From Fodinibius saliphilus (GTDB lineage: Bacteria > Bacteroidota > Rhodothermia > Balneolales > Balneolaceae), in contig NZ_VAWF01000002.1 of assembly GCF_005869845.1 (NCBI RefSeq), positions 372,001 through 436,000 on the forward strand: 64,000 nt of DNA, given 5' to 3'. The translations under genes and the position numbers were made by a program. How positions within the stretch are numbered: the stretch's first letter is position 1; every line of letters begins with the position of its first letter. The notes below the pieces were generated by a model. The model saw only the letters and a list, made by a program, of their open reading frames with translations. It ran no database searches and was not told where the DNA came from. This document shows positions 1 through 64,000 of this stretch, one piece after another.

Positions 1-348
1 CATATATGCCGCAAAATATTTCAGCATGGAATGTACAATGTTAAAAAATCACTTTTTGCACTAAGCAAACAGAAACAGCCACTCAACCCCAAGAGTACCA
101 TATATTCATTCTTCTGCAATGCTATTGTTAGTATACTCTGCGATGCAAACTCCCAAGCTGAATTACTTTACGGAAATCCTTTTTTATTACATTTTAATTT
201 TAATAAAAAAACTTGTTCCCGTATTACCAATAGAAAAACTGATAAAATAGCTTCAAAACTGCATCAAAAGGGAAAAATAGATCAAAAATAACCTATTCCA
301 CATGAATAAAATTCAATAGTTGCTTAGTACACGGTGATCACCTAATCA
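1..348. other. Left edge, no recognised gene
   Basis: AT-rich, low-complexity sequence. The only open frame, 31-291 on the plus strand (86 codons), has a lysine/asparagine-rich product with no recognisable motif and no clear ribosome binding site. I do not consider it a gene. No RNA gene or strong hairpin was seen. Confidence 0.5.
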
Positions 349-1245
349 TCAAAACAGTTTGCCCTGATCTCCATTACCATTAACATCTGGCAGATCCAGC
401 TCTGTATTCAGTTCCTTATTGAGTTCATTAATAAAATGGGCTGCTAACTCTGGCGATTTCTTCTCTTTATTCTGATGCACAAAGAAGTAAATATTTTCCA
501 GACCCTGTTCATACCAGATTTTGAGACGCTCTACCCACTCATCCAAACGAGGCACATCGGTAGGATGGTTTGCACCTACATACCGGATAAAAGCTTCGTT
601 ACTGGTAAGTCGCATGTGCAGCAAGTCGCGACGCCCAGCGGTATCGGTGATTACATTAGCTACATTGTTTTCCTCAAAAAGGGCATATAATTCATCAGCT
701 ATACTTTTATCATCAAACCAATCGGGGTGCCGAAACTCTACGGCCAACGGTATTCCCTCCGGCCAGTACTCCACAAAGTTTTGTACGCGATCAAAGAATT
801 TTGGCTTAAAATTACCGCGTAACTGCAAGAAAACAGTTCCCAGCTTCTTCTTAAAATGCACAATGCTATCAATAAAATCATCCGTGCGCTTTTCAATGCC
901 ATTGAGCCACTTAAGATGACTGATATAACGATTTACCTTAGGAAAGAATTTGAAATTGCCCGGTACCCTGTCATGCCATTTCTTAACCTGATCTTCATCA
1001 AAGATGTTATAAAAAGTGGCGTTAAGCTCTACACAATTAAACTGCCTGCTGTAATAGGTCAGCTCATCACTGGTTCCTTTGGGATAAAAGCCCTTTAAAT
1101 CTTTCCGATTCCACTTGGCACATCCCACATAAATATCAGGATCTGCTGAATTGCCGTTTTCATTGAGAACGATCTTTGTTTCAGGATGATCTTTTGGGAG
1201 TGCAAAATCAATTTGTCCCGGGTCGTCAACGGTACCAAATTTCAT
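349..1245 (-). CDS. DUF72 (YecE-like) domain protein
   Basis: A 298-residue protein of the DUF72/YecE family, which folds as a TIM-barrel-like domain of unknown biochemical role. Family hallmarks are visible: YVGCAKWNRKDLKGFYP near residue 40, YYSRQFNCVELNATFY around 65-80, VFLQLRGNFKP near 140, AVEFRHPDWF around 170, and a C-terminal YFFVHQNKEKKSPELA. Length is slightly above the usual 240-290 residues because of a short N-terminal extension before the YVGCA strand. The ATG at 1245 is the first in frame. It stands alone, with about 220 bp of non-coding sequence on its 5' side. Family assignment is firm; substrate and function are unknown. Confidence 0.9.
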   Translation of the reverse strand: MKFGTVDDPGQIDFALPKDHPETKIVLNENGNSADPDIYVGCAKWNRKDLKGFYPKGTSDELTYYSRQFNCVELNATFYNIFDEDQVKKWHDRVPGNFKFFPKVNRYISHLKWLNGIEKRTDDFIDSIVHFKKKLGTVFLQLRGNFKPKFFDRVQNFVEYWPEGIPLAVEFRHPDWFDDKSIADELYALFEENNVANVITDTAGRRDLLHMRLTSNEAFIRYVGANHPTDVPRLDEWVERLKIWYEQGLENIYFFVHQNKEKKSPELAAHFINELNKELNTELDLPDVNGNGDQGKLF

Positions 1246-1463
1246 GATAATATGTTTTTAATTTCACAATTTCCTGTAAATGCAGTTCGTAAGAACCGGT
1301 TCGATGATCGTTTATTAAAGCACTGGAAATTACTGGACTTATCTGCTTCCATAACCATTGCTCATTGATGGTTTTGCCTCACTTGACTATCCATTCCTAT
1401 TTATGTAACAAGCCTATGATAAAAAACCACTCTGAGCCATTTGTAGTACTTTTGACAAAAAGT

Positions 1464-1895
1464 CTAAGTGGTTAATTTTGGATGTTGGTAGGTAGCAGCA
1501 ATGCCCAGTATTCCTGCTATAAACAGAATCCCCGGTGCTAAAAAAGGATAAGATCCAGTCATCGCCGGCCAGATAGCCTCCGTCCAAGTCATTGATGGAT
1601 TAATTTCCAAGGTAAACATAAAGTTTCCTGAAAAATGATAGTACATACCCAAGAAAGACACCAGGCATATACCTCCCATGACCCATCGCAGGGTCTTAAG
1701 TGAATTTTCAGATGCACTCTTCCATACCCATCCGACTATCACTAAACCAACAAAAGATGCCAGAAAGGGAGTCCATTGCTTGCTTTCTTCAGTATGACCA
1801 AGCAAGATAAGCTCAAAAGCTGTCCCTATAAAAATAGCAGCGACTATAAGCAGTAAAAACTGCCGTAGTCGCTGTAATGTATATTCTGCTGACAT
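1464..1895 (-). CDS. Small four-helix membrane protein, function unknown
   Basis: A 143-residue protein with four predicted membrane segments: roughly residues 11-31 (LLLIVAAIFIGTAFELILLG), 43-59, 69-87 and 115-134. The loops contain WTPFL and WTEAIWPAM. I do not recognise the family. Its ATG directly abuts the stop codon of the helix-hairpin-helix lipoprotein gene (no intergenic base), so the two are almost certainly co-transcribed and translationally coupled. That pairing is the main clue to function and suggests a membrane partner of an envelope lipoprotein, but this is inference. Confidence 0.75.
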   Translation of the reverse strand: MSAEYTLQRLRQFLLLIVAAIFIGTAFELILLGHTEESKQWTPFLASFVGLVIVGWVWKSASENSLKTLRWVMGGICLVSFLGMYYHFSGNFMFTLEINPSMTWTEAIWPAMTGSYPFLAPGILFIAGILGIAATYQHPKLTT

Positions 1896-2417
1896 CTATT
1901 CTTCAGCTTTTACATACTTTTTCGCTGTCTTCATTTGCTCTTCATTGAGATGTGAAGAGAGAGCCTCAAAAAATGCTTCATTTGTTTCAAACGAACGTCC
2001 TTCAATAAGCTCATTAGCTACCTTTTCATCTACGCCGGGAATCTGCTGCAATGTTGCGGCATCGCTGTCATTGCGATGATAAGGCACAAAGATATATTCT
2101 TCATAAGCAGCCACTTGTTCTTCATCAACATATTTTCCAATCTCTTTACGGAACTGACGAATACTTACATAGGGGCGATATTCTTCAAACTCGTGTACCA
2201 TTTTGTCACCCACGTCAGGAATTTTTCGAAATGCTTCTTCAGATGCAGTATTGATATTCAACTTTGCCTCAGTAGAGGTAGTATCTGCAACCTGTTCCTT
2301 AGCAATTTCCTCACTCTCTTTTTCCTTTTTCTTCTCTGTATTTCCACCACATGCAACAATAGTTCCCAGTAGCAATACTATTAACCCACTTTTAAAATAA
2401 TCAGTCGCATTATTCAT
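1896..2417 (-). CDS. Helix-hairpin-helix (ComEA-like) lipoprotein
   Basis: A 173-residue predicted lipoprotein. A type II signal peptide ends in a lipobox around GTIVACGG (Cys near residue 23), followed by a charged Lys/Glu linker to about residue 50. Two helix-hairpin-helix units follow: LNINTASEEAFRKIPDVG (about 53-70) and DAATLQQIPGVDEKVANELI (about 119-138). ComEA and PulK-like proteins use such motifs to bind DNA non-specifically. Here the tether would place the domain at the outer or inner membrane surface, so DNA handling at the envelope is possible, but these motifs also occur as protein scaffolds. It is first in a two-gene unit with the small membrane protein. Confidence 0.8.
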   Translation of the reverse strand: MNNATDYFKSGLIVLLLGTIVACGGNTEKKKEKESEEIAKEQVADTTSTEAKLNINTASEEAFRKIPDVGDKMVHEFEEYRPYVSIRQFRKEIGKYVDEEQVAAYEEYIFVPYHRNDSDAATLQQIPGVDEKVANELIEGRSFETNEAFFEALSSHLNEEQMKTAKKYVKAEE

Positions 2418-2592
2418 GTTATCCTTCGCCCTTTTAATTATATAGATTCAGTTTAAATAGCTGAAGATACAGTTTTCTGATCCAACTGCAACCCCTAGCT
2501 GTTATTTCTTAACATTTTATAAAGATATGGTAACATATTCGTAGCAGCAGTAAGGTAGCTTCAATCTATAAGATATCTTAGAAGCTCTTCTG

Positions 2593-3033
2593 CTATTTAG
2601 TTCCTACTTCCTTAATAACTTTGGAATTCCATGGGCAAAACCGTCCTACGTTATCAACCCAATAGTCAATTTCCTTTTCAACATAACTGGGCCTACCATC
2701 GCACACCTCCATTGAAACTTCTACCAAATTCCATTTATCCGGAACAAAATGCCAACTCCATCCATTATTCTGCTCTGTGCCACGTGCAATTTCACCATTT
2801 ATCATTAGTCCACGTTCTTCTTTAGGGCGGGCCAGCTGTTCACGAGCTTTTTTTATTACTTCTTGGTCCGAGGTCCTGGCAAAAAAATGTTCATCACCGG
2901 TAGTTTTGAACTCAAAATAGACCTGTTCTCCATCTCCGGATTCTGTTAAGCTACTGCATGAACACAACATTAAAAAGCAGGTTAAAGCAACTATATATTG
3001 ACTAACTTTTACCATAAAGTTATCTATTTTCAA
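2593..3033 (-). CDS. Hypothetical lipoprotein
   Basis: A 146-residue protein with a signal peptide and a lipobox-like LMLCSCSS (Cys about residue 24-26). The mature part is probably beta-rich: EQVYFEFKTTGDEHFFARTSD, then RPKEERGLMINGEIARGTEQN and a tryptophan-rich NNGWSWHFVPDKWNLVEVSME. Two further cysteines (CDG and FCPW) could pair. The pattern resembles small BP74-like secreted domains, but I would not assign it. It is monocistronic, divergent from the nitroreductase fragment, with about 160 bp between them. Confidence 0.7.
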   Translation of the reverse strand: MKIDNFMVKVSQYIVALTCFLMLCSCSSLTESGDGEQVYFEFKTTGDEHFFARTSDQEVIKKAREQLARPKEERGLMINGEIARGTEQNNGWSWHFVPDKWNLVEVSMEVCDGRPSYVEKEIDYWVDNVGRFCPWNSKVIKEVGTK

Positions 3034-3195
3034 TCCTAGTTCACTTTTCTACTATGATTAGAGCCTCATTCGCTTTGAGTTGTTTCAACAACTGGAAATA
3101 TAATTTTTTGCTTATCAACATATGTAAATGAAGCGAGATCAATCTTTCTATACATTAGGAAAAACTGAAATAACCAGTTGTAAAATATTTTTCCT

Positions 3196-3651
3196 ATGCA
3201 CTTTATTAAAAATCTGGAGTGGCGTTATGCTATAAAACTTTTCTATCCCAACAAAAAGGTTTCTGAAACTCATCTCAATCTAATAAAAGAAACAATACAG
3301 CTTTCAGCCTCATCCTATGGTCTCCAACTTTATAAGGCCTTTATTATTGCAAATCCCGATATCAGGGCAAAACTAAAGTCGGCTTCCTGGGGTCCACAAC
3401 AAATTACAGATGCCTCTCTTATAATCGTATTCTGTAGCTATACCGACGTACATCGCAAGCACATTGATGATTTTCTAACTTTAAAATCAAATACCCAAGA
3501 TATTCCATTATCCGAACTGGAAGGTTATGGGGACTTTATGGAAGCCAAAATTAATGAAAAATCAGAGCAGGAGCTTAAACACTGGACGGCCAAACAAACC
3601 TATTTAGCCTTTGGGACACCAAAACCGCCTTCAGGTTTTTCGTGTTTTTGA
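3196..3651 (+). pseudogene. Nitroreductase-family protein, C-terminally truncated
   Basis: The 151-codon frame matches the N-terminal two thirds of an NfsB-type NAD(P)H-dependent nitroreductase (usually about 210 residues). The FMN-binding start LEWRYAIKLFYPNKKV, SASSYGLQLYKAFII and SWGPQQITDASLIIVF are present. Homology runs to HWTAKQTYLAFGT near residue 139, where the family continues into a helix that completes the active site. Here the frame instead reads a short unrelated tail and stops. The lost part includes the dimer-exchanging C-terminal helices, so activity is unlikely. The break coincides with the start of a GNAT fragment, which indicates a deletion between two genes. Confidence 0.8.
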
Positions 3652-4018
3652 TAATAAAAAAAACCACCAGTGGACAAAGGTTTATCCCAAGGCGTTTGGT
3701 TATCGTATTTCCAAAGAAATACTAGAAAAAACTATAGATGATATTGACTACTACTTGGCCTACTATCAAGATAAACCGATAGGTACCGCTATGGCTATGG
3801 TACACCATACAGGAAAAGTGGCCGGTATTCACGGGGTGGGTATTATACCGGACGTACGCAGACAAGGTCTTTCCAATGAGTTGGTGCGTATTGTGTTAAA
3901 CGGGGCTATCGAGGATGGAGCCGATTATGCGACCCTGCAGGCCTCCACCATGGGAAAAGGACTATATGAACAGCTTGGCTTTGCCGACCAGTTTATGATC
4001 TATAATTACGTTCTTTGA
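3611..4018 (+). pseudogene. GNAT acetyltransferase, N-terminally truncated
   Basis: This frame overlaps the nitroreductase fragment and encodes the C-terminal half of a GNAT N-acetyltransferase. Visible are the acetyl-CoA-binding segment GIHGVGIIPDVRRQGLSNEL (a Q/RxxGxG/A-like loop), then DGADYATLQASTMGKGLYEQLGF and a final MIYNYVL strand. The N-terminal strands and helices of the fold are missing; the first roughly 12 codons are out-of-frame nitroreductase sequence. The remaining core might fold, but no native start codon or promoter lies in front of it. I read the locus 3196-4018 as the scar of one deletion joining two formerly separate genes. Confidence 0.75.
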
Positions 4019-4208
4019 TAGTTAGTTTGCAGAAAACCACTTTGGGCAAAATCTTACAGTAATTTAAGAACAAGCGTGTTTAAAAGCATTTCAAAGAAAA
4101 ACACGATCATTACAAATGATAGCTTAGAAAAACGAAACTGATCATTGTCGTTAATGGCATTTTACCAAGAAAATATGGAGCCTTTTGTAAAACTATCTCC
4201 ATCTCGTC

Positions 4209-4237
4209 ATTCTGTCCACCGCCCGGCGGATCAGAAT
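4209..4237. repeat. Imperfect inverted repeat ATTCTG...CAGAAT
   Basis: The arms ATTCTG (4209-4214) and CAGAAT (4232-4237) enclose a GC-rich inner stem CCACCG / CGGCGG with one mismatch. This lies in the 311-bp gap 4019-4329, which otherwise shows no gene. The surrounding motif (GTCATTCTG ... CAGAATCTCAT) looks like a dispersed intergenic palindrome, but only one copy is in this window. Confidence 0.5.
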
Positions 4238-4277
4238 CTCATACGCAGTAGTTTGCTCAGGCGTAATAATAATTAAA

Positions 4278-4307
4278 AAGCCTCTTTCTGTTTCCAGAAA
4301 GAGGCTT
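4278..4307 (-). terminator. Intrinsic terminator of the M16 protease gene
   Basis: A perfect 13-bp stem (AAGCCTCTTTCTG / CAGAAAGAGGCTT) with a TTTC loop. Read on the minus strand it is followed by TTTTTAATTATT. It lies 22 bp past the stop of the minus-strand M16 gene. Confidence 0.9.
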
Positions 4308-4329
4308 GGCAATCAGAAAATGTGAAAAT

Positions 4330-7212
4330 TTACTTTTCTTTACCAGTTGTGGAGGTATTCTCCTTAACCTTTTTTAGGATATCACCTTTTACAGACACAT
4401 CTACTACATCATAGCCCAATTTCTTCAGCTTTGGGCGATGGGTTTTTGCATCCCCAACCACCAAGATATACATCTTGCCGGTGTCAATATGCTTTTTTGC
4501 CAGCTTATTGATCTCTTTTTTGGTAATAGAATCTATAATTTCGCGCTGTTTATCGACAAATGATTTATCAAGGTCATAGTGGACAATCTCCTGCAGAAAT
4601 CCTGCCTTTTGCCAAGGAGTTTCATAACTGCGAGCATCGCGCTGACCAATAGAGTTACGCATGAAGTTAAGCTCTTCATCCGTAATTCCGTTCTCACGGA
4701 AATCATCCATCTCCTTCATAAACTCATGCACTGCACTATCAGTCGCAGCAGCTTTAACACCGGCTTGGGCTGTAAAAGGACCGGGAATATCACCAGAACT
4801 GAATCCGGTTCGTGCACCGTAAGTCCAGCCTTTATCTTCACGCAGATTTAAATTTATTCGACTGTTAAACGCACCACCCAGGTTATAATTCATCAGCGTT
4901 GATTTGAAGTATTCACCTGTTGCATCGTATGGCATATCTGTCATATGTCCGATACGAATCTGCGACTGTGGGGCATTCGCTTTATCAACAAGATAAACCT
5001 TGGTATTTTCACCAGAACTGGGTTCCGGCAGTTCAGGCATTTTAACCCCTTTGTTCTCCCAGTTTTTCAAGAACTCCAGCTCAGCCAATATTTCACCCTT
5101 TTTAACATCCCCAACAACAACCAGCTCTGAGAGATCCGGCGCATAATACTTCTGATAGAACGACTCTACATCATCCAAGGTAATGCGCTGTACTGTTTCC
5201 TCAATACCACTAGAGGGTACCGAATAGATATGCTTATCACCATATAGCAGGCGACTATATACCTGGCTGGCAATAGAAGCAGGATCTTTATATGAAGATT
5301 GAATACTTTCAATCTGTTGTTTTTTTACACGTGCGAAATCAGTAGAGTCAAAGGCCGGACGATAAAGAATCTCTTCTACCAACTCCAAGGTAGGCTTAAG
5401 GTTCTTTTTCAATGTACGTACATTGAGGTTGGTACTACTCTTCGAAGCATATACATTTACCGAACTTCCCAATTTGCGAAGCTCTTCCTGTATCTCTTCT
5501 GCACTATAATTCTCGGTAGATTCATTCAGCATAGAGGCCGTTAACGAAGCCAACCCTGCTTTGGTAGAATGATTCATATCTAGCCGGTGTCCACCGTTGA
5601 TAGTGAGCTGGAGATTCACCACCGGAATTTCATTATATGACGTTCCGATAACCTTAATTCCATTGTCCATCTCTTTTTCCCAGAAGTCGGGTACACTTAC
5701 CAGTGGGGCAGGACCGGCCTTTGGTTTTTTACTACGATCAAAACTATCTCCTGTAGGTCGTAAATATTCCAGTCCGGAATAATCTGTGGTAGGATAGGGA
5801 TTTTCGCCCTCTTTCTTTGGCGTATAGTTATCAGCCTTTGCCGGCTTGGTTTTTTCATTAGGTAACACGCTTTGAATTACCGCAGGTTTCCCTTTGATAT
5901 ACTTTTTGTAGACGCGCATAATATCGGCTTTGGTAACCGAGCGATAGCGTTCCAGATCTTTTTTGATATAATCCGGATTATCTGCAAAAGTCTCATAACT
6001 AGCTAATTGAGATACTTTTCCACTTACACTGGCTAAACCATTAATGAAGTCTGACTCATATGAAGCCTTAATTTTCTGTAAATCTTCATCAGAAACACCA
6101 TCTTTTTCAAAGTCTATGAGGATTTGGCGCATCTCTGATTCAAAATCGGAGAGTGTTTGTCCGGGAAACGGAAGAACAAACATCGTAAACTCGCCGGCCA
6201 GCTCACTCATAGAACTGAACGTTGAAGCCTGTATCGCTTTTCGAGGTTTCACAAACTTTTTATAAAAATAGGAGCTTTTCCCAGTTCCCAGAATTTGAGC
6301 TAAAAAGTCTAGCGCAGGCTCATCTTTGTGATATCGGGGGACTGTAGGAAAGGTGTATAATAATGCCGGAAATCGAATATTATCATCCACATATGACACA
6401 TATCGATCTTTTTCAATACTTACCGGATCGAGCTTCATATCTTTAACTTCCGGTCCGCGCGGAATAACACCAAAGTATTTCTCTACTTTCTCAACAACCT
6501 CATCGGGATTAACATCGCCACCAATGGTCAGTGTAGCATTGTTAGGTCCGTAATAACGCAGAAAAAACTTCTTGAGGTCTGTTACATCTACCCGATCCAA
6601 ATCTTTTAGCTTTCCGATGGTTAACCAAGAATAGGGGTGCCCATATGGATACAAAGATTCAGCATTGATTTCTCGCCATTGTCCATAAGCGCGGTTGTCG
6701 TAGTTCTGCTGCTTCTCATTTTTAACTGTGGCCCGCTGCACTTCGAACTTTTTCTGTGTTACTGCATTCAAAAAGAAACCCATACGGTCAGATTCCAACC
6801 AAAGCATTGCATCCAGCTGGTTAGAGGGTACAGTTTCAAAATAGTTGGTCCGGTCACGATTAGTAGTACCATTAAGGGTACCACCCGCTTCAGTAATAAT
6901 CTTAAAATGTTCTTCGTCTTCTACGTTTTCAGAACCCTGGAACATCATATGCTCAAAGAAGTGAGCAAAGCCCGACTTTCCCAGTTCTTCTCGAGCAGAT
7001 CCTACATGATAGGTTACATCTACATGAACAAGAGGGTCGGAGTGGTCTTCATGAATAATGAGAGTAAGACCATTATCCAATTCATACTTCTCGTAGGGAA
7101 TGACAATTTCATCTCCCTTCTGTTCCACCTTTTCGATAAGTTTCGTCTGGGCAAAACCGATACTTTGTATCAGCAACAACCCGACTACCAGAAGTGCGCT
7201 ATATTTTTTCAT
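4330..7212 (-). CDS. Periplasmic M16 zinc peptidase, two-module
   Basis: A 960-residue exported zinc peptidase of the M16 (pitrilysin/insulinase) family. A signal peptide (residues 1-21, ending SIGFAQ) precedes two M16 modules. The first carries the inverted zinc motif HFFEH (H84, E87, H88) in GFAHFFEHMMFQG, with the distal glutamate expected in VKNEKQQN near 165. The second module, from about residue 510 (FWEKEMDNGIKVIGTSYNEI), has GLASLTASML in place of HxxEH and is presumably non-catalytic. A final RxxY-type segment (LREDKGWTYGARTGF) near 815 helps bind substrate in the family. This single-chain, two-module form is typical of Bacteroidota and probably degrades peptides in the periplasm. 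It has its own terminator. Confidence 0.95.
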   Translation of the reverse strand: MKKYSALLVVGLLLIQSIGFAQTKLIEKVEQKGDEIVIPYEKYELDNGLTLIIHEDHSDPLVHVDVTYHVGSAREELGKSGFAHFFEHMMFQGSENVEDEEHFKIITEAGGTLNGTTNRDRTNYFETVPSNQLDAMLWLESDRMGFFLNAVTQKKFEVQRATVKNEKQQNYDNRAYGQWREINAESLYPYGHPYSWLTIGKLKDLDRVDVTDLKKFFLRYYGPNNATLTIGGDVNPDEVVEKVEKYFGVIPRGPEVKDMKLDPVSIEKDRYVSYVDDNIRFPALLYTFPTVPRYHKDEPALDFLAQILGTGKSSYFYKKFVKPRKAIQASTFSSMSELAGEFTMFVLPFPGQTLSDFESEMRQILIDFEKDGVSDEDLQKIKASYESDFINGLASVSGKVSQLASYETFADNPDYIKKDLERYRSVTKADIMRVYKKYIKGKPAVIQSVLPNEKTKPAKADNYTPKKEGENPYPTTDYSGLEYLRPTGDSFDRSKKPKAGPAPLVSVPDFWEKEMDNGIKVIGTSYNEIPVVNLQLTINGGHRLDMNHSTKAGLASLTASMLNESTENYSAEEIQEELRKLGSSVNVYASKSSTNLNVRTLKKNLKPTLELVEEILYRPAFDSTDFARVKKQQIESIQSSYKDPASIASQVYSRLLYGDKHIYSVPSSGIEETVQRITLDDVESFYQKYYAPDLSELVVVGDVKKGEILAELEFLKNWENKGVKMPELPEPSSGENTKVYLVDKANAPQSQIRIGHMTDMPYDATGEYFKSTLMNYNLGGAFNSRINLNLREDKGWTYGARTGFSSGDIPGPFTAQAGVKAAATDSAVHEFMKEMDDFRENGITDEELNFMRNSIGQRDARSYETPWQKAGFLQEIVHYDLDKSFVDKQREIIDSITKKEINKLAKKHIDTGKMYILVVGDAKTHRPKLKKLGYDVVDVSVKGDILKKVKENTSTTGKEK

Positions 7213-7463
7213 TTTAAAAGAGTTAATTGAAATTAGATTAATAGGAGAAAAGGATCGTTAATAAAAAGTGAACTCTCCATAAATAGTTTACTACGTAAAT
7301 AGTAATAAAAAGTTATCTCAAATATGGAAATTTTTATTATTCCTAATCCTCTACAAATCATCTAAAGTATTTTACCAAATCTCCGGTAAATTGGTAGAAC
7401 ATATAAACTATTTCCGATTCCATCGCGTTGTCATTTTTTGTATTTTACGCTTAATTATTCTCT

Positions 7464-8117
7464 ATGAAAAAGATTACCAAATACATACGCGAGCCCGTCA
7501 ATAGTATTACCCATGGCGCCGGTGCTATATTAGCTATAGTGGGGCTTGCATTTTTACTGTATGAAGCTATCAAGAAGGGATCTGTTAGCCATATTATTGC
7601 TTTTTCTATGTTTGGATTGAGTATGGTTCTGCTCTATTCATCCAGTTCGTTGTATCATGCCTTACGGGTAAAAGAAAAAACCCTCGAACTGTTTCGAAAA
7701 CTTGACCACAGCATGATTTATGTACTCATTGCCGGCACTTATACTCCTATTTGCCTGCTCGTTTTAGATGGCAGTTGGAAGTGGGGACTCTTTAGCACTA
7801 TTTGGTGTTTGGCAGCTATTGGTATAATAAAAAAGTTCTTATGGATGAATGCTCCCCGCTGGCTTTCCACTGTTTTTTATTTGGCTATGGGATGGTTAGC
7901 TGTAATCATTTTTCCTACTCTCCTCGATAAACTGCCATTGGCATTTCTCATCTGGATTGGGCTTGGTGGCCTTGCATATACCTTGGGTGCTGTTATTTAT
8001 GGAATTAAAAAACCCGATCCTATCCCAAATATTTTTGGGTTTCATGAAATTTGGCACCTCTTTGTAATGCTTGGTACTTTTTCACATTTCTGGGCCATTT
8101 ACTGGTACCTTACTTAA
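7464..8117 (+). CDS. PAQR / hemolysin III family membrane protein
   Basis: A 217-residue seven-helix membrane protein of the hemolysin III (YqfA/TrhA) branch of the PAQR superfamily. Conserved features are EPVNSITHGAGA at the N-terminus, SSSLYHAL in helix 2, RKLDHSMIYVLIAGTYTP in helix 3 and GFHEIWHLFVMLGTFSHF in the last helices. The Ser, Asp and His residues of these motifs form the zinc-site pattern of the family. Bacterial members are implicated in membrane-fluidity homeostasis; the haemolysin name is historical. The length is typical. It is a single gene, separated from the next by about 100 bp. Confidence 0.93.
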   Translation: MKKITKYIREPVNSITHGAGAILAIVGLAFLLYEAIKKGSVSHIIAFSMFGLSMVLLYSSSSLYHALRVKEKTLELFRKLDHSMIYVLIAGTYTPICLLVLDGSWKWGLFSTIWCLAAIGIIKKFLWMNAPRWLSTVFYLAMGWLAVIIFPTLLDKLPLAFLIWIGLGGLAYTLGAVIYGIKKPDPIPNIFGFHEIWHLFVMLGTFSHFWAIYWYLT

Positions 8118-8216
8118 AAAGTATTTTAAGTAAGAGTTTTTAGTCGTTACAATATTGCAGACTATCAAAACTTTAGTTACCTATGGAATAAAAGTTTGAA
8201 ATTTATCCTTCATTCC

Positions 8217-11096
8217 ATGAAAAGAATTATAATCTTCTTCTTTCTACTCTTTCTTGGATCCTTCTACCAAAACTGTATTGCCCAATTTTATCCTACACAG
8301 TACCGCCCTTCTCAACAAAACTGGCAATATCTCAATACCGAACACTTCAATATCATCTATGACCAAGCTAATGATTCTACAGCTTTAGCAACTGCTCAGC
8401 TCCTAGAAGATCAATATGCTTCTGTGCAGGAACTTGTGGGAGGAAAGCTTACCAATTTTCCCATTATTCTTAACAACTATAATGATCGATCTAACGGTTT
8501 TGTTACCCCTTTTAATTTTAGATCTGAAATTGAGCTTCCTCCTATTAAATCTAAAGCTATGAATCCCCGTACCGGGGGCTGGCTCCAAAACGTAGCTCCT
8601 CACGAGCTTGTACATGCCCTGCAGTTTAGTAACTTGGGTGATTGCAATATTCCACAATTTGTAAATATTTTTTCACCCGATCTGGCTCGTTCTTTTCATG
8701 GAGCTATCCCATCAGGTATAGTGGAGGGCATTGCCGTGCATCACGAATCTGAAGGAATTATAGAAAAAGGGGGACGAGGTAATTATCCATTTTTCACTAA
8801 TCGTTTTAATGCCATGTTTAAAAGCGATCAGCGATGGTCGATGGGGCAACATGTTCACTTTTCAAGCAACACGCGTCCTTTTGACAGACATTACGTTGGA
8901 GGCTATGAGTTTACCTCTTGGTTGCAAAACAAATATGGAGATACAACCACCAAAGAAGCACTTGATTTTTATCTGGATTGGCCCTTCTTGGGCTATGGAG
9001 TAGCCCTTCGACATGCAACCGGAGATTGGCCCGGACAACTATATAATCAGTTTAAAAATGATCACGAAAGGGAACTTAAAAACTTCCATTCTTCCAATCA
9101 GCAACTTCAATATCTTAAAATTCCATTTAAAGGCAGAAAAATACGCCGGCCTAAATGGTTATCAAATTCTACACTCATTTTTTATGGCTCTTTCTATAAC
9201 CAGCGTCCCGGCTTTTACTCTTATAACCTGAAAAACCAAGAATTAGAGCGGTTTATTACTACCAACACCGTAAGTGATTTTCATTATACATTATCAGCCG
9301 ACCGCTCAAAAATGATCTACAGCTATTTTGAAGCCGATCCCCTCTACGACAGAACCTACAAAGCAGAGCTTGTTCAATACCATTTTGGAAGTAATCAAAA
9401 GAAACAGCTAACCAAAAAAGGTCGTTATTATGCACCTATTTTTGATGGGGATAAACTATTAGCTTTACAATCGGCACCAGCTACCTCTCGCTTAGTTGCT
9501 CTTCAACCACCTCCAGAAACGAACTCTCAACCTGAAGTTCTTATAACAGGAGAGAATTATCAGATCAAAGCAATTGCTAAAAATCCACAAACCAATTCTG
9601 TAGCCGTTACTGCCAATAAAAATGGCTTGCAAGCACTATGGATTTCTTCTCGAGACTCCCTTCAAAAACAGCTAGCCAAAAAACCTGATATAGCATTATA
9701 TGGAGGCGCTATTTTTGACCCTCAGTGGCATCCGGAAGGAAAAAAAATATTATTTAGCAGTGATGCTTCCGGCAGCTTTCAACTCTATGAATATGATTTA
9801 AGTACTAATAATGTTGTTCAGATAACAAAAAACGGATTCAATGCATTTGAAGGCAGCTACAGCCCTAATGGCAATAGAATAGCTTTTATCAGACAGATAA
9901 AAAATGAACAGCTCCCTATTATATTAGATCGTTCAGATTTTGTAAACAAAACTGTTGATATCCAAGAACGAAAACCTTCATACTCAAATAAAGACGGAAG
10001 AATTCAGGAAATAGTATCAGATTCTATAATTACTGCATCTCTACAATGGGAAACTGGTAACTACTCATCGGGACTAAACTGGATAAAACCCAGAACTGTT
10101 TTACCGGTTTTTGAAGAAGTTTCGAATCAAGATGTCTACAAATGGGGACTTAGCCTCCATAGTACCAATACCTTATCTAACCAATCATATTCTGCGGAAG
10201 TAACATTTTCAGAAAATCGGTTCTGGTACGATTTAAGCTATCGTAACAAAGGTTTTTATCCCGGTTTTAGAACTCGCATTTATAGAGAACCAAGCTATAA
10301 CTTTGCCCAACTTCAAAATAGTAATCAATCCATAACACTGCTTCGGGAAGAACGTGGAGGCTCCATAAGCGTACCCTTACCGGTTACTATAACCCAAAAT
10401 ACCTTTTTTACCAGTCTATTTATAGAACCGGAATTCCGGTATTCCCAATTAAAATTTACTGACCTTACCACTAATAGTTTCACAACTAATTTTAGCAATA
10501 CAGCTATTGGAAATATATATGGCCAATTTAATTTCCGATTGCAGCAAAACATCAGGGATGTACAGCCCAATAGCGGTGCCCTTATTTACGCTGAAATAGA
10601 ACACTATTTTGATTCAGGGGCTATTGATAAATTTGGTATACCGTCCAGGGAACCTACTGCACTACAGGGTGGACTTTTTACCTATCTTTCACCTCTAAAG
10701 AGGTGGAATCAATCACTACGATTGGGAATTAAAGGAATTACACAATCAGGATTAATCTATAATAACCAAGATATAGTTTCTGATGCATTCTCGGAACCGG
10801 TGTCTCCGACGAGTAATAATTTACTCAGTTTTAGCAGCCGGTATACCGTTCCGCTTCTTAATGCCGATGATGGTGGGTTTTTACTCCCCTTATACCTTAA
10901 CAATATTTATTTAGTTGGTTTTACTGATACTATTGTAGATCCTTTGGCAGATAACTGGCAACAAGAAACGCGTACGGTTTTTGGCTTAGGATTACGTACA
11001 CGTTTTAGAATATCTAATATGACCTTTGAACTGGGAGTCGGAGTTGGATATGAAGCTAGCAGAAATAGTACCCACTTTTTTATTGGCGATTTTTAA
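8217..11096 (+). CDS. Exported HExxH protein with propeller and barrel-like C-terminus
   Basis: A roughly 959-residue surface or periplasmic protein. I place the start at ATG 8217 rather than an upstream TTG at 8196, because it gives a clean signal peptide (MKRIIIFFFLLFLG ... NCIAQ). Region 1 (about 25-280) resembles a gluzincin-type metallopeptidase: APHELVHALQ supplies HExxH (H129, H133), and GIVEGIAVHHE about 50 residues later could supply the third ligand. Region 2 (about 300-570) has TolB/PD40-like propeller strands (QWHPEGKKILFSSDASGSFQLYE; YSPNGNRIAFI). Region 3 (about 620-959) consists of alternating aromatic strands ending in a short hydrophobic-aromatic tail, suggesting an outer-membrane barrel. 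The three-part architecture is seen; the substrate is unknown. Confidence 0.85.
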   Translation: MKRIIIFFFLLFLGSFYQNCIAQFYPTQYRPSQQNWQYLNTEHFNIIYDQANDSTALATAQLLEDQYASVQELVGGKLTNFPIILNNYNDRSNGFVTPFNFRSEIELPPIKSKAMNPRTGGWLQNVAPHELVHALQFSNLGDCNIPQFVNIFSPDLARSFHGAIPSGIVEGIAVHHESEGIIEKGGRGNYPFFTNRFNAMFKSDQRWSMGQHVHFSSNTRPFDRHYVGGYEFTSWLQNKYGDTTTKEALDFYLDWPFLGYGVALRHATGDWPGQLYNQFKNDHERELKNFHSSNQQLQYLKIPFKGRKIRRPKWLSNSTLIFYGSFYNQRPGFYSYNLKNQELERFITTNTVSDFHYTLSADRSKMIYSYFEADPLYDRTYKAELVQYHFGSNQKKQLTKKGRYYAPIFDGDKLLALQSAPATSRLVALQPPPETNSQPEVLITGENYQIKAIAKNPQTNSVAVTANKNGLQALWISSRDSLQKQLAKKPDIALYGGAIFDPQWHPEGKKILFSSDASGSFQLYEYDLSTNNVVQITKNGFNAFEGSYSPNGNRIAFIRQIKNEQLPIILDRSDFVNKTVDIQERKPSYSNKDGRIQEIVSDSIITASLQWETGNYSSGLNWIKPRTVLPVFEEVSNQDVYKWGLSLHSTNTLSNQSYSAEVTFSENRFWYDLSYRNKGFYPGFRTRIYREPSYNFAQLQNSNQSITLLREERGGSISVPLPVTITQNTFFTSLFIEPEFRYSQLKFTDLTTNSFTTNFSNTAIGNIYGQFNFRLQQNIRDVQPNSGALIYAEIEHYFDSGAIDKFGIPSREPTALQGGLFTYLSPLKRWNQSLRLGIKGITQSGLIYNNQDIVSDAFSEPVSPTSNNLLSFSSRYTVPLLNADDGGFLLPLYLNNIYLVGFTDTIVDPLADNWQQETRTVFGLGLRTRFRISNMTFELGVGVGYEASRNSTHFFIGDF

Positions 11097-11157
11097 AAAT
11101 ACTAGGTGTTACTATCTTTATAGCTGTTCATATACTTATATTTTGTAACCCTTTTTT

Positions 11158-11757
11158 ATGTCTTACTATAATTATATAACAACTTATTTCCTGGTTCTTG
11201 CAACTCTTTTCATTACCCTGGGCTGTCAACAAGAACAACCTGAAAAACCCGAGGAACCAGATCCAGTACGCAGAAAAAGCCCTATTGCTATTGCAAAAAC
11301 CTTTCATCCCGAAACCAATACTTATATCAAAATTACATATGGCCAACCTTCAAAAAGAGGTCGTAATATCTTTGGGGATATTGTACCCTACAACGAGGTT
11401 TGGCGTAGCGGTGCTAATGAAGCTACAGAAATCACTACCACCAATGATATCAGAATTGGAGGAGAAAAATTACGGGCGGGTACGTATTCATTTTTTAGTA
11501 TTCCCCGTAAAAATAAACCGTGGACCATTGTTATAAATAGCCAGCTGGGCCAATGGGGAGCATTTGACTACAATAAAACCTATGATGTACTACGTGTAGA
11601 TGGTAAAGCCCGAACGAAAGATAAATCTACAGAAATATTCACACTCCAATTTACTGACATTGAAAATGATTCTACCAATATCGTTATGGAATGGGATTAC
11701 ACTATTGTAAAAATACCAGTTACATTTATTAATTCTGACCCTACCTCTTCAGAATGA
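11158..11757 (+). CDS. DUF2911 lipoprotein
   Basis: A 199-residue lipoprotein. A signal peptide with lipobox TLFITLGC (Cys 23) leads into a Pro/Glu-rich linker, then a DUF2911 domain. Its signatures are IKITYGQPSKRGRNIFGDIVP, VWRSGANEATEI, LRAGTYSFFSIP and WTIVINSQLGQWGAF. The domain is widespread in Bacteroidota exported proteins and has no established function. The normal family length is about 170-290 residues, so this is a short but complete member. It lies 61 bp after the large propeller/barrel gene on the same strand and may be co-transcribed with it. Confidence 0.9.
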   Translation: MSYYNYITTYFLVLATLFITLGCQQEQPEKPEEPDPVRRKSPIAIAKTFHPETNTYIKITYGQPSKRGRNIFGDIVPYNEVWRSGANEATEITTTNDIRIGGEKLRAGTYSFFSIPRKNKPWTIVINSQLGQWGAFDYNKTYDVLRVDGKARTKDKSTEIFTLQFTDIENDSTNIVMEWDYTIVKIPVTFINSDPTSSE

Positions 11758-11793
11758 TTATTTAGGATTTTGAAAACCTATTTTTTCAAAAAA

Positions 11794-12135
11794 TCACGCT
11801 ACTTTTTGTAAGAGTTCATCGGGCACATCAATATCCATTCGTAGTAACATTGAAGCATGAGTTTTGCCCTGGGCATCCAGTTTTAGAGAGACTGTTCCCC
11901 CTCCGCCCAAACTTTCGTGCAGTACAAAGTTAAGAGCACCAATATTAGGAAGCTCATATCGTTTTACTTCCCCCTTACATATATGCTTCATATGTTCTTT
12001 CACCACATCAGCAGTGAGCTCCCTTTTAAGAAAAGAATAGAGATCCGGATGACGTGCTATTATCCCCACGTTACTTCCATCCCCTTTATCACCGCTTCGT
12101 CCATGTGCAATATCAATGAGCTTTACCTTGGCCAT
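11794..12135 (-). CDS. Stand-alone AtuA-like ferredoxin-fold domain protein
   Basis: A 113-residue protein matching the C-terminal ferredoxin-fold domain found in AtuA/DUF1446 proteins. The conserved opening VKLIDIAHGRSGDKGDGSNVG is followed by YELPNIGALNFVLHESLGGGG. In many genomes this domain is fused to, or encoded beside, the large DUF1446 domain linked to acyclic terpene or leucine-type acyl-CoA catabolism. Here no DUF1446 partner is visible on either side. The active role is unknown. The start ATG is clear, and the gene is convergent with the DUF2911 gene. Confidence 0.85.
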   Translation of the reverse strand: MAKVKLIDIAHGRSGDKGDGSNVGIIARHPDLYSFLKRELTADVVKEHMKHICKGEVKRYELPNIGALNFVLHESLGGGGTVSLKLDAQGKTHASMLLRMDIDVPDELLQKVA

Positions 12136-12157
12136 AACTGTTGGTCTAATTTTTTTT

Positions 12158-12409
12158 CTATTGTACTAAAAGATAGATTGATGTGAGAGTCCCCGCAAAC
12201 AAAAATATTTTTAAAATGAATACTTCTTGATCTAACCTAATGAATTCAATTGGTCTTTTATAAAATCTCCAAAATTGATTGAGTTTAAAACGTGCACAAA
12301 ATGAGGACCTCTGAATAAGAGAATGTTGGTAAATGATTGGGAGAGAGCAACAATTGGCTTTCTTTTTCTCGCTTAGGTTTGGTTTATTGTTTACCGTTGG
12401 CATAAGCAT
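12158..12409 (-). CDS. Possible small membrane protein, weakly supported
   Basis: An 83-codon frame just upstream (22 bp) of the AtuA-like gene and on the same strand, with a hydrophobic C-terminal helix (FILKIFLFAGTLTSIYLLVQ) after a basic aromatic segment (NQFWRFYKRPIEF). It fills most of the 354-bp gap 12136-12489. I recognise no family and codon use is not decisive, so it may be a chance frame. Confidence 0.25.
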   Translation of the reverse strand: MLMPTVNNKPNLSEKKKANCCSLPIIYQHSLIQRSSFCARFKLNQFWRFYKRPIEFIRLDQEVFILKIFLFAGTLTSIYLLVQ

Positions 12410-12489
12410 AATAATTGTAAGAAAATGATGTTTAAAAACGTCTGCTATCCAACGTTAAAACTGAAGTTACATCTATAAAAATATTACTA

Positions 12490-13740
12490 ATGAGTAAGCC
12501 GAAACGAGTCGTCATTACGGGACTAGGAGCTTTATCACCGCTTGGAAATAATGTTGAAGATTTTTGGGAAAACCTTTGTAATGGTGTCAGTGGTGCCGAC
12601 CGTATCACCAATTTTGATCCCTCTGAATTTCGCACCCATTTTGCATGTGAACTAAACAACTTTGATGTTTCTGAACATCTGGAGCATAATACCATTCGAC
12701 GCTCCGATCCTTATAGCCAATATGCTTTAGTAGCAACTGACCAGGCTGTTGAAGATTCTGGGCTCGATTTTGATGAAATGGACCCTTTTGATACCGGTGT
12801 TATCTGGGGTAGTGGGCAGGGAGGTATGCATACCTTCGAAAACGAAGTTAAAAATTATGCTGAAAACGATTATTCACCTCGATTTAATCCATTTTTTGTG
12901 CCAAAACTTATCATCAACATGGCTCCGGGCATGATTTCGATGAAGTATGGGCTGATGGGCATTAATTATGCTACCGTATCGGCATGCGCTACTTCTAATA
13001 CAGCAATAATGGATGCTCTTAACTATATTCGGTGGGGAAAAGCCAAGGTTATGATTACTGGTGGATCTGAAGCTGGTATTACCGAATCTTCTTTTGGAGG
13101 ATTCTCTGCTATGCGTGCTATGTCACAACGTAATGATGATCCCAAGCATGCATCCCGGCCTTTTGATAAAGACCGCGACGGCTTTGTGATGGGAGAAGGG
13201 GCAGCAACGCTTATCCTTGAAGAATATGAGCATGCAAAAGCGCGTGGTGCGAAGATTTATGGAGAAGTTACCGGGGCAGCGATGACCGCCGATGCTTACC
13301 ATATGACTGCCACACATCCAGAGGGTAGAGGCGCTAAAATGGCCATGAAAAGAGCCCTTGATGACAGTGAGCTAAATACCGAAGATGTTGACTACCTTAA
13401 TACCCATGCAACATCAACACCGGTTGGTGATATCAGTGAAACCAAAGCTATTGCAAATGTTTTTGAAAATAACCTGGATAACTTACATATCAATGCTACA
13501 AAATCGATGACCGGACACCTGCTTGGTGCAGCTGGAGCTATCGAAGCAATTGCGAGTATTAAATCAATAAATGAAGGTATTATTCCGCCTACCATTAATA
13601 CGGAAAATGTTGATGACAAAATTCCAGACGGAATTCAAATTGTTCTTAATGAAGCAATGGAAAAAGAAGTCAATGTTGCTATGAGTAACACCTTTGGTTT
13701 TGGAGGTCACAATGGCATTGTTGTGTTCAAAAAAGTCTGA
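12490..13740 (+). CDS. fabF: 3-oxoacyl-ACP synthase II
   Basis: A 416-residue KAS II enzyme that condenses malonyl-ACP with acyl-ACP during cytosolic fatty-acid elongation. The thiolase-fold catalytic triad is complete: Cys166 in TVSACATSN, His in NTHATSTPVGD (about 306) and His in KSMTGHLLGAAGA (about 342). The C-terminal NTFGFGGHNG loop is also present. Length is standard. It is not next to acpP or fabD here, so it stands outside the usual fab cluster. An intrinsic terminator follows directly. Confidence 0.96.
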   Translation: MSKPKRVVITGLGALSPLGNNVEDFWENLCNGVSGADRITNFDPSEFRTHFACELNNFDVSEHLEHNTIRRSDPYSQYALVATDQAVEDSGLDFDEMDPFDTGVIWGSGQGGMHTFENEVKNYAENDYSPRFNPFFVPKLIINMAPGMISMKYGLMGINYATVSACATSNTAIMDALNYIRWGKAKVMITGGSEAGITESSFGGFSAMRAMSQRNDDPKHASRPFDKDRDGFVMGEGAATLILEEYEHAKARGAKIYGEVTGAAMTADAYHMTATHPEGRGAKMAMKRALDDSELNTEDVDYLNTHATSTPVGDISETKAIANVFENNLDNLHINATKSMTGHLLGAAGAIEAIASIKSINEGIIPPTINTENVDDKIPDGIQIVLNEAMEKEVNVAMSNTFGFGGHNGIVVFKKV

Positions 13741-13764
13741 CTTTTTTGCTTTTCTGATTTTTGA

Positions 13765-13789
13765 AAGTCCGGTCTTTATGACCGGGCTT
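13765..13789 (+). terminator. Terminator after fabF
   Basis: A 10-bp stem (AAGTCCGGTC / GACCGGGCTT, one G-U pair) with a TTTAT loop and a following run of seven T. It lies between the convergent fabF and alpha/beta hydrolase genes. Confidence 0.9.
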
Positions 13790-13792
13790 TTT

Positions 13793-14479
13793 TTATTTAT
13801 GAAAAAAATCGACAAGTGAACTAACTAAAACTTTTTCATTAACTGCATCGAAAGGGTGTTTGGTTTTGGGCAAAACCATTAGCTGAGCATTGGGCATCTC
13901 TTGATAGACCTGTACAGTTTTATCAATATCGGCTGTAGTGTCCTTGTCACCCACATGCAACCTTACTGTGTGTTCAATCTTATTCCAATCTTCAGGCTTT
14001 ATTGTTGGTTGACTCCCTAACCCCTCCAGCATCTGTTTAGTCTGCCGAACTACCCGCTGCCAACCATCGGGATGCCTTTTCTTCAAAATCTCTGCAAAAT
14101 GAGGAACTTTTTCTTCTATCTTTTGCGGATATAGATAGCGACATTCTCGCCTTACAATTTCCTTATTCCACTGTAGCACAGTGCCAAGAGTAGCAATTTT
14201 GTTTATTCGCCCTGGATGGGTAAGTGCTAAAGACAGAGCCACATAACCGCCCATGCTGTATCCAAAAATGTTTGCTTCATTAATATTGTGTTCTTCCAAG
14301 TATCCCAACACATTTTCGGCAAAATAGGAGATTCGGAATGGACTGTCTGTTGCTCCTGATTCACCATGTCCTTCAAAATCCAGCTGATGAATTTCAAAAT
14401 TATTCGCAAGAGCTGATTTGATACCATCAAATTGCTCTTTACTACCCAAAGCCCCATGTAATAATATGAGAGGTAACAT
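13793..14479 (-). CDS. Alpha/beta-fold hydrolase
   Basis: A 228-residue serine hydrolase of the alpha/beta fold. The oxyanion-hole motif LILLHGALGSKEQFD is at the N-terminus, the nucleophile elbow GYSMGG at about residues 93-98, an acid candidate in LHVGDKDTTADID near 183, and the catalytic His in PKTKHPFDAV near 210. It is compact, with a small lid, like BioH/MenH-type esterases. The substrate cannot be read from sequence. There is no signal peptide, so it is probably cytosolic. It is monocistronic and convergent with fabF. Confidence 0.88.
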   Translation of the reverse strand: MLPLILLHGALGSKEQFDGIKSALANNFEIHQLDFEGHGESGATDSPFRISYFAENVLGYLEEHNINEANIFGYSMGGYVALSLALTHPGRINKIATLGTVLQWNKEIVRRECRYLYPQKIEEKVPHFAEILKKRHPDGWQRVVRQTKQMLEGLGSQPTIKPEDWNKIEHTVRLHVGDKDTTADIDKTVQVYQEMPNAQLMVLPKTKHPFDAVNEKVLVSSLVDFFHK

Positions 14480-14750
14480 AATATATTATTAACTAAACGA
14501 TTAATTAAATTAATCCTCTTACATAAATTTTAATAGTATCTTCAAAGAAATTATATCCAGTTCTTGAGGAGATACATTTTTATGTATGGTCTCCACTTTA
14601 CAAAGAGGAAATTAACCATATTTCTTTCTAAATCCTTAAGCCTCACTCTCCAGATAGTATTGCTATCACTGTTTACCCATTGTAACAGGAATCCAACTAC
14701 CACGACCTTTTTTGACAGCTATAGACCTACAGTTTAGGTAATAGTTATAT

Positions 14751-15755
14751 CTAATCAATGATACCCATTTCAACAACTGTCTCATCCATTTCAGAAACAA
14801 TTTCCTGAACCTCTTCTGCAGTATCCGGATCTACGACAGCAATAAGTCCAATTCCCAGGTTAAAAGTAGAGCGCATATCGTCTTCAGGGACATTTCCAAT
14901 ATCCTGAATCAACTCAAAAAGTGCTGGACGATCCCAGGCATCCCAATCTATGTTGATGCCCAGCTGCTCAGGTACTACCCGTTTTGTGTTACCAATAATT
15001 CCACCGCCGGTTACATGAGAAAAGCCGTGTACACCATTAATATCTCGTAATTCTTTGATTAATGGTAAATACGATTTGTGTATGGCCAACAAGGCTTCAC
15101 CAACCGTACCGTCAAGTTCATCTACTTTATCACTTACTTCATATTTCGAAAACAATACTTTACGGGCCAGAGAATAACCATTGGTATGCAAACCAGTACT
15201 GGGAAAGCCGAGAAGAACATCTCCTTGCTCAATATCCTTACCATTAATCACTTTTTCACGGTCAACCATACCCACAATGGTCCCTGCCAAGTCAAACTCA
15301 CCCTCATTGTAGATATCGGGCATCTCTGCAGTTTCTCCACCGATAAGTGCTACTCCATTTTCTTTACAGGCTTTAGCAAAGCCTTTAACTACTTCGTAAC
15401 CTACTTCCTGTTCCAGTTTTCCGGTAGAAAAATAATCCAGAAAAAAGAGAGGATCGGCACCACAAACAGCAATATCGTTTATGCAATGATTAACCAAATC
15501 TTGGCCGACAGTATCATATTTTTGAGCTTTAAAAGCTACAATTAGCTTAGTACCTACACCATCCACGCTACTAACAAAAACAGGATCATCATAGCTTCCT
15601 AAATCAGGACGAAAGAACCCCCCAAATCCACCGATATTACTTAGTACGGCATTACTGTGGGTTTCTTTTACTACATCTTTAATTGATTCTACCATTTCTT
15701 CACCGGCTTCAATATCAACACCGGCATCTTTATACGTAAATTCTTTTTTACTCAT
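14751..15755 (-). CDS. purM: Phosphoribosylformylglycinamidine cyclo-ligase
   Basis: AIR synthetase, the ATP-dependent fifth step of purine biosynthesis (FGAM to AIR). The frame is open upstream to 15818, but the family start is MSKKEFTYKDAGVDIEAGEEM, so I place the ATG at 15755, giving 334 residues. Motifs include DGVGTKLIVAFKA, HCINDIAVCGADPLFFLDYF, ALIGGETAEMPDIY and SHVTGGGIIGNTKR. The start codon overlaps the stop of the upstream YfiT-like gene by one base (TAATG), so translation is probably coupled. Its length is close to the usual 340-350. Confidence 0.96.
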   Translation of the reverse strand: MSKKEFTYKDAGVDIEAGEEMVESIKDVVKETHSNAVLSNIGGFGGFFRPDLGSYDDPVFVSSVDGVGTKLIVAFKAQKYDTVGQDLVNHCINDIAVCGADPLFFLDYFSTGKLEQEVGYEVVKGFAKACKENGVALIGGETAEMPDIYNEGEFDLAGTIVGMVDREKVINGKDIEQGDVLLGFPSTGLHTNGYSLARKVLFSKYEVSDKVDELDGTVGEALLAIHKSYLPLIKELRDINGVHGFSHVTGGGIIGNTKRVVPEQLGINIDWDAWDRPALFELIQDIGNVPEDDMRSTFNLGIGLIAVVDPDTAEEVQEIVSEMDETVVEMGIID

Positions 15756-16279
15756 TAGTTCCAGTTTTTTCGCTTTTTCAAAGTTGTTATGTGTGCCAGG
15801 TGATGTTTCCCATGCCAAGCATAAAGGCCTATTAAACTTTTCAATACAAGTATACCTTGATCAGGATGAACAAGTTCTCGGTTAAGCTGGTTTTTATCCA
15901 GTGACTTAAGCAAATTAGTCCAACGCTGATGTATACCGCTAATCACCTTCAGTGAAGGTTCAATAGACGCAGAAGAATCAACGAGATCAGCCCATAAATC
16001 CTGATCGTAAGGTTTTACAGTTGGACAATCTTCAGTAAGAGTTAATTTAACTCGGCAGTATCCATTTAGGTGACTGTCAGCAAGATGATGGATTACCTGA
16101 CGCAAAGTCCATCCATTTTCTCGATAAGGTGTCTTAAGTTGCTCATTTGTTAACCTTGAAACTTGTTTTTGTAATTGCATTGGTAATGCCTCAATCTCGT
16201 CAATCGAGCTGGCAATATCCCGGGGAGAGACAGGATCTTGGATCTGGTACCGACCAATCGGATATTTGAGATTTAGCAT
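15755..16279 (-). CDS. YfiT-like putative metal-dependent hydrolase (DinB superfamily)
   Basis: A 174-residue protein of the YfiT/BstA branch of the DinB four-helix superfamily. The N-terminal LKYPIGRYQIQDPVSPRDI is typical. Three metal-binding histidines are visible: His in VIHHLADSHLNGY (about 67-71) and the HGKHHLAHI cluster near residue 158. Relatives include bacillithiol S-transferases, so thiol-dependent detoxification is possible but unproven here. It is translationally coupled to purM through a TAATG overlap. Its 5' end faces the DnaA-box-rich gap, so its promoter must lie in or beside the origin. Confidence 0.9.
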   Translation of the reverse strand: MLNLKYPIGRYQIQDPVSPRDIASSIDEIEALPMQLQKQVSRLTNEQLKTPYRENGWTLRQVIHHLADSHLNGYCRVKLTLTEDCPTVKPYDQDLWADLVDSSASIEPSLKVISGIHQRWTNLLKSLDKNQLNRELVHPDQGILVLKSLIGLYAWHGKHHLAHITTLKKRKNWN

Positions 16280-16360
16280 AATTTATTCTGAACGTTTCAG
16301 AGGTTCGCTTTTTAAACTGATATGAATATAGCCAACTTGGTTCTCGTTTTTAAGAATTAT

Positions 16361-16725
16361 TTCTCCACATTATCCACCGGAAAACACTAAATACAATAAG
16401 ATTATAATATTTGTAGTACATAGTAGTTACTGTGGATAAGTGGAAAACTTTTCCATACACAGTAATATAATATTGTTAACAGTTTTGTGGATTATTTTGT
16501 GGATAACTATCATATAAAAAACAATACTTTAGCGTTAATTATTTTTGGTTATCCACAATCCACAATAAAGTGAGTGTCAAGAAAAAAATGTTATCGACAC
16601 AAAAATTTGATTGGATAACCTGTGGAAAACAAAATTAAGTTGTTGAAAGCTGTGGAGAAATTTTGTTGGTTTTGAATGTTCTATTTTGAGAAGAAGTTAT
16701 ACACATACTTATCCACATAGTTATT
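16361..16725. other. Candidate chromosomal replication origin (oriC)
   Basis: DnaA boxes fill this gap. Perfect copies of TTATCCACA: 16431-16439 (-), 16498-16506 (-), 16549-16557 (+) and 16709-16717 (+). One-mismatch copies: 16370-16378 (TTATCCACC), 16486-16494 (-), 16591-16599 (TTATCGACA), 16621-16629 (-), 16651-16659 (-) and 16697-16705 (TTATACACA). AT-rich stretches lie at 16388-16412 and 16507-16548. This density in a 459-bp non-coding gap flanked by outward-facing genes is what origins show. dnaA is not in the window, which is common in Bacteroidota. A DnaA-autoregulated promoter is the main alternative. Confidence 0.85.
16388..16439 (-). other. DnaA box / DnaA-trio-like / AT-rich unwinding module
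   Basis: Read on the minus strand: a perfect box TTATCCACA (16439-16431), a three-base spacer, then ACTACTATGTACTAC (16427-16413), then 25 bp of almost pure A/T (16412-16388). The CTA repeats resemble the DnaA-trios that nucleate DnaA filaments on single strands in Bacillus-type basal unwinding elements. The order (box, trio, AT-rich) matches that architecture. Confidence 0.65.
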
Positions 16726-16738
16726 AACAGACTTAAAT

Positions 16739-17179
16739 ATGAAAATTGTTCTACAGCGGGTATCAAAAGCGAGTGTTACAGTCGACGATGTGCGAATCGG
16801 ATCAATTTCAGATGGTTTGATGCTGCTTGTTGGTGTCCATGAAGATGACACTAAAGAAGAAATGGAGTGGCTGGCAGAAAAGATTTTAAAACTCCGTGTG
16901 TTTGATGACAAGGATGGTAAAATGAATCTGTCGGTACAAGATATTAATGGAGAGATTCTGGTAGTCCCACAGTTTACTTTATACGGTGATTATAAACAGG
17001 GAAACAGACCAAGTTACTTTGAGGCTGCTGGTCCTAAAAAGGCTAAACAGCTATATAAAGGAATACTTACCTATTTTAAGGAGAACTCATCTCTTAATAT
17101 AGAAAGAGGTGAATTTGGTGCTTATATGGATGTTGAGCTTAACAACGATGGTCCGGTTACTTTGGTTATGAAAAGATAA
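16739..17179 (+). CDS. dtd: D-aminoacyl-tRNA deacylase
   Basis: A 146-residue DTD enzyme that hydrolyses D-amino acids (and glycine) from mischarged tRNA, giving chiral proofreading in the cytosol. The N-terminus MKIVLQRVSKASVTVD is diagnostic. The two active-site motifs are VPQFTLYGD (about 81-89; the common Ser-Gln is Pro-Gln here) and NNDGPVTLVMKR at the C-terminus, which contains the Gly-cisPro pair used for chiral exclusion. Length is exactly typical. The start lies only 21 bp from the last DnaA box, so its promoter lies inside the origin region. Confidence 0.95.
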   Translation: MKIVLQRVSKASVTVDDVRIGSISDGLMLLVGVHEDDTKEEMEWLAEKILKLRVFDDKDGKMNLSVQDINGEILVVPQFTLYGDYKQGNRPSYFEAAGPKKAKQLYKGILTYFKENSSLNIERGEFGAYMDVELNNDGPVTLVMKR

Positions 17180-17244
17180 AACTCAAACTACCAGGTGAGT
17201 TTTACGGTTTTAAATGAATATTTTAACTGCTATTATCTGTTCTA

Positions 17245-18138
17245 ATGGCTGTACTTTTTCTATTTATAGATGGCGTTGGGCTGGGACCTGAAGGTTCATC
17301 TAATCCGTTTGTTGATGCAAATTACAAAGGTTTTACGGCTATGGCGGGTGGTCACAATTTTACGATCGATTCTCCACCGGTTAAAACTAATGATCATCTT
17401 TTTAAAGGTATTGATGCAAATCTTGGTGTTGAAGGTTTACCGCAAAGTGGAACAGGACAAACGGCTCTGTTTACCGGGGAAAATGCATCTCAAAAAATAG
17501 GCAAACATTTTGGGCCTTTTCCACATTCAGGGATCAAGACATTCTTAAAAGAAGAAAGTATTTTTCACAGGGCCCAGGAAAGGGGAAAACAATGCCAGTT
17601 TATGAATGCTTATCCGGATATTTTTTTTAAGAAAGCACGAGAAAGAGATAGATGGAGCTGTACCACCCTGATGACAAAAAGTGCTAATTTAGCGTTAAAT
17701 AGCGTTGAAGAAGTTAAAGAGGGGAAGGCATTAACCGCTGAAATTACACAGCAAGCATGGCGTGATAAACTAGGAATAGATGTGCCTCATGTTTCTCCGG
17801 AATCTGCAGCAGATCGATTGTTGGAACAATCTAAAAAATATGATCTGTTATTACATGAATACTATCTGACAGACAAAGCAGGTCACAGTCAAGAGATGAA
17901 AAAAGCTCATAAATTTCTATCGGTTTATGATCGTTTTTTATGGCATCTAATTAATCATAAACCGAGGGAGCTAACGATTGTTCTGTCGAGCGATCACGGA
18001 AATGTAGAAGACCTTTCTATTAAAACACATACCCGAAATGAGGTTCCCCTTTTTGTATACGGGCCGGGAGCTAATTCTTTTGAAGAAGCAAAGAGTATTA
18101 TGGATGTGACTCCGGGGATAGTAGAAATATTGATCTAA
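17245..18138 (+). CDS. Phosphoglycerate mutase/alkaline phosphatase-like metalloenzyme
   Basis: A 297-residue protein of the metalloenzyme superfamily that includes independent phosphoglycerate mutase, phosphopentomutase and alkaline phosphatases. Metal ligands are likely in LFLFIDGVGLG (Asp9) and SSDHGNVEDLSIKTHTRNEVP (Asp/His/His, about 250-270). GLPQSGTGQTALFTGENA (about 73-90) would hold the phosphorylated Thr/Ser nucleophile. It is shorter than BPG-independent mutase (about 510 residues), lacking a large inserted phosphotransferase domain, so it is not a standard glycolytic enzyme. The substrate is unknown. It follows dtd by 65 bp on the same strand. Confidence 0.82.
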   Translation: MAVLFLFIDGVGLGPEGSSNPFVDANYKGFTAMAGGHNFTIDSPPVKTNDHLFKGIDANLGVEGLPQSGTGQTALFTGENASQKIGKHFGPFPHSGIKTFLKEESIFHRAQERGKQCQFMNAYPDIFFKKARERDRWSCTTLMTKSANLALNSVEEVKEGKALTAEITQQAWRDKLGIDVPHVSPESAADRLLEQSKKYDLLLHEYYLTDKAGHSQEMKKAHKFLSVYDRFLWHLINHKPRELTIVLSSDHGNVEDLSIKTHTRNEVPLFVYGPGANSFEEAKSIMDVTPGIVEILI

Positions 18139-18220
18139 AGAGTTTTGGAGGGGAATATTTTATAAACTAACCATATAGTTAATGGTATAAGAATTTCCCA
18201 TAAATTTAGGATAAATAAAA

Positions 18221-18249
18221 AAAGATCCCTGCAAAATACAGGGATCTTT
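18221..18249. terminator. Bidirectional terminator
   Basis: A perfect 11-bp stem AAAGATCCCTG / CAGGGATCTTT with a 7-base loop and A/T tracts on both sides. It lies between the convergent metalloenzyme gene and adk. Confidence 0.9.
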
Positions 18250-18275
18250 AATTGGAGAAAAGGGTAGAAGGGAGG

Positions 18276-18833
18276 TTATTTTTCCAGAGACTCTTTAATT
18301 CTGTTAGAAATCTCTTCAATGGAACCCACCCCATTAATTCCTATAACTACGCTCTGTTCCTGGTAGTAATCCAATACTGGTTGTGTTTCATTACGGTATA
18401 CATCAAGACGATTTCTAACTTTTTCCGGGGTGTCATCAGAACGACCTTCTCCACGACTTAGAATACGGTCAACAAGTTCTTCTTCCGGAACTTCCAGTTG
18501 TAAGAAGGCATCCAGCTTCTTCCCTTTTTTATCTAGGATTTCATCAAAAGCTTTGGCTTGCGGAACTGTACGTGGAAAACCATCTAAAACATAACCGTCC
18601 TCATATTTTTCATCTCTTAATTCTTCTTCAACAAGGCCTACAACCTTTTCATCAGGGACCAGATCGCCTGCATCAAGAATAGATTTAACCTCTTTACCCA
18701 GAGGGGTTTCATTTTTAATAGCAGAACGGAATATCTCTCCGGTAGAAAGGTGAGGAATCCCATATTCTTCACTAATGAGTTCCGCTTGGGTTCCTTTGCC
18801 GGCGCCGGGAGGTCCAAAGATGATGATGCGCAT
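18276..18833 (-). CDS. adk: Adenylate kinase
   Basis: A 185-residue short-type adenylate kinase interconverting ATP + AMP and 2 ADP. The P-loop GPPGAGKGTQA (residues 7-17), AMP-site HLSTGEIFRSAI (Asp-less variant of the usual STGDMLR), YVLDGFPRTVPQAKAFD (about 81-97) and the lid region RGEGRSDDTPEKVRNRLDVY are all visible. The lid is short with no Cys4 zinc knuckle, as in many Bacteroidota enzymes. It ends in a shared terminator with the converging gene. Confidence 0.96.
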   Translation of the reverse strand: MRIIIFGPPGAGKGTQAELISEEYGIPHLSTGEIFRSAIKNETPLGKEVKSILDAGDLVPDEKVVGLVEEELRDEKYEDGYVLDGFPRTVPQAKAFDEILDKKGKKLDAFLQLEVPEEELVDRILSRGEGRSDDTPEKVRNRLDVYRNETQPVLDYYQEQSVVIGINGVGSIEEISNRIKESLEK

Positions 18834-18993
18834 AAAATCGGGTTAACTGATAGTTTTGGTTACTTTGAAAGTAAGCTGAAAATAGGGCAATTGGCAGGTA
18901 TATTCAATTTTAAAAGGCAGTTAACTTCTTCTTAATGAAAAAGTGTTCTGCAACCCCTACTTTAGGTTAAAATTACATAATAAGATAAATACT

Positions 18994-20349
18994 ATGCGAA
19001 AGTATCTAATATCACTTAGTACACTCCTTTTTGTATTAACGATTACTCTACAGGGACAGCAAAAGCACTCTCTATTGGAAGCGGGTCCTATGTTGGGGCA
19101 TGTAGAGATGCAGGAGGCTAACCTATGGTTGCAGACTAAAAAATCAGTAAAGTTCAAAGTAAAGTACCGGGAAGAAGGAAGTAAGAATAACGAATTTCAT
19201 TCTTTCATGGGTATTACTAATGGATCGTCATCCTATACTGCCCATATCAAATTAACTAACCTTAAGATGGGTACTACCTATACTTATGAGTTGTATATAG
19301 AAGGAAAAAAGGTTGCATTACCATATGAAACGGAGTTTACTACCCAACAGTTGTGGCAGTGGCGAACTGATGCTCCTGACTTTACTATAGCGATGGGATC
19401 TTGTCTCTATATCAATGATGGTAAATATGATCGTCCCGGAACACCGTATGGAAAAGGCACTGAAATCCTTAATAAAATAAATAAACAAGATCCGGATATT
19501 ATGCTCTGGTTGGGAGATAATGTCTATTATCGTGAACCGGATTTTTATTCCCAAGCACGTATGGACTATCGTTATAAGGATGCCCGCAATACCCCGGATA
19601 TGCAACCTCTGTTAGCAAATGCTATTAACCTGGCCACTTGGGATGATCACGACTATGGGCCTAATAATTCTGATCGGTCGTATCGTATGCGTGAGGAAGC
19701 ATTGGAAATCTTTAAACGTTATTGGGCCAATCCCAGTTATGGTACGTCCGAAGCAAAGGGTGTATTCACCAAATATAAATACAGTGATGTTGAACTGTTC
19801 TTTATGGATGACCGTTACCATCGGGCACCTAATAATATTGAAAGTGAAAACAAGGATTTCTTTGGCAACGCCCAGTTACAGTGGTTAAAGGATAGCTTGG
19901 TAGGTAGTAATGCAACTTTCAAAATTATAGTAGTAGGTAATCAGGTTACTAATAAGATGAATAATCATGAATCACTGTATGCTTATGGCAGTGAATATGA
20001 TGAAATTATGAGGTTCTTAGAGGAGCATGATATAGAAGGGGTACTATTTATTACAGGAGATCGACATTTTACCGAGCTACTGAAAACAGAACGTAAAAAT
20101 AGTTACCCGGTCTATGAGTTTACCTCATCACCGTTATCGAGTGGTGCTTATAGTACATTGGATGAGTCTAAAGAATATGAAAATCCGCAGCGAGTAGACG
20201 GTACGCTGGTTTATCAGGATCAGAACTTTGGGATGATACGTGTAGAAGGGAAGAAGGATAATCGTCGTTTAGTGTTTGAAACCTACGGGTCAAATGGAGA
20301 TAAACGGTGGGAGTATAGCATTACTGAAAAGGACCTGTCCAATAAATAA
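18994..20349 (+). CDS. PhoD-like alkaline phosphatase/phosphodiesterase
   Basis: An exported phosphoesterase of about 451 residues. I choose ATG 18994 over the upstream 18943 because it begins a signal peptide (MRKYLISLSTLLFVLTITLQG). An N-terminal Fn3-like strand region (about 25-110) precedes a PhoD metallophosphatase domain with FTIAMGSCLYIND, PDIMLWLGDNVYYRE, LATWDDHDYGPNNSDRSY and VLFITGDRHFTELLK as metal-site motifs. PhoD enzymes are calcium/iron-dependent phosphomonoesterases or diesterases in the periplasm. Nothing around it suggests a Pho regulon, although a PhoBR-type system lies 38 kb away. Confidence 0.9.
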   Translation: MRKYLISLSTLLFVLTITLQGQQKHSLLEAGPMLGHVEMQEANLWLQTKKSVKFKVKYREEGSKNNEFHSFMGITNGSSSYTAHIKLTNLKMGTTYTYELYIEGKKVALPYETEFTTQQLWQWRTDAPDFTIAMGSCLYINDGKYDRPGTPYGKGTEILNKINKQDPDIMLWLGDNVYYREPDFYSQARMDYRYKDARNTPDMQPLLANAINLATWDDHDYGPNNSDRSYRMREEALEIFKRYWANPSYGTSEAKGVFTKYKYSDVELFFMDDRYHRAPNNIESENKDFFGNAQLQWLKDSLVGSNATFKIIVVGNQVTNKMNNHESLYAYGSEYDEIMRFLEEHDIEGVLFITGDRHFTELLKTERKNSYPVYEFTSSPLSSGAYSTLDESKEYENPQRVDGTLVYQDQNFGMIRVEGKKDNRRLVFETYGSNGDKRWEYSITEKDLSNK

Positions 20350-20462
20350 TAGGTGAATAAATAACTTTTGATCCATTTTCGCTATATATTGGAATAAGGA
20401 AGGAGATAGTTTACTATGGACTGTTTTCTTATTTAGTTATCTAGTAATTAATTATTGGGGAT

Positions 20463-21335
20463 ATGAGTTGGGAAGATTTTTTTAGATATATCCAGGATAT
20501 TTTAAACTTTCAGCTATTTACAATTAGTGATGTCCCGGTTACAACGGCTTCTATCCTAACATTTTTTCTGTTCCTTACTTTTTTTATTGTGGCAGGAATC
20601 TTTGCTCGCCGAACGATAAATCGAAAAATATTTAAGCGATTTAATGTTGATGAAGGTACCAGCTACACGCTTTCTCGAATAACACAATACATTATAATTA
20701 CTATTGGGGTGTTGATCTCGTTTAATTTTGTTGGGATCAACCTTAGTAGCCTTACGGTAATATTTGGTCTGCTTTCGGTAGGTATCGGTTTTGGGCTACA
20801 GAATGTTACATCAAACTTTATTTCAGGACTTATTATTCTATTTGAACGTCCCATTAGCGTAGGGGACCGTGTAGTAGTCAATGATATTGAGGGGGATATT
20901 ATTGAAATTAATATACGCTCTACGATGGTACGGACCGTAAATAACATTTCAATCGTAGTTCCAAACTCTGAATTTGTTTCCAAAAATGTAATTAACTATT
21001 CCCACGGTGACCCAACGTATCGGCTGGACGTAAATGTTGGGGTTTCATATAACTCAGACTTGGATACAGTTTTAAAAGCACTTAACGAAGTAGCTGAAAA
21101 GAATAGTAGTGTCATGAAAAAACCGGAACCGGAAGTATACCTAATGGAGTTTGGAGATTCGGCGTGGAATATGCAGTTACGTTTATGGATTCCGAATGTG
21201 AAAGATTATCCTAAAATTCGTAATGAGCTCAATCAAGCGATTGTACGAACCTTTGATAAATATGATATTGTTATTCCATTTCCTCAACGGGATGTACATA
21301 TGCAGAGCCCAGTGAAACTACCAACTGATCAGTAG
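20463..21335 (+). CDS. Small-conductance mechanosensitive channel (MscS family)
   Basis: A 290-residue MscS channel. Three membrane helices are visible: about 27-50 (SILTFFLFLTFFIVAGIFA), 72-95 (TQYIIITIGVLISFNFVGINL) and the pore-lining glycine-rich TM3 near 98-125 (VIFGLLSVGIGFGLQNVTSNFISGLIILFERPI). The cytosolic beta domain follows: VGDRVVVNDIEGDIIEINIRSTMVRT and VVPNSEF. It opens under membrane tension to release solutes after hypo-osmotic shock, which fits a halotolerant host. Length is that of the minimal MscS. Confidence 0.95.
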   Translation: MSWEDFFRYIQDILNFQLFTISDVPVTTASILTFFLFLTFFIVAGIFARRTINRKIFKRFNVDEGTSYTLSRITQYIIITIGVLISFNFVGINLSSLTVIFGLLSVGIGFGLQNVTSNFISGLIILFERPISVGDRVVVNDIEGDIIEINIRSTMVRTVNNISIVVPNSEFVSKNVINYSHGDPTYRLDVNVGVSYNSDLDTVLKALNEVAEKNSSVMKKPEPEVYLMEFGDSAWNMQLRLWIPNVKDYPKIRNELNQAIVRTFDKYDIVIPFPQRDVHMQSPVKLPTDQ

Positions 21336-21342
21336 TAGAGAA

Positions 21343-21378
21343 AAAAGTAGCACCACGAGCATTCGTGATGCTACTTTT
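21343..21378. terminator. Bidirectional terminator
   Basis: The stem AAAAGTAGCACCACG / CGTGATGCTACTTTT has one internal mismatch and a short loop. It lies between convergent mscS and the large Asp-box protein gene. Confidence 0.85.
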
Positions 21379-21400
21379 TAAAAGAAAGACTATGTATGGC

Positions 21401-24400
21401 TTAATTTTCGATTGGAATAGCTTCTTGTTCGATTTCTTCAATAAGGCTAGACACTTCCCCTTCTAATATGGGTTCAACCTTTTTGAACTCAGCATTGACC
21501 TTAGAAGCCAGTTCTTCATAAACGGCATACTGTTGTTCTGTAGGCCGCCCATCACCTGTGGCAACGGTACTGGCAAGCGATGCCAGCTTATTGTTGAGCT
21601 TTATAGGATAGTTTAATACATCCTGATAAGATTCTGCTTTGGTCTGCATGAGATTACTTTCCACTTCAGAAAGAGTACTCATTATGTCGGCCACTCGCTC
21701 TTGGACCTTATCGTTATTTTTGTAATCAGTTTTAATCTCATTTAATTCACTGCGAATCTCACGAATGCTGTTAATCACTTTGTGTGTGGTATCCAGCTTA
21801 GAAATGATTGTTTGATGTAGGTCAAACTGAGCTTCGAAATCATCCTGAGTAGTTTCAATACGTGGATCTTTAGTGATCTCAAATTCTTTCGCCATAATAG
21901 GTTCTCCATCAATAATCAGTCGCACTTTATACATTCCGGGTACGGCTGTGGGACCGCGGGTAGAACCGGCCCATAGAATTTGACGACCATTGATATCGGC
22001 AGCCCCGGGATAACGCATATTCCAGGCAAAAGAGTTAAGACCATTTTTAGTAGTGAGGACATCCGAAGAAACGTCCTCCTCTTTCTCATGAAATTTCTCA
22101 GATTCTTTAACCTCATTTCCGTCAAGGTCTTCTTTGTTGGAAAATGTGCGTATAATATCTCCATCGGCCTCTGCAAACTGCAGCTCAACTTCTTTATCAC
22201 CTATATCTTTATTTAGGTTATAATGAACTACTACACCATCTTCAGGGTTTTCTCCCAATGTTTGACCGGGATCAATATCAGTATGATTGCCAAAGAGGTA
22301 GGTGGTTTCTGGCTTATAGAGATAATAGTTTGATGTTGTAACCTTATCATTTAGTTGGTGTAGCACATTCAGGTTATCCAGAATCCAGAAAGATCTGCCC
22401 TGGGTAGCGATTACAAGATCTTTATCACGTTTATGCACTGCCATATCGGTAATAGGGACAGCGGGTAAATTAAGTTGTAATGGTTGCCATAGATCACCGT
22501 CATTAAACGAAACGTAGACTCCGGTTTCGGTACCTGCATATAGCAGACCTTTTTTATTGGGGTCTTCGCGAATGACACGGGTAAAGTCTTTAGATGGAAT
22601 ACCATCTGTAATTTTAGTCCAGCTTTGACCATAATCATTAGTCTTGTATAGCATGGGACTAAAATCGTCAAATTTATACCGCGTAGCAGCGAGATAAGCA
22701 GTCCCAGGGTCATGAGGCGAAGGATCAATAATACTTGCCATAGCTTCTGGCATACCGTCAGGGGTTACGTCAGTCCAGCTTTCACCGTTATCGCGACTTA
22801 TATGAATGAGCCCATCATCGGCACCGGTCCATAAAACGCCTTTCTCAACAGGAGATTCTGCGAAAGTAAAGATTGTATTATAGTATTCAACGCTGGTATC
22901 ATCTTTTGTAATAGGTCCGCCCGATTCTTGTTGCTTTGATTTTTCATTTCGGGTGAGATCACCACTGATAGTTTCCCAGCTCATACCTTCATCATCAGAA
23001 CGGTGCACATACTGAGAAGTTGTGTAGAGCATATCAGGGTTATGTGGAGAAATATAGATCGGGAAAGTCCACTGGAAACGATATTTTAAATCTTTGGCTC
23101 CGGCACCCATTGGGTTGTCAGGCCATACATCAATACGATCACTTTGGTTGGTATATTCGTTAAATTTATTAAAGTATCCGCCATAACTGCCGCCATAGGT
23201 TATATTGGGATTTTCGGGATCGGGAGCTATATATCCACTTTCCCCGCCCGCTACCGCATTCCAGTCGCGGGTACTAATACCATATCCTGAAGTTCGGCTC
23301 TTTATACCAACAGTACTGTTATCTTGTTGAGCTCCATAGATCGTATAGGGAAACTGGTTATCAAGGATTACTTGGTAAAATTGAGCTGTAGCATATTTAT
23401 GATATGATGACCAACTGCGTCCACCATTATAGGTGACTTGGCCTCCACCATCATCGGCCACTACCATACGTTCGCTATCATTTGGATCGATCCAAAGGTC
23501 GTGATGGTCGCCATGGGGCGTGCCGATGCGTTCAAACGAACTACCTCCGTCGGTTGATTTATGGAAGCTTACATTTAGTACATATACGGTGTTCTCATTT
23601 TCTGTGCCGGCCACAATGTGTGTATAGTACCAGGCCCGTTGACGCAGGCTTCGATCGCTATTAATGCGGCTCCACGTTTCTCCGCTATCATCAGATCGAA
23701 ATACCCCGCCGTTCTCACTTTCAATAATTGTCCAAATACGATCCGGGTTGACAGGAGATATAGCAACACCAATTTTGCCTTTTAATCCTTTGGGCATACC
23801 TGGGCGTTGTGAAATATTGGTCCATGTTTCTCCGCCATCGGTACTTTTATATAATCCGCTCCCTTCACCCCCGCTCGACATCTTCCAGGGATTCCGAAAT
23901 GCTTCCCATAAGGATGCATAGAGAATACGAGGATTGGTAGGATCTACCTCAATATCAACTGCACCAGTATGTTTATTATGAAAAAGAACTTTCTCCCAGC
24001 TTTTTCCACCATCAGTAGTCTTGTACACACCACGTTCTTTATTTCCTGTTGTTCCAAAAGAATGGCCCATTACTGCAACCCATGCGATATCGGCATTATC
24101 GGGATGGACTGCGATTTCACCTATAAAATGAGATTCCGGTAACCCGATATGGCTCCAATTTTTACCACCGTCAACGGATTTATAGATTCCATCTCCGGCT
24201 GACATATTACCCCGAATGCAGGTTTCTCCCATACCTGCATAGATAACATTTGCATCAGAAGGGGCTACTGTAATGGCACCAACAGAGCCGGTTTTAAAAT
24301 CTCCATCTGAAATATTAACCCAGTTGCGACCACCGTCAGTAGTTTTAAAAACACCGCCACCGGTAAATCCTGCATAATAGGTGTTGGGTTTATCAGGATG

Positions 24401-24619
24401 ACCACTTACTGCTACAGAGCGCCCGCCGCGGTAAGGGCCGATATTTCTGTATTCTAATTCTTGCAGATGCTGTTGATCATGTGTTACCTCATCAACACCT
24501 TCAGCGGTTTCATTTCCCCCAAAACGTTGTGCATGGGATGAAAAAGAAATTCCTAATAAAAGTACTGTGGTTACTGTTATAAAACGTTTTATAAACGATA
24601 AAATATACGTTACAGACAT
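21401..24619 (-). CDS. Exported sortilin/VPS10-like Asp-box propeller protein
   Basis: A 1072-residue secreted protein. The signal peptide region ends around residue 30. At least eight Asp-box (BNR) repeats follow: YKSTDGGKNW, YKTTDGGKSW, YKSTDGGETW, FRSDDSGETW, HKSTDGGSSF, HRSDDEGMSW, HISRDNGESW and YKTNDYGQSW, spread over about residues 90-670. These build one or two large beta-propellers like those in sortilin, sialidases and photosynthesis-stability factors. A beta-sandwich-like part and a coiled-coil tail (about 950-1060) complete it. Genomes label such proteins glycosyl hydrolases, but I see no catalytic motif. It is probably a cell-surface binding or degradative protein, abundant in Bacteroidota. 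Confidence 0.88.
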   Translation of the reverse strand: MSVTYILSFIKRFITVTTVLLLGISFSSHAQRFGGNETAEGVDEVTHDQQHLQELEYRNIGPYRGGRSVAVSGHPDKPNTYYAGFTGGGVFKTTDGGRNWVNISDGDFKTGSVGAITVAPSDANVIYAGMGETCIRGNMSAGDGIYKSVDGGKNWSHIGLPESHFIGEIAVHPDNADIAWVAVMGHSFGTTGNKERGVYKTTDGGKSWEKVLFHNKHTGAVDIEVDPTNPRILYASLWEAFRNPWKMSSGGEGSGLYKSTDGGETWTNISQRPGMPKGLKGKIGVAISPVNPDRIWTIIESENGGVFRSDDSGETWSRINSDRSLRQRAWYYTHIVAGTENENTVYVLNVSFHKSTDGGSSFERIGTPHGDHHDLWIDPNDSERMVVADDGGGQVTYNGGRSWSSYHKYATAQFYQVILDNQFPYTIYGAQQDNSTVGIKSRTSGYGISTRDWNAVAGGESGYIAPDPENPNITYGGSYGGYFNKFNEYTNQSDRIDVWPDNPMGAGAKDLKYRFQWTFPIYISPHNPDMLYTTSQYVHRSDDEGMSWETISGDLTRNEKSKQQESGGPITKDDTSVEYYNTIFTFAESPVEKGVLWTGADDGLIHISRDNGESWTDVTPDGMPEAMASIIDPSPHDPGTAYLAATRYKFDDFSPMLYKTNDYGQSWTKITDGIPSKDFTRVIREDPNKKGLLYAGTETGVYVSFNDGDLWQPLQLNLPAVPITDMAVHKRDKDLVIATQGRSFWILDNLNVLHQLNDKVTTSNYYLYKPETTYLFGNHTDIDPGQTLGENPEDGVVVHYNLNKDIGDKEVELQFAEADGDIIRTFSNKEDLDGNEVKESEKFHEKEEDVSSDVLTTKNGLNSFAWNMRYPGAADINGRQILWAGSTRGPTAVPGMYKVRLIIDGEPIMAKEFEITKDPRIETTQDDFEAQFDLHQTIISKLDTTHKVINSIREIRSELNEIKTDYKNNDKVQERVADIMSTLSEVESNLMQTKAESYQDVLNYPIKLNNKLASLASTVATGDGRPTEQQYAVYEELASKVNAEFKKVEPILEGEVSSLIEEIEQEAIPIEN

Positions 24620-24807
24620 AGCCCCTAATTTATTTATAGTTGAGCATCGCTATTAAATAGCAATGTATAAAAATAGTTTTACCATTTTAGGTAAAAAAAT
24701 GTGAAGAGTGTTAGCAAGAAGTTATTCCCAATACTAGTAAAGATTAAGTGACTAAAAAAAGAAGGCATTATTTTTGATATCTTAACCAATAACAATTTTT
24801 CTGCAGT

Positions 24808-24866
24808 AAAAGCTAAGTTAGAGAAGTATAATAACTTTTTATACTTCTCATATTGCGGTAGCTTTT
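24808..24866 (+). terminator. Nested hairpin with T-tract upstream of the LolC/E-like gene
   Basis: An outer stem AAAAGCTA / TAGCTTTT (24808-24815, 24859-24866) encloses a perfect 10-bp stem GAGAAGTATA / TATACTTCTC (24821-24830, 24840-24849), followed by six T. It lies 42 bp before the plus-strand permease start, in a gap (24620-24907) between divergent genes, so no plus-strand gene ends here. It could be an attenuator in the leader or the 3' end of a small RNA. Confidence 0.6.
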
Positions 24867-24907
24867 TTATTAATGGAAATCGGTTATAAATTTCTATCTT
24901 CTACCCC

Positions 24908-26134
24908 ATGAAAACCACAGGTTTTATAGCCAAGCGCTACCTTTTTTCTAAAAAGCATATTTCTTTAATCTCTACACTTACGGGAATCAGTATAACCGGG
25001 GTTACCATCGGTACGGCATTGCTAATTGTGGTGTTGTCTGTGTTTAGTGGTTTTTTTGAAGTTATCAAGGGTTTTCTGCTACAAAATGATCCTGATATTC
25101 GGATAGAGTCAAAAGCTTCTGATTCCTTTTTGTATACCGGAGATATGAAAAAAAAACTATCCGGTATTAAGGAGGTTCGAGATCTTGCACCATTTATTGA
25201 AGGCAAAGCATTACTTGCTTTTAATAGAGATACTGATAAGGTAGTAAATGTGCGAGGGATCGATCCAGAAAACTATTTTAAGATTAATAAACTGGATGAA
25301 AGTATAGTTGAGGGATCAGCGGATCTAAAAGTGCGTAATAAAAAGCCGGGCATTCTTATGACGAGTGCCTTGATGGCTGAGCTCGGTTTAGGGGTAGGGG
25401 ACCAAGTCGTATTATTGAGTGCAGATGGAATGCGGAAATCTTTAACACAATTTTCAATGCCTCGCACATATCGGTTTGAAATAAGAGGAACATATAGCAG
25501 GCAGGGAATTACAGATGGACCGGGGTTATTTGTTGATTTAGAAGCGGCGCAACGTCTTTTTGAAACTCGTTCTAAGGTCTCGGGCATTGAGGTGCGTCTG
25601 CAACAGACGGAGCAAGCCGAAGAGCTTAAGGCCTCATTTGCTCAATTGTTAGGGGATGATTTCAAGATATCTACCTGGTACGACCTACAGCGTCCCCTTT
25701 ATGATGTGATGTATCTTGAAAAATGGAGCTCCTATTTTATACTGATGATTATTGTCATTGTCGCAGTTTTAAATATTATTGGCTCACTTACTATGATTGT
25801 GATCCAAAAAAACAGGGATATAGGAGTATTGCTAACGATGGGATTTACCCCGGATGATATTAAAAATATTTTTATGCGGCAGGGCTTGTATATTGGCTTA
25901 ATCGGATGTGGTATTGGAGGAGGCCTGGGATTACTTTTGAGTTGGTTACAGAAAGAGTATGGACTTATCAAACTCTCTTCTGCCTTTATTATTGATGCCT
26001 ACCCGGTAACGATAAACTTCTTTGATGTATTTATAGTACTGGCGGGAAGTTTAGTGCTTTGTTTATTGGCTAGTTGGTATCCTGCAAGAAGGGCTTCAAC
26101 TGTAGAACCTGCCGAAGCAATACGTTACGATTAA
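24908..26134 (+). CDS. LolC/LolE-type ABC transporter permease (FtsX family)
   Basis: A 408-residue inner-membrane permease. TM1 (about 20-50, ISLISTLTGISITGVTIGTA) is followed by a large periplasmic MacB-like domain (about 60-265). Three C-terminal helices form the FtsX core: about 275-300 (SSYFILMIIVIVAVLNIIGS), 325-350 and 372-395. TMGFTPDDIKNIF is the cytoplasmic coupling helix that contacts the ATPase. The N-terminus FIAKRYLFSKK is typical of lipoprotein-releasing LolC/E. No LolD ATPase is adjacent, so the partner must be encoded elsewhere. The gene ends 7 bp before the convergent MarR gene stop. Confidence 0.9.
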   Translation: MKTTGFIAKRYLFSKKHISLISTLTGISITGVTIGTALLIVVLSVFSGFFEVIKGFLLQNDPDIRIESKASDSFLYTGDMKKKLSGIKEVRDLAPFIEGKALLAFNRDTDKVVNVRGIDPENYFKINKLDESIVEGSADLKVRNKKPGILMTSALMAELGLGVGDQVVLLSADGMRKSLTQFSMPRTYRFEIRGTYSRQGITDGPGLFVDLEAAQRLFETRSKVSGIEVRLQQTEQAEELKASFAQLLGDDFKISTWYDLQRPLYDVMYLEKWSSYFILMIIVIVAVLNIIGSLTMIVIQKNRDIGVLLTMGFTPDDIKNIFMRQGLYIGLIGCGIGGGLGLLLSWLQKEYGLIKLSSAFIIDAYPVTINFFDVFIVLAGSLVLCLLASWYPARRASTVEPAEAIRYD

Positions 26135-26141
26135 AGGAAAG

Positions 26142-26591
26142 CTATTCTTCCTGAAGGCCCAGCTTTTTGCATATTTTACTGATACTTTCAAGCTCTTCAT
26201 CAGATAGAACTTCAAACTCATCCAAAATTAATTCAAGGTGTTTTGGAAAGTAGGAGGAAATAAACTCTTCACCTTCTGTGGTTAAATGAACAAGCACCGA
26301 TCGTCGATCTTCAGGATCCTTTTGTCGTTCAACCCAGTTATTCTTTTCTAGGTTATCTACTACCATGGTTATATTTCCACCACTTTTCAGCAGTTTTTCG
26401 GCCAATGCTTTTTGGTTTAGGGGGCCTAAGTGAAGAAGTGCTTCTAATACCCCAAATTGGCTGACTGTTAAATCAGCTTCGGTCAAATGGCGGTTTAATC
26501 GATTATTAATCGATTCTGTTGCGCGCATCAATTTAATAAAAGCATCAAGTGTTTTTTGTTCTTTGTCGCTACCGTTGTAATGCGTACCCAT
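26142..26591 (-). CDS. MarR family transcriptional regulator
   Basis: A 149-residue winged-helix repressor-type protein. The DNA-binding core is about residues 45-110: LTVSQFGVLEALLHLGPLNQ, KALAEKLLKSGGNITMVVDNLEKN (recognition helix) and the wing WVERQKDPEDRRSVLVHLTTEG. N- and C-terminal helices would form the dimer. It is complete, unlike the MarR pseudogene at 43.3 kb. The target is not apparent because neighbours are convergent (permease) or a separate xthA transcript on the same strand. Confidence 0.92.
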   Translation of the reverse strand: MGTHYNGSDKEQKTLDAFIKLMRATESINNRLNRHLTEADLTVSQFGVLEALLHLGPLNQKALAEKLLKSGGNITMVVDNLEKNNWVERQKDPEDRRSVLVHLTTEGEEFISSYFPKHLELILDEFEVLSDEELESISKICKKLGLQEE

Positions 26592-26664
26592 TGAGGTAAG
26601 GGTAAATGGTTGAGTATTAAGTAGTTAGCCTGTGATAATATAATATTTTAGAGCATCAATACCA

Positions 26665-27432
26665 TTAAAGGGAATAACTGATTGTAACGGGGGCATGGTC
26701 TGAAAGGTCCCAATCCATCTCTATGACAGCTTTTTCAGCTGATTCCAGCATTGTTGGGCAAGTCATATGATAGTCAATACGCCAGCCTTTATTGCGTTCT
26801 TTTGAGGCGGCACGATAGCTCCACCAGCTATATAGGTCGGGTTCTCCCTCATGCAGACGTCGATATACATCTTCAAATCCGATTTCTAATAATTTTGTTA
26901 CCCACTTTCGCTCTTCGGGTAAAAAACCGGAGGTGTTTTTATTTCTTTTCGGATTATGAATATCAATTGGTTTATGGCAGATGTTATAATCGCCACAAAA
27001 TACAACTGGTTTATCTCCGGAAAGGTACTTTTGAGCAAAAGGCAGGAAATGATCTAAGAAATCCATTTTTAGATCCTGACGTTCGTCACCGGTAGTGCCA
27101 CTGGGAGCATAAATAGAAAAGACAATAAGATCTTCAAATTCAGCTTTAATAACTCTGCCTTCACTGTCAATCCAGTCAACCCCAATTCCTTTTTCAATCT
27201 CTAAAGGCTTTTCTTTTGATAAGATACCAACCCCCGAATAGCCCTTTTTTTCTGCCGTATGATACTGTCCGTGATAATCCAGCTTTTTTATTGGGCCGGG
27301 TACTTGATGTTCAAGTGCGCGAAGCTCCTGCAGGCATATGATATCAGGGTCTTCTTGGTTTACCCAATCAGTAAAGCCGTGTCGATGCGCTGCACGGATA
27401 CCGTTAACGTTTAAAGATGATATTTTTAGCAA
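26665..27432 (-). CDS. xthA: Exodeoxyribonuclease III (AP endonuclease)
   Basis: A 255-residue Xth-type endonuclease/exonuclease/phosphatase-fold enzyme for base excision repair. Motifs: ISSLNVNGIRAA (Asn), DIICLQELRA (metal Glu), FSIYAPSG (Tyr), VFCGDYNICHKPIDI (Asp/Asn), and the C-terminal WRIDYHMTC and LSDHAPVTISY holding the catalytic Asp-His pair. It cleaves the backbone 5' of abasic sites. Length is typical. It follows tyrS by about 73 bp on the same strand and may be the last gene of that unit. Confidence 0.94.
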   Translation of the reverse strand: MLKISSLNVNGIRAAHRHGFTDWVNQEDPDIICLQELRALEHQVPGPIKKLDYHGQYHTAEKKGYSGVGILSKEKPLEIEKGIGVDWIDSEGRVIKAEFEDLIVFSIYAPSGTTGDERQDLKMDFLDHFLPFAQKYLSGDKPVVFCGDYNICHKPIDIHNPKRNKNTSGFLPEERKWVTKLLEIGFEDVYRRLHEGEPDLYSWWSYRAASKERNKGWRIDYHMTCPTMLESAEKAVIEMDWDLSDHAPVTISYSL

Positions 27433-27505
27433 AGCTTCTGGATCTATCAGTTAGATGAGTTTTAATGAGTAAAGTGCTTACAGGTCGCGTAGTAACTATC
27501 AGCTG

Positions 27506-28720
27506 TTATTTTGTCTTTACAATAGCATATTTACGCTTACCGACTTTTAAAGTAAATTCGGTATCATCTTCAAAGGTGATACTGTAGCCTTTGTCAGATA
27601 TTTTCTCATCATCAATAGAAATACCGCCCTGTTTGATTAACCGCTTTGTTTCGCCATTACTTGAAGTAAACTCTGCGTCAGAAACAATATCCAGCAGTCG
27701 GACTTCGGTTCCTTGTTCATACTCAAGGGTAGGAGCATCATCGGGAACTGCATTACCGATCACTGTTTTTTCAAAGTGTTCGCGAGCAGCTTTCGCTTTT
27801 TCTTCTCCGTGATAGATTCGAGTAACAGAGAGGGCAAGTTCATGTTTGGTATTTCGAGGATCTTCTTCAATCTTCGTTTTATACTTAGACAACTCGTCTA
27901 CATCAATATCGGAGACCAGCTCAAACCAAGAGTACATCAGCTCATCGGGGATAGAAAGAACCTTTCCATACATATCATTAGCATCTTCAGTAATACCAAT
28001 GTAATTGTCGTAAGATTTGGACATTTTCTTGGATCCGTCAGTACCAACCAGCAGAGGCATCATGAGTGCAATCTGTGGCTCTTGTCCATCATCTTTTTGT
28101 AGTTCTCGGCCTACCAACAGGTTAAATTTTTGATCAGTACCGCCTAACTCTACATCTGATTGTAGATGAACAGAATCTTGTCCTTGTGCCAACGGGTACA
28201 GGAACTCATGAAGTGATATAGGTTCATTGTTGTTATATCGCTTAGAGAAGTCGTCGCGTTCGATCATACGAGCAACCGTAAGCTTAGATGTCAGTTTAAT
28301 AACATCTTGAAAGTTCATAGTTCCTAACCATTCAGAGTTGTAAACGATCGTAGTTTGAGATTCATCTAATATTTTTGTGGCTTGGTCAAGATACGTTTTG
28401 GCATTCTCTTTAATTTCTTCAGGGCTGAGCGCCGGCCGTGTTTTATTTTGGCCCGTGGGGTCACCAATCAAGGCAGTAAAATCTCCAATAATCAAGATTG
28501 CTTCGTGGCCCAGGTCTTGGAACTGCCGCAATTTGCGTAGAATTACCGAGTGACCAAGATGCAGGTCAGGTCGCGTGGGGTCACAACCTAATTTAATTTT
28601 AAGAGGTTTATCATCTTTCTTTGATCTTTTGAGCTTTTCAACAAGCTCATCTTCAGGTACAATTTCAACAGTACCTCTTTTAATTACTTCAAGTTGTTCG
28701 TCAACAGGTAAGAAGGCCAT
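27506..28720 (-). CDS. tyrS: Tyrosyl-tRNA synthetase
   Basis: A 404-residue class I synthetase of the TyrZ-like subgroup. HIGH-type motif is [15 protein letters not shown] (about 55-69), and the KMSKS loop is intact in [17 protein letters not shown] (about 228-244). A C-terminal S4-like RNA-binding domain follows ([12 protein letters not shown] ... [15 protein letters not shown]). It charges tRNA-Tyr in the cytosol. It lies 7 bp downstream of cvpA, and yqeY is 11 bp further up, so yqeY-cvpA-tyrS form an operon. Confidence 0.96.
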
Positions 28721-28727
28721 AGTATAA

Positions 28728-29297
28728 TTAGGGATTACTGTTCTTATCTAAGGTTGGGAAATTATTAATAGGATTGTTTTGCTCGAGTGTCTTTTCGATG
28801 GTTGCTTTAAAGTCTTCGGCACCGGGATAGACAGTAGCAACGATATCATACGCCCAGGGGGCTAAATAAATAACATAAGAATAGGTTGCAGAAGCATCGC
28901 GGGATTGCTGTGAAGGAAGACTAAAACCAGCCATGATAAGCAGAATGGCACTAATAACAATACCACTTTTTAAAGAACTGAAAAGGGCTCCGGCAATTCT
29001 ATTGATAAAATTAAGTTTAATTGTTTCTAAAAACTTTTTACTGAGGTAAGCAACCAGGTTTACCCCTGCAATGGTACCGATGAAAATTACCAAGCCCGAA
29101 ATAAAGGGTACAAAAGAAGCTTTTTCTTCGAAAAGCGGCTCAATAATACGACCAACCGGTTCCATATATTGAAAAGTGAAGAACACGGCTAGTATTATGC
29201 CAACGATACTTAGAACTTCTTTGATGATTCCATTCATGAATCCGCGGTAACAAAAATATGCGATGGGCAGAAGTATCAGTATATCCAGCAGATTCAT
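28728..29297 (-). CDS. CvpA family membrane protein
   Basis: A 189-residue protein with four membrane helices in the CvpA pattern: about 5-25 ([20 protein letters not shown]), 28-48, 65-85 and 100-122. The helix-1 motif [23 protein letters not shown] fits the family. CvpA proteins are linked to colicin V production and envelope stress in Proteobacteria; the molecular function is not settled. The hydrophilic tail after residue 130 is longer than in many members. Second gene of the yqeY-cvpA-tyrS operon. Confidence 0.85.
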
Positions 29298-29308
29298 GAC
29301 TTGTTAAA

Positions 29309-29764
29309 CTATGAGAGTTCTTCTTTTACCACTTTGCTGACAAGCGAGCCTTCTGCTTTGCCTTTAAGTTCTTGCATCATAACACCCATAACCTGCCCCA
29401 TATCAGACATATCACTGGCACCAAGTTCATCAATTATATTTTGAGCCACGTCCCGAATTTCTTCTTCCGAAAGCATCTTTGGGAGATACGATTCAATGAT
29501 TTCGAGCTCTTCCTTTTCATTTTCAGCCAGGTCAGCACGATCTCCCTTCTCAAATTGATCGATAGATTCTTTACGCTGCTTGGCCGCCTTCATTAATACC
29601 TCAATAGCCTGCTCGTCAGAAATAGAACCTTCACCACCTTCTCGTTCACTTATCTCACGTTCTAAAAGCTTAGATTTTAGTGAACGAAGAACGAGAAGAC
29701 GTTTTTTGTCTTTGTTTTTCATGGCCTGTTTGAGGTCAGCCATGATCTGTTCTTTTATAGCCAT
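29309..29764 (-). CDS. GatB/YqeY domain protein
   Basis: A 151-residue YqeY-family protein, all-helical and highly charged. Motifs: IMADLKQAMKNKDKKRLLVLRSLKSKL, KQRKESIDQFEKGDRADLAE and the C-terminal DMGQVMGVMMQELKGKAEGS, which resembles the tail domain of GatB in the Glu-tRNA-Gln amidotransferase. The family is thought to bind tRNA or assist amidotransfer, but this is not proven. It heads the operon with cvpA and tyrS. The terminator of the ribosomal-protein cluster lies just upstream. Confidence 0.93.
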   Translation of the reverse strand: MAIKEQIMADLKQAMKNKDKKRLLVLRSLKSKLLEREISEREGGEGSISDEQAIEVLMKAAKQRKESIDQFEKGDRADLAENEKEELEIIESYLPKMLSEEEIRDVAQNIIDELGASDMSDMGQVMGVMMQELKGKAEGSLVSKVVKEELS

Positions 29765-29823
29765 GATGCCGTAATTTTAAAGTTAACGGTAATGTGAATG
29801 GGGGAACCCATCTCATAAAAAAA

Positions 29824-29851
29824 GGCTCCACTCGTAAAAACGAATGCAACC
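29824..29851 (-). terminator. Terminator of rpmB-rpmG-DUF4295
   Basis: On the minus strand the stem GGTTGCATTCGT / ACGAGTGGAGCC pairs at 11 of 12 positions (counting G-U) around TTTT, followed by a run of seven T. It separates the ribosomal cluster from yqeY. Confidence 0.85.
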
Positions 29852-29875
29852 TTTTTGGCAAGTAAAGACTAGGTC

Positions 29876-30049
29876 TTAGTTCTCTTTATTTTCCTTAATA
29901 AAGTCTTTTACATCGTCTTGGTCAATAATTGCTTCTTTATAACCGTACTTGTTGTTGTCGGTTTTAGTAGCAACAATTACCTTTGCCATGCGTCGGTCTG
30001 AGGAACTGCTTCCTTCCCCTTCTGTTCCAAATGTTTTCTTCTTAGCCAT
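29876..30049 (-). CDS. DUF4295 small basic protein
   Basis: A 57-codon gene, found by reading the minus strand between rpmG and yqeY. It begins MAKKKTFGTEGEGSSSS, continues through MAKVIVATKTDNNKYGYKEA and ends VKDFIKENKEN. This is the DUF4295 family, which in Bacteroidota follows rpmB-rpmG almost universally. It may be a lineage-specific ribosome-associated protein, but its role is not established. Its start is 17 bp after the rpmG stop, and a terminator lies 25 bp after its own stop, so it is the last gene of the unit. Confidence 0.93.
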   Translation of the reverse strand: MAKKKTFGTEGEGSSSSDRRMAKVIVATKTDNNKYGYKEAIIDQDDVKDFIKENKEN

Positions 30050-30066
30050 AACTCTACTCTATTATA

Positions 30067-30231
30067 CTATTTAATTTCTTTGTGAACGGTGTGCTTTTGA
30101 AGAACCGGATTATACTTCTTGAGCTCAAGACGGTCAGGTGAATTACGACGATTCTTAGTCGTAACATATCTGGATGAGCCCGGTTTTTCGGTACACTCTA
30201 AAATTACTTGTATTCTATTTCCTTTTGCCAT
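30067..30231 (-). CDS. rpmG: Ribosomal protein bL33
   Basis: A 54-codon gene read on the minus strand: start [18 protein letters not shown], middle [20 protein letters not shown] and end [11 protein letters not shown]. This is the zinc-free form of large-subunit protein L33, which lacks the CxxC pairs (only one Cys, residue 13). Length is standard. It lies 85 bp after rpmB and 17 bp before the DUF4295 gene, the conserved Bacteroidota order. Confidence 0.96.
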
Positions 30232-30316
30232 AATCTTGTGTCTTTCTGGTTATTAGCTATTGTTATTTGTAGTGCTTCTGCGCCAAACAATAAATAACAA
30301 TGAACCGATAACTAAG

Positions 30317-30562
30317 TTATACGTCTTTTATGATAGTTCCTTTTTTACGGGCTTCTTTCAAAACGGCATGAATGCCTTTCTTGTTAATTGTGCGAAGCGT
30401 CTTTGCAGAAACTTTTAATGTAACCCACTTGTCTTCCTCGGGTACATAAAACTTCTTCTTTTGCAGATTCTGCTGAAACTTGTGCTTCGTCTTGTTGTTG
30501 GACTTTGAAGAGCGATAGCCGTTCTGCGCTCCTTTTCCTGTTATATCATCTTTACGTGCCAT
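30317..30562 (-). CDS. rpmB: Ribosomal protein bL28
   Basis: An 81-residue L28 of the large ribosomal subunit. It starts MARKDDITGKGAQNGYRSS, with NKTKHKFQQNLQKKKFYVP in the middle and WVTLKVSAKTLRTINKKGIH near the end. It has no zinc-binding cysteines. It is the first gene of the rpmB-rpmG-DUF4295 unit and divergent from gyrB; the 286 bp between them must hold both promoters. Confidence 0.96.
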   Translation of the reverse strand: MARKDDITGKGAQNGYRSSKSNNKTKHKFQQNLQKKKFYVPEEDKWVTLKVSAKTLRTINKKGIHAVLKEARKKGTIIKDV

Positions 30563-30827
30563 GTCAATAAAAACTCATTAATTGTGTTTCTCAGATAGAC
30601 TGGAAAAATAGGCTTATTACAAAAAAAGATCAATGTTTCTTTTACACTGATTTTTTTTACATATTTGGACCGATTCAGACGCTGGGTTTTAGCTGTATTC
30701 AGGCAATTTAAAAGACTCTTTAAATAGCATTTACAAGCTTATCTCAACTTTTGGCGATGAGGGGTATTGCTTTCTTTGATTTTGCCTATTTATGCGCTAT
30801 TTTCAGGCGTCTTCATCATTGTTTTAA

Positions 30828-32780
<1,953 letters not shown>

Positions 32781-32839
32781 CAGCAACCTTACAAGACAAC
32801 TAAATTTAGATTAACCACTGACTTAGATTAGACTTATCT

Positions 32840-35296
32840 ATGGCGAAAGAAAAAATTGTACCTATTGCGATAGAAGATGAGATGCAGTCGGCTTACATCG
32901 ATTACTCGATGTCTGTTATTGTATCTCGTGCCTTACCTGATGTTCGGGATGGGCTGAAGCCGGTCCACCGCCGTATTTTGTACGGAATGAGCGAGCTGGG
33001 CATGCTTCACAATAGAAATTATAAAAAGAGTGCTCGTATTGTAGGAGAGGTATTGGGTAAGTATCACCCACACGGCGACTCTGCAGTATATGACTCTATC
33101 GTTCGAATGGTGCAGGACTTTTCTCTGCGGTATCCGTTAGTTGACGGACAAGGGAACTTTGGTTCTATTGATGGTGACTCTGCAGCGGCTATGCGTTATA
33201 CTGAGGTTCGCATGCAGCGTATTGCAGAAGAGATGTTGACCGACATCAATAAGAATACGGTTGACTACCAAACGAACTTTGATGATACTCTTCAAGAACC
33301 GACAGTACTGCCAAGCATGCTACCCAACCTGTTGCTTAACGGGGCCTCGGGTATTGCTGTGGGGATGGCCACTAATATGGCACCTCATAATATAGAAGAA
33401 ACCATTGACGGAATTGTCGCCTATCTTGATAACCCGGATATCGACTGCAAAGGGTTGATGGAGCATATTACGGCTCCCGACTTCCCAACTGGAGGTATCA
33501 TTTATGGATACGGTGGTGTTAAAGAGGCATATGAAACCGGGCGTGGTAAGATTACCCTTCGTGCTCGCTGTACTACCGAGGAGTTACGCCATGGACGCGA
33601 GCAGATTGTCATTACTGAAATTCCATACCAGGTTAATAAAACTACTCTGGTTAAGAAGATAGCCAAGTTAACACAGAACGATAAGATTGATGAGATCTCT
33701 GAGATTCGGGATGAATCTGACAGAGATGGAATGCGTATTGTGGTTGTGCTTAAAAGAAATGCCAATACTGGCATTGTCTTAAATCAGCTGTATAAATATA
33801 CCCAGATGCAGACTACCTTTGGAGTTATTAGCTTGGCGCTTGTCAAAGGGCGCCCCAAGGTTATGCCTCTAAAAGAGCTTATCTACCACTACGTTGAGCA
33901 TCGTATTGAAATTGTAATAAGGCGAACGCTGTATGACTTGAACCAGGCAGAAGCTCGTGCTCATATTCTTGAAGGTCTAAAGATTGCTCTTGATGATCTT
34001 GATGAAGTAATTAAAACAATTCGTGCCTCAGACAGTCCTAAAGAGGCAAATGAAGCACTTCGTAGCCAGTTTGCACTTACCGATATCCAAGCCAAGGCAA
34101 TACTGGATATGCGACTGCAAAAGCTTACTGGCCTTGAGCGTGATAAGGTTGAGCTTGAATACAAGGAAATTGCTGATAAGATTGCTGACTTTAGGGAAAT
34201 TCTTTGGAATAGAAGTCGTCAGACTGATATTATCAAAGAAGAGCTTCTTGAACTTAAAGATCGTTATGGTGATGCTCGTCGTACACAGGTTGTACACTCT
34301 GCTGAAGACTTCAGCGTTGAAGATATGATCGCTGATGAAGATGTAGTTGTGACTATTTCAAACAAGGGCTTCATTAAACGAATGCCTGTGAGTGGGTATC
34401 GTCGACAGAAACGTGGCGGTAAAGGAATGAAAGGAACTACTACAAAAGATGACGAATACGTAGAGCATCTGTTTGTGGCTACCAATCATAATTATATTCT
34501 ATTCTTTACTGAGAAGGGACAATGTTACTGGTTGAAAGTTTATGAAATTCCGGAAGCCTCACGAACAGCAAGGGGACGAGCAATTGTCAACCTGATCAAT
34601 ATTGAAAAGGATGATTCTATCAAAACCTTTGTTCCTGTTAAGACTCTTGATGACGAGGAGTATATCAACAATCACTACATTATAATGGCCACTAAAGAAG
34701 GGCAGGTTAAGAAAACTTCGCTTGAAGCTTATAGTCGTCCACGTAGTGATGGTATTATCGGTATTAACATTAGAGAAGGTGATGCCTTACTTGAGGCTTC
34801 ATTAACTGACGGTGAGAGTAATGTGCTCTTATCTAATCGCAAAGGTCGTGCTATCCGATTCCATGAAGATGAAGTTCGAGATATGGGACGTAATACTACC
34901 GGAGTGAAAGGTATGGATCTTGGTGATGATAACGAGCTGGTTGATATGGTTGTACTCAGAAATACTCATGAGGCAACGGTATTGGCTATTTCCGAAAATG
35001 GATACGGGAAACGTTCTCTTGTAGAAGATTACAGAGAACAGAGCCGTGGTGGAAAAGGTGTTATTACGCTCAAGGTTACACAGAAAACCGGTGAACTGAT
35101 TGCTCTTAAGCAGGTTTCTGATAAAGATGACCTGATGGTGATAACCGAAGGCGGAAAAGTAATTAGAATGAATTGTGGTGGTATTCGTACCATGGGACGC
35201 AATACCCAGGGAGTTCGAATTATGCGCCTCGATTCAGATGGAAAGATTGCAGCCGTCACTCCCGTCGTTAATGAAGAGGAGGACGAAACAGTTTAA
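32840..35296 (+). CDS. gyrA: DNA gyrase subunit A
   Basis: An 818-residue breakage-reunion subunit. The winged-helix domain carries [16 protein letters not shown], the quinolone-region [15 protein letters not shown] (residues about 78-92) and the catalytic tyrosine in [12 protein letters not shown] (about 122). The C-terminal pinwheel contains the GyrA box [10 protein letters not shown] (about 528-537), which distinguishes gyrase from topoisomerase IV ParC. At the quinolone positions it has Ser and Val-Tyr, a susceptible-like Ser residue. Follows gyrB directly and ends in an intrinsic terminator. Confidence 0.98.
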
Positions 35297-35326
35297 AGTA
35301 CAAACTGCTTCAAACTTTACAGTTTA

Positions 35327-35361
35327 CCCTGCTGGGTTTCATTGCCCGGCAGGGCTTTTTT
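35327..35361 (+). terminator. Terminator of gyrBA
   Basis: A 10-bp stem CCCTGCTGGG / CCCGGCAGGG (one G-U pair) followed by six T. It lies 31 bp after the gyrA stop and before the convergent dehydrogenase gene. Confidence 0.92.
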
Positions 35362-35379
35362 AATGTAACTGTTTTAACT

Positions 35380-36327
35380 TCAATTTATTGATATTGCTGA
35401 AAGGCTTTCTTTTAAGATGGTTGCTGATTTTTTAAGTCCGGCTATTTCTTGGTCCGATATTTTTGGTGTTACAACTCCCTTAACCCCATCAACGCCAATA
35501 ACACTCTGAATACTCATGCACACATCTGTAATCCCGTATTCCCCATCCCAGGAGACACTAATTGGAATTACACTTTTTTCGTTTGCCAATATCCCATCTA
35601 CAATTCGCGCAATTACAACGCCAATAGCCAAATTAGTATAACCTTTTTTTTCAATGATCTGGTAAGCTGCATTCTTCGCTTTAATAAACAATTGATCTAG
35701 CGTTTCTTTGTCATACGATTTAGACATGATGGTATTGTTTATTATGGGTTTTCCTCCAATATTTGCCTGACTCCAAATTGGAACCTCTGAATCACCATGT
35801 TCACCCAAAATATAAGCATGGACTGATCTAGGATCGATATTATAGTATTGACCTAGTAGTGCACGAAATCGTGCCGTATCCAACAGGGTGCCTGTTCCCA
35901 GAATTTTATGTGGATTTCGGGAGCTCAATTGTTGTGAGACATATGTTAAGATATCAACAGGATTGGTTGCGATAATAAGAATTGCATTAGGAGCATATTT
36001 ATCAAGATTTGAAATGATATCTCTAAAAACTGAGGCGTTTCTGTTTAATAGCTCGAGGCGAGATTCATCCGGTGAGTTTTGCCCCACGCCTGCGGTAACT
36101 ACAATAACTTGAGAATCGGTAAGATCTTCATAAGTTCCAGAGCGAACCTTCACATTTCCCACCAACAGCTGGCCATGCATAAGATCCATAGCTTCTCCTT
36201 CTGCTTTTTCATCATCCAGATCTACTAAAATAATTTCGCTGACAATGCGCTGATTGAAAAGGGCATATGCTGCGGCAACTCCTACATTTCCGGTACCTAT
36301 TATAGCAACTGATTGTTTTTGAATCAT
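35380..36327 (-). CDS. ldh: L-lactate dehydrogenase
   Basis: A 315-residue NAD-dependent 2-hydroxyacid dehydrogenase of the LDH/MDH family. The Rossmann motif AIIGTGNVGVAAAYAL starts it. The specificity loop reads AGVGQNSPDESR; Gln at the position where malate dehydrogenases have Arg points to lactate/pyruvate. NPVDILTYV, GTGTLLDTARFR and the catalytic His in LGEHGDSEVP complete the active site. It converts pyruvate and NADH to lactate, allowing fermentative redox balance. A WYL-domain regulator gene lies 21 bp upstream on the same strand and probably controls it. Confidence 0.92.
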   Translation of the reverse strand: MIQKQSVAIIGTGNVGVAAAYALFNQRIVSEIILVDLDDEKAEGEAMDLMHGQLLVGNVKVRSGTYEDLTDSQVIVVTAGVGQNSPDESRLELLNRNASVFRDIISNLDKYAPNAILIIATNPVDILTYVSQQLSSRNPHKILGTGTLLDTARFRALLGQYYNIDPRSVHAYILGEHGDSEVPIWSQANIGGKPIINNTIMSKSYDKETLDQLFIKAKNAAYQIIEKKGYTNLAIGVVIARIVDGILANEKSVIPISVSWDGEYGITDVCMSIQSVIGVDGVKGVVTPKISDQEIAGLKKSATILKESLSAISIN

Positions 36328-36348
36328 AAGGTCATCATTAAGGGGTGT

Positions 36349-37290
36349 TTAATTATCAATCATAGATTGTAATAATCTATTTCTTTTTTCTATTAAAAGA
36401 TCTGGCTTAACTATTTTAATATCATTTGCAAATTGGAGTAGCCACTCATTGATGAAGTCCAAATTGTCGAAAGTAAACCCGCACCGAATAAAATTAGGAT
36501 TTATCTCTTTTTTCTTTAAAATATTAGCCGGCAAATTGGCTTTAAAGCGCTTTTCTATCGACTTGTGTACATTTACCTCTATTTTGTGGGATTTCCCGTC
36601 AGAACGAAAAATAAGGGCTTTTACGTCGATTTTGCCATATGGGACAAAATCTTCGTCTAAAAGTTGGATATCAGACATGCGATCCAGCACGAAATTTCGA
36701 ACAGCTTCTCTTTTGTGGGAGTGGCCAATCACATTCCAGTGATCGCGATAGAAAACAATAAGATAGGGATCAATTTTTCTACTCGTAGTTTCTTCTCCGG
36801 ATCTTGACCGGTAGTTAAATTTAATTGCTTGATTTTGAGAAATTGCATTACTGATAATATACCAATCACCGCCCTCCATTTTGTCTGCCCCAAAATTCAT
36901 GTATGGATCAACAACCGTACGCTCTTCGATCGATTCCATAAAATCTCTAAGGTCATCAGGAATGACCTCTTTTATTTTTAATTCAACTCCTTTTGCATCA
37001 TCAATCAACCTTTTGTCCACCTGGGATTTTACAAAATTAAGCCCGACCATAATGGTAGCAAGTTCTTTTGAGGTAAACATAAGAGGGGGGATTTTATAAT
37101 TAGGTAAAATCCCATAGCCTTTATATTTGTCGTGCGTTACGGGAACGTTCATCTCAGAGAGGGCATTGAAATCACGAAAGACCGTCCGCCTGCTTATATC
37201 AAACTTTTCTGCAATGGTGTCTACTGTTATTCGACTGTTGGATTGTTGAAGCATAAGGATGAGTTTCATCCGTCGTTCAGAGCTATTCAT
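36349..37290 (-). CDS. HTH-WYL domain transcriptional regulator
   Basis: A 313-residue YafY/PafC-type regulator. The N-terminal winged helix (about 5-60) has ITVDTIAEKFDISRRTVFRDFNALSE. A linker leads to the WYL sensor domain (about 140-215) with QAIKFNYRSRSGEETTSRKIDPY, HWNVIGHSHKREAVRNFVLDR. A C-terminal WCX-like domain ends in FANDIKIVKPDLLIEKRN. WYL domains sense nucleic acid or small ligands. Located 21 bp before ldh in the same direction, so its likely targets are itself and ldh, by inference from context. Confidence 0.9.
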   Translation of the reverse strand: MNSSERRMKLILMLQQSNSRITVDTIAEKFDISRRTVFRDFNALSEMNVPVTHDKYKGYGILPNYKIPPLMFTSKELATIMVGLNFVKSQVDKRLIDDAKGVELKIKEVIPDDLRDFMESIEERTVVDPYMNFGADKMEGGDWYIISNAISQNQAIKFNYRSRSGEETTSRKIDPYLIVFYRDHWNVIGHSHKREAVRNFVLDRMSDIQLLDEDFVPYGKIDVKALIFRSDGKSHKIEVNVHKSIEKRFKANLPANILKKKEINPNFIRCGFTFDNLDFINEWLLQFANDIKIVKPDLLIEKRNRLLQSMIDN

Positions 37291-37388
37291 TGATAGGGTG
37301 GTTGAGGCTTTAGCTTTTTTATTGAAAGCCCAATATAACTTTTACTTATTACTTTATCAGTAGAATGAGTTGCAAGGCAAAAGTGATA

Positions 37389-38021
37389 TTACCGGTTGAC
37401 TACCACCAGGGCTTTACCCGTATAAAACTCGGAATAGCTTGAGAGGTCATAGCATTGAATATCAAGGGAAGGGGATATTTCTTGAAGTTCTTCCTCAAAC
37501 GAGGTCCCTTTGTATAGCACCATTTTTCTCCAGGGCAGGTGGGCCGTCATCTGGAATAGATTATTGATCTTAAAGGCGTGCTTTGAAATCAATAAAAAAG
37601 GTTCCTCTTGTTGAATGTTTTCTATTGATCCATCAATAATTCCGATGTTTGTCAGGGATATTTTCTGTGCCATCTGCTTCATGGCCATGCATTTCTTGGT
37701 TACTAAATCATTAAGTACCATGTGTTTATCGGAGTGAGTGATGGCAAGCGGTATGCCCGGGAGTCCGCCACCGGTTCCCGCATCAACAATTAACTTGGCT
37801 TCTTTAAAGACATCAAGTTGGGATAGTAGCAGGGAATGCTGTATATGGTTTAATATTGTTCCACGTGAAACATTGCGGCTTACGAGGTTGACGCGCTTGT
37901 TCCACCAAAGTAGGCGTTCAAGATAGAGTTCAATCTGCTCATTATATTTACTGATGATCTGATCAGTACGATCAAATGTTTCACGTGAAACGGGTTTTGT
38001 CGAAATATTGTGATGTTCCAC
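37389..38021 (-). CDS. rsmG: 16S rRNA m7G527 methyltransferase
   Basis: A 210-residue RsmG (GidB) that methylates G527 of 16S rRNA. The SAM-binding loop is IVDAGTGGGLPGIPLAI (about 83-99), and LLWWNKRVNLVSR is the family helix. The only start in frame is GTG at 38021; an in-frame TAA lies upstream and no ATG precedes the conserved region. That GTG is the central GTG of a parS palindrome. Two more parS sites fall inside the coding sequence, encoding VSRET and NVSRGT. It lies 40 bp after mnmG, the ancient gidA-gidB pair. Confidence 0.94.
   Translation of the reverse strand: MEHHNISTKPVSRETFDRTDQIISKYNEQIELYLERLLWWNKRVNLVSRNVSRGTILNHIQHSLLLSQLDVFKEAKLIVDAGTGGGLPGIPLAITHSDKHMVLNDLVTKKCMAMKQMAQKISLTNIGIIDGSIENIQQEEPFLLISKHAFKINNLFQMTAHLPWRKMVLYKGTSFEEELQEISPSLDIQCYDLSSYSEFYTGKALVVVNR
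37857..37872. promoter_or_regulatory. parS: parS site 1 (inside rsmG)
   Basis: TGTTCCACGTGAAACA matches the ParB/Spo0J consensus TGTTNCACGTGAAACA at every defined position. In rsmG it encodes NVSRGT. Confidence 0.93.
37977..37992. promoter_or_regulatory. parS: parS site 2 (inside rsmG)
   Basis: TGTTTCACGTGAAACG has one mismatch (last base) to the canonical parS palindrome. In rsmG it encodes VSRET, a phrase well known from parS-bearing gidB genes. Confidence 0.9.
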
Positions 38022-38029
38022 GTGAAACA
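38014..38029. promoter_or_regulatory. parS: parS site 3 (overlapping rsmG start)
   Basis: TGTTCCACGTGAAACA is identical to site 1. Its centre supplies the GTG start codon of rsmG (38019-38021 on the minus strand), so ParB binding could also affect rsmG expression. Confidence 0.93.
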
Positions 38030-38061
38030 GGGGCGTTTAGTGTTAGGAGGGACGTTAATTG

Positions 38062-39951
38062 TTAGTTTTTGAGATATACCATAAGGACAGAGACATCGCT
38101 GGGGCTTACGCCGCTAATTCTGCTCGCCTGACCCAGGGTTTCTGGACGGATACGATCCATCTTTTGTTTTCCTTCGGCAGAAAGACTCTCAATTTTGTCG
38201 TAATCCAGAGATTCGGGAATAAGGGTATCTTCCTGTTTTTTCATCTCTTCTACCATTTCAAATTCCTTTTCAATATATCCCGCGTACTTAATCTGTATTT
38301 CTACCTGTTCAAAAACAAGCTCATCGGTTGTGATTTCTAAGGCCTTCGCTTTAAGTTCAGGGTCCGCCTCCATGATATTACGGATCGAAAGTTCGGGTCG
38401 GGGGATCAAGGTTTTGGCTTTAACAGGCTGGGTAAGGGTAGAGGTCCCGTTCACTTCAAGCATTGGGTCCATTTTCTCGGGATATACCGTATAGTCAGCT
38501 AGTAGATCATGTAGCTTGTCAATAGATTCTTTTTTCTCTTTGTACTGTTCGAATCGTTTTTCGGAAGTAAGACCGATTTTATGCCCAAGTTCGGTAAGAC
38601 GAAGGTCAGCGTTATCCTGTCGAAGCAGTATGCGATGTTCTGCCCGTGAGGTAAACATACGATACGGTTCTTCAGTACCTTTTGTAATAAGGTCATCAAT
38701 GAGTACTCCAATATATGCTTCGGAGCGTTTTAGGATAAATTCATCTTTTCCCTCTACTTTACGAGCAGCATTGATACCGGCCATTAATCCCTGGCAAGCG
38801 GCTTCTTCATAGCCGGTAGTACCGTTTATTTGTCCCGCAAAAAACAAGCCATCCGTAATTTTCGTCTCCATACTTCTACGGATTTGATAAGGCGGGAAAT
38901 AATCATATTCAATAGCATAGCCGGGTCTAAGCATTACGGCATCTTCAAACCCGGGAATAGTACGGAGTGCTTTGTACTGAACATCCTCTGGAAGAGAGGT
39001 GGAGAAACCATTGAGATACATCTCATAGGTATTCCATCCTTCCGGTTCTAAGAAAAGTTGATGGCTATCTTTATCAGAAAAACGATTTATTTTGTCTTCA
39101 ATACTTGGGCAATATCGCGGACCCGTAGATTCGATTGTCCCATTAAACATGGGGCTTCGATCAAAGCCGGATCGCAATACATCATGGACTTCTTCATTGG
39201 TGTCGCCAATCCAGCAGGTGAGTTGTTCTTCCCGTGTCGGCAGGGAGTCTGTCATGAAGGAGAAAGCCGTAGGTTCTTCATCACCATACTGAATCTGCAG
39301 CTGGTCCAAATCAATTGATCTCCCATCAATACGCGGGGGTGTCCCTGTTTTAAGACGTCCTACCTCGAAGCCCAAATCTTCAAGAGCAGCAGATATTCCA
39401 ATAGAGGCTCGTTCACCGGAACGTCCACCACCAAAGTTGGTATCACCTATATGCATAAGGCCATTTCCAAAAGTTCCGGTGGTGAGTATAACTGATTGGG
39501 CCTCAAAGGTTTGCCCGGTTGCAGTGCGTACTCCGGTAGCTTTTTTTCCGTTATCGGTGGTCAGTACATCAACAACATTATCTTGGCGAAAATGAAGGTT
39601 TTCTTTCTTTTCTAATTCCTCACGCATGGTCTTGCTATATAAAGCGCGGTCACTTTGGCAACGGGGACTCCACATGGCGGGTCCTTTACTGGTATTCAAA
39701 ATCCGAAACTGAACGCCTGATCTATCAGCAACCTTACCCATCAGTCCGCCAAGGGCATCAATCTCTTTTACAAGCTGACCTTTTGCAACACCACCAATGG
39801 CAGGATTACAAGACATCTTTGCGATGGCATCAAGATTCATTGTAATAAGAAGTGTTTTTGCGCCTATTTCTGCAGCTGCACCGGCGGCTTCACTTCCGGC
39901 GTGACCGGCACCGACAACGATGACATCGTAATGAGGATATAAAGAATTCAT
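38062..39951 (-). CDS. mnmG: tRNA uridine-5-carboxymethylaminomethyl modification enzyme
   Basis: A 629-residue FAD protein (GidA) that works with MnmE to modify U34 of tRNAs read in split codon boxes. The FAD motif VIVVGAGHAGSEAAGAAA opens it. MSCNPAIGGVAKGQLVKEIDALGG, GTPPRIDGRSID, YCPSIEDKI and GTTGYEEAACQGLMAGINAA are family blocks. The Cys pair used in catalysis is expected in the CPSIEDK region. Length is standard. rsmG follows 40 bp downstream. mnmE is not in the window. Confidence 0.97.
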   Translation of the reverse strand: MNSLYPHYDVIVVGAGHAGSEAAGAAAEIGAKTLLITMNLDAIAKMSCNPAIGGVAKGQLVKEIDALGGLMGKVADRSGVQFRILNTSKGPAMWSPRCQSDRALYSKTMREELEKKENLHFRQDNVVDVLTTDNGKKATGVRTATGQTFEAQSVILTTGTFGNGLMHIGDTNFGGGRSGERASIGISAALEDLGFEVGRLKTGTPPRIDGRSIDLDQLQIQYGDEEPTAFSFMTDSLPTREEQLTCWIGDTNEEVHDVLRSGFDRSPMFNGTIESTGPRYCPSIEDKINRFSDKDSHQLFLEPEGWNTYEMYLNGFSTSLPEDVQYKALRTIPGFEDAVMLRPGYAIEYDYFPPYQIRRSMETKITDGLFFAGQINGTTGYEEAACQGLMAGINAARKVEGKDEFILKRSEAYIGVLIDDLITKGTEEPYRMFTSRAEHRILLRQDNADLRLTELGHKIGLTSEKRFEQYKEKKESIDKLHDLLADYTVYPEKMDPMLEVNGTSTLTQPVKAKTLIPRPELSIRNIMEADPELKAKALEITTDELVFEQVEIQIKYAGYIEKEFEMVEEMKKQEDTLIPESLDYDKIESLSAEGKQKMDRIRPETLGQASRISGVSPSDVSVLMVYLKN

Positions 39952-40509
39952 TTTATGTAAGTGTATGTTTTTATTACACTTATTAAGTGTTATTAATATT
40001 CTGTTGTATTCTGTACTCAGATAGGATTTTTATATTCTCCTCAATCCTTGATACCCTTTGGCAGGGAGTCTCTTAAAATAAGGGTTTTATTGTTAAATGT
40101 TTAGCAAGCTGCTGATATTTGTTTTCTCACAACTCTATGCCAATAAGATTCCGTTTCTTGTTCTTATTCAAGGCTAAGAGTGTATGATTTATATTGGATA
40201 AAATTGTTTGGTTCTAGCACATCATCAAGTCCGGATTGTTTAAAGATATCTCAAACGAGACCTTCAACTACTGTAAATATGAAAACGATATCACCACGAT
40301 TTTAATACTCATCGATTAGTTCTTTTAAGGCTTGTAAGGCACGGGCACTAACTTTGTTGATTTCTGTAGCACCATTAATTGCTTGTTTAAGTATTTCATG
40401 GTTCTACATTTTCAAACTTATTCTCACAGAAATTATAATGAGCAATTTTAAGTATGCTTTATTTTTTATAGGTTGATCTTTTAACAAGAGAAAAATAAAA
40501 AAATAGGCT
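39952..40509. other. 558-bp gap with a possible gene remnant
   Basis: The gap between divergent mnmG and the zinc-ribbon membrane protein gene must hold both promoters. On the minus strand, 40302-40455 reads as a coherent C-terminal protein piece interrupted by one frameshift: ILKIAHYNFCENKFENVEP, then after a +1 shift HEILKQAINGATEINKVSAR and ALQALKELIDEY-stop. I do not recognise its parent family. The remainder is AT-rich with no clear hairpin. Confidence 0.4.
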
Positions 40510-41133
40510 ATGAACTGTCCAAATTGTGACAAGAGACCGGTAGGGGTACTTCCTTCTTTTCGATTTAATGGTGTTAATTTGAAAGAAAAAGCAGCTGGCT
40601 ATTTTCGATGTAGGCACTGTGATACCCTTCTGAGACAACCAAAAGGAGAGGGGCCACTTCCAAAATACCAGGAGGGATTTTGGGTGCGCTATATACTGTC
40701 CACCATAGTGGTCTTCGGAGTCTTTCTGGGCTGGATTTTTTGGATGGACCGGTGGGATTTTGGGGACTGGACTAATATGAGCGTTTTTATAGTTTTGATA
40801 GGTGGATACTTATTATTGCTGGAAGAAGTGCGCACACATTATTGGGTGATCAAGGAAGCAGATAAGGGAGAGCACCTGAAAGAGTTTGCCAGGATGGGGG
40901 GTTTGGGTTGGTTCCTCCTAATTACTTTTTTAGTAGTGATGGTGGGAGGCCTTATAGCCATTGACTTGTATGTTGATATGTCGATACTGGGTCAGTGGCA
41001 ACAGATTTTGGCACTTATATTTTATGTGGTCGCGATTATTGGGGGAGCGCTAGGCATTTTTAGTTATTTTTCAGACACCGAAGGGGAAGAAGGGGTCAGT
41101 GACGAACTCTCATCGAATTCTGTGGAAGGGTGA
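40510..41133 (+). CDS. Zinc-ribbon membrane protein, function unknown
   Basis: A 207-residue protein. The N-terminus has two CxxC pairs (MNCPNCDKR, Cys3/Cys6; YFRCRHCDTLLR, Cys34/Cys37), which form a probable zinc ribbon in the cytosol. Four membrane segments follow: about 57-76, 86-104, 133-153 and 163-188. The first contains an aromatic WIFWMDRWDFGDW turn. It resembles the loosely defined class of small membrane zinc-ribbon proteins in Bacteroidota. It has no operon partner. Confidence 0.7.
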   Translation: MNCPNCDKRPVGVLPSFRFNGVNLKEKAAGYFRCRHCDTLLRQPKGEGPLPKYQEGFWVRYILSTIVVFGVFLGWIFWMDRWDFGDWTNMSVFIVLIGGYLLLLEEVRTHYWVIKEADKGEHLKEFARMGGLGWFLLITFLVVMVGGLIAIDLYVDMSILGQWQQILALIFYVVAIIGGALGIFSYFSDTEGEEGVSDELSSNSVEG

Positions 41134-41432
41134 AAAAGTAGTTCTCTGTAGCTACAACCCCTGGCCACTGATGGAAGATTAGCTCCCAAAAATCTGTATG
41201 CTGAAAATGTTTTAAAAGGGGGCTAGGTGATTAATTGGTTTTTATATGGTGAGATAAATTTAGTGCTTTACCAATGCATATAAGCAGCTCGTGAATGAAT
41301 GTTGAGTTAATAAATAATGAACGGAGCGCTAAATAGCCAGAGAATGGAGAAGAACTGGCGAGGGAATTCAGCCAGATGGCAGATTGATATTTTCCTATTT
41401 AGGGGCAGGGTGCCTTACTTTATATAATGATA
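41134..41432. other. Non-coding gap with traces of diverged repeats
   Basis: No gene was found. A stretch at about 41158-41185 (CTGGCCACTGATGGAAGATT) resembles 45010-45030 (CTGCCCATTGGCGGAAGATA), suggesting a degraded copy of the repeat family near 45 kb. A short inverted repeat CTGGC / GCCAG sits near 41355-41378. Confidence 0.35.
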
Positions 41433-42221
41433 TTAAATTAGTGAGTTTATAAGTGGGTAAATATTATCAATCAACCAATCTGATGAAGTAAGCCACCAGT
41501 CTGATTCAGCAGCCCATATAAACCGACTAAGTTTTACAAGTAAAAATCCGAGTCCTATCCAATAGACTTTATGGATGCTTCCTCGTTTCCACCGATCATA
41601 GCCCATAGCAATAAATACGGGTGAAAGACTCATTAAAACTAAAACTAAGAAACCTTCAGGCATCCCAATTTCTCTTGCAATTCGAGCAACAGGAGCTTCC
41701 ATAAGTGATGCCGTAGCCAATACCATAAAGCGTTTATGTATTGCAGGATTTTTGCGATATAAAATTGCAGCAGCAAGTAGAATAGCAAATGCCAACAGAT
41801 CGCCGAGGGAGGCTATTAGTGGGACAGCATAATTTTGGGTCTGATGGTCTTCTCCAACACCGGGAGCAATAACAGCAAAGGTTACGATAAACCCAAGAAT
41901 CAGAAGAAGGATCCCCCAAGGAATTCCGAAATAGCTTCCGATTTGTTGATGAAAATTGATGTTACCTTTGGAGGCTAGAACCGATTGACCAAGAAAAAGT
42001 ACCAACCATGCACCAAAGACAACAACATGAACATGAATTAACCAATGGGCATCCAGTGTACCAAAAAAGAAAGGGCCAAAATAATTGTTCCAAAAACCAA
42101 TAATCGCGATCACAATCATAAACAGGGCTAACCCAATATAAAAATAACTATCTATGATTGGTTTTGAATCGTTATCAACAATACTATCCACTTTTTGGGA
42201 AGTTTGATTACCCATAATCAC
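41433..42221 (-). CDS. Seven-helix membrane protein, function unknown
   Basis: A 262-residue integral membrane protein with about seven helices after a hydrophilic 24-residue N-terminus: near 27-45, 60-83, 97-120, 134-154, 163-181, 187-205 and 217-235. Histidines in HWLIHVHVVVFGAWLVLF (helix 2) and INFHQQIG, plus a later KRFMVLATASLMEAPVARI, recall haem-binding or DUF2306-like proteins. I cannot assign it to a family. A monocistronic gene with about 220 bp of non-coding sequence upstream; at its 3' end, 299 bp separates it from the convergent zinc-ribbon gene. Confidence 0.7.
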   Translation of the reverse strand: MIMGNQTSQKVDSIVDNDSKPIIDSYFYIGLALFMIVIAIIGFWNNYFGPFFFGTLDAHWLIHVHVVVFGAWLVLFLGQSVLASKGNINFHQQIGSYFGIPWGILLLILGFIVTFAVIAPGVGEDHQTQNYAVPLIASLGDLLAFAILLAAAILYRKNPAIHKRFMVLATASLMEAPVARIAREIGMPEGFLVLVLMSLSPVFIAMGYDRWKRGSIHKVYWIGLGFLLVKLSRFIWAAESDWWLTSSDWLIDNIYPLINSLI

Positions 42222-42442
42222 CCCTCTATTTACTCTTGTCTTGATGACTCCTGTCTTTACAAATAAATATAATTAATAAAATGTTGTTAAAGGGAGGCAG
42301 AAAAGCAAATTAGGGGGGGCTTGGAACATCACGTATAAGCTGCAGGCGCAGAAATGTTGAATTATCAATTATCTAAAACTGATTTTTAAAGCCAAGCACA
42401 AACGATGGGCGGACGCGTTAATGCTGAGATTAGCTGTCGGAC

Positions 42443-42862
42443 TTAATGATTATTTAGCATTTTACTCTTTATGAGTTCAAAATCATGCTTAGCTATTTCT
42501 AAAAATCCGTTTATTAATTTATATCCCCAATTATTGACGTCATCCACAAAGAGTAATTTTTCAAGAAGGGGGTGTATTTTTAATTCCCCACAATCCCAAA
42601 AATCTACGTCCCTTCGATAAGGTTTAAAATTAGTGTGCAACTGCTTTTGATATATTTCTCTCTATTTAACGAAACCAATTGCTGTAAACTTTTGATAAAA
42701 GATATTGGATCTAAGCTTCTGTTTGGAAGAATAAAAGATAATTCCATCACCAGTATTCATTTTTGCTAAGGGCCATTTCTTACCATGGCAAGCCTGACAA
42801 AACTCTCCTTCTTTTGCAGCTTGAACATGCTCTTTAGAAGCGACAATGATCCAATATTTCAT
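42443..42862 (-). pseudogene. EVE-domain protein with in-frame TAG
   Basis: A 139-codon EVE (PUA-like) domain gene. The first 66 codons (MKYWIIVASKEHVQAAKEGE ... FTAIGFVK) and the rest (REIYQKQLHTNFKPYRRD ... WGYKLINGFLEIAKHDFELI) are in one frame, separated by one TAG at 42662-42664. EVE domains bind modified bases in RNA or DNA, and the aromatic pocket residues (WII, FYSS, WGYKL) are present. Everything except the single nonsense codon looks intact, so inactivation is recent or the base is a sequence error. It lies 9 bp after the ABM gene in the same direction. Confidence 0.88.
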
Positions 42863-42871
42863 GATGGAAAA

Positions 42872-43195
42872 TTAAATTGAAATAGAATCAACTACTTTTG
42901 TCTGAATCGGGTCGAAGCTTTTCACAAGTTCTTCTGCTTCTTTCATATGAGAAATAGCAGCAGAATTGTACAACATTTTTTCAAAATGCTCTTGGCTTTC
43001 TCACTGGGCATAATTGACTACCCGTTCCCCATCCCCACTTTGATGAATGCTTGCTGAGATAAAACCGGGCAGATTGCTCATGGTCTCGTCGGTAGCTTCA
43101 ATGAGTAGATCAACAAGTTCTTTTTGGTTGGCCGGATCGACATAAAAACCATTAATTAAGGTGAAGACATCTTCATTTTGATCAATGGTGATCAT
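42872..43195 (-). pseudogene. ABM-type monooxygenase-like protein with in-frame TGA
   Basis: A 107-codon antibiotic-biosynthesis-monooxygenase (ABM) ferredoxin-fold gene. It starts MITIDQNEDVFTLINGFYVD, with PGFISASIHQSGDGERVVNYAQ before a TGA at 43001-43003. Reading on gives ESQEHFEKMLYNSAAISHMKEA in the same frame. In the family the codon after NYAQ is a conserved Trp (yaqW), so this is TGG changed to TGA. ABM proteins act on quinones, haem or aromatic compounds, which fits the detox genes nearby. It is divergent from the marR-like pseudogene across a strong operator palindrome. Confidence 0.88.
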
Positions 43196-43222
43196 AGATA
43201 TTAAATAAATTTCAAGCTATGT

Positions 43223-43260
43223 TATCAGCACACTGGTATTATAGTATCAGTGTGCTGATA
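43223..43260. promoter_or_regulatory. 13-bp-arm operator palindrome
   Basis: TATCAGCACACTG (43223-43235) and CAGTGTGCTGATA (43248-43260) are a perfect inverted repeat separated by 12 bp (GTATTATAGTAT, which itself looks like a -10 region). It fills the divergent promoter between the ABM gene and the MarR gene, so it is the probable MarR operator and would repress both. Confidence 0.8.
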
Positions 43261-43275
43261 TTTCAATAATTAATT

Positions 43276-43699
43276 ATGGTTGATCAACAGTTAGGATATG
43301 TGATTAAACGTGTGCAACAATTGTTGCGCACACGGATGGATGAAAAATTGGATGTTGTTGGAGTAACAACACCTCAATATGCCGCATTAAGTATTTTGGA
43401 AGAAGATCAAGGGCTGTCAAATGCTGAATTAGCACGTCGCTGTTTTTTAACGCCCCAAACGATGCACAAAATTATAGTTGGGCTGGAATCAAAAAGGATT
43501 GGTTGAAAGAAAATCAGATCCTTCTCATGGAAGGAAAATCAATACTCTTATAACTTCAGAAGGAAAGAAGTTACTCAAAAAGGCATACACGATAGTGCAA
43601 AATATCGAAGATGAAATGACAAGTCATTTAACGCAAAAAGAGATTAAACAAACCAGAAAAAATTTAGAAAAGTGCATTAAACCACTCGAGGATAGCTAA
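43276..43699 (+). pseudogene. MarR-family regulator with +1 frameshift
   Basis: A MarR winged-helix gene of about 141 codons, broken by one extra A in a five-A run (43491-43495). Frame 1 gives VDQQLGYVIKRVQQLLRTRM, GVTTPQYAALSILEED, LARRCFLTPQTMHKIIVGLESK and then stops at 43504. The next frame carries on with GLVERKSDPSHGRKINTLIT and the C-terminal dimer helix. The break falls just after the recognition helix, before the wing. Removing one A restores a full-length protein. Its operator lies just upstream. Confidence 0.9.
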
Positions 43700-43719
43700 C
43701 GAATTGGCGCATAATAGGC
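43695..43719. repeat. 25-bp repeat, copy 1
   Basis: GCTAACGAATTGGCGCATAA followed by TAGGC matches 51869-51893 at 21 of 25 positions, in direct orientation. It starts at the stop codon of the MarR pseudogene. The pair brackets the 8.2-kb block 43.7-51.9 kb. Confidence 0.6.
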
Positions 43720-43833
43720 GTAACAGGATCCTGATAAAATACATATTTTGAATGTTGCTCCCCCAAAAGCAAAGGACGCAGTCCCGCGATGAGTTGTGTT
43801 TGACTTAATGCGGGGGGATGTGGATCGAGGTCT

Positions 43834-44865
43834 TTATTTAGTGCTGAAGACAAAATGACTCAAAAATAACTGTGCGAAAAGTGACTTTTCAACTTTTGCT
43901 TCATCGAGTGGATTGCCCCACCATAATCCTTCGCTGTTTGCCAGTAAAATGAAGGTTAGGTTTCGTTCAGGCACTTTCAGATAGAGGGCGGAAAATCCGG
44001 CTTTTTCATCCCATCCGTAATGCCAGATAAGTTTCTCGCCCTTGTAATCCTGCACGTACCAGCCAAATGCATAGGGAAGCTTGGTACCATCGGGAGCCTC
44101 TGCGGGCGTGAAGAGTTTTTCCATTAGCTGATCAGAGCCAAGCGTGCCGGTGTCGAGGGCAATATCATATTTGGCAAGATCATGGACCGTTGAGATGATA
44201 CCCGCTCCACCGGCCAGATGGCGTTCCAGGTGCTTTTTCCTGGAGAATCCACCATCGCTATATTCAAATCCTTGTGCCATATCAAAAAATACGAGTGCCT
44301 TTTCGCGCTGCCACATGCTGGACATCGTTCGATCCATGTCTGCAGGTCCCAGAATATTCTCCTGAATAAATCGTGCCATGGTGTTTTGGCGCCCTTCAGC
44401 AGCTGCGATCGGATTTCCGTACACATATTCAATGTAGCGGGAAAGCCGGGAATACATAATGGGATTGTATAAAAACTGGGTTCCCGGTTCTCCATTGACG
44501 GTGTGGTTGAGGACGTTCCAGATAGTGATCGCCGTATCACAGTGGAGATTCTCGCCAAAAATAATGTTGGAATTTGAAAGCCGCCCGCAAAAACTGTCCC
44601 AGCCAGGCATATCGTTAATCCTATTGTGTAGGTTAATTACGCTTTCTTCTTCAAGCTGAAGAAATAGTAGTCCCAGAAATGTTTTCGTGACTGATGCAAT
44701 CCAGAATGGAGTGTCAGCCGTAACAGCTTTAAATGTTGCGCCATCACCGGTATCAAAATGAGAGCTGCCAAAGCCTGTTGACCATGCAATATCCTGATCT
44801 TTAACCACGGCAGCAGCAAGGCCCGGAATATGATTCGCCTTTCGCAAAGATAAGGTATCGCACAA
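43834..44865 (-). pseudogene. Class C beta-lactamase-like serine hydrolase, 5' end lost
   Basis: A serine hydrolase of the beta-lactamase/D-alanyl-D-alanine peptidase fold. The SxxK catalytic motif is in PFWIASVTKTFLGLLF (about 51-66) and the HxG-type third motif in WHYGWDEKAGFSALY (about 290-304). The usual YxN motif is YNPIMYSR or nearby. There is no signal peptide or ATG: the frame continues upstream of 44865 through VTATEPLLNPYYLCDT to a TAA without a good start, so the first 30-60 residues appear to be missing. The 5' end runs into the hairpin/repeat region, which suggests a rearrangement removed them. Confidence 0.7.
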
Positions 44866-44983
44866 ATAGTATGGATTTAGTAATGGTTCTGTGGCTGTTA
44901 CGAAGAGTTATAAATGAAGTTGCAGTTTATTCGGTGCCGGATTGGGACATCGGTTGGCTGGCCGGTTAAAGATCTGGGATGGT

Positions 44984-45048
44984 TCCCGATAAGTGTCGGG
45001 AGCAGCTTCTGCCCATTGGCGGAAGATAAGTTCCGACAGCCGTCGGAA
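44984..45048. repeat. Three tandem hairpins (REP-like)
   Basis: TCCCGA / TCGGGA (44984-45001), CTTCTGCC / GGCGGAAG with one G-U pair (45006-45025) and TTCCGAC / GTCGGAA (45031-45048) lie end to end. They are embedded in the 572-bp non-coding stretch between the serine hydrolase and the IS110 relic. Confidence 0.65.
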
Positions 45049-45050
45049 TG

Positions 45051-45180
45051 TGGATGCCGGCAGGTAATCCGAGCGTGATCAACGAACCCGGTCGCCAGCT
45101 ACAGGTTATGGTTGTAGAATTTAAAAGATAAGTGATAAAACAACCTGGGTGAGGACTGTCTGCTTAACATTTTCCTTTTT
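45051..45180. repeat. Diverged 130-bp repeat, copy A
   Basis: It starts TGGATGCCGGCAGGTAATCC and ends GGTGAGGACTGTCTGCTTAA then CATTTTCCTTTTT. It matches 52236-52367 well at both ends, with a looser middle. It lies directly before the IS110 left-end region. Confidence 0.75.
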
Positions 45181-45270
45181 ACTCTAGTTTCTCTTTGAAA
45201 GAGGTCGCTTATAAACGATGTATTAGTTGATGGTTAAAAGCGTATCTTTCCAGTGCATTGACGGTTCAGG

Positions 45271-45408
45271 GACGAGGTCAGAACCATTCCTTTTTTGAGC
45301 GATAGGCTCAACCCTTTATTTGGTGGCTTCGTCCTTTCTGAATCCAGACTCAAATAGAAATTTAGCCCCGGGGCCAATAGAGTTAATGAGATACGGTTCG
45401 AATGAACC
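45271..45408 (+). ncRNA. Possible IS110 bridge-RNA relic
   Basis: Between repeat A and the IS110 transposase start, the sequence folds into two loop-bearing domains. Domain 1: a 10-bp lower stem GACGAGGTCA (45271-45280) / TGGCTTCGTC (45324-45333, two G-U pairs), a large internal loop, then an apical hairpin TTGAGC / GCTCAA (45295-45311). Domain 2: GACTC / GAGTT (45347-45384) around the GC-rich GCCCCGGGGC, followed by a GGTTC / GAACC hairpin (45395-45408). IS110 elements encode a bridge RNA with two internal binding loops upstream of the recombinase. The match is architectural only, and the element is dead. Confidence 0.5.
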
Positions 45409-45443
45409 TCAACGCTTAACCCATAAGCATAACCGAGGAAGAT

Positions 45444-46330
45444 ATGGACTTCATGTATTTTATTGGTATCGATGTAAGTAAAGATTCCCTGCAATGGGAC
45501 CTGGTAAGACTACAAGCCGAGGTTATGGACGAACGAGAACCCCCAAATGAGGCTTCTGAAGCCATAGTCTTGTCAGGGAGTGGATTCGAGTGCATAAGAT
45601 AGCTCTTGCACATTGTTTGTTTTGCCTGGAACCGACCGGGCCTTATTCCCATCAAATAAAACAAACATTGTTGTCAAGGGAAGCGCACCTGTGGGAGGCC
45701 TCTCCGTTAAGTATTCATTTGAGTAAAGGACTGATTCGAGGAAAGTCTGATCCGTAAGATGCCCGCCAAATTGCCGTATATGTGCTGCGTTACCGAGATT
45801 AAGTGCGGTTGGTCGTCTCCGAAAGTACCAATATCGAGAGCTTACGTCACTTGTTAGGACTACGCCAATTGCTTGTAGATGATCGTAGCAAATACCGGCA
45901 ACGATTGTGAGAGCTTTCGCTCAACTGGGATCCGCAAGTAGCTGTTGTGCTTCGAAAAAGTCATTCCCTTATTATTACTCAGATAGAGTAGCAAATTAGG
46001 AATATTGAAGCGAATATTGATCATCTGGTCGCCCAGAATCTGGAGCTAAACGATCAGTTCCAGTTGCTACAAAGTATTGAAGGCATCGGTCCGATCTTGG
46101 CCTTAACGCTTATGGTGGTTACCGTGGGGGATACTCGGTTAAAAAATCCTCGAAAACTAGTTTGTTATGCCGGAGTAGTTCCGTTTGAATACAGTTCCGG
46201 GCGCCAGGTATCTTCTCGACGGAAAATATCCCATCGGGCGAATAAAGCGTTAAAGAAGAAACTACATAATAAGTTAATCCACCGAATATACGCGGTCATA
46301 AAACGAGGAACGCCCTATGTGAAATATTAG
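45444..46330 (+). mobile_element. IS110-family element, degenerate transposase
   Basis: A DEDD-type IS110 recombinase with several lesions. The start MDFMYFIGIDVSKDSLQWDL carries the first RuvC-like Asp. After an in-frame TAG at 45600 the frame shifts to CLEPTGPYSHQIKQTLLSR, GLIRGKSDP-stop-DARQIAVYVLRYRD and further stops. The C-terminal domain reads QSIEGIGPILALTLMVVTVG, NPRKLVCYAGVVPFEYSSGR and SHRANKALKKKLHN, then jumps straight to KLIHRIYAVIKRGTPYVK. About 30-45 residues containing the catalytic serine-loop helices are missing at that junction. The copy is clearly inactive. Confidence 0.92.
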
Positions 46331-46418
46331 AATAACTTGATTCTAACATAGAAATAAAGGGGTTAGCTGTAAATTAATTTTTGGTACGGTAATGTTAGAT
46401 TAGATATTGGATAATTAT

Positions 46419-47552
46419 TTAAACCGTTTGCCGATTTCGACGGAAAATGATCTCATTATAAATTACCACGCCCGTTGTAATTAACCCCGTTATCAGAATG
46501 GTTGAGGATATAAAATTCACGGCCAAAACTGCTGCCGCACCCAACAGAAAAGGAATAGCATGTCGCCAACCTGTTTTATGGGGTTTAATGTGAAATATCC
46601 AGAGCATGACCAGGAAAAAAGCCACCGGTACTGTTATAGCTGCTGAAGCAATTGGATCGCTTATGGCGGTGTGGGCAGTGGTGTGATCTATGTTAACAGC
46701 GATCCCTGCTCCAACTGCCGCAACGGATCCAAAAATAAAGTAGTGACCATATCCCCATAGAAATGCTATCTTCCTTGAGGTAAGGAATTGGTGAGCTGAT
46801 TTGGAGAAATAGAGCCACCAGAATGAGAACAGTATTAACAATCCGCCGGCAATTATGGCAAGTAGGGTATAAAACTCTGCCCCTTGTTCACCAAGAGCAA
46901 TTTGTACGGCGTTAGTAGCAGCGAGTACAGATTCACCTAATACAATGATGGTTAACAGACCGTAACGCTCTGCAATATGTTCAGGATGCCAGGGGGTCGG
47001 ATCGGAATATTCAGCCCACGCTGGTACTGCCAGCTCAACTACTGCCATCAATAAAAAACCCCCAAATGGCCAGTAGTTAACTGCAAACATAATGCCCCAA
47101 CCAATCATCGCTACACATATCCCAATGGCATAGCGTAAATTTGTTGTCTTTAGCGAAGGATCATGGAAGGCGGCTCTGATCCAAAGGCTTGCTAAAGCAA
47201 CCCGCATTACGAGATAACCGATAAAGATGATGTTGAAATTCTGATTGACAAATCCCTGTTGGACACCGGCGGCCAAAATTAAAGCACCGGCAATTTGTAT
47301 GAATGTAGCAATGCGAAAGGGGATATCATCATTGTCGTAAGCCGAAGCAAACCACGTAAAGTTCATCCAGGCCCACCAGATAGCAAAGAAAACCATCGAA
47401 AAACTAATAATTCCGGACACAACGTGATCTTCCGCTATGGCATGATGTAATTGAGCAGCAGCCTGTGCTATGGCTACGACAAAACAAAGATCAAAAAATA
47501 ACTCTAAAAATGAGGCTTGTCGATGTTCTTCATTAGGATCTCTTGGCTTCAT
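46419..47552 (-). CDS. Low temperature requirement (LtrA) family membrane protein
   Basis: A 377-residue polytopic membrane protein with about ten to twelve helices. The LtrA hallmarks are EEHRQASFLELFFDLCFVVA at the N-terminus, RYGLLTIIVLGESVLA near 196-211 and LWGYGHYFIFGSVAAVGAG near 265. First described in Listeria for growth at low temperature, the family has no known substrate. Last intact gene of a minus-strand run starting at 51077; the gap to the DsbA fragment is 50 bp. Confidence 0.92.
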   Translation of the reverse strand: MKPRDPNEEHRQASFLELFFDLCFVVAIAQAAAQLHHAIAEDHVVSGIISFSMVFFAIWWAWMNFTWFASAYDNDDIPFRIATFIQIAGALILAAGVQQGFVNQNFNIIFIGYLVMRVALASLWIRAAFHDPSLKTTNLRYAIGICVAMIGWGIMFAVNYWPFGGFLLMAVVELAVPAWAEYSDPTPWHPEHIAERYGLLTIIVLGESVLAATNAVQIALGEQGAEFYTLLAIIAGGLLILFSFWWLYFSKSAHQFLTSRKIAFLWGYGHYFIFGSVAAVGAGIAVNIDHTTAHTAISDPIASAAITVPVAFFLVMLWIFHIKPHKTGWRHAIPFLLGAAAVLAVNFISSTILITGLITTGVVIYNEIIFRRNRQTV

Positions 47553-47602
47553 TAATTGAAACCAAGCAGTGCTGTCAGATTTATTTTGGGGTACTATACT
47601 GT

Positions 47603-47836
47603 TTATAAAAGATTGTCAATTGCTTGTTGTAGTTCTTTGTAATTCAATTCTCTGTAATACATCTCTTCATTGATAAAAAACGTTGGGGTCCCTTCAACAT
47701 CGTGAGTTATTCCTTCTTTGAGTTGAGTAGCAACGAGATCACGGAACGTACGCTGCGTCAAATCACTCTTAAATTGATTAACATCAAGATCAAGTTGATT
47801 CGCAATCTCCTCAATTTTTAAGAGTCGGATTGTCAT
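47603..47836 (-). pseudogene. DsbA/FrnE-like thioredoxin-fold fragment
   Basis: A 77-codon frame equal to the C-terminal third of a DsbA/FrnE-like protein: LDLDVNQFKSDLTQRTFRDL, then VEGTPTFFINEEMYY with the cis-Pro GTPTFFIN loop that faces the active site. The N-terminal thioredoxin strand and CxxC are absent and no homologous sequence precedes it. It is a truncated relic inside the detox operon, or a very unusual stand-alone tail. Codon use is like its neighbours. Confidence 0.75.
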
Positions 47837-47867
47837 AGTTTACTGCCAAGAGTTTGAAGGACTATTT

Positions 47868-48440
47868 TCAGATAAACTTATTGACCCAATCATGTAGTGC
47901 CTCCAGGTATTTGCCCAGATATTTGCGTGTGGCTTCGTCCGTCAGATTTCCGTTGCCATCAAATTTTTCATGGGCGCGAAAAACAAGAATTTCCGGTTTT
48001 GGCATGCAATAAGAGTTGGAAGCTTCAAGCGCTTGTCGTAGTTGACTCTGACCGCGTGCTGAGCCCGTCATTCCTGGTGAAGCACCCAGAATCCCAACAG
48101 GCTTTTTATTTAACGGAGCATCTTTGGGAGTTCGAGAAGCCCAGTCGACTGCATTTTTAGTCACCGCCGGTACGCCATGATTATATTCGGGTGTTGCAAT
48201 TAGGAGACCATCTGCCTGGCGAATAGCTTCTTTAAATGCTGCAACACGTTTGGGATCGCCTTTGGCTTCCACATCCGCATTGTAAAGTGGAATACCCTGG
48301 AGATCAAAAATCTCAATATCCATCGATTCGGGAGCAAGCTCCTTAGCTGCTCTCAAAACCGCTTTATTAAAAGATCCCTTGCGCAGACTACCTGCGAACG
48401 CCAGTATTTTTACGTCATTATTGATATCTGGATTTACCAT
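47868..48440 (-). CDS. NADPH-dependent FMN reductase
   Basis: A 190-residue flavodoxin-fold reductase (NADPH-dependent FMN reductase/azoreductase-like). FMN-phosphate loop ILAFAGSLRKGSFNKAVL (about 13-30), and the flavin-contact loop IATPEYNHGVPAVTKNAVDWASR (about 80-102). The family reduces quinones, chromate or azo dyes with NAD(P)H. In this operon, beside a ring-cleaving dioxygenase and an esterase, a quinone-reducing role is the natural reading, by analogy with the Bacillus mhq genes. Length is typical. Confidence 0.92.
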   Translation of the reverse strand: MVNPDINNDVKILAFAGSLRKGSFNKAVLRAAKELAPESMDIEIFDLQGIPLYNADVEAKGDPKRVAAFKEAIRQADGLLIATPEYNHGVPAVTKNAVDWASRTPKDAPLNKKPVGILGASPGMTGSARGQSQLRQALEASNSYCMPKPEILVFRAHEKFDGNGNLTDEATRKYLGKYLEALHDWVNKFI

Positions 48441-48510
48441 CTGTCAATATTTGAAGATTACATTTATTTTTTCTAATGCTAAAATAAGCTCAGGCTGCTG
48501 TCAAATACTC

Positions 48511-49188
48511 TCATTTATCATAGAGGATATTCGCCATCATGCCACGAATTACCTGTATTTCTTCTTTGCTAATAGTATGTCCCATGTCTTTATAAATTTG
48601 TTTGTTAACATCAGCATTAAGTTGTTCAAACACCGCTTCGGTTTCATCTATTCGTTCGTTGGGTACATGAGGATCATTATCACTACAACCGATGAAAACA
48701 GGTGTCTTATCCAATGAGCCTGAGTAATGTTCTTGGTTAATCGTTGGACCAATCAGGCCGCCGCTTAACGCAACAACGCCACCCAGCTTTTGTGGGTGAC
48801 GAGCAGTAAATTCAGTTGCCAGACAAGCACCCTGCGAAAAACCAAGCAAGATGATCTTCTCTTTGGAGATCCCTCCCTGATTAACATCTTCCAAAAGGTC
48901 ATGCAAAAGTTGTAACCCGCTCGATATGCCCGGCTGATTCTTTTCCCTGGGTTTCAAGAAGGAATACGGATACCACCTGTGATGCTGTGCCTGCGGGGCA
49001 ACATAATGAAAATCGGGCTGGGCGAACTCATCGGCCAGCGGAAACATACTTTTAGCTGTTGCACCACGGCCATGCACCATAATCATAACTGCTTCAGCTC
49101 GTGATAATGAAGCCCCATGTTCAAAGGTATTAGCTTCTTGATGCGGACCGTTAAACGGATTGTCAGGATCAACTCGGAATAACGCCAT
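48511..49188 (-). CDS. Phospholipase/carboxylesterase family hydrolase
   Basis: A 225-residue alpha/beta hydrolase of the phospholipase/carboxylesterase (YpfH/MhqD) group. The oxyanion segment is VMIMVHGRGATAKSMFPLAD (about 30-50), the nucleophile elbow is LLGFSQGACLATEF (Ser about 116), the acid is likely in CSDNDPHVPNERI, and the His is in KDMGHTISKEE near 208. In Bacillus, mhqD sits with the ring-cleaving dioxygenase mhqO. The same pairing is seen here: the dioxygenase gene lies 26 bp upstream. Confidence 0.92.
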   Translation of the reverse strand: MALFRVDPDNPFNGPHQEANTFEHGASLSRAEAVMIMVHGRGATAKSMFPLADEFAQPDFHYVAPQAQHHRWYPYSFLKPREKNQPGISSGLQLLHDLLEDVNQGGISKEKIILLGFSQGACLATEFTARHPQKLGGVVALSGGLIGPTINQEHYSGSLDKTPVFIGCSDNDPHVPNERIDETEAVFEQLNADVNKQIYKDMGHTISKEEIQVIRGMMANILYDK

Positions 49189-49214
49189 TGTTGTGAAAGA
49201 GTATCGATTTATGA

Positions 49215-50147
49215 TTATACCGTAATCTCAGGCAGACGTTTTTCAATCATCTCGCGTCGGGATTCCAGCCATGGCGGAAGAATGAGTTTCTGGCCGAGTT
49301 TGTCGGCATCTTCATCCACAGCATAGCCGGGTCCGTCTGTTGCAATCTCGAATAATACCCCGCCAGGAGACCGAAAGTAGACCGAATGAAACCAGTGGCG
49401 GTCGATAATCTCCGAAGGTTGTAAGCCCATGTTGATGACCTTTTTCCTCATCTTTTTTTGCTCATCCTTGTCCTGAGCACGGAAGGCAACATGATGGATA
49501 ATCCCCCGACCATTTGCAGATGGTTTATCTTCGCCCTCCTCAATGATAACTGAACCGCCGATAGGGGCATCAGTTGTGTATAGACGGGCGTTCTCACTCC
49601 TGTCCGTTTCCTCGAAACCAAATATATTTTTCAAGACATTTGCTGTTGGTTCGGTCTGTTTTAGGCGTAGCGTGGTACCCTTAAAACCACGGATACCATA
49701 TTTTGCGGGCACAGTACTTTGATCCCAGCCGGGCAGTTTTTTGGCCTGCTCCTCAAAGACAAGCTCAAGTTGCAGACGATCCGGATCTTTGAACCCAATT
49801 GTTTGTTGTCCAAACCGGTCATAGGGGCCGTCAAAGTCAATGCCTTCCTCTCCAAAATGTTCGGCCCAGTAATGTATCGAGTCTCCAGGCACAGCGAATG
49901 CGACTTTTACGGCCTCCCCCAAACCCGGTTTACCCTGTCGTGCCATCGGCCAAGGGAAAAAGGTGAGACCGGATCCCGGTGAACCTTGTTTATTTCCATA
50001 AAAAAGGTGATAGGTGCCCGGATCATCCTGATTTACTGACTTTTTTACCATCCGCATGCCGAGCGATTTTACGTAGAAATAAACATTCCGTTGCGCATTG
50101 CCCGCCATGGCTGTAATGTGATGAATACCTTTGTGATGCTGTTCCAT
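49215..50147 (-). CDS. Ring-cleaving VOC-family dioxygenase (MhqO-like)
   Basis: A 310-residue protein of two glyoxalase/VOC modules. Module 1 starts KGIHHITAMAGNAQRNVYFY (metal His near 7-8) and contains FFPWPMARQGKPGLGEA. Module 2 starts RGIIHHVAFRAQDKDE (about 160) and ends RSPGGVLFEIATDGPGY (metal Glu). The order and spacing match the MhqO/CatE-type ring-cleaving dioxygenases that act on hydroquinones. The operon order DUF5996, dioxygenase, esterase, FMN reductase supports aromatic electrophile removal. The gap to DUF5996 is 9 bp. Confidence 0.93.
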   Translation of the reverse strand: MEQHHKGIHHITAMAGNAQRNVYFYVKSLGMRMVKKSVNQDDPGTYHLFYGNKQGSPGSGLTFFPWPMARQGKPGLGEAVKVAFAVPGDSIHYWAEHFGEEGIDFDGPYDRFGQQTIGFKDPDRLQLELVFEEQAKKLPGWDQSTVPAKYGIRGFKGTTLRLKQTEPTANVLKNIFGFEETDRSENARLYTTDAPIGGSVIIEEGEDKPSANGRGIIHHVAFRAQDKDEQKKMRKKVINMGLQPSEIIDRHWFHSVYFRSPGGVLFEIATDGPGYAVDEDADKLGQKLILPPWLESRREMIEKRLPEITV

Positions 50148-50156
50148 TGGTTTGAT

Positions 50157-51077
50157 CTATTTTGATTTAATTAAATTGCTTGTATCCCATCCTGCTTTTT
50201 CAACACCTGCTTCCCATGAACTTCTCAGAAAGTTCAACACAGCCTGCTCCGGGTCATCAGCGTTTCTGACATCCTCGTACATCAATAATGCCATCGGGCT
50301 TCCACGTTGTTCGGTCCAGAAAGATTCGTCAGGCTCTAGTGGTGCACTGTCGAGATCTTCGGGAGCCGGAAAGGTGTAGGAATACAGTGCGGCATTCGGA
50401 ATATTTTCATCACCGGCCCAGAACCCAAAACTTATTACTTCATGACTGTACGCCTCTTGGTCCACATGGCCAGCTTCTGGCATCGGCGGCGCCTCATCAC
50501 CAGAGAATCGGGTTACCGCCAAGTCAAAGCTATGCCAGTATAATTGTACTGGACAAACCTTGCCCTTAAAATCACGGTTAAAAAGCTGGAAAAGACGAAC
50601 CAGATGCGACAGGATTTTCCAGTACCGCTCCACATACTTTTTGTCGTATCGATTATGCTCCTTGTCTTCTGGAAAAGGAGTATCAAAAGGCTGATCATAA
50701 GGTTTTGCAAGAATATCTACATCAATATCTAACTGGTCGAAAATACCAAACAGCTTTTGATAAAATTCTGAAACTGATAGTCCATCGTAAAGTTCAAACT
50801 GTTCCTGCTCACCTTGGCTTGTCGTAACCGTCAGCTGGTGATCAATAAAGTCAAAATTAATTTCAAAATGATGATCTTTATAAGGTATGGTACTGGTTCC
50901 CAGACCTCGTGTATTTACGTAAAGGGGAACATGCCACCAGTGGTTTTGATGTGGTGTGAGTTCCATCCGGATTTTACCCACGATCTGTACATAAAGATGA
51001 AGCGTTTGCTTGGTCTCTTTCCATTCATCAAGCGGTAACGCCGGAAAAGGTTCCATTTCCATAATCTCAACCCTCAC
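50157..51077 (-). CDS. DUF5996 family protein
   Basis: A 306-residue DUF5996 protein. Blocks include ALPLDEWKETKQTLHLYVQI, LTPHQNHWWHVPLYVNTRGL, HSFDLAVTRFSGDEAPP and HEVISFGFWAGDENIPNAA. The pattern of paired His/Trp/Asp residues (HNHWWH; HSFD; FWAGD) suggests a metal- or ligand-binding enzyme of unknown reaction. It is the first gene of the presumed detox operon, so the promoter is at 51078-51212. The partner set makes an aromatic- or quinone-related role plausible, as inference from context only. Confidence 0.88.
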   Translation of the reverse strand: MRVEIMEMEPFPALPLDEWKETKQTLHLYVQIVGKIRMELTPHQNHWWHVPLYVNTRGLGTSTIPYKDHHFEINFDFIDHQLTVTTSQGEQEQFELYDGLSVSEFYQKLFGIFDQLDIDVDILAKPYDQPFDTPFPEDKEHNRYDKKYVERYWKILSHLVRLFQLFNRDFKGKVCPVQLYWHSFDLAVTRFSGDEAPPMPEAGHVDQEAYSHEVISFGFWAGDENIPNAALYSYTFPAPEDLDSAPLEPDESFWTEQRGSPMALLMYEDVRNADDPEQAVLNFLRSSWEAGVEKAGWDTSNLIKSK

Positions 51078-51212
51078 TGTTTAATTTTAATCTTGCTGTA
51101 TCTCAGTCAGATGACAACTATAATAATGGTATTAATTTATTAGCTGACTTGCATTGATGTATGGTAAGAATTACAGTGATCACAAAAGCACTTTAGTCTG
51201 CTCCTGTGACAG

Positions 51213-51791
51213 TTACTTATTTGATAGTTCTTTTCTTACCCTACTTAAACTCTCTGGTGTAATCCCTAAAAAAGAAGCGATCATCCATTGGGGAACTCGG
51301 AGCGTTAAATCCGAATATTTATTGAGAAAATTTAAATATCTATCCTTCGCGTTTTTCCCAATTAAACGGTCTATCCTATTTTGTAAGTGGCGTATATGAT
51401 TTTGAAGAATCCGTTCATTATGCTTTCTAAATTGAGGACTTATCTCAGAAGCTATGTTAATGAATTCTTCATCCAATACAGCTACCTTGGTTGGCTCAAT
51501 CGCATCAATATAAAATTCGGAAGGCTCATCAAAGTAAAAACTTGCCCTGTCAACAACCAGCCACTTTTCAGGGGCAAATTCCAGGATATTTTCTTTGCCC
51601 TTTCTATCGACAGAGTAAAAGCGCAAGAGTCCTTTTTCTACATAAAAGAACTGTTTACATACCTGTCCTTTCTGTAACAGTATTTCATTTTCTTCAACAA
51701 ATTTCGTGTTTATTCTTTGCTGAAGCTGTTCCAACTGTTTTTCCGTTATTCCCGCGCTTTCTTTAAGATATCTTGTAAACTCGTAACTCAT
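51213..51791 (-). CDS. Crp/Fnr-family transcriptional regulator
   Basis: A 192-residue regulator. An N-terminal cyclic-nucleotide-binding beta-roll (about 25-115) has NEILLQKGQVCKQFFYVEKGLLRFYS and VVDRASFYFDEPSEFYIDAI. The dimer helix and a C-terminal winged helix (VPQWMIASFLGITPESLSRVRKEL, about 167-190) follow. It lacks the Fnr cysteines and the canonical phosphate-binding RxS of cAMP-binding Crp, as usual for this Bacteroidota subgroup. It lies 135 bp upstream of the DUF5996 operon in the same direction and may regulate it. Confidence 0.9.
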   Translation of the reverse strand: MSYEFTRYLKESAGITEKQLEQLQQRINTKFVEENEILLQKGQVCKQFFYVEKGLLRFYSVDRKGKENILEFAPEKWLVVDRASFYFDEPSEFYIDAIEPTKVAVLDEEFINIASEISPQFRKHNERILQNHIRHLQNRIDRLIGKNAKDRYLNFLNKYSDLTLRVPQWMIASFLGITPESLSRVRKELSNK

Positions 51792-51868
51792 TAATTATTT
51801 CTTAAAGTTATAATGATTTGACAATTGAAGCATTTGTAATATTTCAAGAACCTAATGTTCACTTTATG

Positions 51869-51893
51869 GCTAACGACATGGCGCATAACCGGC
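51869..51893. repeat. 25-bp repeat, copy 2
   Basis: GCTAACGACATGGCGCATAA followed by CCGGC is the partner of 43695-43719. The following GGCAGGCGCCGGAGTGGTGA also resembles 42341-42360 (TGCAGGCGCAGAAATGTTGA), so a looser family of diverged repeats is scattered over the accessory block. Confidence 0.6.
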
Positions 51894-52059
51894 AGGCGCC
51901 GGAGTGGTGAAGTTGTTTTAAAACGAAAGATTAACTAATAAACCGAAGGGAGGCAAGGAAGGGCGAGGCCTGTCCGAGTTAATGCACAGGATCTTTCCAA
52001 AAAGGAAGTCCTCATTTAGATTAGAGATGTTCAACCCTAACTAATCCAAGGAGGACCCC

Positions 52060-52235
52060 ATGATTCACGTAGGAATCGATTTACATACTAATAATATGGT
52101 AAATGTCGCAATTACAGCAATGGCGAAGTAATTCGAGAGGCCAAACTGCCGACGTCTCGGCGATCACTGGAGGATTTTTTTGGTTCAATGGAGGGCCCTG
52201 TGAAAGCCGTTGTCGAATGCACGAGCAATTGGTAT
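52060..52235 (+). mobile_element. IS110-family element fragment, N-terminal part only
   Basis: Behind a strong ribosome-binding site (AAGGAGG) the frame reads MIHVGIDLHTNNMVNVAITA. It needs one inserted A near 52120 to continue NGEVIREAKLPTSRRSLEDF, then FGSMEGPVKAVVECTSNWYW. These are the first two acidic motifs (GIDLH, VECTSNWYW) of the DEDD domain of a second IS110 type, distinct from the copy at 45.4 kb. Homology ends abruptly at Trp-Tyr-Trp, exactly where repeat B begins. The rest of the transposase is missing. Upstream 51960-52055 has short stems (CCTGT / ACAGG) that could be left-end RNA. Confidence 0.85.
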
Positions 52236-52367
52236 TGGATGCCGGCAGGTAATCCGAGCATGATCACCGAAACCGGTTGCCAGTTACAGGTTGGAAAAAT
52301 TAGGATTTATGAAATATCCGATAAAAGCATGCTGGGTGAGGACTATCTACTTGATATTTTCCTTTTT
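52236..52367. repeat. Diverged 130-bp repeat, copy B
   Basis: It begins TGGATGCCGGCAGGTAATCC at the break of the IS110 fragment and ends GGGTGAGGACTATCTACTTG then ATATTTTCCTTTTT. It matches copy A (45051-45180) in direct orientation, with about 90% identity in the first 54 bp and last 30 bp. Confidence 0.75.
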
Positions 52368-52392
52368 GAAGGGGTTATAGGGCTACAATTGG

Positions 52393-52599
52393 TTAACAGC
52401 AATTCTGATCTTGTTGAACAGGTGGGCAAGCTTTTGAGCCAAAACTACAAAATACACAGCAATCATCTTCTTTCGGTTTCAAAGTGGTATTACAGTTTTC
52501 ACATTCATAGAAGTATTGGCAAGCTCCGGTGGGCATTTCTTCTTCTTTTTGATGTCCACACTCAGGACAAGTGATTACTGATTTCGTAGCTATTTCCAT
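52393..52599 (-). CDS. GDCCVxC-domain small cysteine-rich protein
   Basis: A 68-residue protein with ten cysteines in three clusters: TCPECGHQ (12-14), YECENCNTTLKP (33-36) and the diagnostic EDDCCVFCSFGSKACPPVQ (about 46-61). The last block is the GDCCVxC motif found in small (seleno)proteins, here with Asp-Asp in place of Gly-Asp and cysteine codons (TGC, TGT, TGT), not UGA, so no selenocysteine. Such proteins are often near mercury or redox genes; a metal- or thiol-related role is plausible. It stands alone on the minus strand, opposite repeat B and the IS110 debris. Confidence 0.85.
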   Translation of the reverse strand: MEIATKSVITCPECGHQKEEEMPTGACQYFYECENCNTTLKPKEDDCCVFCSFGSKACPPVQQDQNCC

Positions 52600-53318
52600 T
52601 TTATGAATTGACTAAATCTTGTGCTAAAATTTTATGATTTCTTTGCTGTTTATTTTACCCAAATAAATGGGTAGCTCTATAACCTATGATTATCGCAACT
52701 AGGCGATTGTATAATAATGTTATTATTCAACGATCGTAAGTTGTATAAAAGGCTGCTAAGGGCAAAATCGAATATTATAGGGGAATGTAATGGTGCAGCT
52801 ATGTGCTATAACATGTTGACATAACATGACGGCCTGACCATGATGCAACTTATTTAAAATGGACGTTTTTTGTCGTGAAATTTACCATTATGGGAAATCG
52901 TTGAATTAGCGGAAATTAGTAGCTGTAACAGCATAAAATAGAACCCCCACAGATTTAGCTATTTGATTAAGTAGATATTCTACTCCCACCACAGTTCTAT
53001 TCCGTTAATTTCAATGGCGGGGGAGGCATTTTTCTTACAGGAATGGAAAAAAATTCCAGCAAAGGGGCTAAGAGCCGCTGAGAATAGAATGAATGCGTTT
53101 TATAAGCATGCTTTAAGAAGGTTGGCACAATAATTTCATGCTATAATATCTCTGGTTAGTGATCTAAGATTTAATTTAAGAAGGCATTGACCAGAGTCGA
53201 TAATAAGTATAGGCAGTTAAAGTAAAATACTTGTGCTCACAAAAAGATTGGAGGTTCATGTGAGCGGCAGTAACGGCTTCGGGGAACGCGGTTCCTTAAC
53301 TAGCCGGTAGAAAAAGAA
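52600..53318. other. 719-bp gap without a recognised gene
   Basis: Seen here: a small hairpin TACCC / GGGTA (about 52668-52684), an 8-bp inverted repeat AATAGAAC (52937-52944) / GTTCTATT (52994-53001), and a 39-codon plus-strand frame at 53014-53133 (MAGEAFFLQEWKKIPAKGLR then AAENRMNAFYKHALRRLAQ) that I do not recognise. A GGAAC / GTTCC hairpin lies near 53284-53296. Overall it looks like worn accessory sequence ending at tRNA-Asp. Confidence 0.4.
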
Positions 53319-53350
53319 AAAGCCCCTAACTCAAAAGAGCTAGAGGCTTT
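53319..53350 (-). terminator. Terminator of tRNA-Asp
   Basis: On the minus strand a 14-bp stem (AAAGCCTCTAGCTC / GAGTTAGGGGCTTT, G-U pairs allowed) around TTTT, then TTCTTTTT. It starts 7 bp after the tRNA 3' end. Confidence 0.85.
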
Positions 53351-53357
53351 AAAAGAG

Positions 53358-53431
53358 CGATCCGGACGAGATTCGAACTCGCGACCTCCTGCGTGACAGG
53401 CAGGCGTTCTAACCAGCTGAACTACCGGACC
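53358..53431 (-). tRNA. tRNA-Asp (anticodon GTC)
   Basis: A 74-nt cloverleaf on the minus strand. The acceptor stem GGTCCGG / CCGGATC has one G-U pair, with discriminator G. The D arm reads AGTTCAGCTGGTTAGAAC, the anticodon arm CCTGCCTGTCACGCAGG with GTC, and the T arm GCGAGTTCGAATCTCGT. The CCA end is not encoded. Its 3' end faces the 41-53 kb accessory block, the classic geometry of an island insertion site, though I find no second copy of the 3' end. Confidence 0.97.
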
Positions 53432-53555
53432 AAACGAGAGCCCAAATATAAGAACCTTAAGCACCATATGTCAAGTAATATTTGACCTTTTTTGAAATTT
53501 TGGTCGACTACAGTAATATGGTTACAATGAAAGCTCAATTTAAAGAAATGGTATT

Positions 53556-53948
53556 ATGTATCAGCCCAAATTTGTAGAAGTTTCCCATGATATAAGTGTT
53601 GAGGTAAAACCGGTATATTTAGAAGAAGAATCTAATCCTATAGCGCATAAGCACGTCTTTGCGTACTTTATCAAGATAAAAAATATGGGTGATGAACCGG
53701 TACAGCTTGTGAGTAGATACTGGGAAATTGAAGATTCACAAGGTAAAGACCATGAGATTACTGGTGACGGGGTTATTGGGGTACAACCGATCATTCAGCC
53801 TAATGATTCTCACAGTTATAATAGTTTCTGTGTGCTAAAATCTTTTGAAGGAAGTATGCAGGGACATTACACCATGAAGCGAGAAGATGGTGAAACGATT
53901 GAAGTGCGTATTCCAAAGTTTTTATTAGTTTCTCATTTGTTGAACTAA
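53556..53948 (+). CDS. apaG: ApaG domain protein
   Basis: A 130-residue ApaG of the immunoglobulin-like fold. Family blocks: ISVEVKPVYLEEES, FAYFIKIKNMGDEPVQLVSRYWEI, GDGVIGVQPIIQPNDSHSYNSF and GSMQGHYTMKREDGETIEV. ApaG was linked to Co/Mg efflux in Salmonella and resembles a domain of F-box proteins; the exact role is not established. Length is typical. It is convergent with the glutathione peroxidase gene. Confidence 0.95.
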   Translation: MYQPKFVEVSHDISVEVKPVYLEEESNPIAHKHVFAYFIKIKNMGDEPVQLVSRYWEIEDSQGKDHEITGDGVIGVQPIIQPNDSHSYNSFCVLKSFEGSMQGHYTMKREDGETIEVRIPKFLLVSHLLN

Positions 53949-53953
53949 AAAAA

Positions 53954-53984
53954 AGAGAGCCGCAAGTATCAGTTGCGGCCCTCT
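53954..53984 (-). terminator. Terminator after the glutathione peroxidase gene
   Basis: A 12-bp stem AGAGAGCCGCAA / TTGCGGCCCTCT (one mismatch), with eight T following on the minus strand. It may also serve convergent apaG. Confidence 0.9.
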
Positions 53985-54023
53985 GTCGGGATGGTGATGG
54001 GATGTATTTAGGGATACATCACA

Positions 54024-54572
54024 TTATTGATTCAAAGCCTTTTCTATCGCATTTGTAAGTTTCTTGCTTTGAGGTTCAACATCGCTTCTGAATCGGTGTA
54101 ATAAGGTTCCTTCTTTACTGATTAAAAACTTTTCAAAGTTCCATTTGATTTCACCGGTAAAGTCTGGGTTCTCTGCGGAGGTTAGGTGATCAAATAATGG
54201 GTGCTGATCGTTACCTTTTACCGATACTTTAGAAAACATCGGGAAACTTACCCCATAGTTCACCTTACAAAACTTTTTAATCTGCTTATCCGTTCCGGGT
54301 TCCTGTCCGCCAAAATTATTTGCAGGAAATCCTAATACATTAAAGCCTTTCTTACTATATTTTTCATGTAATTTTTGGAGCCCTTCATATTGAGGGGTAT
54401 AACCACATTCCGATGCGGTATTAACGACAAGGAGAACCTCTCCCTTAAATTCGTTTAAAGATGTTTCTTTTCCATTAATGTTTGTAGGTTTGAAGTCATA
54501 AATATTGTCTACTGTAACATGTGTTGTTAAAGACATCGCTGAAATTATTAATAAGTAGAAGAATGTTTTCAT
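54024..54572 (-). CDS. Glutathione peroxidase-family thiol peroxidase, exported
   Basis: A 182-residue GPx-family peroxidase. The N-terminal hydrophobic stretch (about 1-18, MKTFFYLLIISAMSLTTHV) suggests export. The catalytic Cys is in NTASECGYTPQYEGLQ (about residue 56), with FPANNFGGQEPG holding the Gln and KWNFEKFLISKEG the Trp-Asn of the tetrad. A second Cys in KKFCKVNYGVSF could be the resolving residue, so thioredoxin rather than glutathione is the likely reductant. Divergent from the outer-membrane-like protein gene with only 31 bp between them. Confidence 0.94.
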   Translation of the reverse strand: MKTFFYLLIISAMSLTTHVTVDNIYDFKPTNINGKETSLNEFKGEVLLVVNTASECGYTPQYEGLQKLHEKYSKKGFNVLGFPANNFGGQEPGTDKQIKKFCKVNYGVSFPMFSKVSVKGNDQHPLFDHLTSAENPDFTGEIKWNFEKFLISKEGTLLHRFRSDVEPQSKKLTNAIEKALNQ

Positions 54573-54603
54573 TTATAGAGAACTGTCTTAAAAGTTTACA
54601 TAT

Positions 54604-55389
54604 ATGAAATGTGATAATACGCTTAAGCATTCCAGTAAATTAAAGTTATTTTTACGCTTTTTACCAACAATTATTGCTGTAATATTATTGTCGGTAATGG
54701 TGCCCGCAGAAAGTATGGGACAAATGTTTTCAGTAGGTGAAAAGGAGCCCCAATTCAATTCCCCCAACACAAATTTCTTTTTAGGGGTAGAAGCAATGGA
54801 TGTGAGTTATCAGGGGCTGCGTTCTATTGATAATAGTGCTGGTCAGTTTGAGTTTGCAGGGCCGATTATTAAAGTGGGGTATAGAAATCAATTTGTGAAT
54901 CTACACTTGAGCACGGGGGGCCCGGTATCGGGAATTGAATATGTCGGTTATTTCGAGGTAGGGGGGGCGTTAAATGTGCTCATAGATCTATATCAGTCAG
55001 AAACTATTTCTTTATTTTTACCCATCCATATTTCATCACGCTTGGTAAATATGACTAACAGCAAGAACTTTTATCCTCGCTTTAATAATTTCCGATTTGG
55101 GAATTTATCCGGGGGGCTGGGGCCTAAAGTATTGATCCGCCCGGCAGAGAAGATCCGTATTGATGTGAGAGGTATTCCAACCTATGGTTTCGCCTTTGCT
55201 TCAAGGGGGTCGCAAGGGGGCTCTTTTGGATCTGTTGATCTACAAGGCCGCCTTTATTTTGATCGCTTGTTTGGAGATGTTGGTTTGAGTGTGGGGTATC
55301 AGTATGACTTGAGAAACTATGATATTGATGAAGATGTATATGATTATAAAATAAAAGGTCATATTTTTGAGCTAGGTATCACTTTTTAG
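54604..55389 (+). CDS. Hypothetical outer-membrane beta-barrel-like protein
   Basis: A 261-residue exported protein. A long signal region (about 1-39, ending ESMGQMF) precedes alternating beta strands rich in Gly/aromatic residues: FEFAGPIIKVGYRNQFVNLHL, ISLFLPIHISSRLVN, DLQGRLYFDRLFGDVGLSVGY and a final KGHIFELGITF ending in Phe, the usual signal for barrel insertion. No family recognised. It heads a three-gene operon with the next two genes (gaps 10 and 2 bp). Confidence 0.75.
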   Translation: MKCDNTLKHSSKLKLFLRFLPTIIAVILLSVMVPAESMGQMFSVGEKEPQFNSPNTNFFLGVEAMDVSYQGLRSIDNSAGQFEFAGPIIKVGYRNQFVNLHLSTGGPVSGIEYVGYFEVGGALNVLIDLYQSETISLFLPIHISSRLVNMTNSKNFYPRFNNFRFGNLSGGLGPKVLIRPAEKIRIDVRGIPTYGFAFASRGSQGGSFGSVDLQGRLYFDRLFGDVGLSVGYQYDLRNYDIDEDVYDYKIKGHIFELGITF

Positions 55390-55399
55390 AAAAGGTCTT

Positions 55400-55702
55400 A
55401 TGAAAACAGAAAATTTACTTTTAGAACTTGAAGAACTGGTAAAACAGGCCGGCTATACCATTCGTAAAGAAAAAGGTACCTTTAGGGGTGACTCCTGTGT
55501 AATGGAAGGAGAGATGTTAGTGGTATTAAATAAGAAGAAACCTCCTCAGCAACAGGTAGGTCTGTTGGCACGTGTTCTTAAAGATAAAAATCTGCAGGAC
55601 ATTTATATCAAACCAGTAGTGCGTAAACAACTGGAAGAGCTGTGGGAACGGTTTGAGGAGTTTAAAGACAGTGAAATCGAGGAACTGGATATCGAGCTGT
55701 AA
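55400..55702 (+). CDS. Conserved 100-residue hypothetical protein
   Basis: A compact alpha/beta protein. LLLELEELVKQAGYTIRKEK begins it, followed by GTFRGDSCVMEGEMLVVLNK and a leucine-rich helix in the C-terminal half (LEELWERFEEFKDSEIEEL). It has one Cys. I do not know the family name, but the position, tightly between the barrel-like gene and the MBL hydrolase, suggests a conserved neighbourhood. The MBL gene starts 2 bp after its stop, implying coupled expression. Confidence 0.75.
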   Translation: MKTENLLLELEELVKQAGYTIRKEKGTFRGDSCVMEGEMLVVLNKKKPPQQQVGLLARVLKDKNLQDIYIKPVVRKQLEELWERFEEFKDSEIEELDIEL

Positions 55703-55704
55703 TA

Positions 55705-56463
55705 ATGGAATTTACTTTTTTGGGTACGGGAACATCAATGGGGGTACCTATTGCCGGTGGATTTGGCAAGGAGCAGCTTGATGGGGATCCCCGAAATATA
55801 AGGTGGCGTTGTTCGGCATGGGTAGAAACCCCCAAAGCCTCTATCGTTATTGATACCGGTCCGGAGTTTCGGTTGCAAACTATAAGGTCGGGTTTGTCAC
55901 AAGTAGATTTGGTTCTGATCACCCATGAGCATATGGACCATATTGCCGGTTTGGATGACCTGCGTCCCTTTTGCTATAAGCAAGAACAAAAAATCCCGGT
56001 TTACAGTAGTGCTTCCTGTTTAAAAGCTATTCGCAGCCGATTTGACTATATGTTTGGTCCTGACAGGTACCCGGGGGCAACTGATATTGAACTGAAGGAA
56101 ATTAAAGCGCCCATTTCATTTCGTGACGTCAATATTACGCCCTTGCCGGCCATTCATGGAAACGTTAATGTACTGGGCTACCGGCTTAATGATATTTCTT
56201 ACCTGACCGATGTGAAAGAGATTCCCGAAGAAACGAAAAGCCTGGTCCGGGGCTCAGAGGTAATGGTACTTAGCGGATTACGCTGGAAGCCAGAGCACCC
56301 TACCCATATGACTATTCCCGAAGCGGTGGCGATGGCAAATAAACTGGAGATTCCACAAACCTATCTTATTCATATGAATTCTTATGTGAATCACCAGGAG
56401 ACAAATAAACGATTGCCGGATCATGTAAAGCTGGCCTATGATCAGCTCACAATAGAGATATAG
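55705..56463 (+). CDS. MBL-fold metallohydrolase (PhnP-like)
   Basis: A 252-residue metallo-beta-lactamase-fold hydrolase. FLGTGTSMGVPIAGGFG opens it, as in PhnP/YycJ-like phosphodiesterases. The metal motif is LITHEHMDHIAGLDDLRPF (HxHxDH, about 72-78), with later ligands in LPAIHGNVNVLGYRL and SYLTDVKEIPEE, and a final YLIHMNSYVNHQE. The family cleaves cyclic or linear phosphodiesters. It follows the 100-residue protein with a 2-bp gap, so it is the last gene of the operon. Confidence 0.92.
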   Translation: MEFTFLGTGTSMGVPIAGGFGKEQLDGDPRNIRWRCSAWVETPKASIVIDTGPEFRLQTIRSGLSQVDLVLITHEHMDHIAGLDDLRPFCYKQEQKIPVYSSASCLKAIRSRFDYMFGPDRYPGATDIELKEIKAPISFRDVNITPLPAIHGNVNVLGYRLNDISYLTDVKEIPEETKSLVRGSEVMVLSGLRWKPEHPTHMTIPEAVAMANKLEIPQTYLIHMNSYVNHQETNKRLPDHVKLAYDQLTIEI

Positions 56464-56548
56464 GATTTAATAAAGCTACAGATAGATAGAAAAGCCCCGT
56501 AAGACCGTTTCTACTGCTTCTGTATGGCTGGGATCCTATATTCTGCCG

Positions 56549-57634
56549 TTAAACAAACTTCTTGAGATGGTCCTTTTCACGCATGTAATTAACAACATCT
56601 TTAATTCCTTGGGAGTCGTCAAGATTGCACACCATAATTGCAGTATCAGTTTCTACTACCGCAAGATTCTCAACTCCAATAAGGGCAATCATTTTGCCGC
56701 TGGAACTTTGGATGAAATTGTTTTTAGCGTGTGCTAATGTCGCATGCTCACTTTCGATAACATTTCCGTCTTTGTCTTTAGGACGAAGGTCATAGACCGC
56801 TCGCCAGCTTCCCACATCATTCCAGCCAAATGAGCCGGGTACTACAAATACGGAATCAGATTGTTCCATAATCCCGTAATCAATAGAGATAGAGGGACAT
56901 GCGTGGTAAAACGCATCAATGGAATCTTTTTGCTTTTTTTCATTTAAAGAAGATTGAAGCTTGTTAATCTCTTCGGCGATATCAGGGAGGTGTTGTGCAA
57001 ATTCATTAAGAATAGTATTAGCCTGCCAAACAAACATACCGCTATTCCATAAGAAGTTTCCTGCATTGATAAACGTTTCAGCAGTTTCTCGGTCTGGCTT
57101 CTCTCGAAACTGCTTTACCCGCTTTACGTTATGGTTTTTGAAAGTATCAGAGTGTTGCTCATCAAACTCAATATACCCATAACCGGTTTCAGGTCTGTCT
57201 GGTTTAATACCGATAGTAACTAATGAATTATCGCTGGAAGCTTTGGATTCGGCAGATTCCAGGATAGATAAAAAGGTCTCAGTATCACTGATAAGGTGAT
57301 CGGCAGGCAGTACAACCATTGTAGCGTCTGGGTCACGATCATGAATCAAAGTTGCTGCTGCAGCAACACATGGAGCAGTATTTCTGCCTACTGGTTCCCC
57401 CACAATATTTTGGGTGGGGACGTTGGGTAACTGCTCTTGTACCAGGTCTACATACTTATCATTTGTTATAATCCAGACCCGTTCTGCCGGTACCAATGAT
57501 TCAATACGATCTACCGTAGATTGCAACATCGTACGGTCGCCGAAAATATTTAAAAACTGTTTAGGATGGTCTTCAGTACTTCGAGGCCAAAAGCGGGTGC
57601 CGGAACCTCCGGCCATTACAACAGCATGGAGCAT
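56549..57634 (-). CDS. manC: Mannose-1-phosphate guanylyltransferase
   Basis: GDP-mannose pyrophosphorylase (GTP + mannose-1-P). I place the start at ATG 57634 (MLHAVVMAGGSGTRFWPRS), giving 361 residues; ATGs at 57667 and 57709 are in frame upstream and cannot be excluded. The nucleotide loop VVMAGGSGTRFWPRSTEDHPKQF, PVGRNTAPCVAAAA, VVLPADHLI and FREKPDRETAETFI are diagnostic, as is NFLWNSGMFVW. There is no phosphomannose isomerase tail. It supplies GDP-sugars for surface polysaccharide and ends the phoB-phoR-hypothetical-manC run. Confidence 0.92.
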   Translation of the reverse strand: MLHAVVMAGGSGTRFWPRSTEDHPKQFLNIFGDRTMLQSTVDRIESLVPAERVWIITNDKYVDLVQEQLPNVPTQNIVGEPVGRNTAPCVAAAATLIHDRDPDATMVVLPADHLISDTETFLSILESAESKASSDNSLVTIGIKPDRPETGYGYIEFDEQHSDTFKNHNVKRVKQFREKPDRETAETFINAGNFLWNSGMFVWQANTILNEFAQHLPDIAEEINKLQSSLNEKKQKDSIDAFYHACPSISIDYGIMEQSDSVFVVPGSFGWNDVGSWRAVYDLRPKDKDGNVIESEHATLAHAKNNFIQSSSGKMIALIGVENLAVVETDTAIMVCNLDDSQGIKDVVNYMREKDHLKKFV

Positions 57635-57722
57635 GTCTCTTCGATTTTTTAAAGTGATTTTTGACATCCAAAAGTAGGGATAATTTGGACAAGAAAGAAA
57701 AGCGAACACTCGATAATTAGCC

Positions 57723-57971
57723 TCAAGTTATAGGCGAAGTACGATCGAGATAGTCATGACAGATTACATCAACAAGTTTTTGTGCAGAATTAGCATAGCT
57801 GGTATTGGGATAGTATTCTATAATCTTTTCTGCCATATAAATAGCCGCAATATACTGTTCTTCTTCGGCAAGAGAATGTGCCAGCTTAAGGGTGGCATCG
57901 TCTCTGTTTGCCGCAGCTGCAGTAACTAGACCGGTAACTAAAAATATGGTTTCACTATTCACATCTTTCAT
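57723..57971 (-). CDS. Small TPR-like protein in phoBR-manC unit
   Basis: An 82-residue protein, probably two or three helices of TPR type: DDATLKLAHSLAEEEQYIAA, IYMAEKIIEYYPNTSYANSA. It starts 7 bp after the stop of the kinase gene (ATG at 57971). No family recognised. The position suggests a small adaptor or a relic of a larger TPR protein. Confidence 0.65.
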   Translation of the reverse strand: MKDVNSETIFLVTGLVTAAAANRDDATLKLAHSLAEEEQYIAAIYMAEKIIEYYPNTSYANSAQKLVDVICHDYLDRTSPIT

Positions 57972-57978
57972 TATAATA

Positions 57979-59073
57979 CTATTCTGGGGGAGTAGCTTCA
58001 GCAGGGGGCGTATCTACTTTTGTGAGCGTAAAACTAAAAGTAGAACCTACATTTGGCGTGCTTTCGATGAAAAATTCTTCTCCATGTGCCTCCATAATAT
58101 GTTTAACAATAGCCAGTCCCAAACCGGTTCCTCCTTTTTCACGAGAGCGAGATTTGTCAACCCTAAAGAATCGTTCGGTGACCCTGTCAATATATTGTTG
58201 ATTTATACCAATACCCGTGTCTTCTACATATATCAATACACGACTGTTGTCTTGTGAATAAGGTTTAACTCCAACAGTTACACTACCCTTAGGTTTATTA
58301 TATTTAATAGCATTTTCCACCAGGTTTATCAGTACCTGCTTAATTTGATTATGATCGGCAGAAACTAATACGTTTTGGGGAATATCTTCTGCGGTAAGCG
58401 AGATTTCTTCCTTGTCTGCTTTGTATTGTAAGCTTTCAACAACATCACGAATAACATCGCCAATGCAGATATCCTGAATCTCCGACTTTAATTCTCCGGT
58501 CTCTAACTTTGATATTTCCATGAGATCTTTAGTGAGAAAAGTAAGTCGATTCACATTTCGCATGGCTTTTTTAAGAAACTTTCTGTTTACGTTGTCATCT
58601 TCAATAGCCCCGTTCAACAGTGTTTCAATAAAGCCTTGTATTGCAAAAATGGGTGTTTTTAATTCATGTGAGATATCCCCAATAAATTCTTTCCGATAGT
58701 TTTCTATTCTATTGAGTCGTTGTATTTCACGTTCTACTGTTTTACTAGCCCTAATGGACTGTTTTATAAGATAGTCAAGTTCATCGTGTCCGCCCGTTCT
58801 GAGATCTTCATAATCCCGAAACCGCTTGCGGGCGATATTTCTGTTAATTTCGTTTAGCGTTTCTAAACGTGAAGACTGAAGGTTGTAAATGATTAAATAA
58901 GTGGTGATACAGGCTATGATAGCCAGTAAAGTGCCTGAAGCCAATGCGTTTTTCCAATCAAGGTTTAAAAAAGTTAAGCATCCAATGGCAGTGAGAGTAC
59001 CCAGAATCAGAGCCGAAAATAGTGCGCTCCGAAAGGCGAGGCGAGAGGATTTTTTAAATGGATTCCTTTTCAT
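57979..59073 (-). CDS. PhoR-like sensor histidine kinase
   Basis: A 364-residue membrane sensor kinase. Two helices at about 14-35 and 43-63 leave almost no periplasmic loop; a HAMP-like linker follows (about 64-120). The phosphorylated His136 is in IGDISHELKTPIFAIQGF. The ATPase has N box LVENAIKYNKP, G1 YVEDTGIGI, F/G2 FRVDKSRSREKGGTGLGLAI. With no sensory domain it may respond to a membrane partner (as PhoR does via the Pst system). It overlaps the regulator gene by 4 bp (ATGA), so they are co-translated. Confidence 0.94.
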   Translation of the reverse strand: MKRNPFKKSSRLAFRSALFSALILGTLTAIGCLTFLNLDWKNALASGTLLAIIACITTYLIIYNLQSSRLETLNEINRNIARKRFRDYEDLRTGGHDELDYLIKQSIRASKTVEREIQRLNRIENYRKEFIGDISHELKTPIFAIQGFIETLLNGAIEDDNVNRKFLKKAMRNVNRLTFLTKDLMEISKLETGELKSEIQDICIGDVIRDVVESLQYKADKEEISLTAEDIPQNVLVSADHNQIKQVLINLVENAIKYNKPKGSVTVGVKPYSQDNSRVLIYVEDTGIGINQQYIDRVTERFFRVDKSRSREKGGTGLGLAIVKHIMEAHGEEFFIESTPNVGSTFSFTLTKVDTPPAEATPPE

Positions 59074-59756
59074 TCTTTAAAACGATATCCTACACCTTTT
59101 ACGGTTTCAATATATTTTTTGCCGATCTTCTCTCGTATTTTACGAATATGCACATCTACTGTGCGATCCACAACATATACATTGTTACCCCAAACATGAT
59201 TAAGCAAGGTCTGCCGGTCCATAACTTTGCCTTTTCGACTGGCCAGATAATAGAGCAATTCAAACTCTTTACGGGGGAGCTGGTATTCGTCATCTCCCTG
59301 GCTAACAATATATCGGTCTTTGTCGATAACAATATCATGGACCTCAATTTTATCCGTCATCGTTTCGGTTTTTTCGAAACGCCGTAATACTGCCTTAATA
59401 CGAGAGATCAGTTTTGTTGTGCTTATCGGTTTGGTAATATAGTCATCCCCGCCTTTATCCAAGCCTTCAACTTCGGTTTTTTCGTCGCCCCGAGCAGTAA
59501 GAAAGATAATGGGGATATGGCTTACTTCCTTATCTTCTCGAATTTTTTCTACTACTTCGAGTCCATCCATTTTAGGCATCATGATATCGAGTAGCATAAG
59601 GTCGGGGTTATGCTCCCGGGCCATTTCTATTCCTTCGAGCCCATTTTCTGCTTTTAGTACATTGAAGCCCTCTTTTTGTAAATTATATTCTATTAGGTCC
59701 AGCAGGTCTTGTTCATCGTCAACAACAAGGATGGTTTGTTTGTCAGGCACGGGCAA
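59070..59756 (-). CDS. PhoB-like response regulator
   Basis: A receiver plus winged-helix response regulator. The frame begins at a TTG (59756) or a GTG (59750); GTG 59750 (VPDKQTILVVDDEQDLLDL) seems likelier. Phosphorylation Asp57 (TTG numbering) is in DLMLLDIMMPKMDGLEV; Thr and Lys of the switch are in IIFLTARGDE and YITKPISTTKL. The C-terminal OmpR/PhoB DNA-binding domain has LPRKEFELLYYLASRKGKV, RTVDVHIRKIREKIG and TVKGVGYRFKE. Upstream of its kinase with a 4-bp overlap. Confidence 0.95.
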   Translation of the reverse strand: MPVPDKQTILVVDDEQDLLDLIEYNLQKEGFNVLKAENGLEGIEMAREHNPDLMLLDIMMPKMDGLEVVEKIREDKEVSHIPIIFLTARGDEKTEVEGLDKGGDDYITKPISTTKLISRIKAVLRRFEKTETMTDKIEVHDIVIDKDRYIVSQGDDEYQLPRKEFELLYYLASRKGKVMDRQTLLNHVWGNNVYVVDRTVDVHIRKIREKIGKKYIETVKGVGYRFKE

Positions 59757-59867
59757 AGAGTTTATTAAAGTATTTAGTTGAAGTAACGCAAGTATTACGT
59801 TACTTATATATTCCTAATAGTACGAAGCCCCGTCCTCAAATTAAACCTCAACCCTGTTAAATAATTG

Positions 59868-60470
59868 TTATCTATCCAGTTGGGAGAGGGCTTTTTTGAC
59901 TAATTTCTGAACGTCTCCATCAATAGATTCGCCTTTTGCTGCCAGTTCTATAGACTCTTCGGCATCCCGTTTTTTAAACCCTAATGATTGAAGCGCCGAG
60001 ATTGCTTCTTCTTTGACGTTTCCTGATATATTGGTTCCGCTGCCTGGCTGATAGGTGGCATCCACCATTTCTGACATTTTATCTTTGAGTTCCAATATCA
60101 TGCGTTCGGCCGTTTTTTTGCCGATTCCTTTAATTTTGGATAACGCCGATTTGTCTTTTTGGACAATGGCCCCCGTGATTTCTTGGGCCGGGAGACCGGA
60201 AAGGATCGTGAGCCCCAGTTTGGGCCCCACGCCTTTTACCGTAATTAAGAGTTCAAAAAGATCTTTTTCATTCTGATCTAAAAATCCAAAAAGCCGTTGA
60301 TCATTATCGGTAATATGATGATAGACCAGTAGTTCGACCTCTTCTCCTTCCGAGGGTAGTTTTTCCAAGGTTTGAGATGAAATTTCGAGGGCATATCCTA
60401 CATCACGGACATCAACGATTAATTGTTCTTCTGCTTTAGCGTGGATAGAACCTTTGAGGTATGCAATCAT
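59868..60470 (-). CDS. ruvA: Holliday junction helicase subunit RuvA
   Basis: A 200-residue RuvA that holds Holliday junctions while RuvB drives branch migration. The N-terminal OB fold starts MIAYLKGSIHAKAEEQLIV. Two HhH motifs: LITVKGVGPKLGLTILSG (about 73-90) and LSKIKGIGKKTAERMILEL (about 109-127). The C-terminal UBA-like domain (SALQSLGFKKRDAEESIE) contacts RuvB. It follows ruvC by 22 bp, a common ruvC-ruvA order. ruvB is not in the window. Confidence 0.97.
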   Translation of the reverse strand: MIAYLKGSIHAKAEEQLIVDVRDVGYALEISSQTLEKLPSEGEEVELLVYHHITDNDQRLFGFLDQNEKDLFELLITVKGVGPKLGLTILSGLPAQEITGAIVQKDKSALSKIKGIGKKTAERMILELKDKMSEMVDATYQPGSGTNISGNVKEEAISALQSLGFKKRDAEESIELAAKGESIDGDVQKLVKKALSQLDR

Positions 60471-60492
60471 AAATAATGTTAAAGTGTATCTT

Positions 60493-61074
60493 CTAAGAAC
60501 TTATTCGATCGGGATTATTAGCAACAAAGCTTTCCCAGCTGGATTTACTGTTATTCTGATGTCGTTTTTTGTCGGAATTTTGAGTTTGTCCCGGAATGCT
60601 ATTTTGTTTCATCAGATGACACCAGGCAACGGCAAGGGCATCAGTGGCATCTTTCGAAAGCTTTTCATCGGGCAGGCTAACCATTTTGCGAAGCATAAAA
60701 GCGACCTGTTTCTTGCTGGCATTACCATTGCCGGTAATCGATTTTTTAACTTGTTTCGGATAATATTCTGTTACGGAGATGTCACTGTTGGTAATAGCCA
60801 GCATCGCTGCCGCCTGGGCCCGCCCCAACTTAAGCATTGCCAGGGGATCTACTCCATATATGGGAGTTTCAACAGCACATGAAGTTGGTTCAAATGAGGA
60901 GATTATCTTTGAAACTTCTTCAAAAATAAATTGTAAACGATCGGCATGGTCATCCATATGTGCCATTTTTAACACATCGCAGCGTAGAGAAAGTAGTTTG
61001 CCATTTTGTTCTGTTAGGATAGCGTAGCCGGTATTTCTGGAGCCCGGGTCTATACCTAGGATGAGATCTGACAT
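60493..61074 (-). CDS. ruvC: Crossover junction endodeoxyribonuclease RuvC
   Basis: A 193-residue RuvC resolvase that nicks Holliday junctions symmetrically. Acidic residues: Asp7 in ILGIDPGSRNTGYAIL, Glu in AVETPIYGVDPLAMLKLG (about 68), and Asp in KDATDALAVAWCHLM (about 142-145). The tail beyond 155 (Asn/Ser/Lys-rich) is longer than usual. It precedes ruvA in the same operon. Confidence 0.96.
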   Translation of the reverse strand: MSDLILGIDPGSRNTGYAILTEQNGKLLSLRCDVLKMAHMDDHADRLQFIFEEVSKIISSFEPTSCAVETPIYGVDPLAMLKLGRAQAAAMLAITNSDISVTEYYPKQVKKSITGNGNASKKQVAFMLRKMVSLPDEKLSKDATDALAVAWCHLMKQNSIPGQTQNSDKKRHQNNSKSSWESFVANNPDRISS

Positions 61075-61144
61075 AAAAAAAGGTCGAATGCTAATTTTTT
61101 TTAATATAACGCATTCATACCATCATTACATCCCCAAAATAAAA

Positions 61145-61174
61145 AACCCCAGCGAGTTACCAATCGCTGGGGTT
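61145..61174 (-). terminator. Terminator of the ankyrin-protein gene
   Basis: A perfect 11-bp stem AACCCCAGCGA / TCGCTGGGGTT with T-run following on the minus strand, 33 bp past the ankyrin gene stop. Confidence 0.93.
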
Positions 61175-61206
61175 ACTAATAGGTAGGGTTACCTATGCTT
61201 AGAAAG

Positions 61207-61686
61207 TTACTTTGTAAAAGGTCTCAGTGTACGTTGTTTGCTCAAATAAGTTACAATTTCGTTATGACCAAACTTTGAAGCTAATGTTAATGCTGTATTA
61301 CCATCATTGCTTTTATGGGTTGTATCAGCACCTCTGGCAACAAGTTTTTGTACTACATGCAGCTGACCTGACTTACTTGCTACCATTAACGCAGTAAATC
61401 CCTCTTTATTATATTTATTTACGTCTGGATTGTGTGATAAAATAATATTTAAAATTCGGGGGTTCCCTATTTGGGCTGCAACCATTAAAGGGGTATTCCC
61501 ATGTTTATCTACTGTATCGATATCCGTACCGTCTGATAACAGTACATTGATGCTTATATAATCAATACTGCGTATTGCAGTAAAGATATTGTCCTTGATT
61601 ACTTTTGGAGTGGGATTAGCTTCGATACTAGAAAATGCCATTGCAGACATAATAAGAATCAGAATTAATCCTTTGATTGATTTCAT
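61207..61686 (-). CDS. Exported ankyrin-repeat protein
   Basis: A 159-residue protein with a signal peptide (about 1-23, LILILIMSAMAFSSIEA) and four ankyrin repeats: about 30-60 (partial), 61-93 (DKHGNTPLMVAAQIGNPRIL), 94-126 (NKEGFTALMVASKSGQLHVV) and 127-156 (SNDGNTALTLASKFGHNEIV). Ankyrin repeats bind proteins; here in the periplasm. Similar small exported ankyrin proteins partner catalases in some Gram-negatives, but no catalase lies here. Confidence 0.88.
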   Translation of the reverse strand: MKSIKGLILILIMSAMAFSSIEANPTPKVIKDNIFTAIRSIDYISINVLLSDGTDIDTVDKHGNTPLMVAAQIGNPRILNIILSHNPDVNKYNKEGFTALMVASKSGQLHVVQKLVARGADTTHKSNDGNTALTLASKFGHNEIVTYLSKQRTLRPFTK

Positions 61687-62082
61687 AGTTTTTTGAAAAT
61701 TTTGAGTTTTAATTCGGAGTTGCTTTCTCCTTTTTCAATGCACTTAAAAATACGGAGGTCCTGAAGAAAAGTTTTGCATATTCGATGCTGAAATGAGAAA
61801 TAGAAAGGTTTAGCAGGAAAGTCAGTAACTCCTAATTAATTAAGGCAGCGGAGGGGGCGGGGTTAATTCTTAATTCAAGAATAAGAACTGTCTTGAAATG
61901 CGTAAATACGGGGTTGTATGTTTAATATGAAGATATTGTAAAGAAGGGCTTGTACTGTGCGCGAAGATATAATGTGCAATCAAATTATATAAAAAACGAT
62001 AACCGGAACCCCATCAAAGGTATTGGTATGACTCCGGGTAAATTATTCCCGGAGCCTAATCGATTGCTTCTACATAAATCAG
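61687..62082. other. 396-bp gap; weak hairpin behind the symporter gene
   Basis: The ankyrin-protein promoter should be here. A stem CTCCGGG (62032-62038) / CCCGGAG (62048-62054) lies 28 bp after the stop of the symporter gene but lacks a T-run, so it is at best a weak terminator. No gene was recognised in the rest. Confidence 0.45.
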
Positions 62083-63444
62083 TTAGTCATATGTTTTAAA
62101 AGTCTCTATTCGAGAGAAGTAACTTTGTGCCGCCTCTTTGACTTTGGGCGCAAGCAACACAGCAGAAACCATTGTCGGGATGGCCATAAGAGCAAACATT
62201 CCGTCAATAAGATCAATAACAGCCCCAATGGAGGCGATAGCTCCAAAGATGATTGACCCTACGTAGAAATAGTTGTACAGGTGCTGGTATTCGGCACCGA
62301 CTAAATACCCGAGACATTTAGTACCGTAATATGAATATGTGAGCATTGAACTTATGGCAAAGAATACCACACATATAACTAGCAGGTATGTGCCTACGGT
62401 AGGGAGTGCTTCGTTAAAGGCATTAAGGGTTAGGGTAACACCATTTGCTTCGGTAGATTTCCAAACTCCGGTTACTAAAATAGCCAGTGCAGTCATAGTA
62501 CAAGTGATGATAGTATCGATAGCTGGTCCCAGCATAGCTACTAATCCTTCGCGGACAGGCTCCTTTGTTTTGGCGGCTCCGTGTGCCAGTGCTTCGGTAC
62601 CAAGACCTGCTTCGTTAGAAAAGACTCCTCGTTGAATTCCGATTACAATAAGAGAACCTACGGCACCGCCCATCACAGATTTTCCGGTAAAGGCATCGGT
62701 AACAATAAGGCTTAGATAGTAAGGGATTTCTTCAATATGAATGGCAAGAATGGTAAGTACACATCCCACGTAGATAACGACCATTGCAGGGACAAGGCGT
62801 GAGGTTACTTTCCCAATTCGGGTAATACCGCCGAATACGACAATGGAAACGATTACTACCAATACTAAACCCGTAATTAAATCGCCTCCCATATGAGCGT
62901 TAGCAGTAACCCATCCTTGGGGGATATATATAGTGTCACGTAAAATCTGTGTGAGCTGATTGGCCTGGAAAATGGGAAGAGGCCCAAACAGTCCTGCAAT
63001 GGCAAATAAGCCCGCAAGTGGTTTAAATAATACTTTCCATCCGTCGCCCCACTTTTTGGTAAGGCCTTCCCGAATAACGTACATTGGCCCACCTTGAATT
63101 TTTCCGGCTGAATCTTCGCCACGATACATAATGGAAAGGGTACAGGTAAAGAATTTAGTGGCCATCCCAACAAAGGCACTAACCCACATCCAGAAAAGGG
63201 CGCCGGGACCACCCATAAAGATGGCAACAGCAACTCCACTGATATTTCCCATTCCTACGGTAGCAGCAAGGGCACTTGACAGGGCTTCAAAGTGGGAAAT
63301 ATCCCCAGGGTCTTCCGGATTATCATATTTCCCACGGAGTATGTTTAGGGCATGTTTAAAATATTTGAAAGGGGCAAAGCGGGAATAGAGTAGGAAAAAG
63401 AGCCCGCCACCTACCAGTAGGTATACCAACGGCATTCCCCACAT
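62083..63444 (-). CDS. Amino acid:cation symporter (AGCS family)
   Basis: A 453-residue sodium:alanine/glycine symporter with about 11 membrane helices. Family signatures: HFEALSSALAATVGMGNISGVAVAI (about 49-73), GPGALFWMWVSAFVGMATKF, and GVFSNEAGLGTEALAHGAAKT (about 275-295). The first ATG in frame is 63444, but homology-like sequence continues upstream (LLEQFLSDFSSFM) with no ATG, GTG or TTG before a stop; only a CTG at 63486-63484 is available. So the N-terminus may start at CTG or be slightly shortened. Confidence 0.93.
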   Translation of the reverse strand: MWGMPLVYLLVGGGLFFLLYSRFAPFKYFKHALNILRGKYDNPEDPGDISHFEALSSALAATVGMGNISGVAVAIFMGGPGALFWMWVSAFVGMATKFFTCTLSIMYRGEDSAGKIQGGPMYVIREGLTKKWGDGWKVLFKPLAGLFAIAGLFGPLPIFQANQLTQILRDTIYIPQGWVTANAHMGGDLITGLVLVVIVSIVVFGGITRIGKVTSRLVPAMVVIYVGCVLTILAIHIEEIPYYLSLIVTDAFTGKSVMGGAVGSLIVIGIQRGVFSNEAGLGTEALAHGAAKTKEPVREGLVAMLGPAIDTIITCTMTALAILVTGVWKSTEANGVTLTLNAFNEALPTVGTYLLVICVVFFAISSMLTYSYYGTKCLGYLVGAEYQHLYNYFYVGSIIFGAIASIGAVIDLIDGMFALMAIPTMVSAVLLAPKVKEAAQSYFSRIETFKTYD

Positions 63445-63534
63445 AAAGCTAGAGAAATCAGAAAGAAATTGTTCAAGAAGTTTCAGAACAGGACCTCATG
63501 TATATTTTATTAGAATGATAATGAAGCGAATATA

Positions 63535-64000
63535 TTAATTTACGCGGCTAAAAAAGATGAAATCAGTGGCCGGAGGGTCAATTTTTGCATTTCGTAACAA
63601 TTTTGCGACCTGCGCTCGGTGATGCTGGCCGTGAATTATGACATGATGCAAAATGTCGGAAAGCATTGTTTCATAAGATGTGCCACTGGAGTTTTTATAG
63701 GAAATAGGCCGATCTATATCTGATTTATTAGAATCAATCAGTTTGTTCCAGTTTGCAGAGAGTGTTTTTAATTTTTGAAGAGCTACAGGCAAGGAATAAT
63801 CGGGCCATACCACAAGATTTTTTTGAGAGGCGCCGGTAATACGCGCATACCATAGCTCTTGTGCTCCCACAATATGTGCAAATGAATGGATACACTTTTC
63901 ATCGCCTTTAAAAGGAATATTTTCTTGAATAGTGAACAAAACTTGCTCATTTGCCCACATATCATACGAGAATAACCTGAATAATTGATCGCCTGAATTC
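63535..64000 (-). CDS. DinB-family protein, partial at right edge
   Basis: A four-helix DinB-superfamily protein. The first ATG in the window is 63960, but the frame stays open to the window end and reads NSGDQLFRLFSYDMWANEQVL, where family members have a helix ending YDxWAN. The true start therefore lies beyond 64000. Metal histidines are in SFAHIVGAQELWY (His) and HHVIIHGQHHRAQVAKLL (His cluster near the C-terminus). DinB-like proteins act as metal-dependent thiol transferases or hydrolases. Second member of this superfamily in the window. Confidence 0.88.
   Translation of the reverse strand, partial: NSGDQLFRLFSYDMWANEQVLFTIQENIPFKGDEKCIHSFAHIVGAQELWYARITGASQKNLVVWPDYSLPVALQKLKTLSANWNKLIDSNKSDIDRPISYKNSSGTSYETMLSDILHHVIIHGQHHRAQVAKLLRNAKIDPPATDFIFFSRVN

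Follow-up and report, generated by a model that had tools for sequence, protein, structure and literature searches.

In the window, the 64,000-nt stretch of Fodinibius saliphilus DNA analysed here, a gene-free gap separates a DinB_2-family gene from dtd, and an array of DnaA boxes lies within it (Table 1). The gap is non-coding, with an AT content of 66-80% in 50-bp windows, and its AT-richest stretch, a candidate unwinding element, adjoins the boxes. The neighbouring genes are divergent, so the AT-rich, non-coding stretch between outward-facing genes of the original prediction is indeed there. That prediction had also placed the site next to dtd and purM; this is right for dtd, but the immediate left neighbour is the DinB_2-family gene, with purM beyond it. 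The gap has housekeeping genes (purM, dtd, adk) as neighbours, and an Rfam search of 15700-17300 gave no matches.

Table 1. Features at the dtd locus of F. saliphilus. Coordinates refer to the window; negative positions are upstream of dtd.
Feature	Coordinates	Strand	Remarks
purM, next gene after the DinB_2-family gene	14751-15818		
Left flanking gene, DinB_2 family	15755-16279	-	
Intergenic region with predicted oriC	16280-16738		459 bp, gene-free, from DinB-family ORF end (16279) to dtd start (16739)
DnaA box, one mismatch, TTCTCCACA	16361-16369	+	Left edge of array; position -378, kept in nearly all Fodinibius-group loci
DnaA box, one mismatch, TTATCCACC	16370-16378	+	Position -369, conserved in Fodinibius
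Candidate DNA unwinding element	16381-16430		Highest-AT stretch (80% AT)
DnaA-trio-like repeats, TAG TAC A TAG TAG (5' to 3')	16414-16426	+	4-nt spacer to box; invariant in Fodinibius loci
DnaA box, perfect, trio-proximal	16431-16439	-	Position -308, conserved in most Fodinibius loci
Second box of tandem pair, overlapping	16439-16447	-	Two mismatches here; one in most Fodinibius relatives
DnaA box, one mismatch, TAATCCACA	16486-16494	-	Position -253, conserved
DnaA box, perfect	16498-16506	-	Position -241
DnaA box, perfect	16549-16557	+	Position -190
DnaA box, one mismatch, TTATCGACA	16591-16599	+	Position -148
DnaA box, one mismatch, TTTTCCACA	16621-16629	-	Position -118
DnaA box, one mismatch, TTCTCCACA	16651-16659	-	Position -88
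DnaA box, one mismatch, TTATACACA	16697-16705	+	Position -42
DnaA box, perfect	16709-16717	+	Position -30
dtd, D-Tyr-tRNA deacylase, right flanking gene	16739-17179	+	PF02580, E 1.5e-58

The array comprises four perfect TTATCCACA boxes and seven boxes with one mismatch, 11 in the 357 bp from 16361 to 16717; the same four perfect boxes had been claimed beforehand, together with at least six one-mismatch boxes. No other perfect copy occurs in the window, and none of 40 other sampled 20-kb stretches of the genome holds more than three boxes per 500 bp. A genome search for a tandem perfect-box pattern yielded no match. It could be argued that the AT-rich composition of the region yields boxes, single copies being scattered through the 3.6-Mb genome (47 perfect ones, of which the array holds 4), and that these coincide by chance with the turn in GC skew described below. 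Markov-1 shuffling of the 459-bp gap refutes this reading: over 5,000 runs it produced on average 0.008 perfect boxes and 0.20 boxes in total, with maxima of 1 and 3, against the 4 and 11 observed, so that the density is, as claimed, far above chance. The positions and orientations of the boxes are, moreover, conserved, and we consider the probability of such a coincidence practically negligible.

The genome is assembled in 11 contigs, and skew was read contig by contig from sampled stretches, the sampling covering all but six small contigs of about 25 kb in total. As had been anticipated for an origin, the cumulative GC-skew minimum of the window falls at the site (15950, some 400-770 bp from the box array). 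On the 587-kb contig that carries it (C2), all ten 20-kb samples to the left are negative (-0.03 to -0.18) and all four to the right are positive (+0.07 to +0.11), and the contigs sampled hold no second turn of this direction. In the remaining large contigs, the sampled stretches of C3 are all positive and those of C4 and C5 all negative; C1 has a single positive-to-negative turn at about 620 to 800 kb. Reversing a contig leaves the direction of its turn unchanged, so the sampled data hold one origin-type turn, at dtd, and one terminus-type turn, on C1. A dif-site pattern, sought as a terminus marker with up to three mismatches, had no match.

The array is not confined to F. saliphilus. In the Balneolaceae search, all 35 loci, one of which (L209) belongs to another Balneolales family, carry 4-13 boxes upstream of dtd, at nearly constant offsets and in nearly constant orientations; other Balneolaceae have a plus-strand box near -365 that can be compared with the -369 box of the Fodinibius loci. 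In four other Balneolales families, boxes precede dtd in 11 of 11 loci, with 3-9 each, the lowest count coming from a 200-bp stub. Further afield, the 600 bp upstream of dtd are free of boxes in nine other, GC-rich genomes of the class, and a box cluster is likewise absent from the dtd loci of distant Bacteroidetes; the link to dtd hence seems to be limited to the Balneolales. In G106 (L284-L303), from another order of the class, skew turns neither at dtd nor clearly at dnaA, and origin location therefore varies within the class. We also note that purM directly flanks the predicted origin in some Fodinibius relatives, and that a DinB-family gene intervenes in others, as it does here.

The alternative that deserves most discussion is that the true origin lies at dnaA, and that the dtd array merely titrates DnaA, in the manner of datA, or regulates dtd. 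The single dnaA copy sits at 36 kb on contig C4, and three perfect DnaA boxes lie upstream of it (G000:C4:35463-35732; L001:755-1024), two or three of which recur at conserved spacing in four relatives. However, skew is negative on both sides of dnaA and in all seven sampled stretches of C4, with no turn at the gene, and the denser box cluster that would have counted against the dtd site is not present there (3 boxes against 11 at dtd). The genome thus resembles others in having DnaA boxes at the dnaA promoter, but these differ from the dtd array in being few and unidirectional, without a skew turn and without TAG repeats or a trio motif beside them; they are probably the usual autoregulatory boxes. 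The single-contig chromosomes of three relatives point the same way, with skew changing sign at dtd and not at dnaA. In G066, from another Balneolales family, dtd lies 270 kb from dnaA, and at dtd skew passes from -0.03 to +0.03; the stretches on the side of dnaA, from 1 to 270 kb, are negative. In G034 (dtd at 320.5 kb) values left of dtd are negative or close to zero and those right of it are positive, and the 3.60-3.62 Mb stretch adjoining dnaA is negative, belonging to the same arm as its neighbours; in G043 it goes from -0.09 to +0.06 at dtd. Skew is noisy in the latter two, the 280-300 kb stretch of G034 being slightly positive and the 1.2-1.4 Mb stretches of G043 slightly negative. We accordingly regard an origin at dnaA as very improbable.

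Alignment of the dtd loci reveals a module in which a 4-nt spacer separates TAG repeats from two boxes that overlap (for most Fodinibius loci, TGTGGATAAGTGGATAAC). Among 19 boxes that stand at the module position and have no more than one mismatch, 17 have a TAG at the 4-nt spacer, compared with 1 of 191 other boxes, and at least two TAG in the first three triplets accompany 16 of the 19 and none of the 191. At this spacer the Fodinibius run consists of two contiguous trios, one extra base and two more trios; several other Balneolaceae genera have three or four contiguous TAG. The locus in F. saliphilus combines a DnaA box, a spacer of no more than 16 bp and TAG-type trios on the correct strand, the orientation being taken in part from PMC6669920 and PMC8287927. 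A run of at least three contiguous NAN trios, as the rule of PMC8287927 demands, was not found in the window at the 4-nt spacer. The basal unwinding system (BUS), known from B. subtilis and predicted to be present in 85% of the origins surveyed (PMC6669920, PMC8287927), shares with the module its TAG repeats (3'-GAT-5' when reversed), a spacer of about 4 nt and tandem DnaA boxes; it differs in that the Fodinibius trio run is broken by one base after two trios, and in that melting at the Fodinibius site is a prediction. In B. subtilis, a one-base deletion in the trios made unwinding slower without abolishing it (PMC6669920), and the Fodinibius interruption need not, therefore, destroy function. 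We suggest that the module, given its resemblance to the DnaA-trio unwinding element, probably marks the melting site (16414-16447).

The same combination of TAG repeats and overlapping DnaA boxes (agtagtcgtagtagggcctgtggataagtggaaaac) occurs in an intergenic position (5848-5905) of a 60-kb viral contig (L283; IMGVR_UViG_3300044799_000410), with GC skew of opposite sign on either side; it is possible that this is a DnaA-dependent phage origin. The presence of the trio-plus-tandem-box module on this phage contig also raises the question of whether the dtd array could be a second origin, from a plasmid or phage, integrated in the chromosome. The housekeeping character of the neighbouring genes, the conservation of the same place across a bacterial order and the chromosome-scale skew that turns at the array all speak against integration, which we judge to be extremely improbable.

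Taken from sequence, the box array, the skew turn with its counterparts in relatives, the conservation of the arrays and the trio-like module converge on the reading that the gap is, with high confidence, the chromosomal replication origin, oriC, sited at dtd and away from dnaA as originally proposed. By analogy with B. subtilis and other species, DnaA would bind the box array, and a DnaA filament would grow from the overlapping pair (16431-16447) leftwards, on the plus strand, across the TAG repeats. This filament would melt the AT-rich stretch (about 16381-16430), the site and strand being carried over from those species, and the helicase would be loaded at the melted stretch; two forks would then depart in opposite directions and meet across the chromosome, within the interval from about 620 to 800 kb of C1. 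The remaining boxes would probably serve to gather DnaA, the role proposed in B. subtilis for its distal boxes.

An origin at a site not marked by dnaA, which does lie on another contig, is less unusual than had been implied, as a large distance between oriC and dnaA is reported to be common in the Bacteroidetes (PMC4755523); in this light the dtd site is a well-supported ordinary oriC. It resembles origins such as that of Prevotella intermedia OMA14 (PMC4755523) in having a DnaA-box cluster at a skew transition with dnaA elsewhere, and appears to differ in its neighbour, dtd, which is conserved across the Balneolales. In a literature search of partial coverage, with DoriC outside it, we found no paper on oriC in Fodinibius or the Balneolales, or on a dtd-linked oriC. 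We would put forward tentatively, and with the balance somewhat against it, the wider proposal that the side of dtd may be an old, order-wide and undescribed fixed address of oriC in the Balneolales, and that the Fodinibius unwinding element may function despite the one-base interruption of its trio run, which would be a variation on the BUS rule. An origin located this precisely for the whole order would make it possible to orient chromosomes, to compute growth rates from read depth in metagenomes and to design shuttle replicons for halophiles of this group, and the trio module would allow the unwinding rule to be tested directly in a lineage whose oriC lies apart from dnaA. As a separate observation, three other genomes of the class, G135 and G141 (L232/L237/L241/L242) and G114 (L235/L240) each encode two DnaA-domain proteins per genome.
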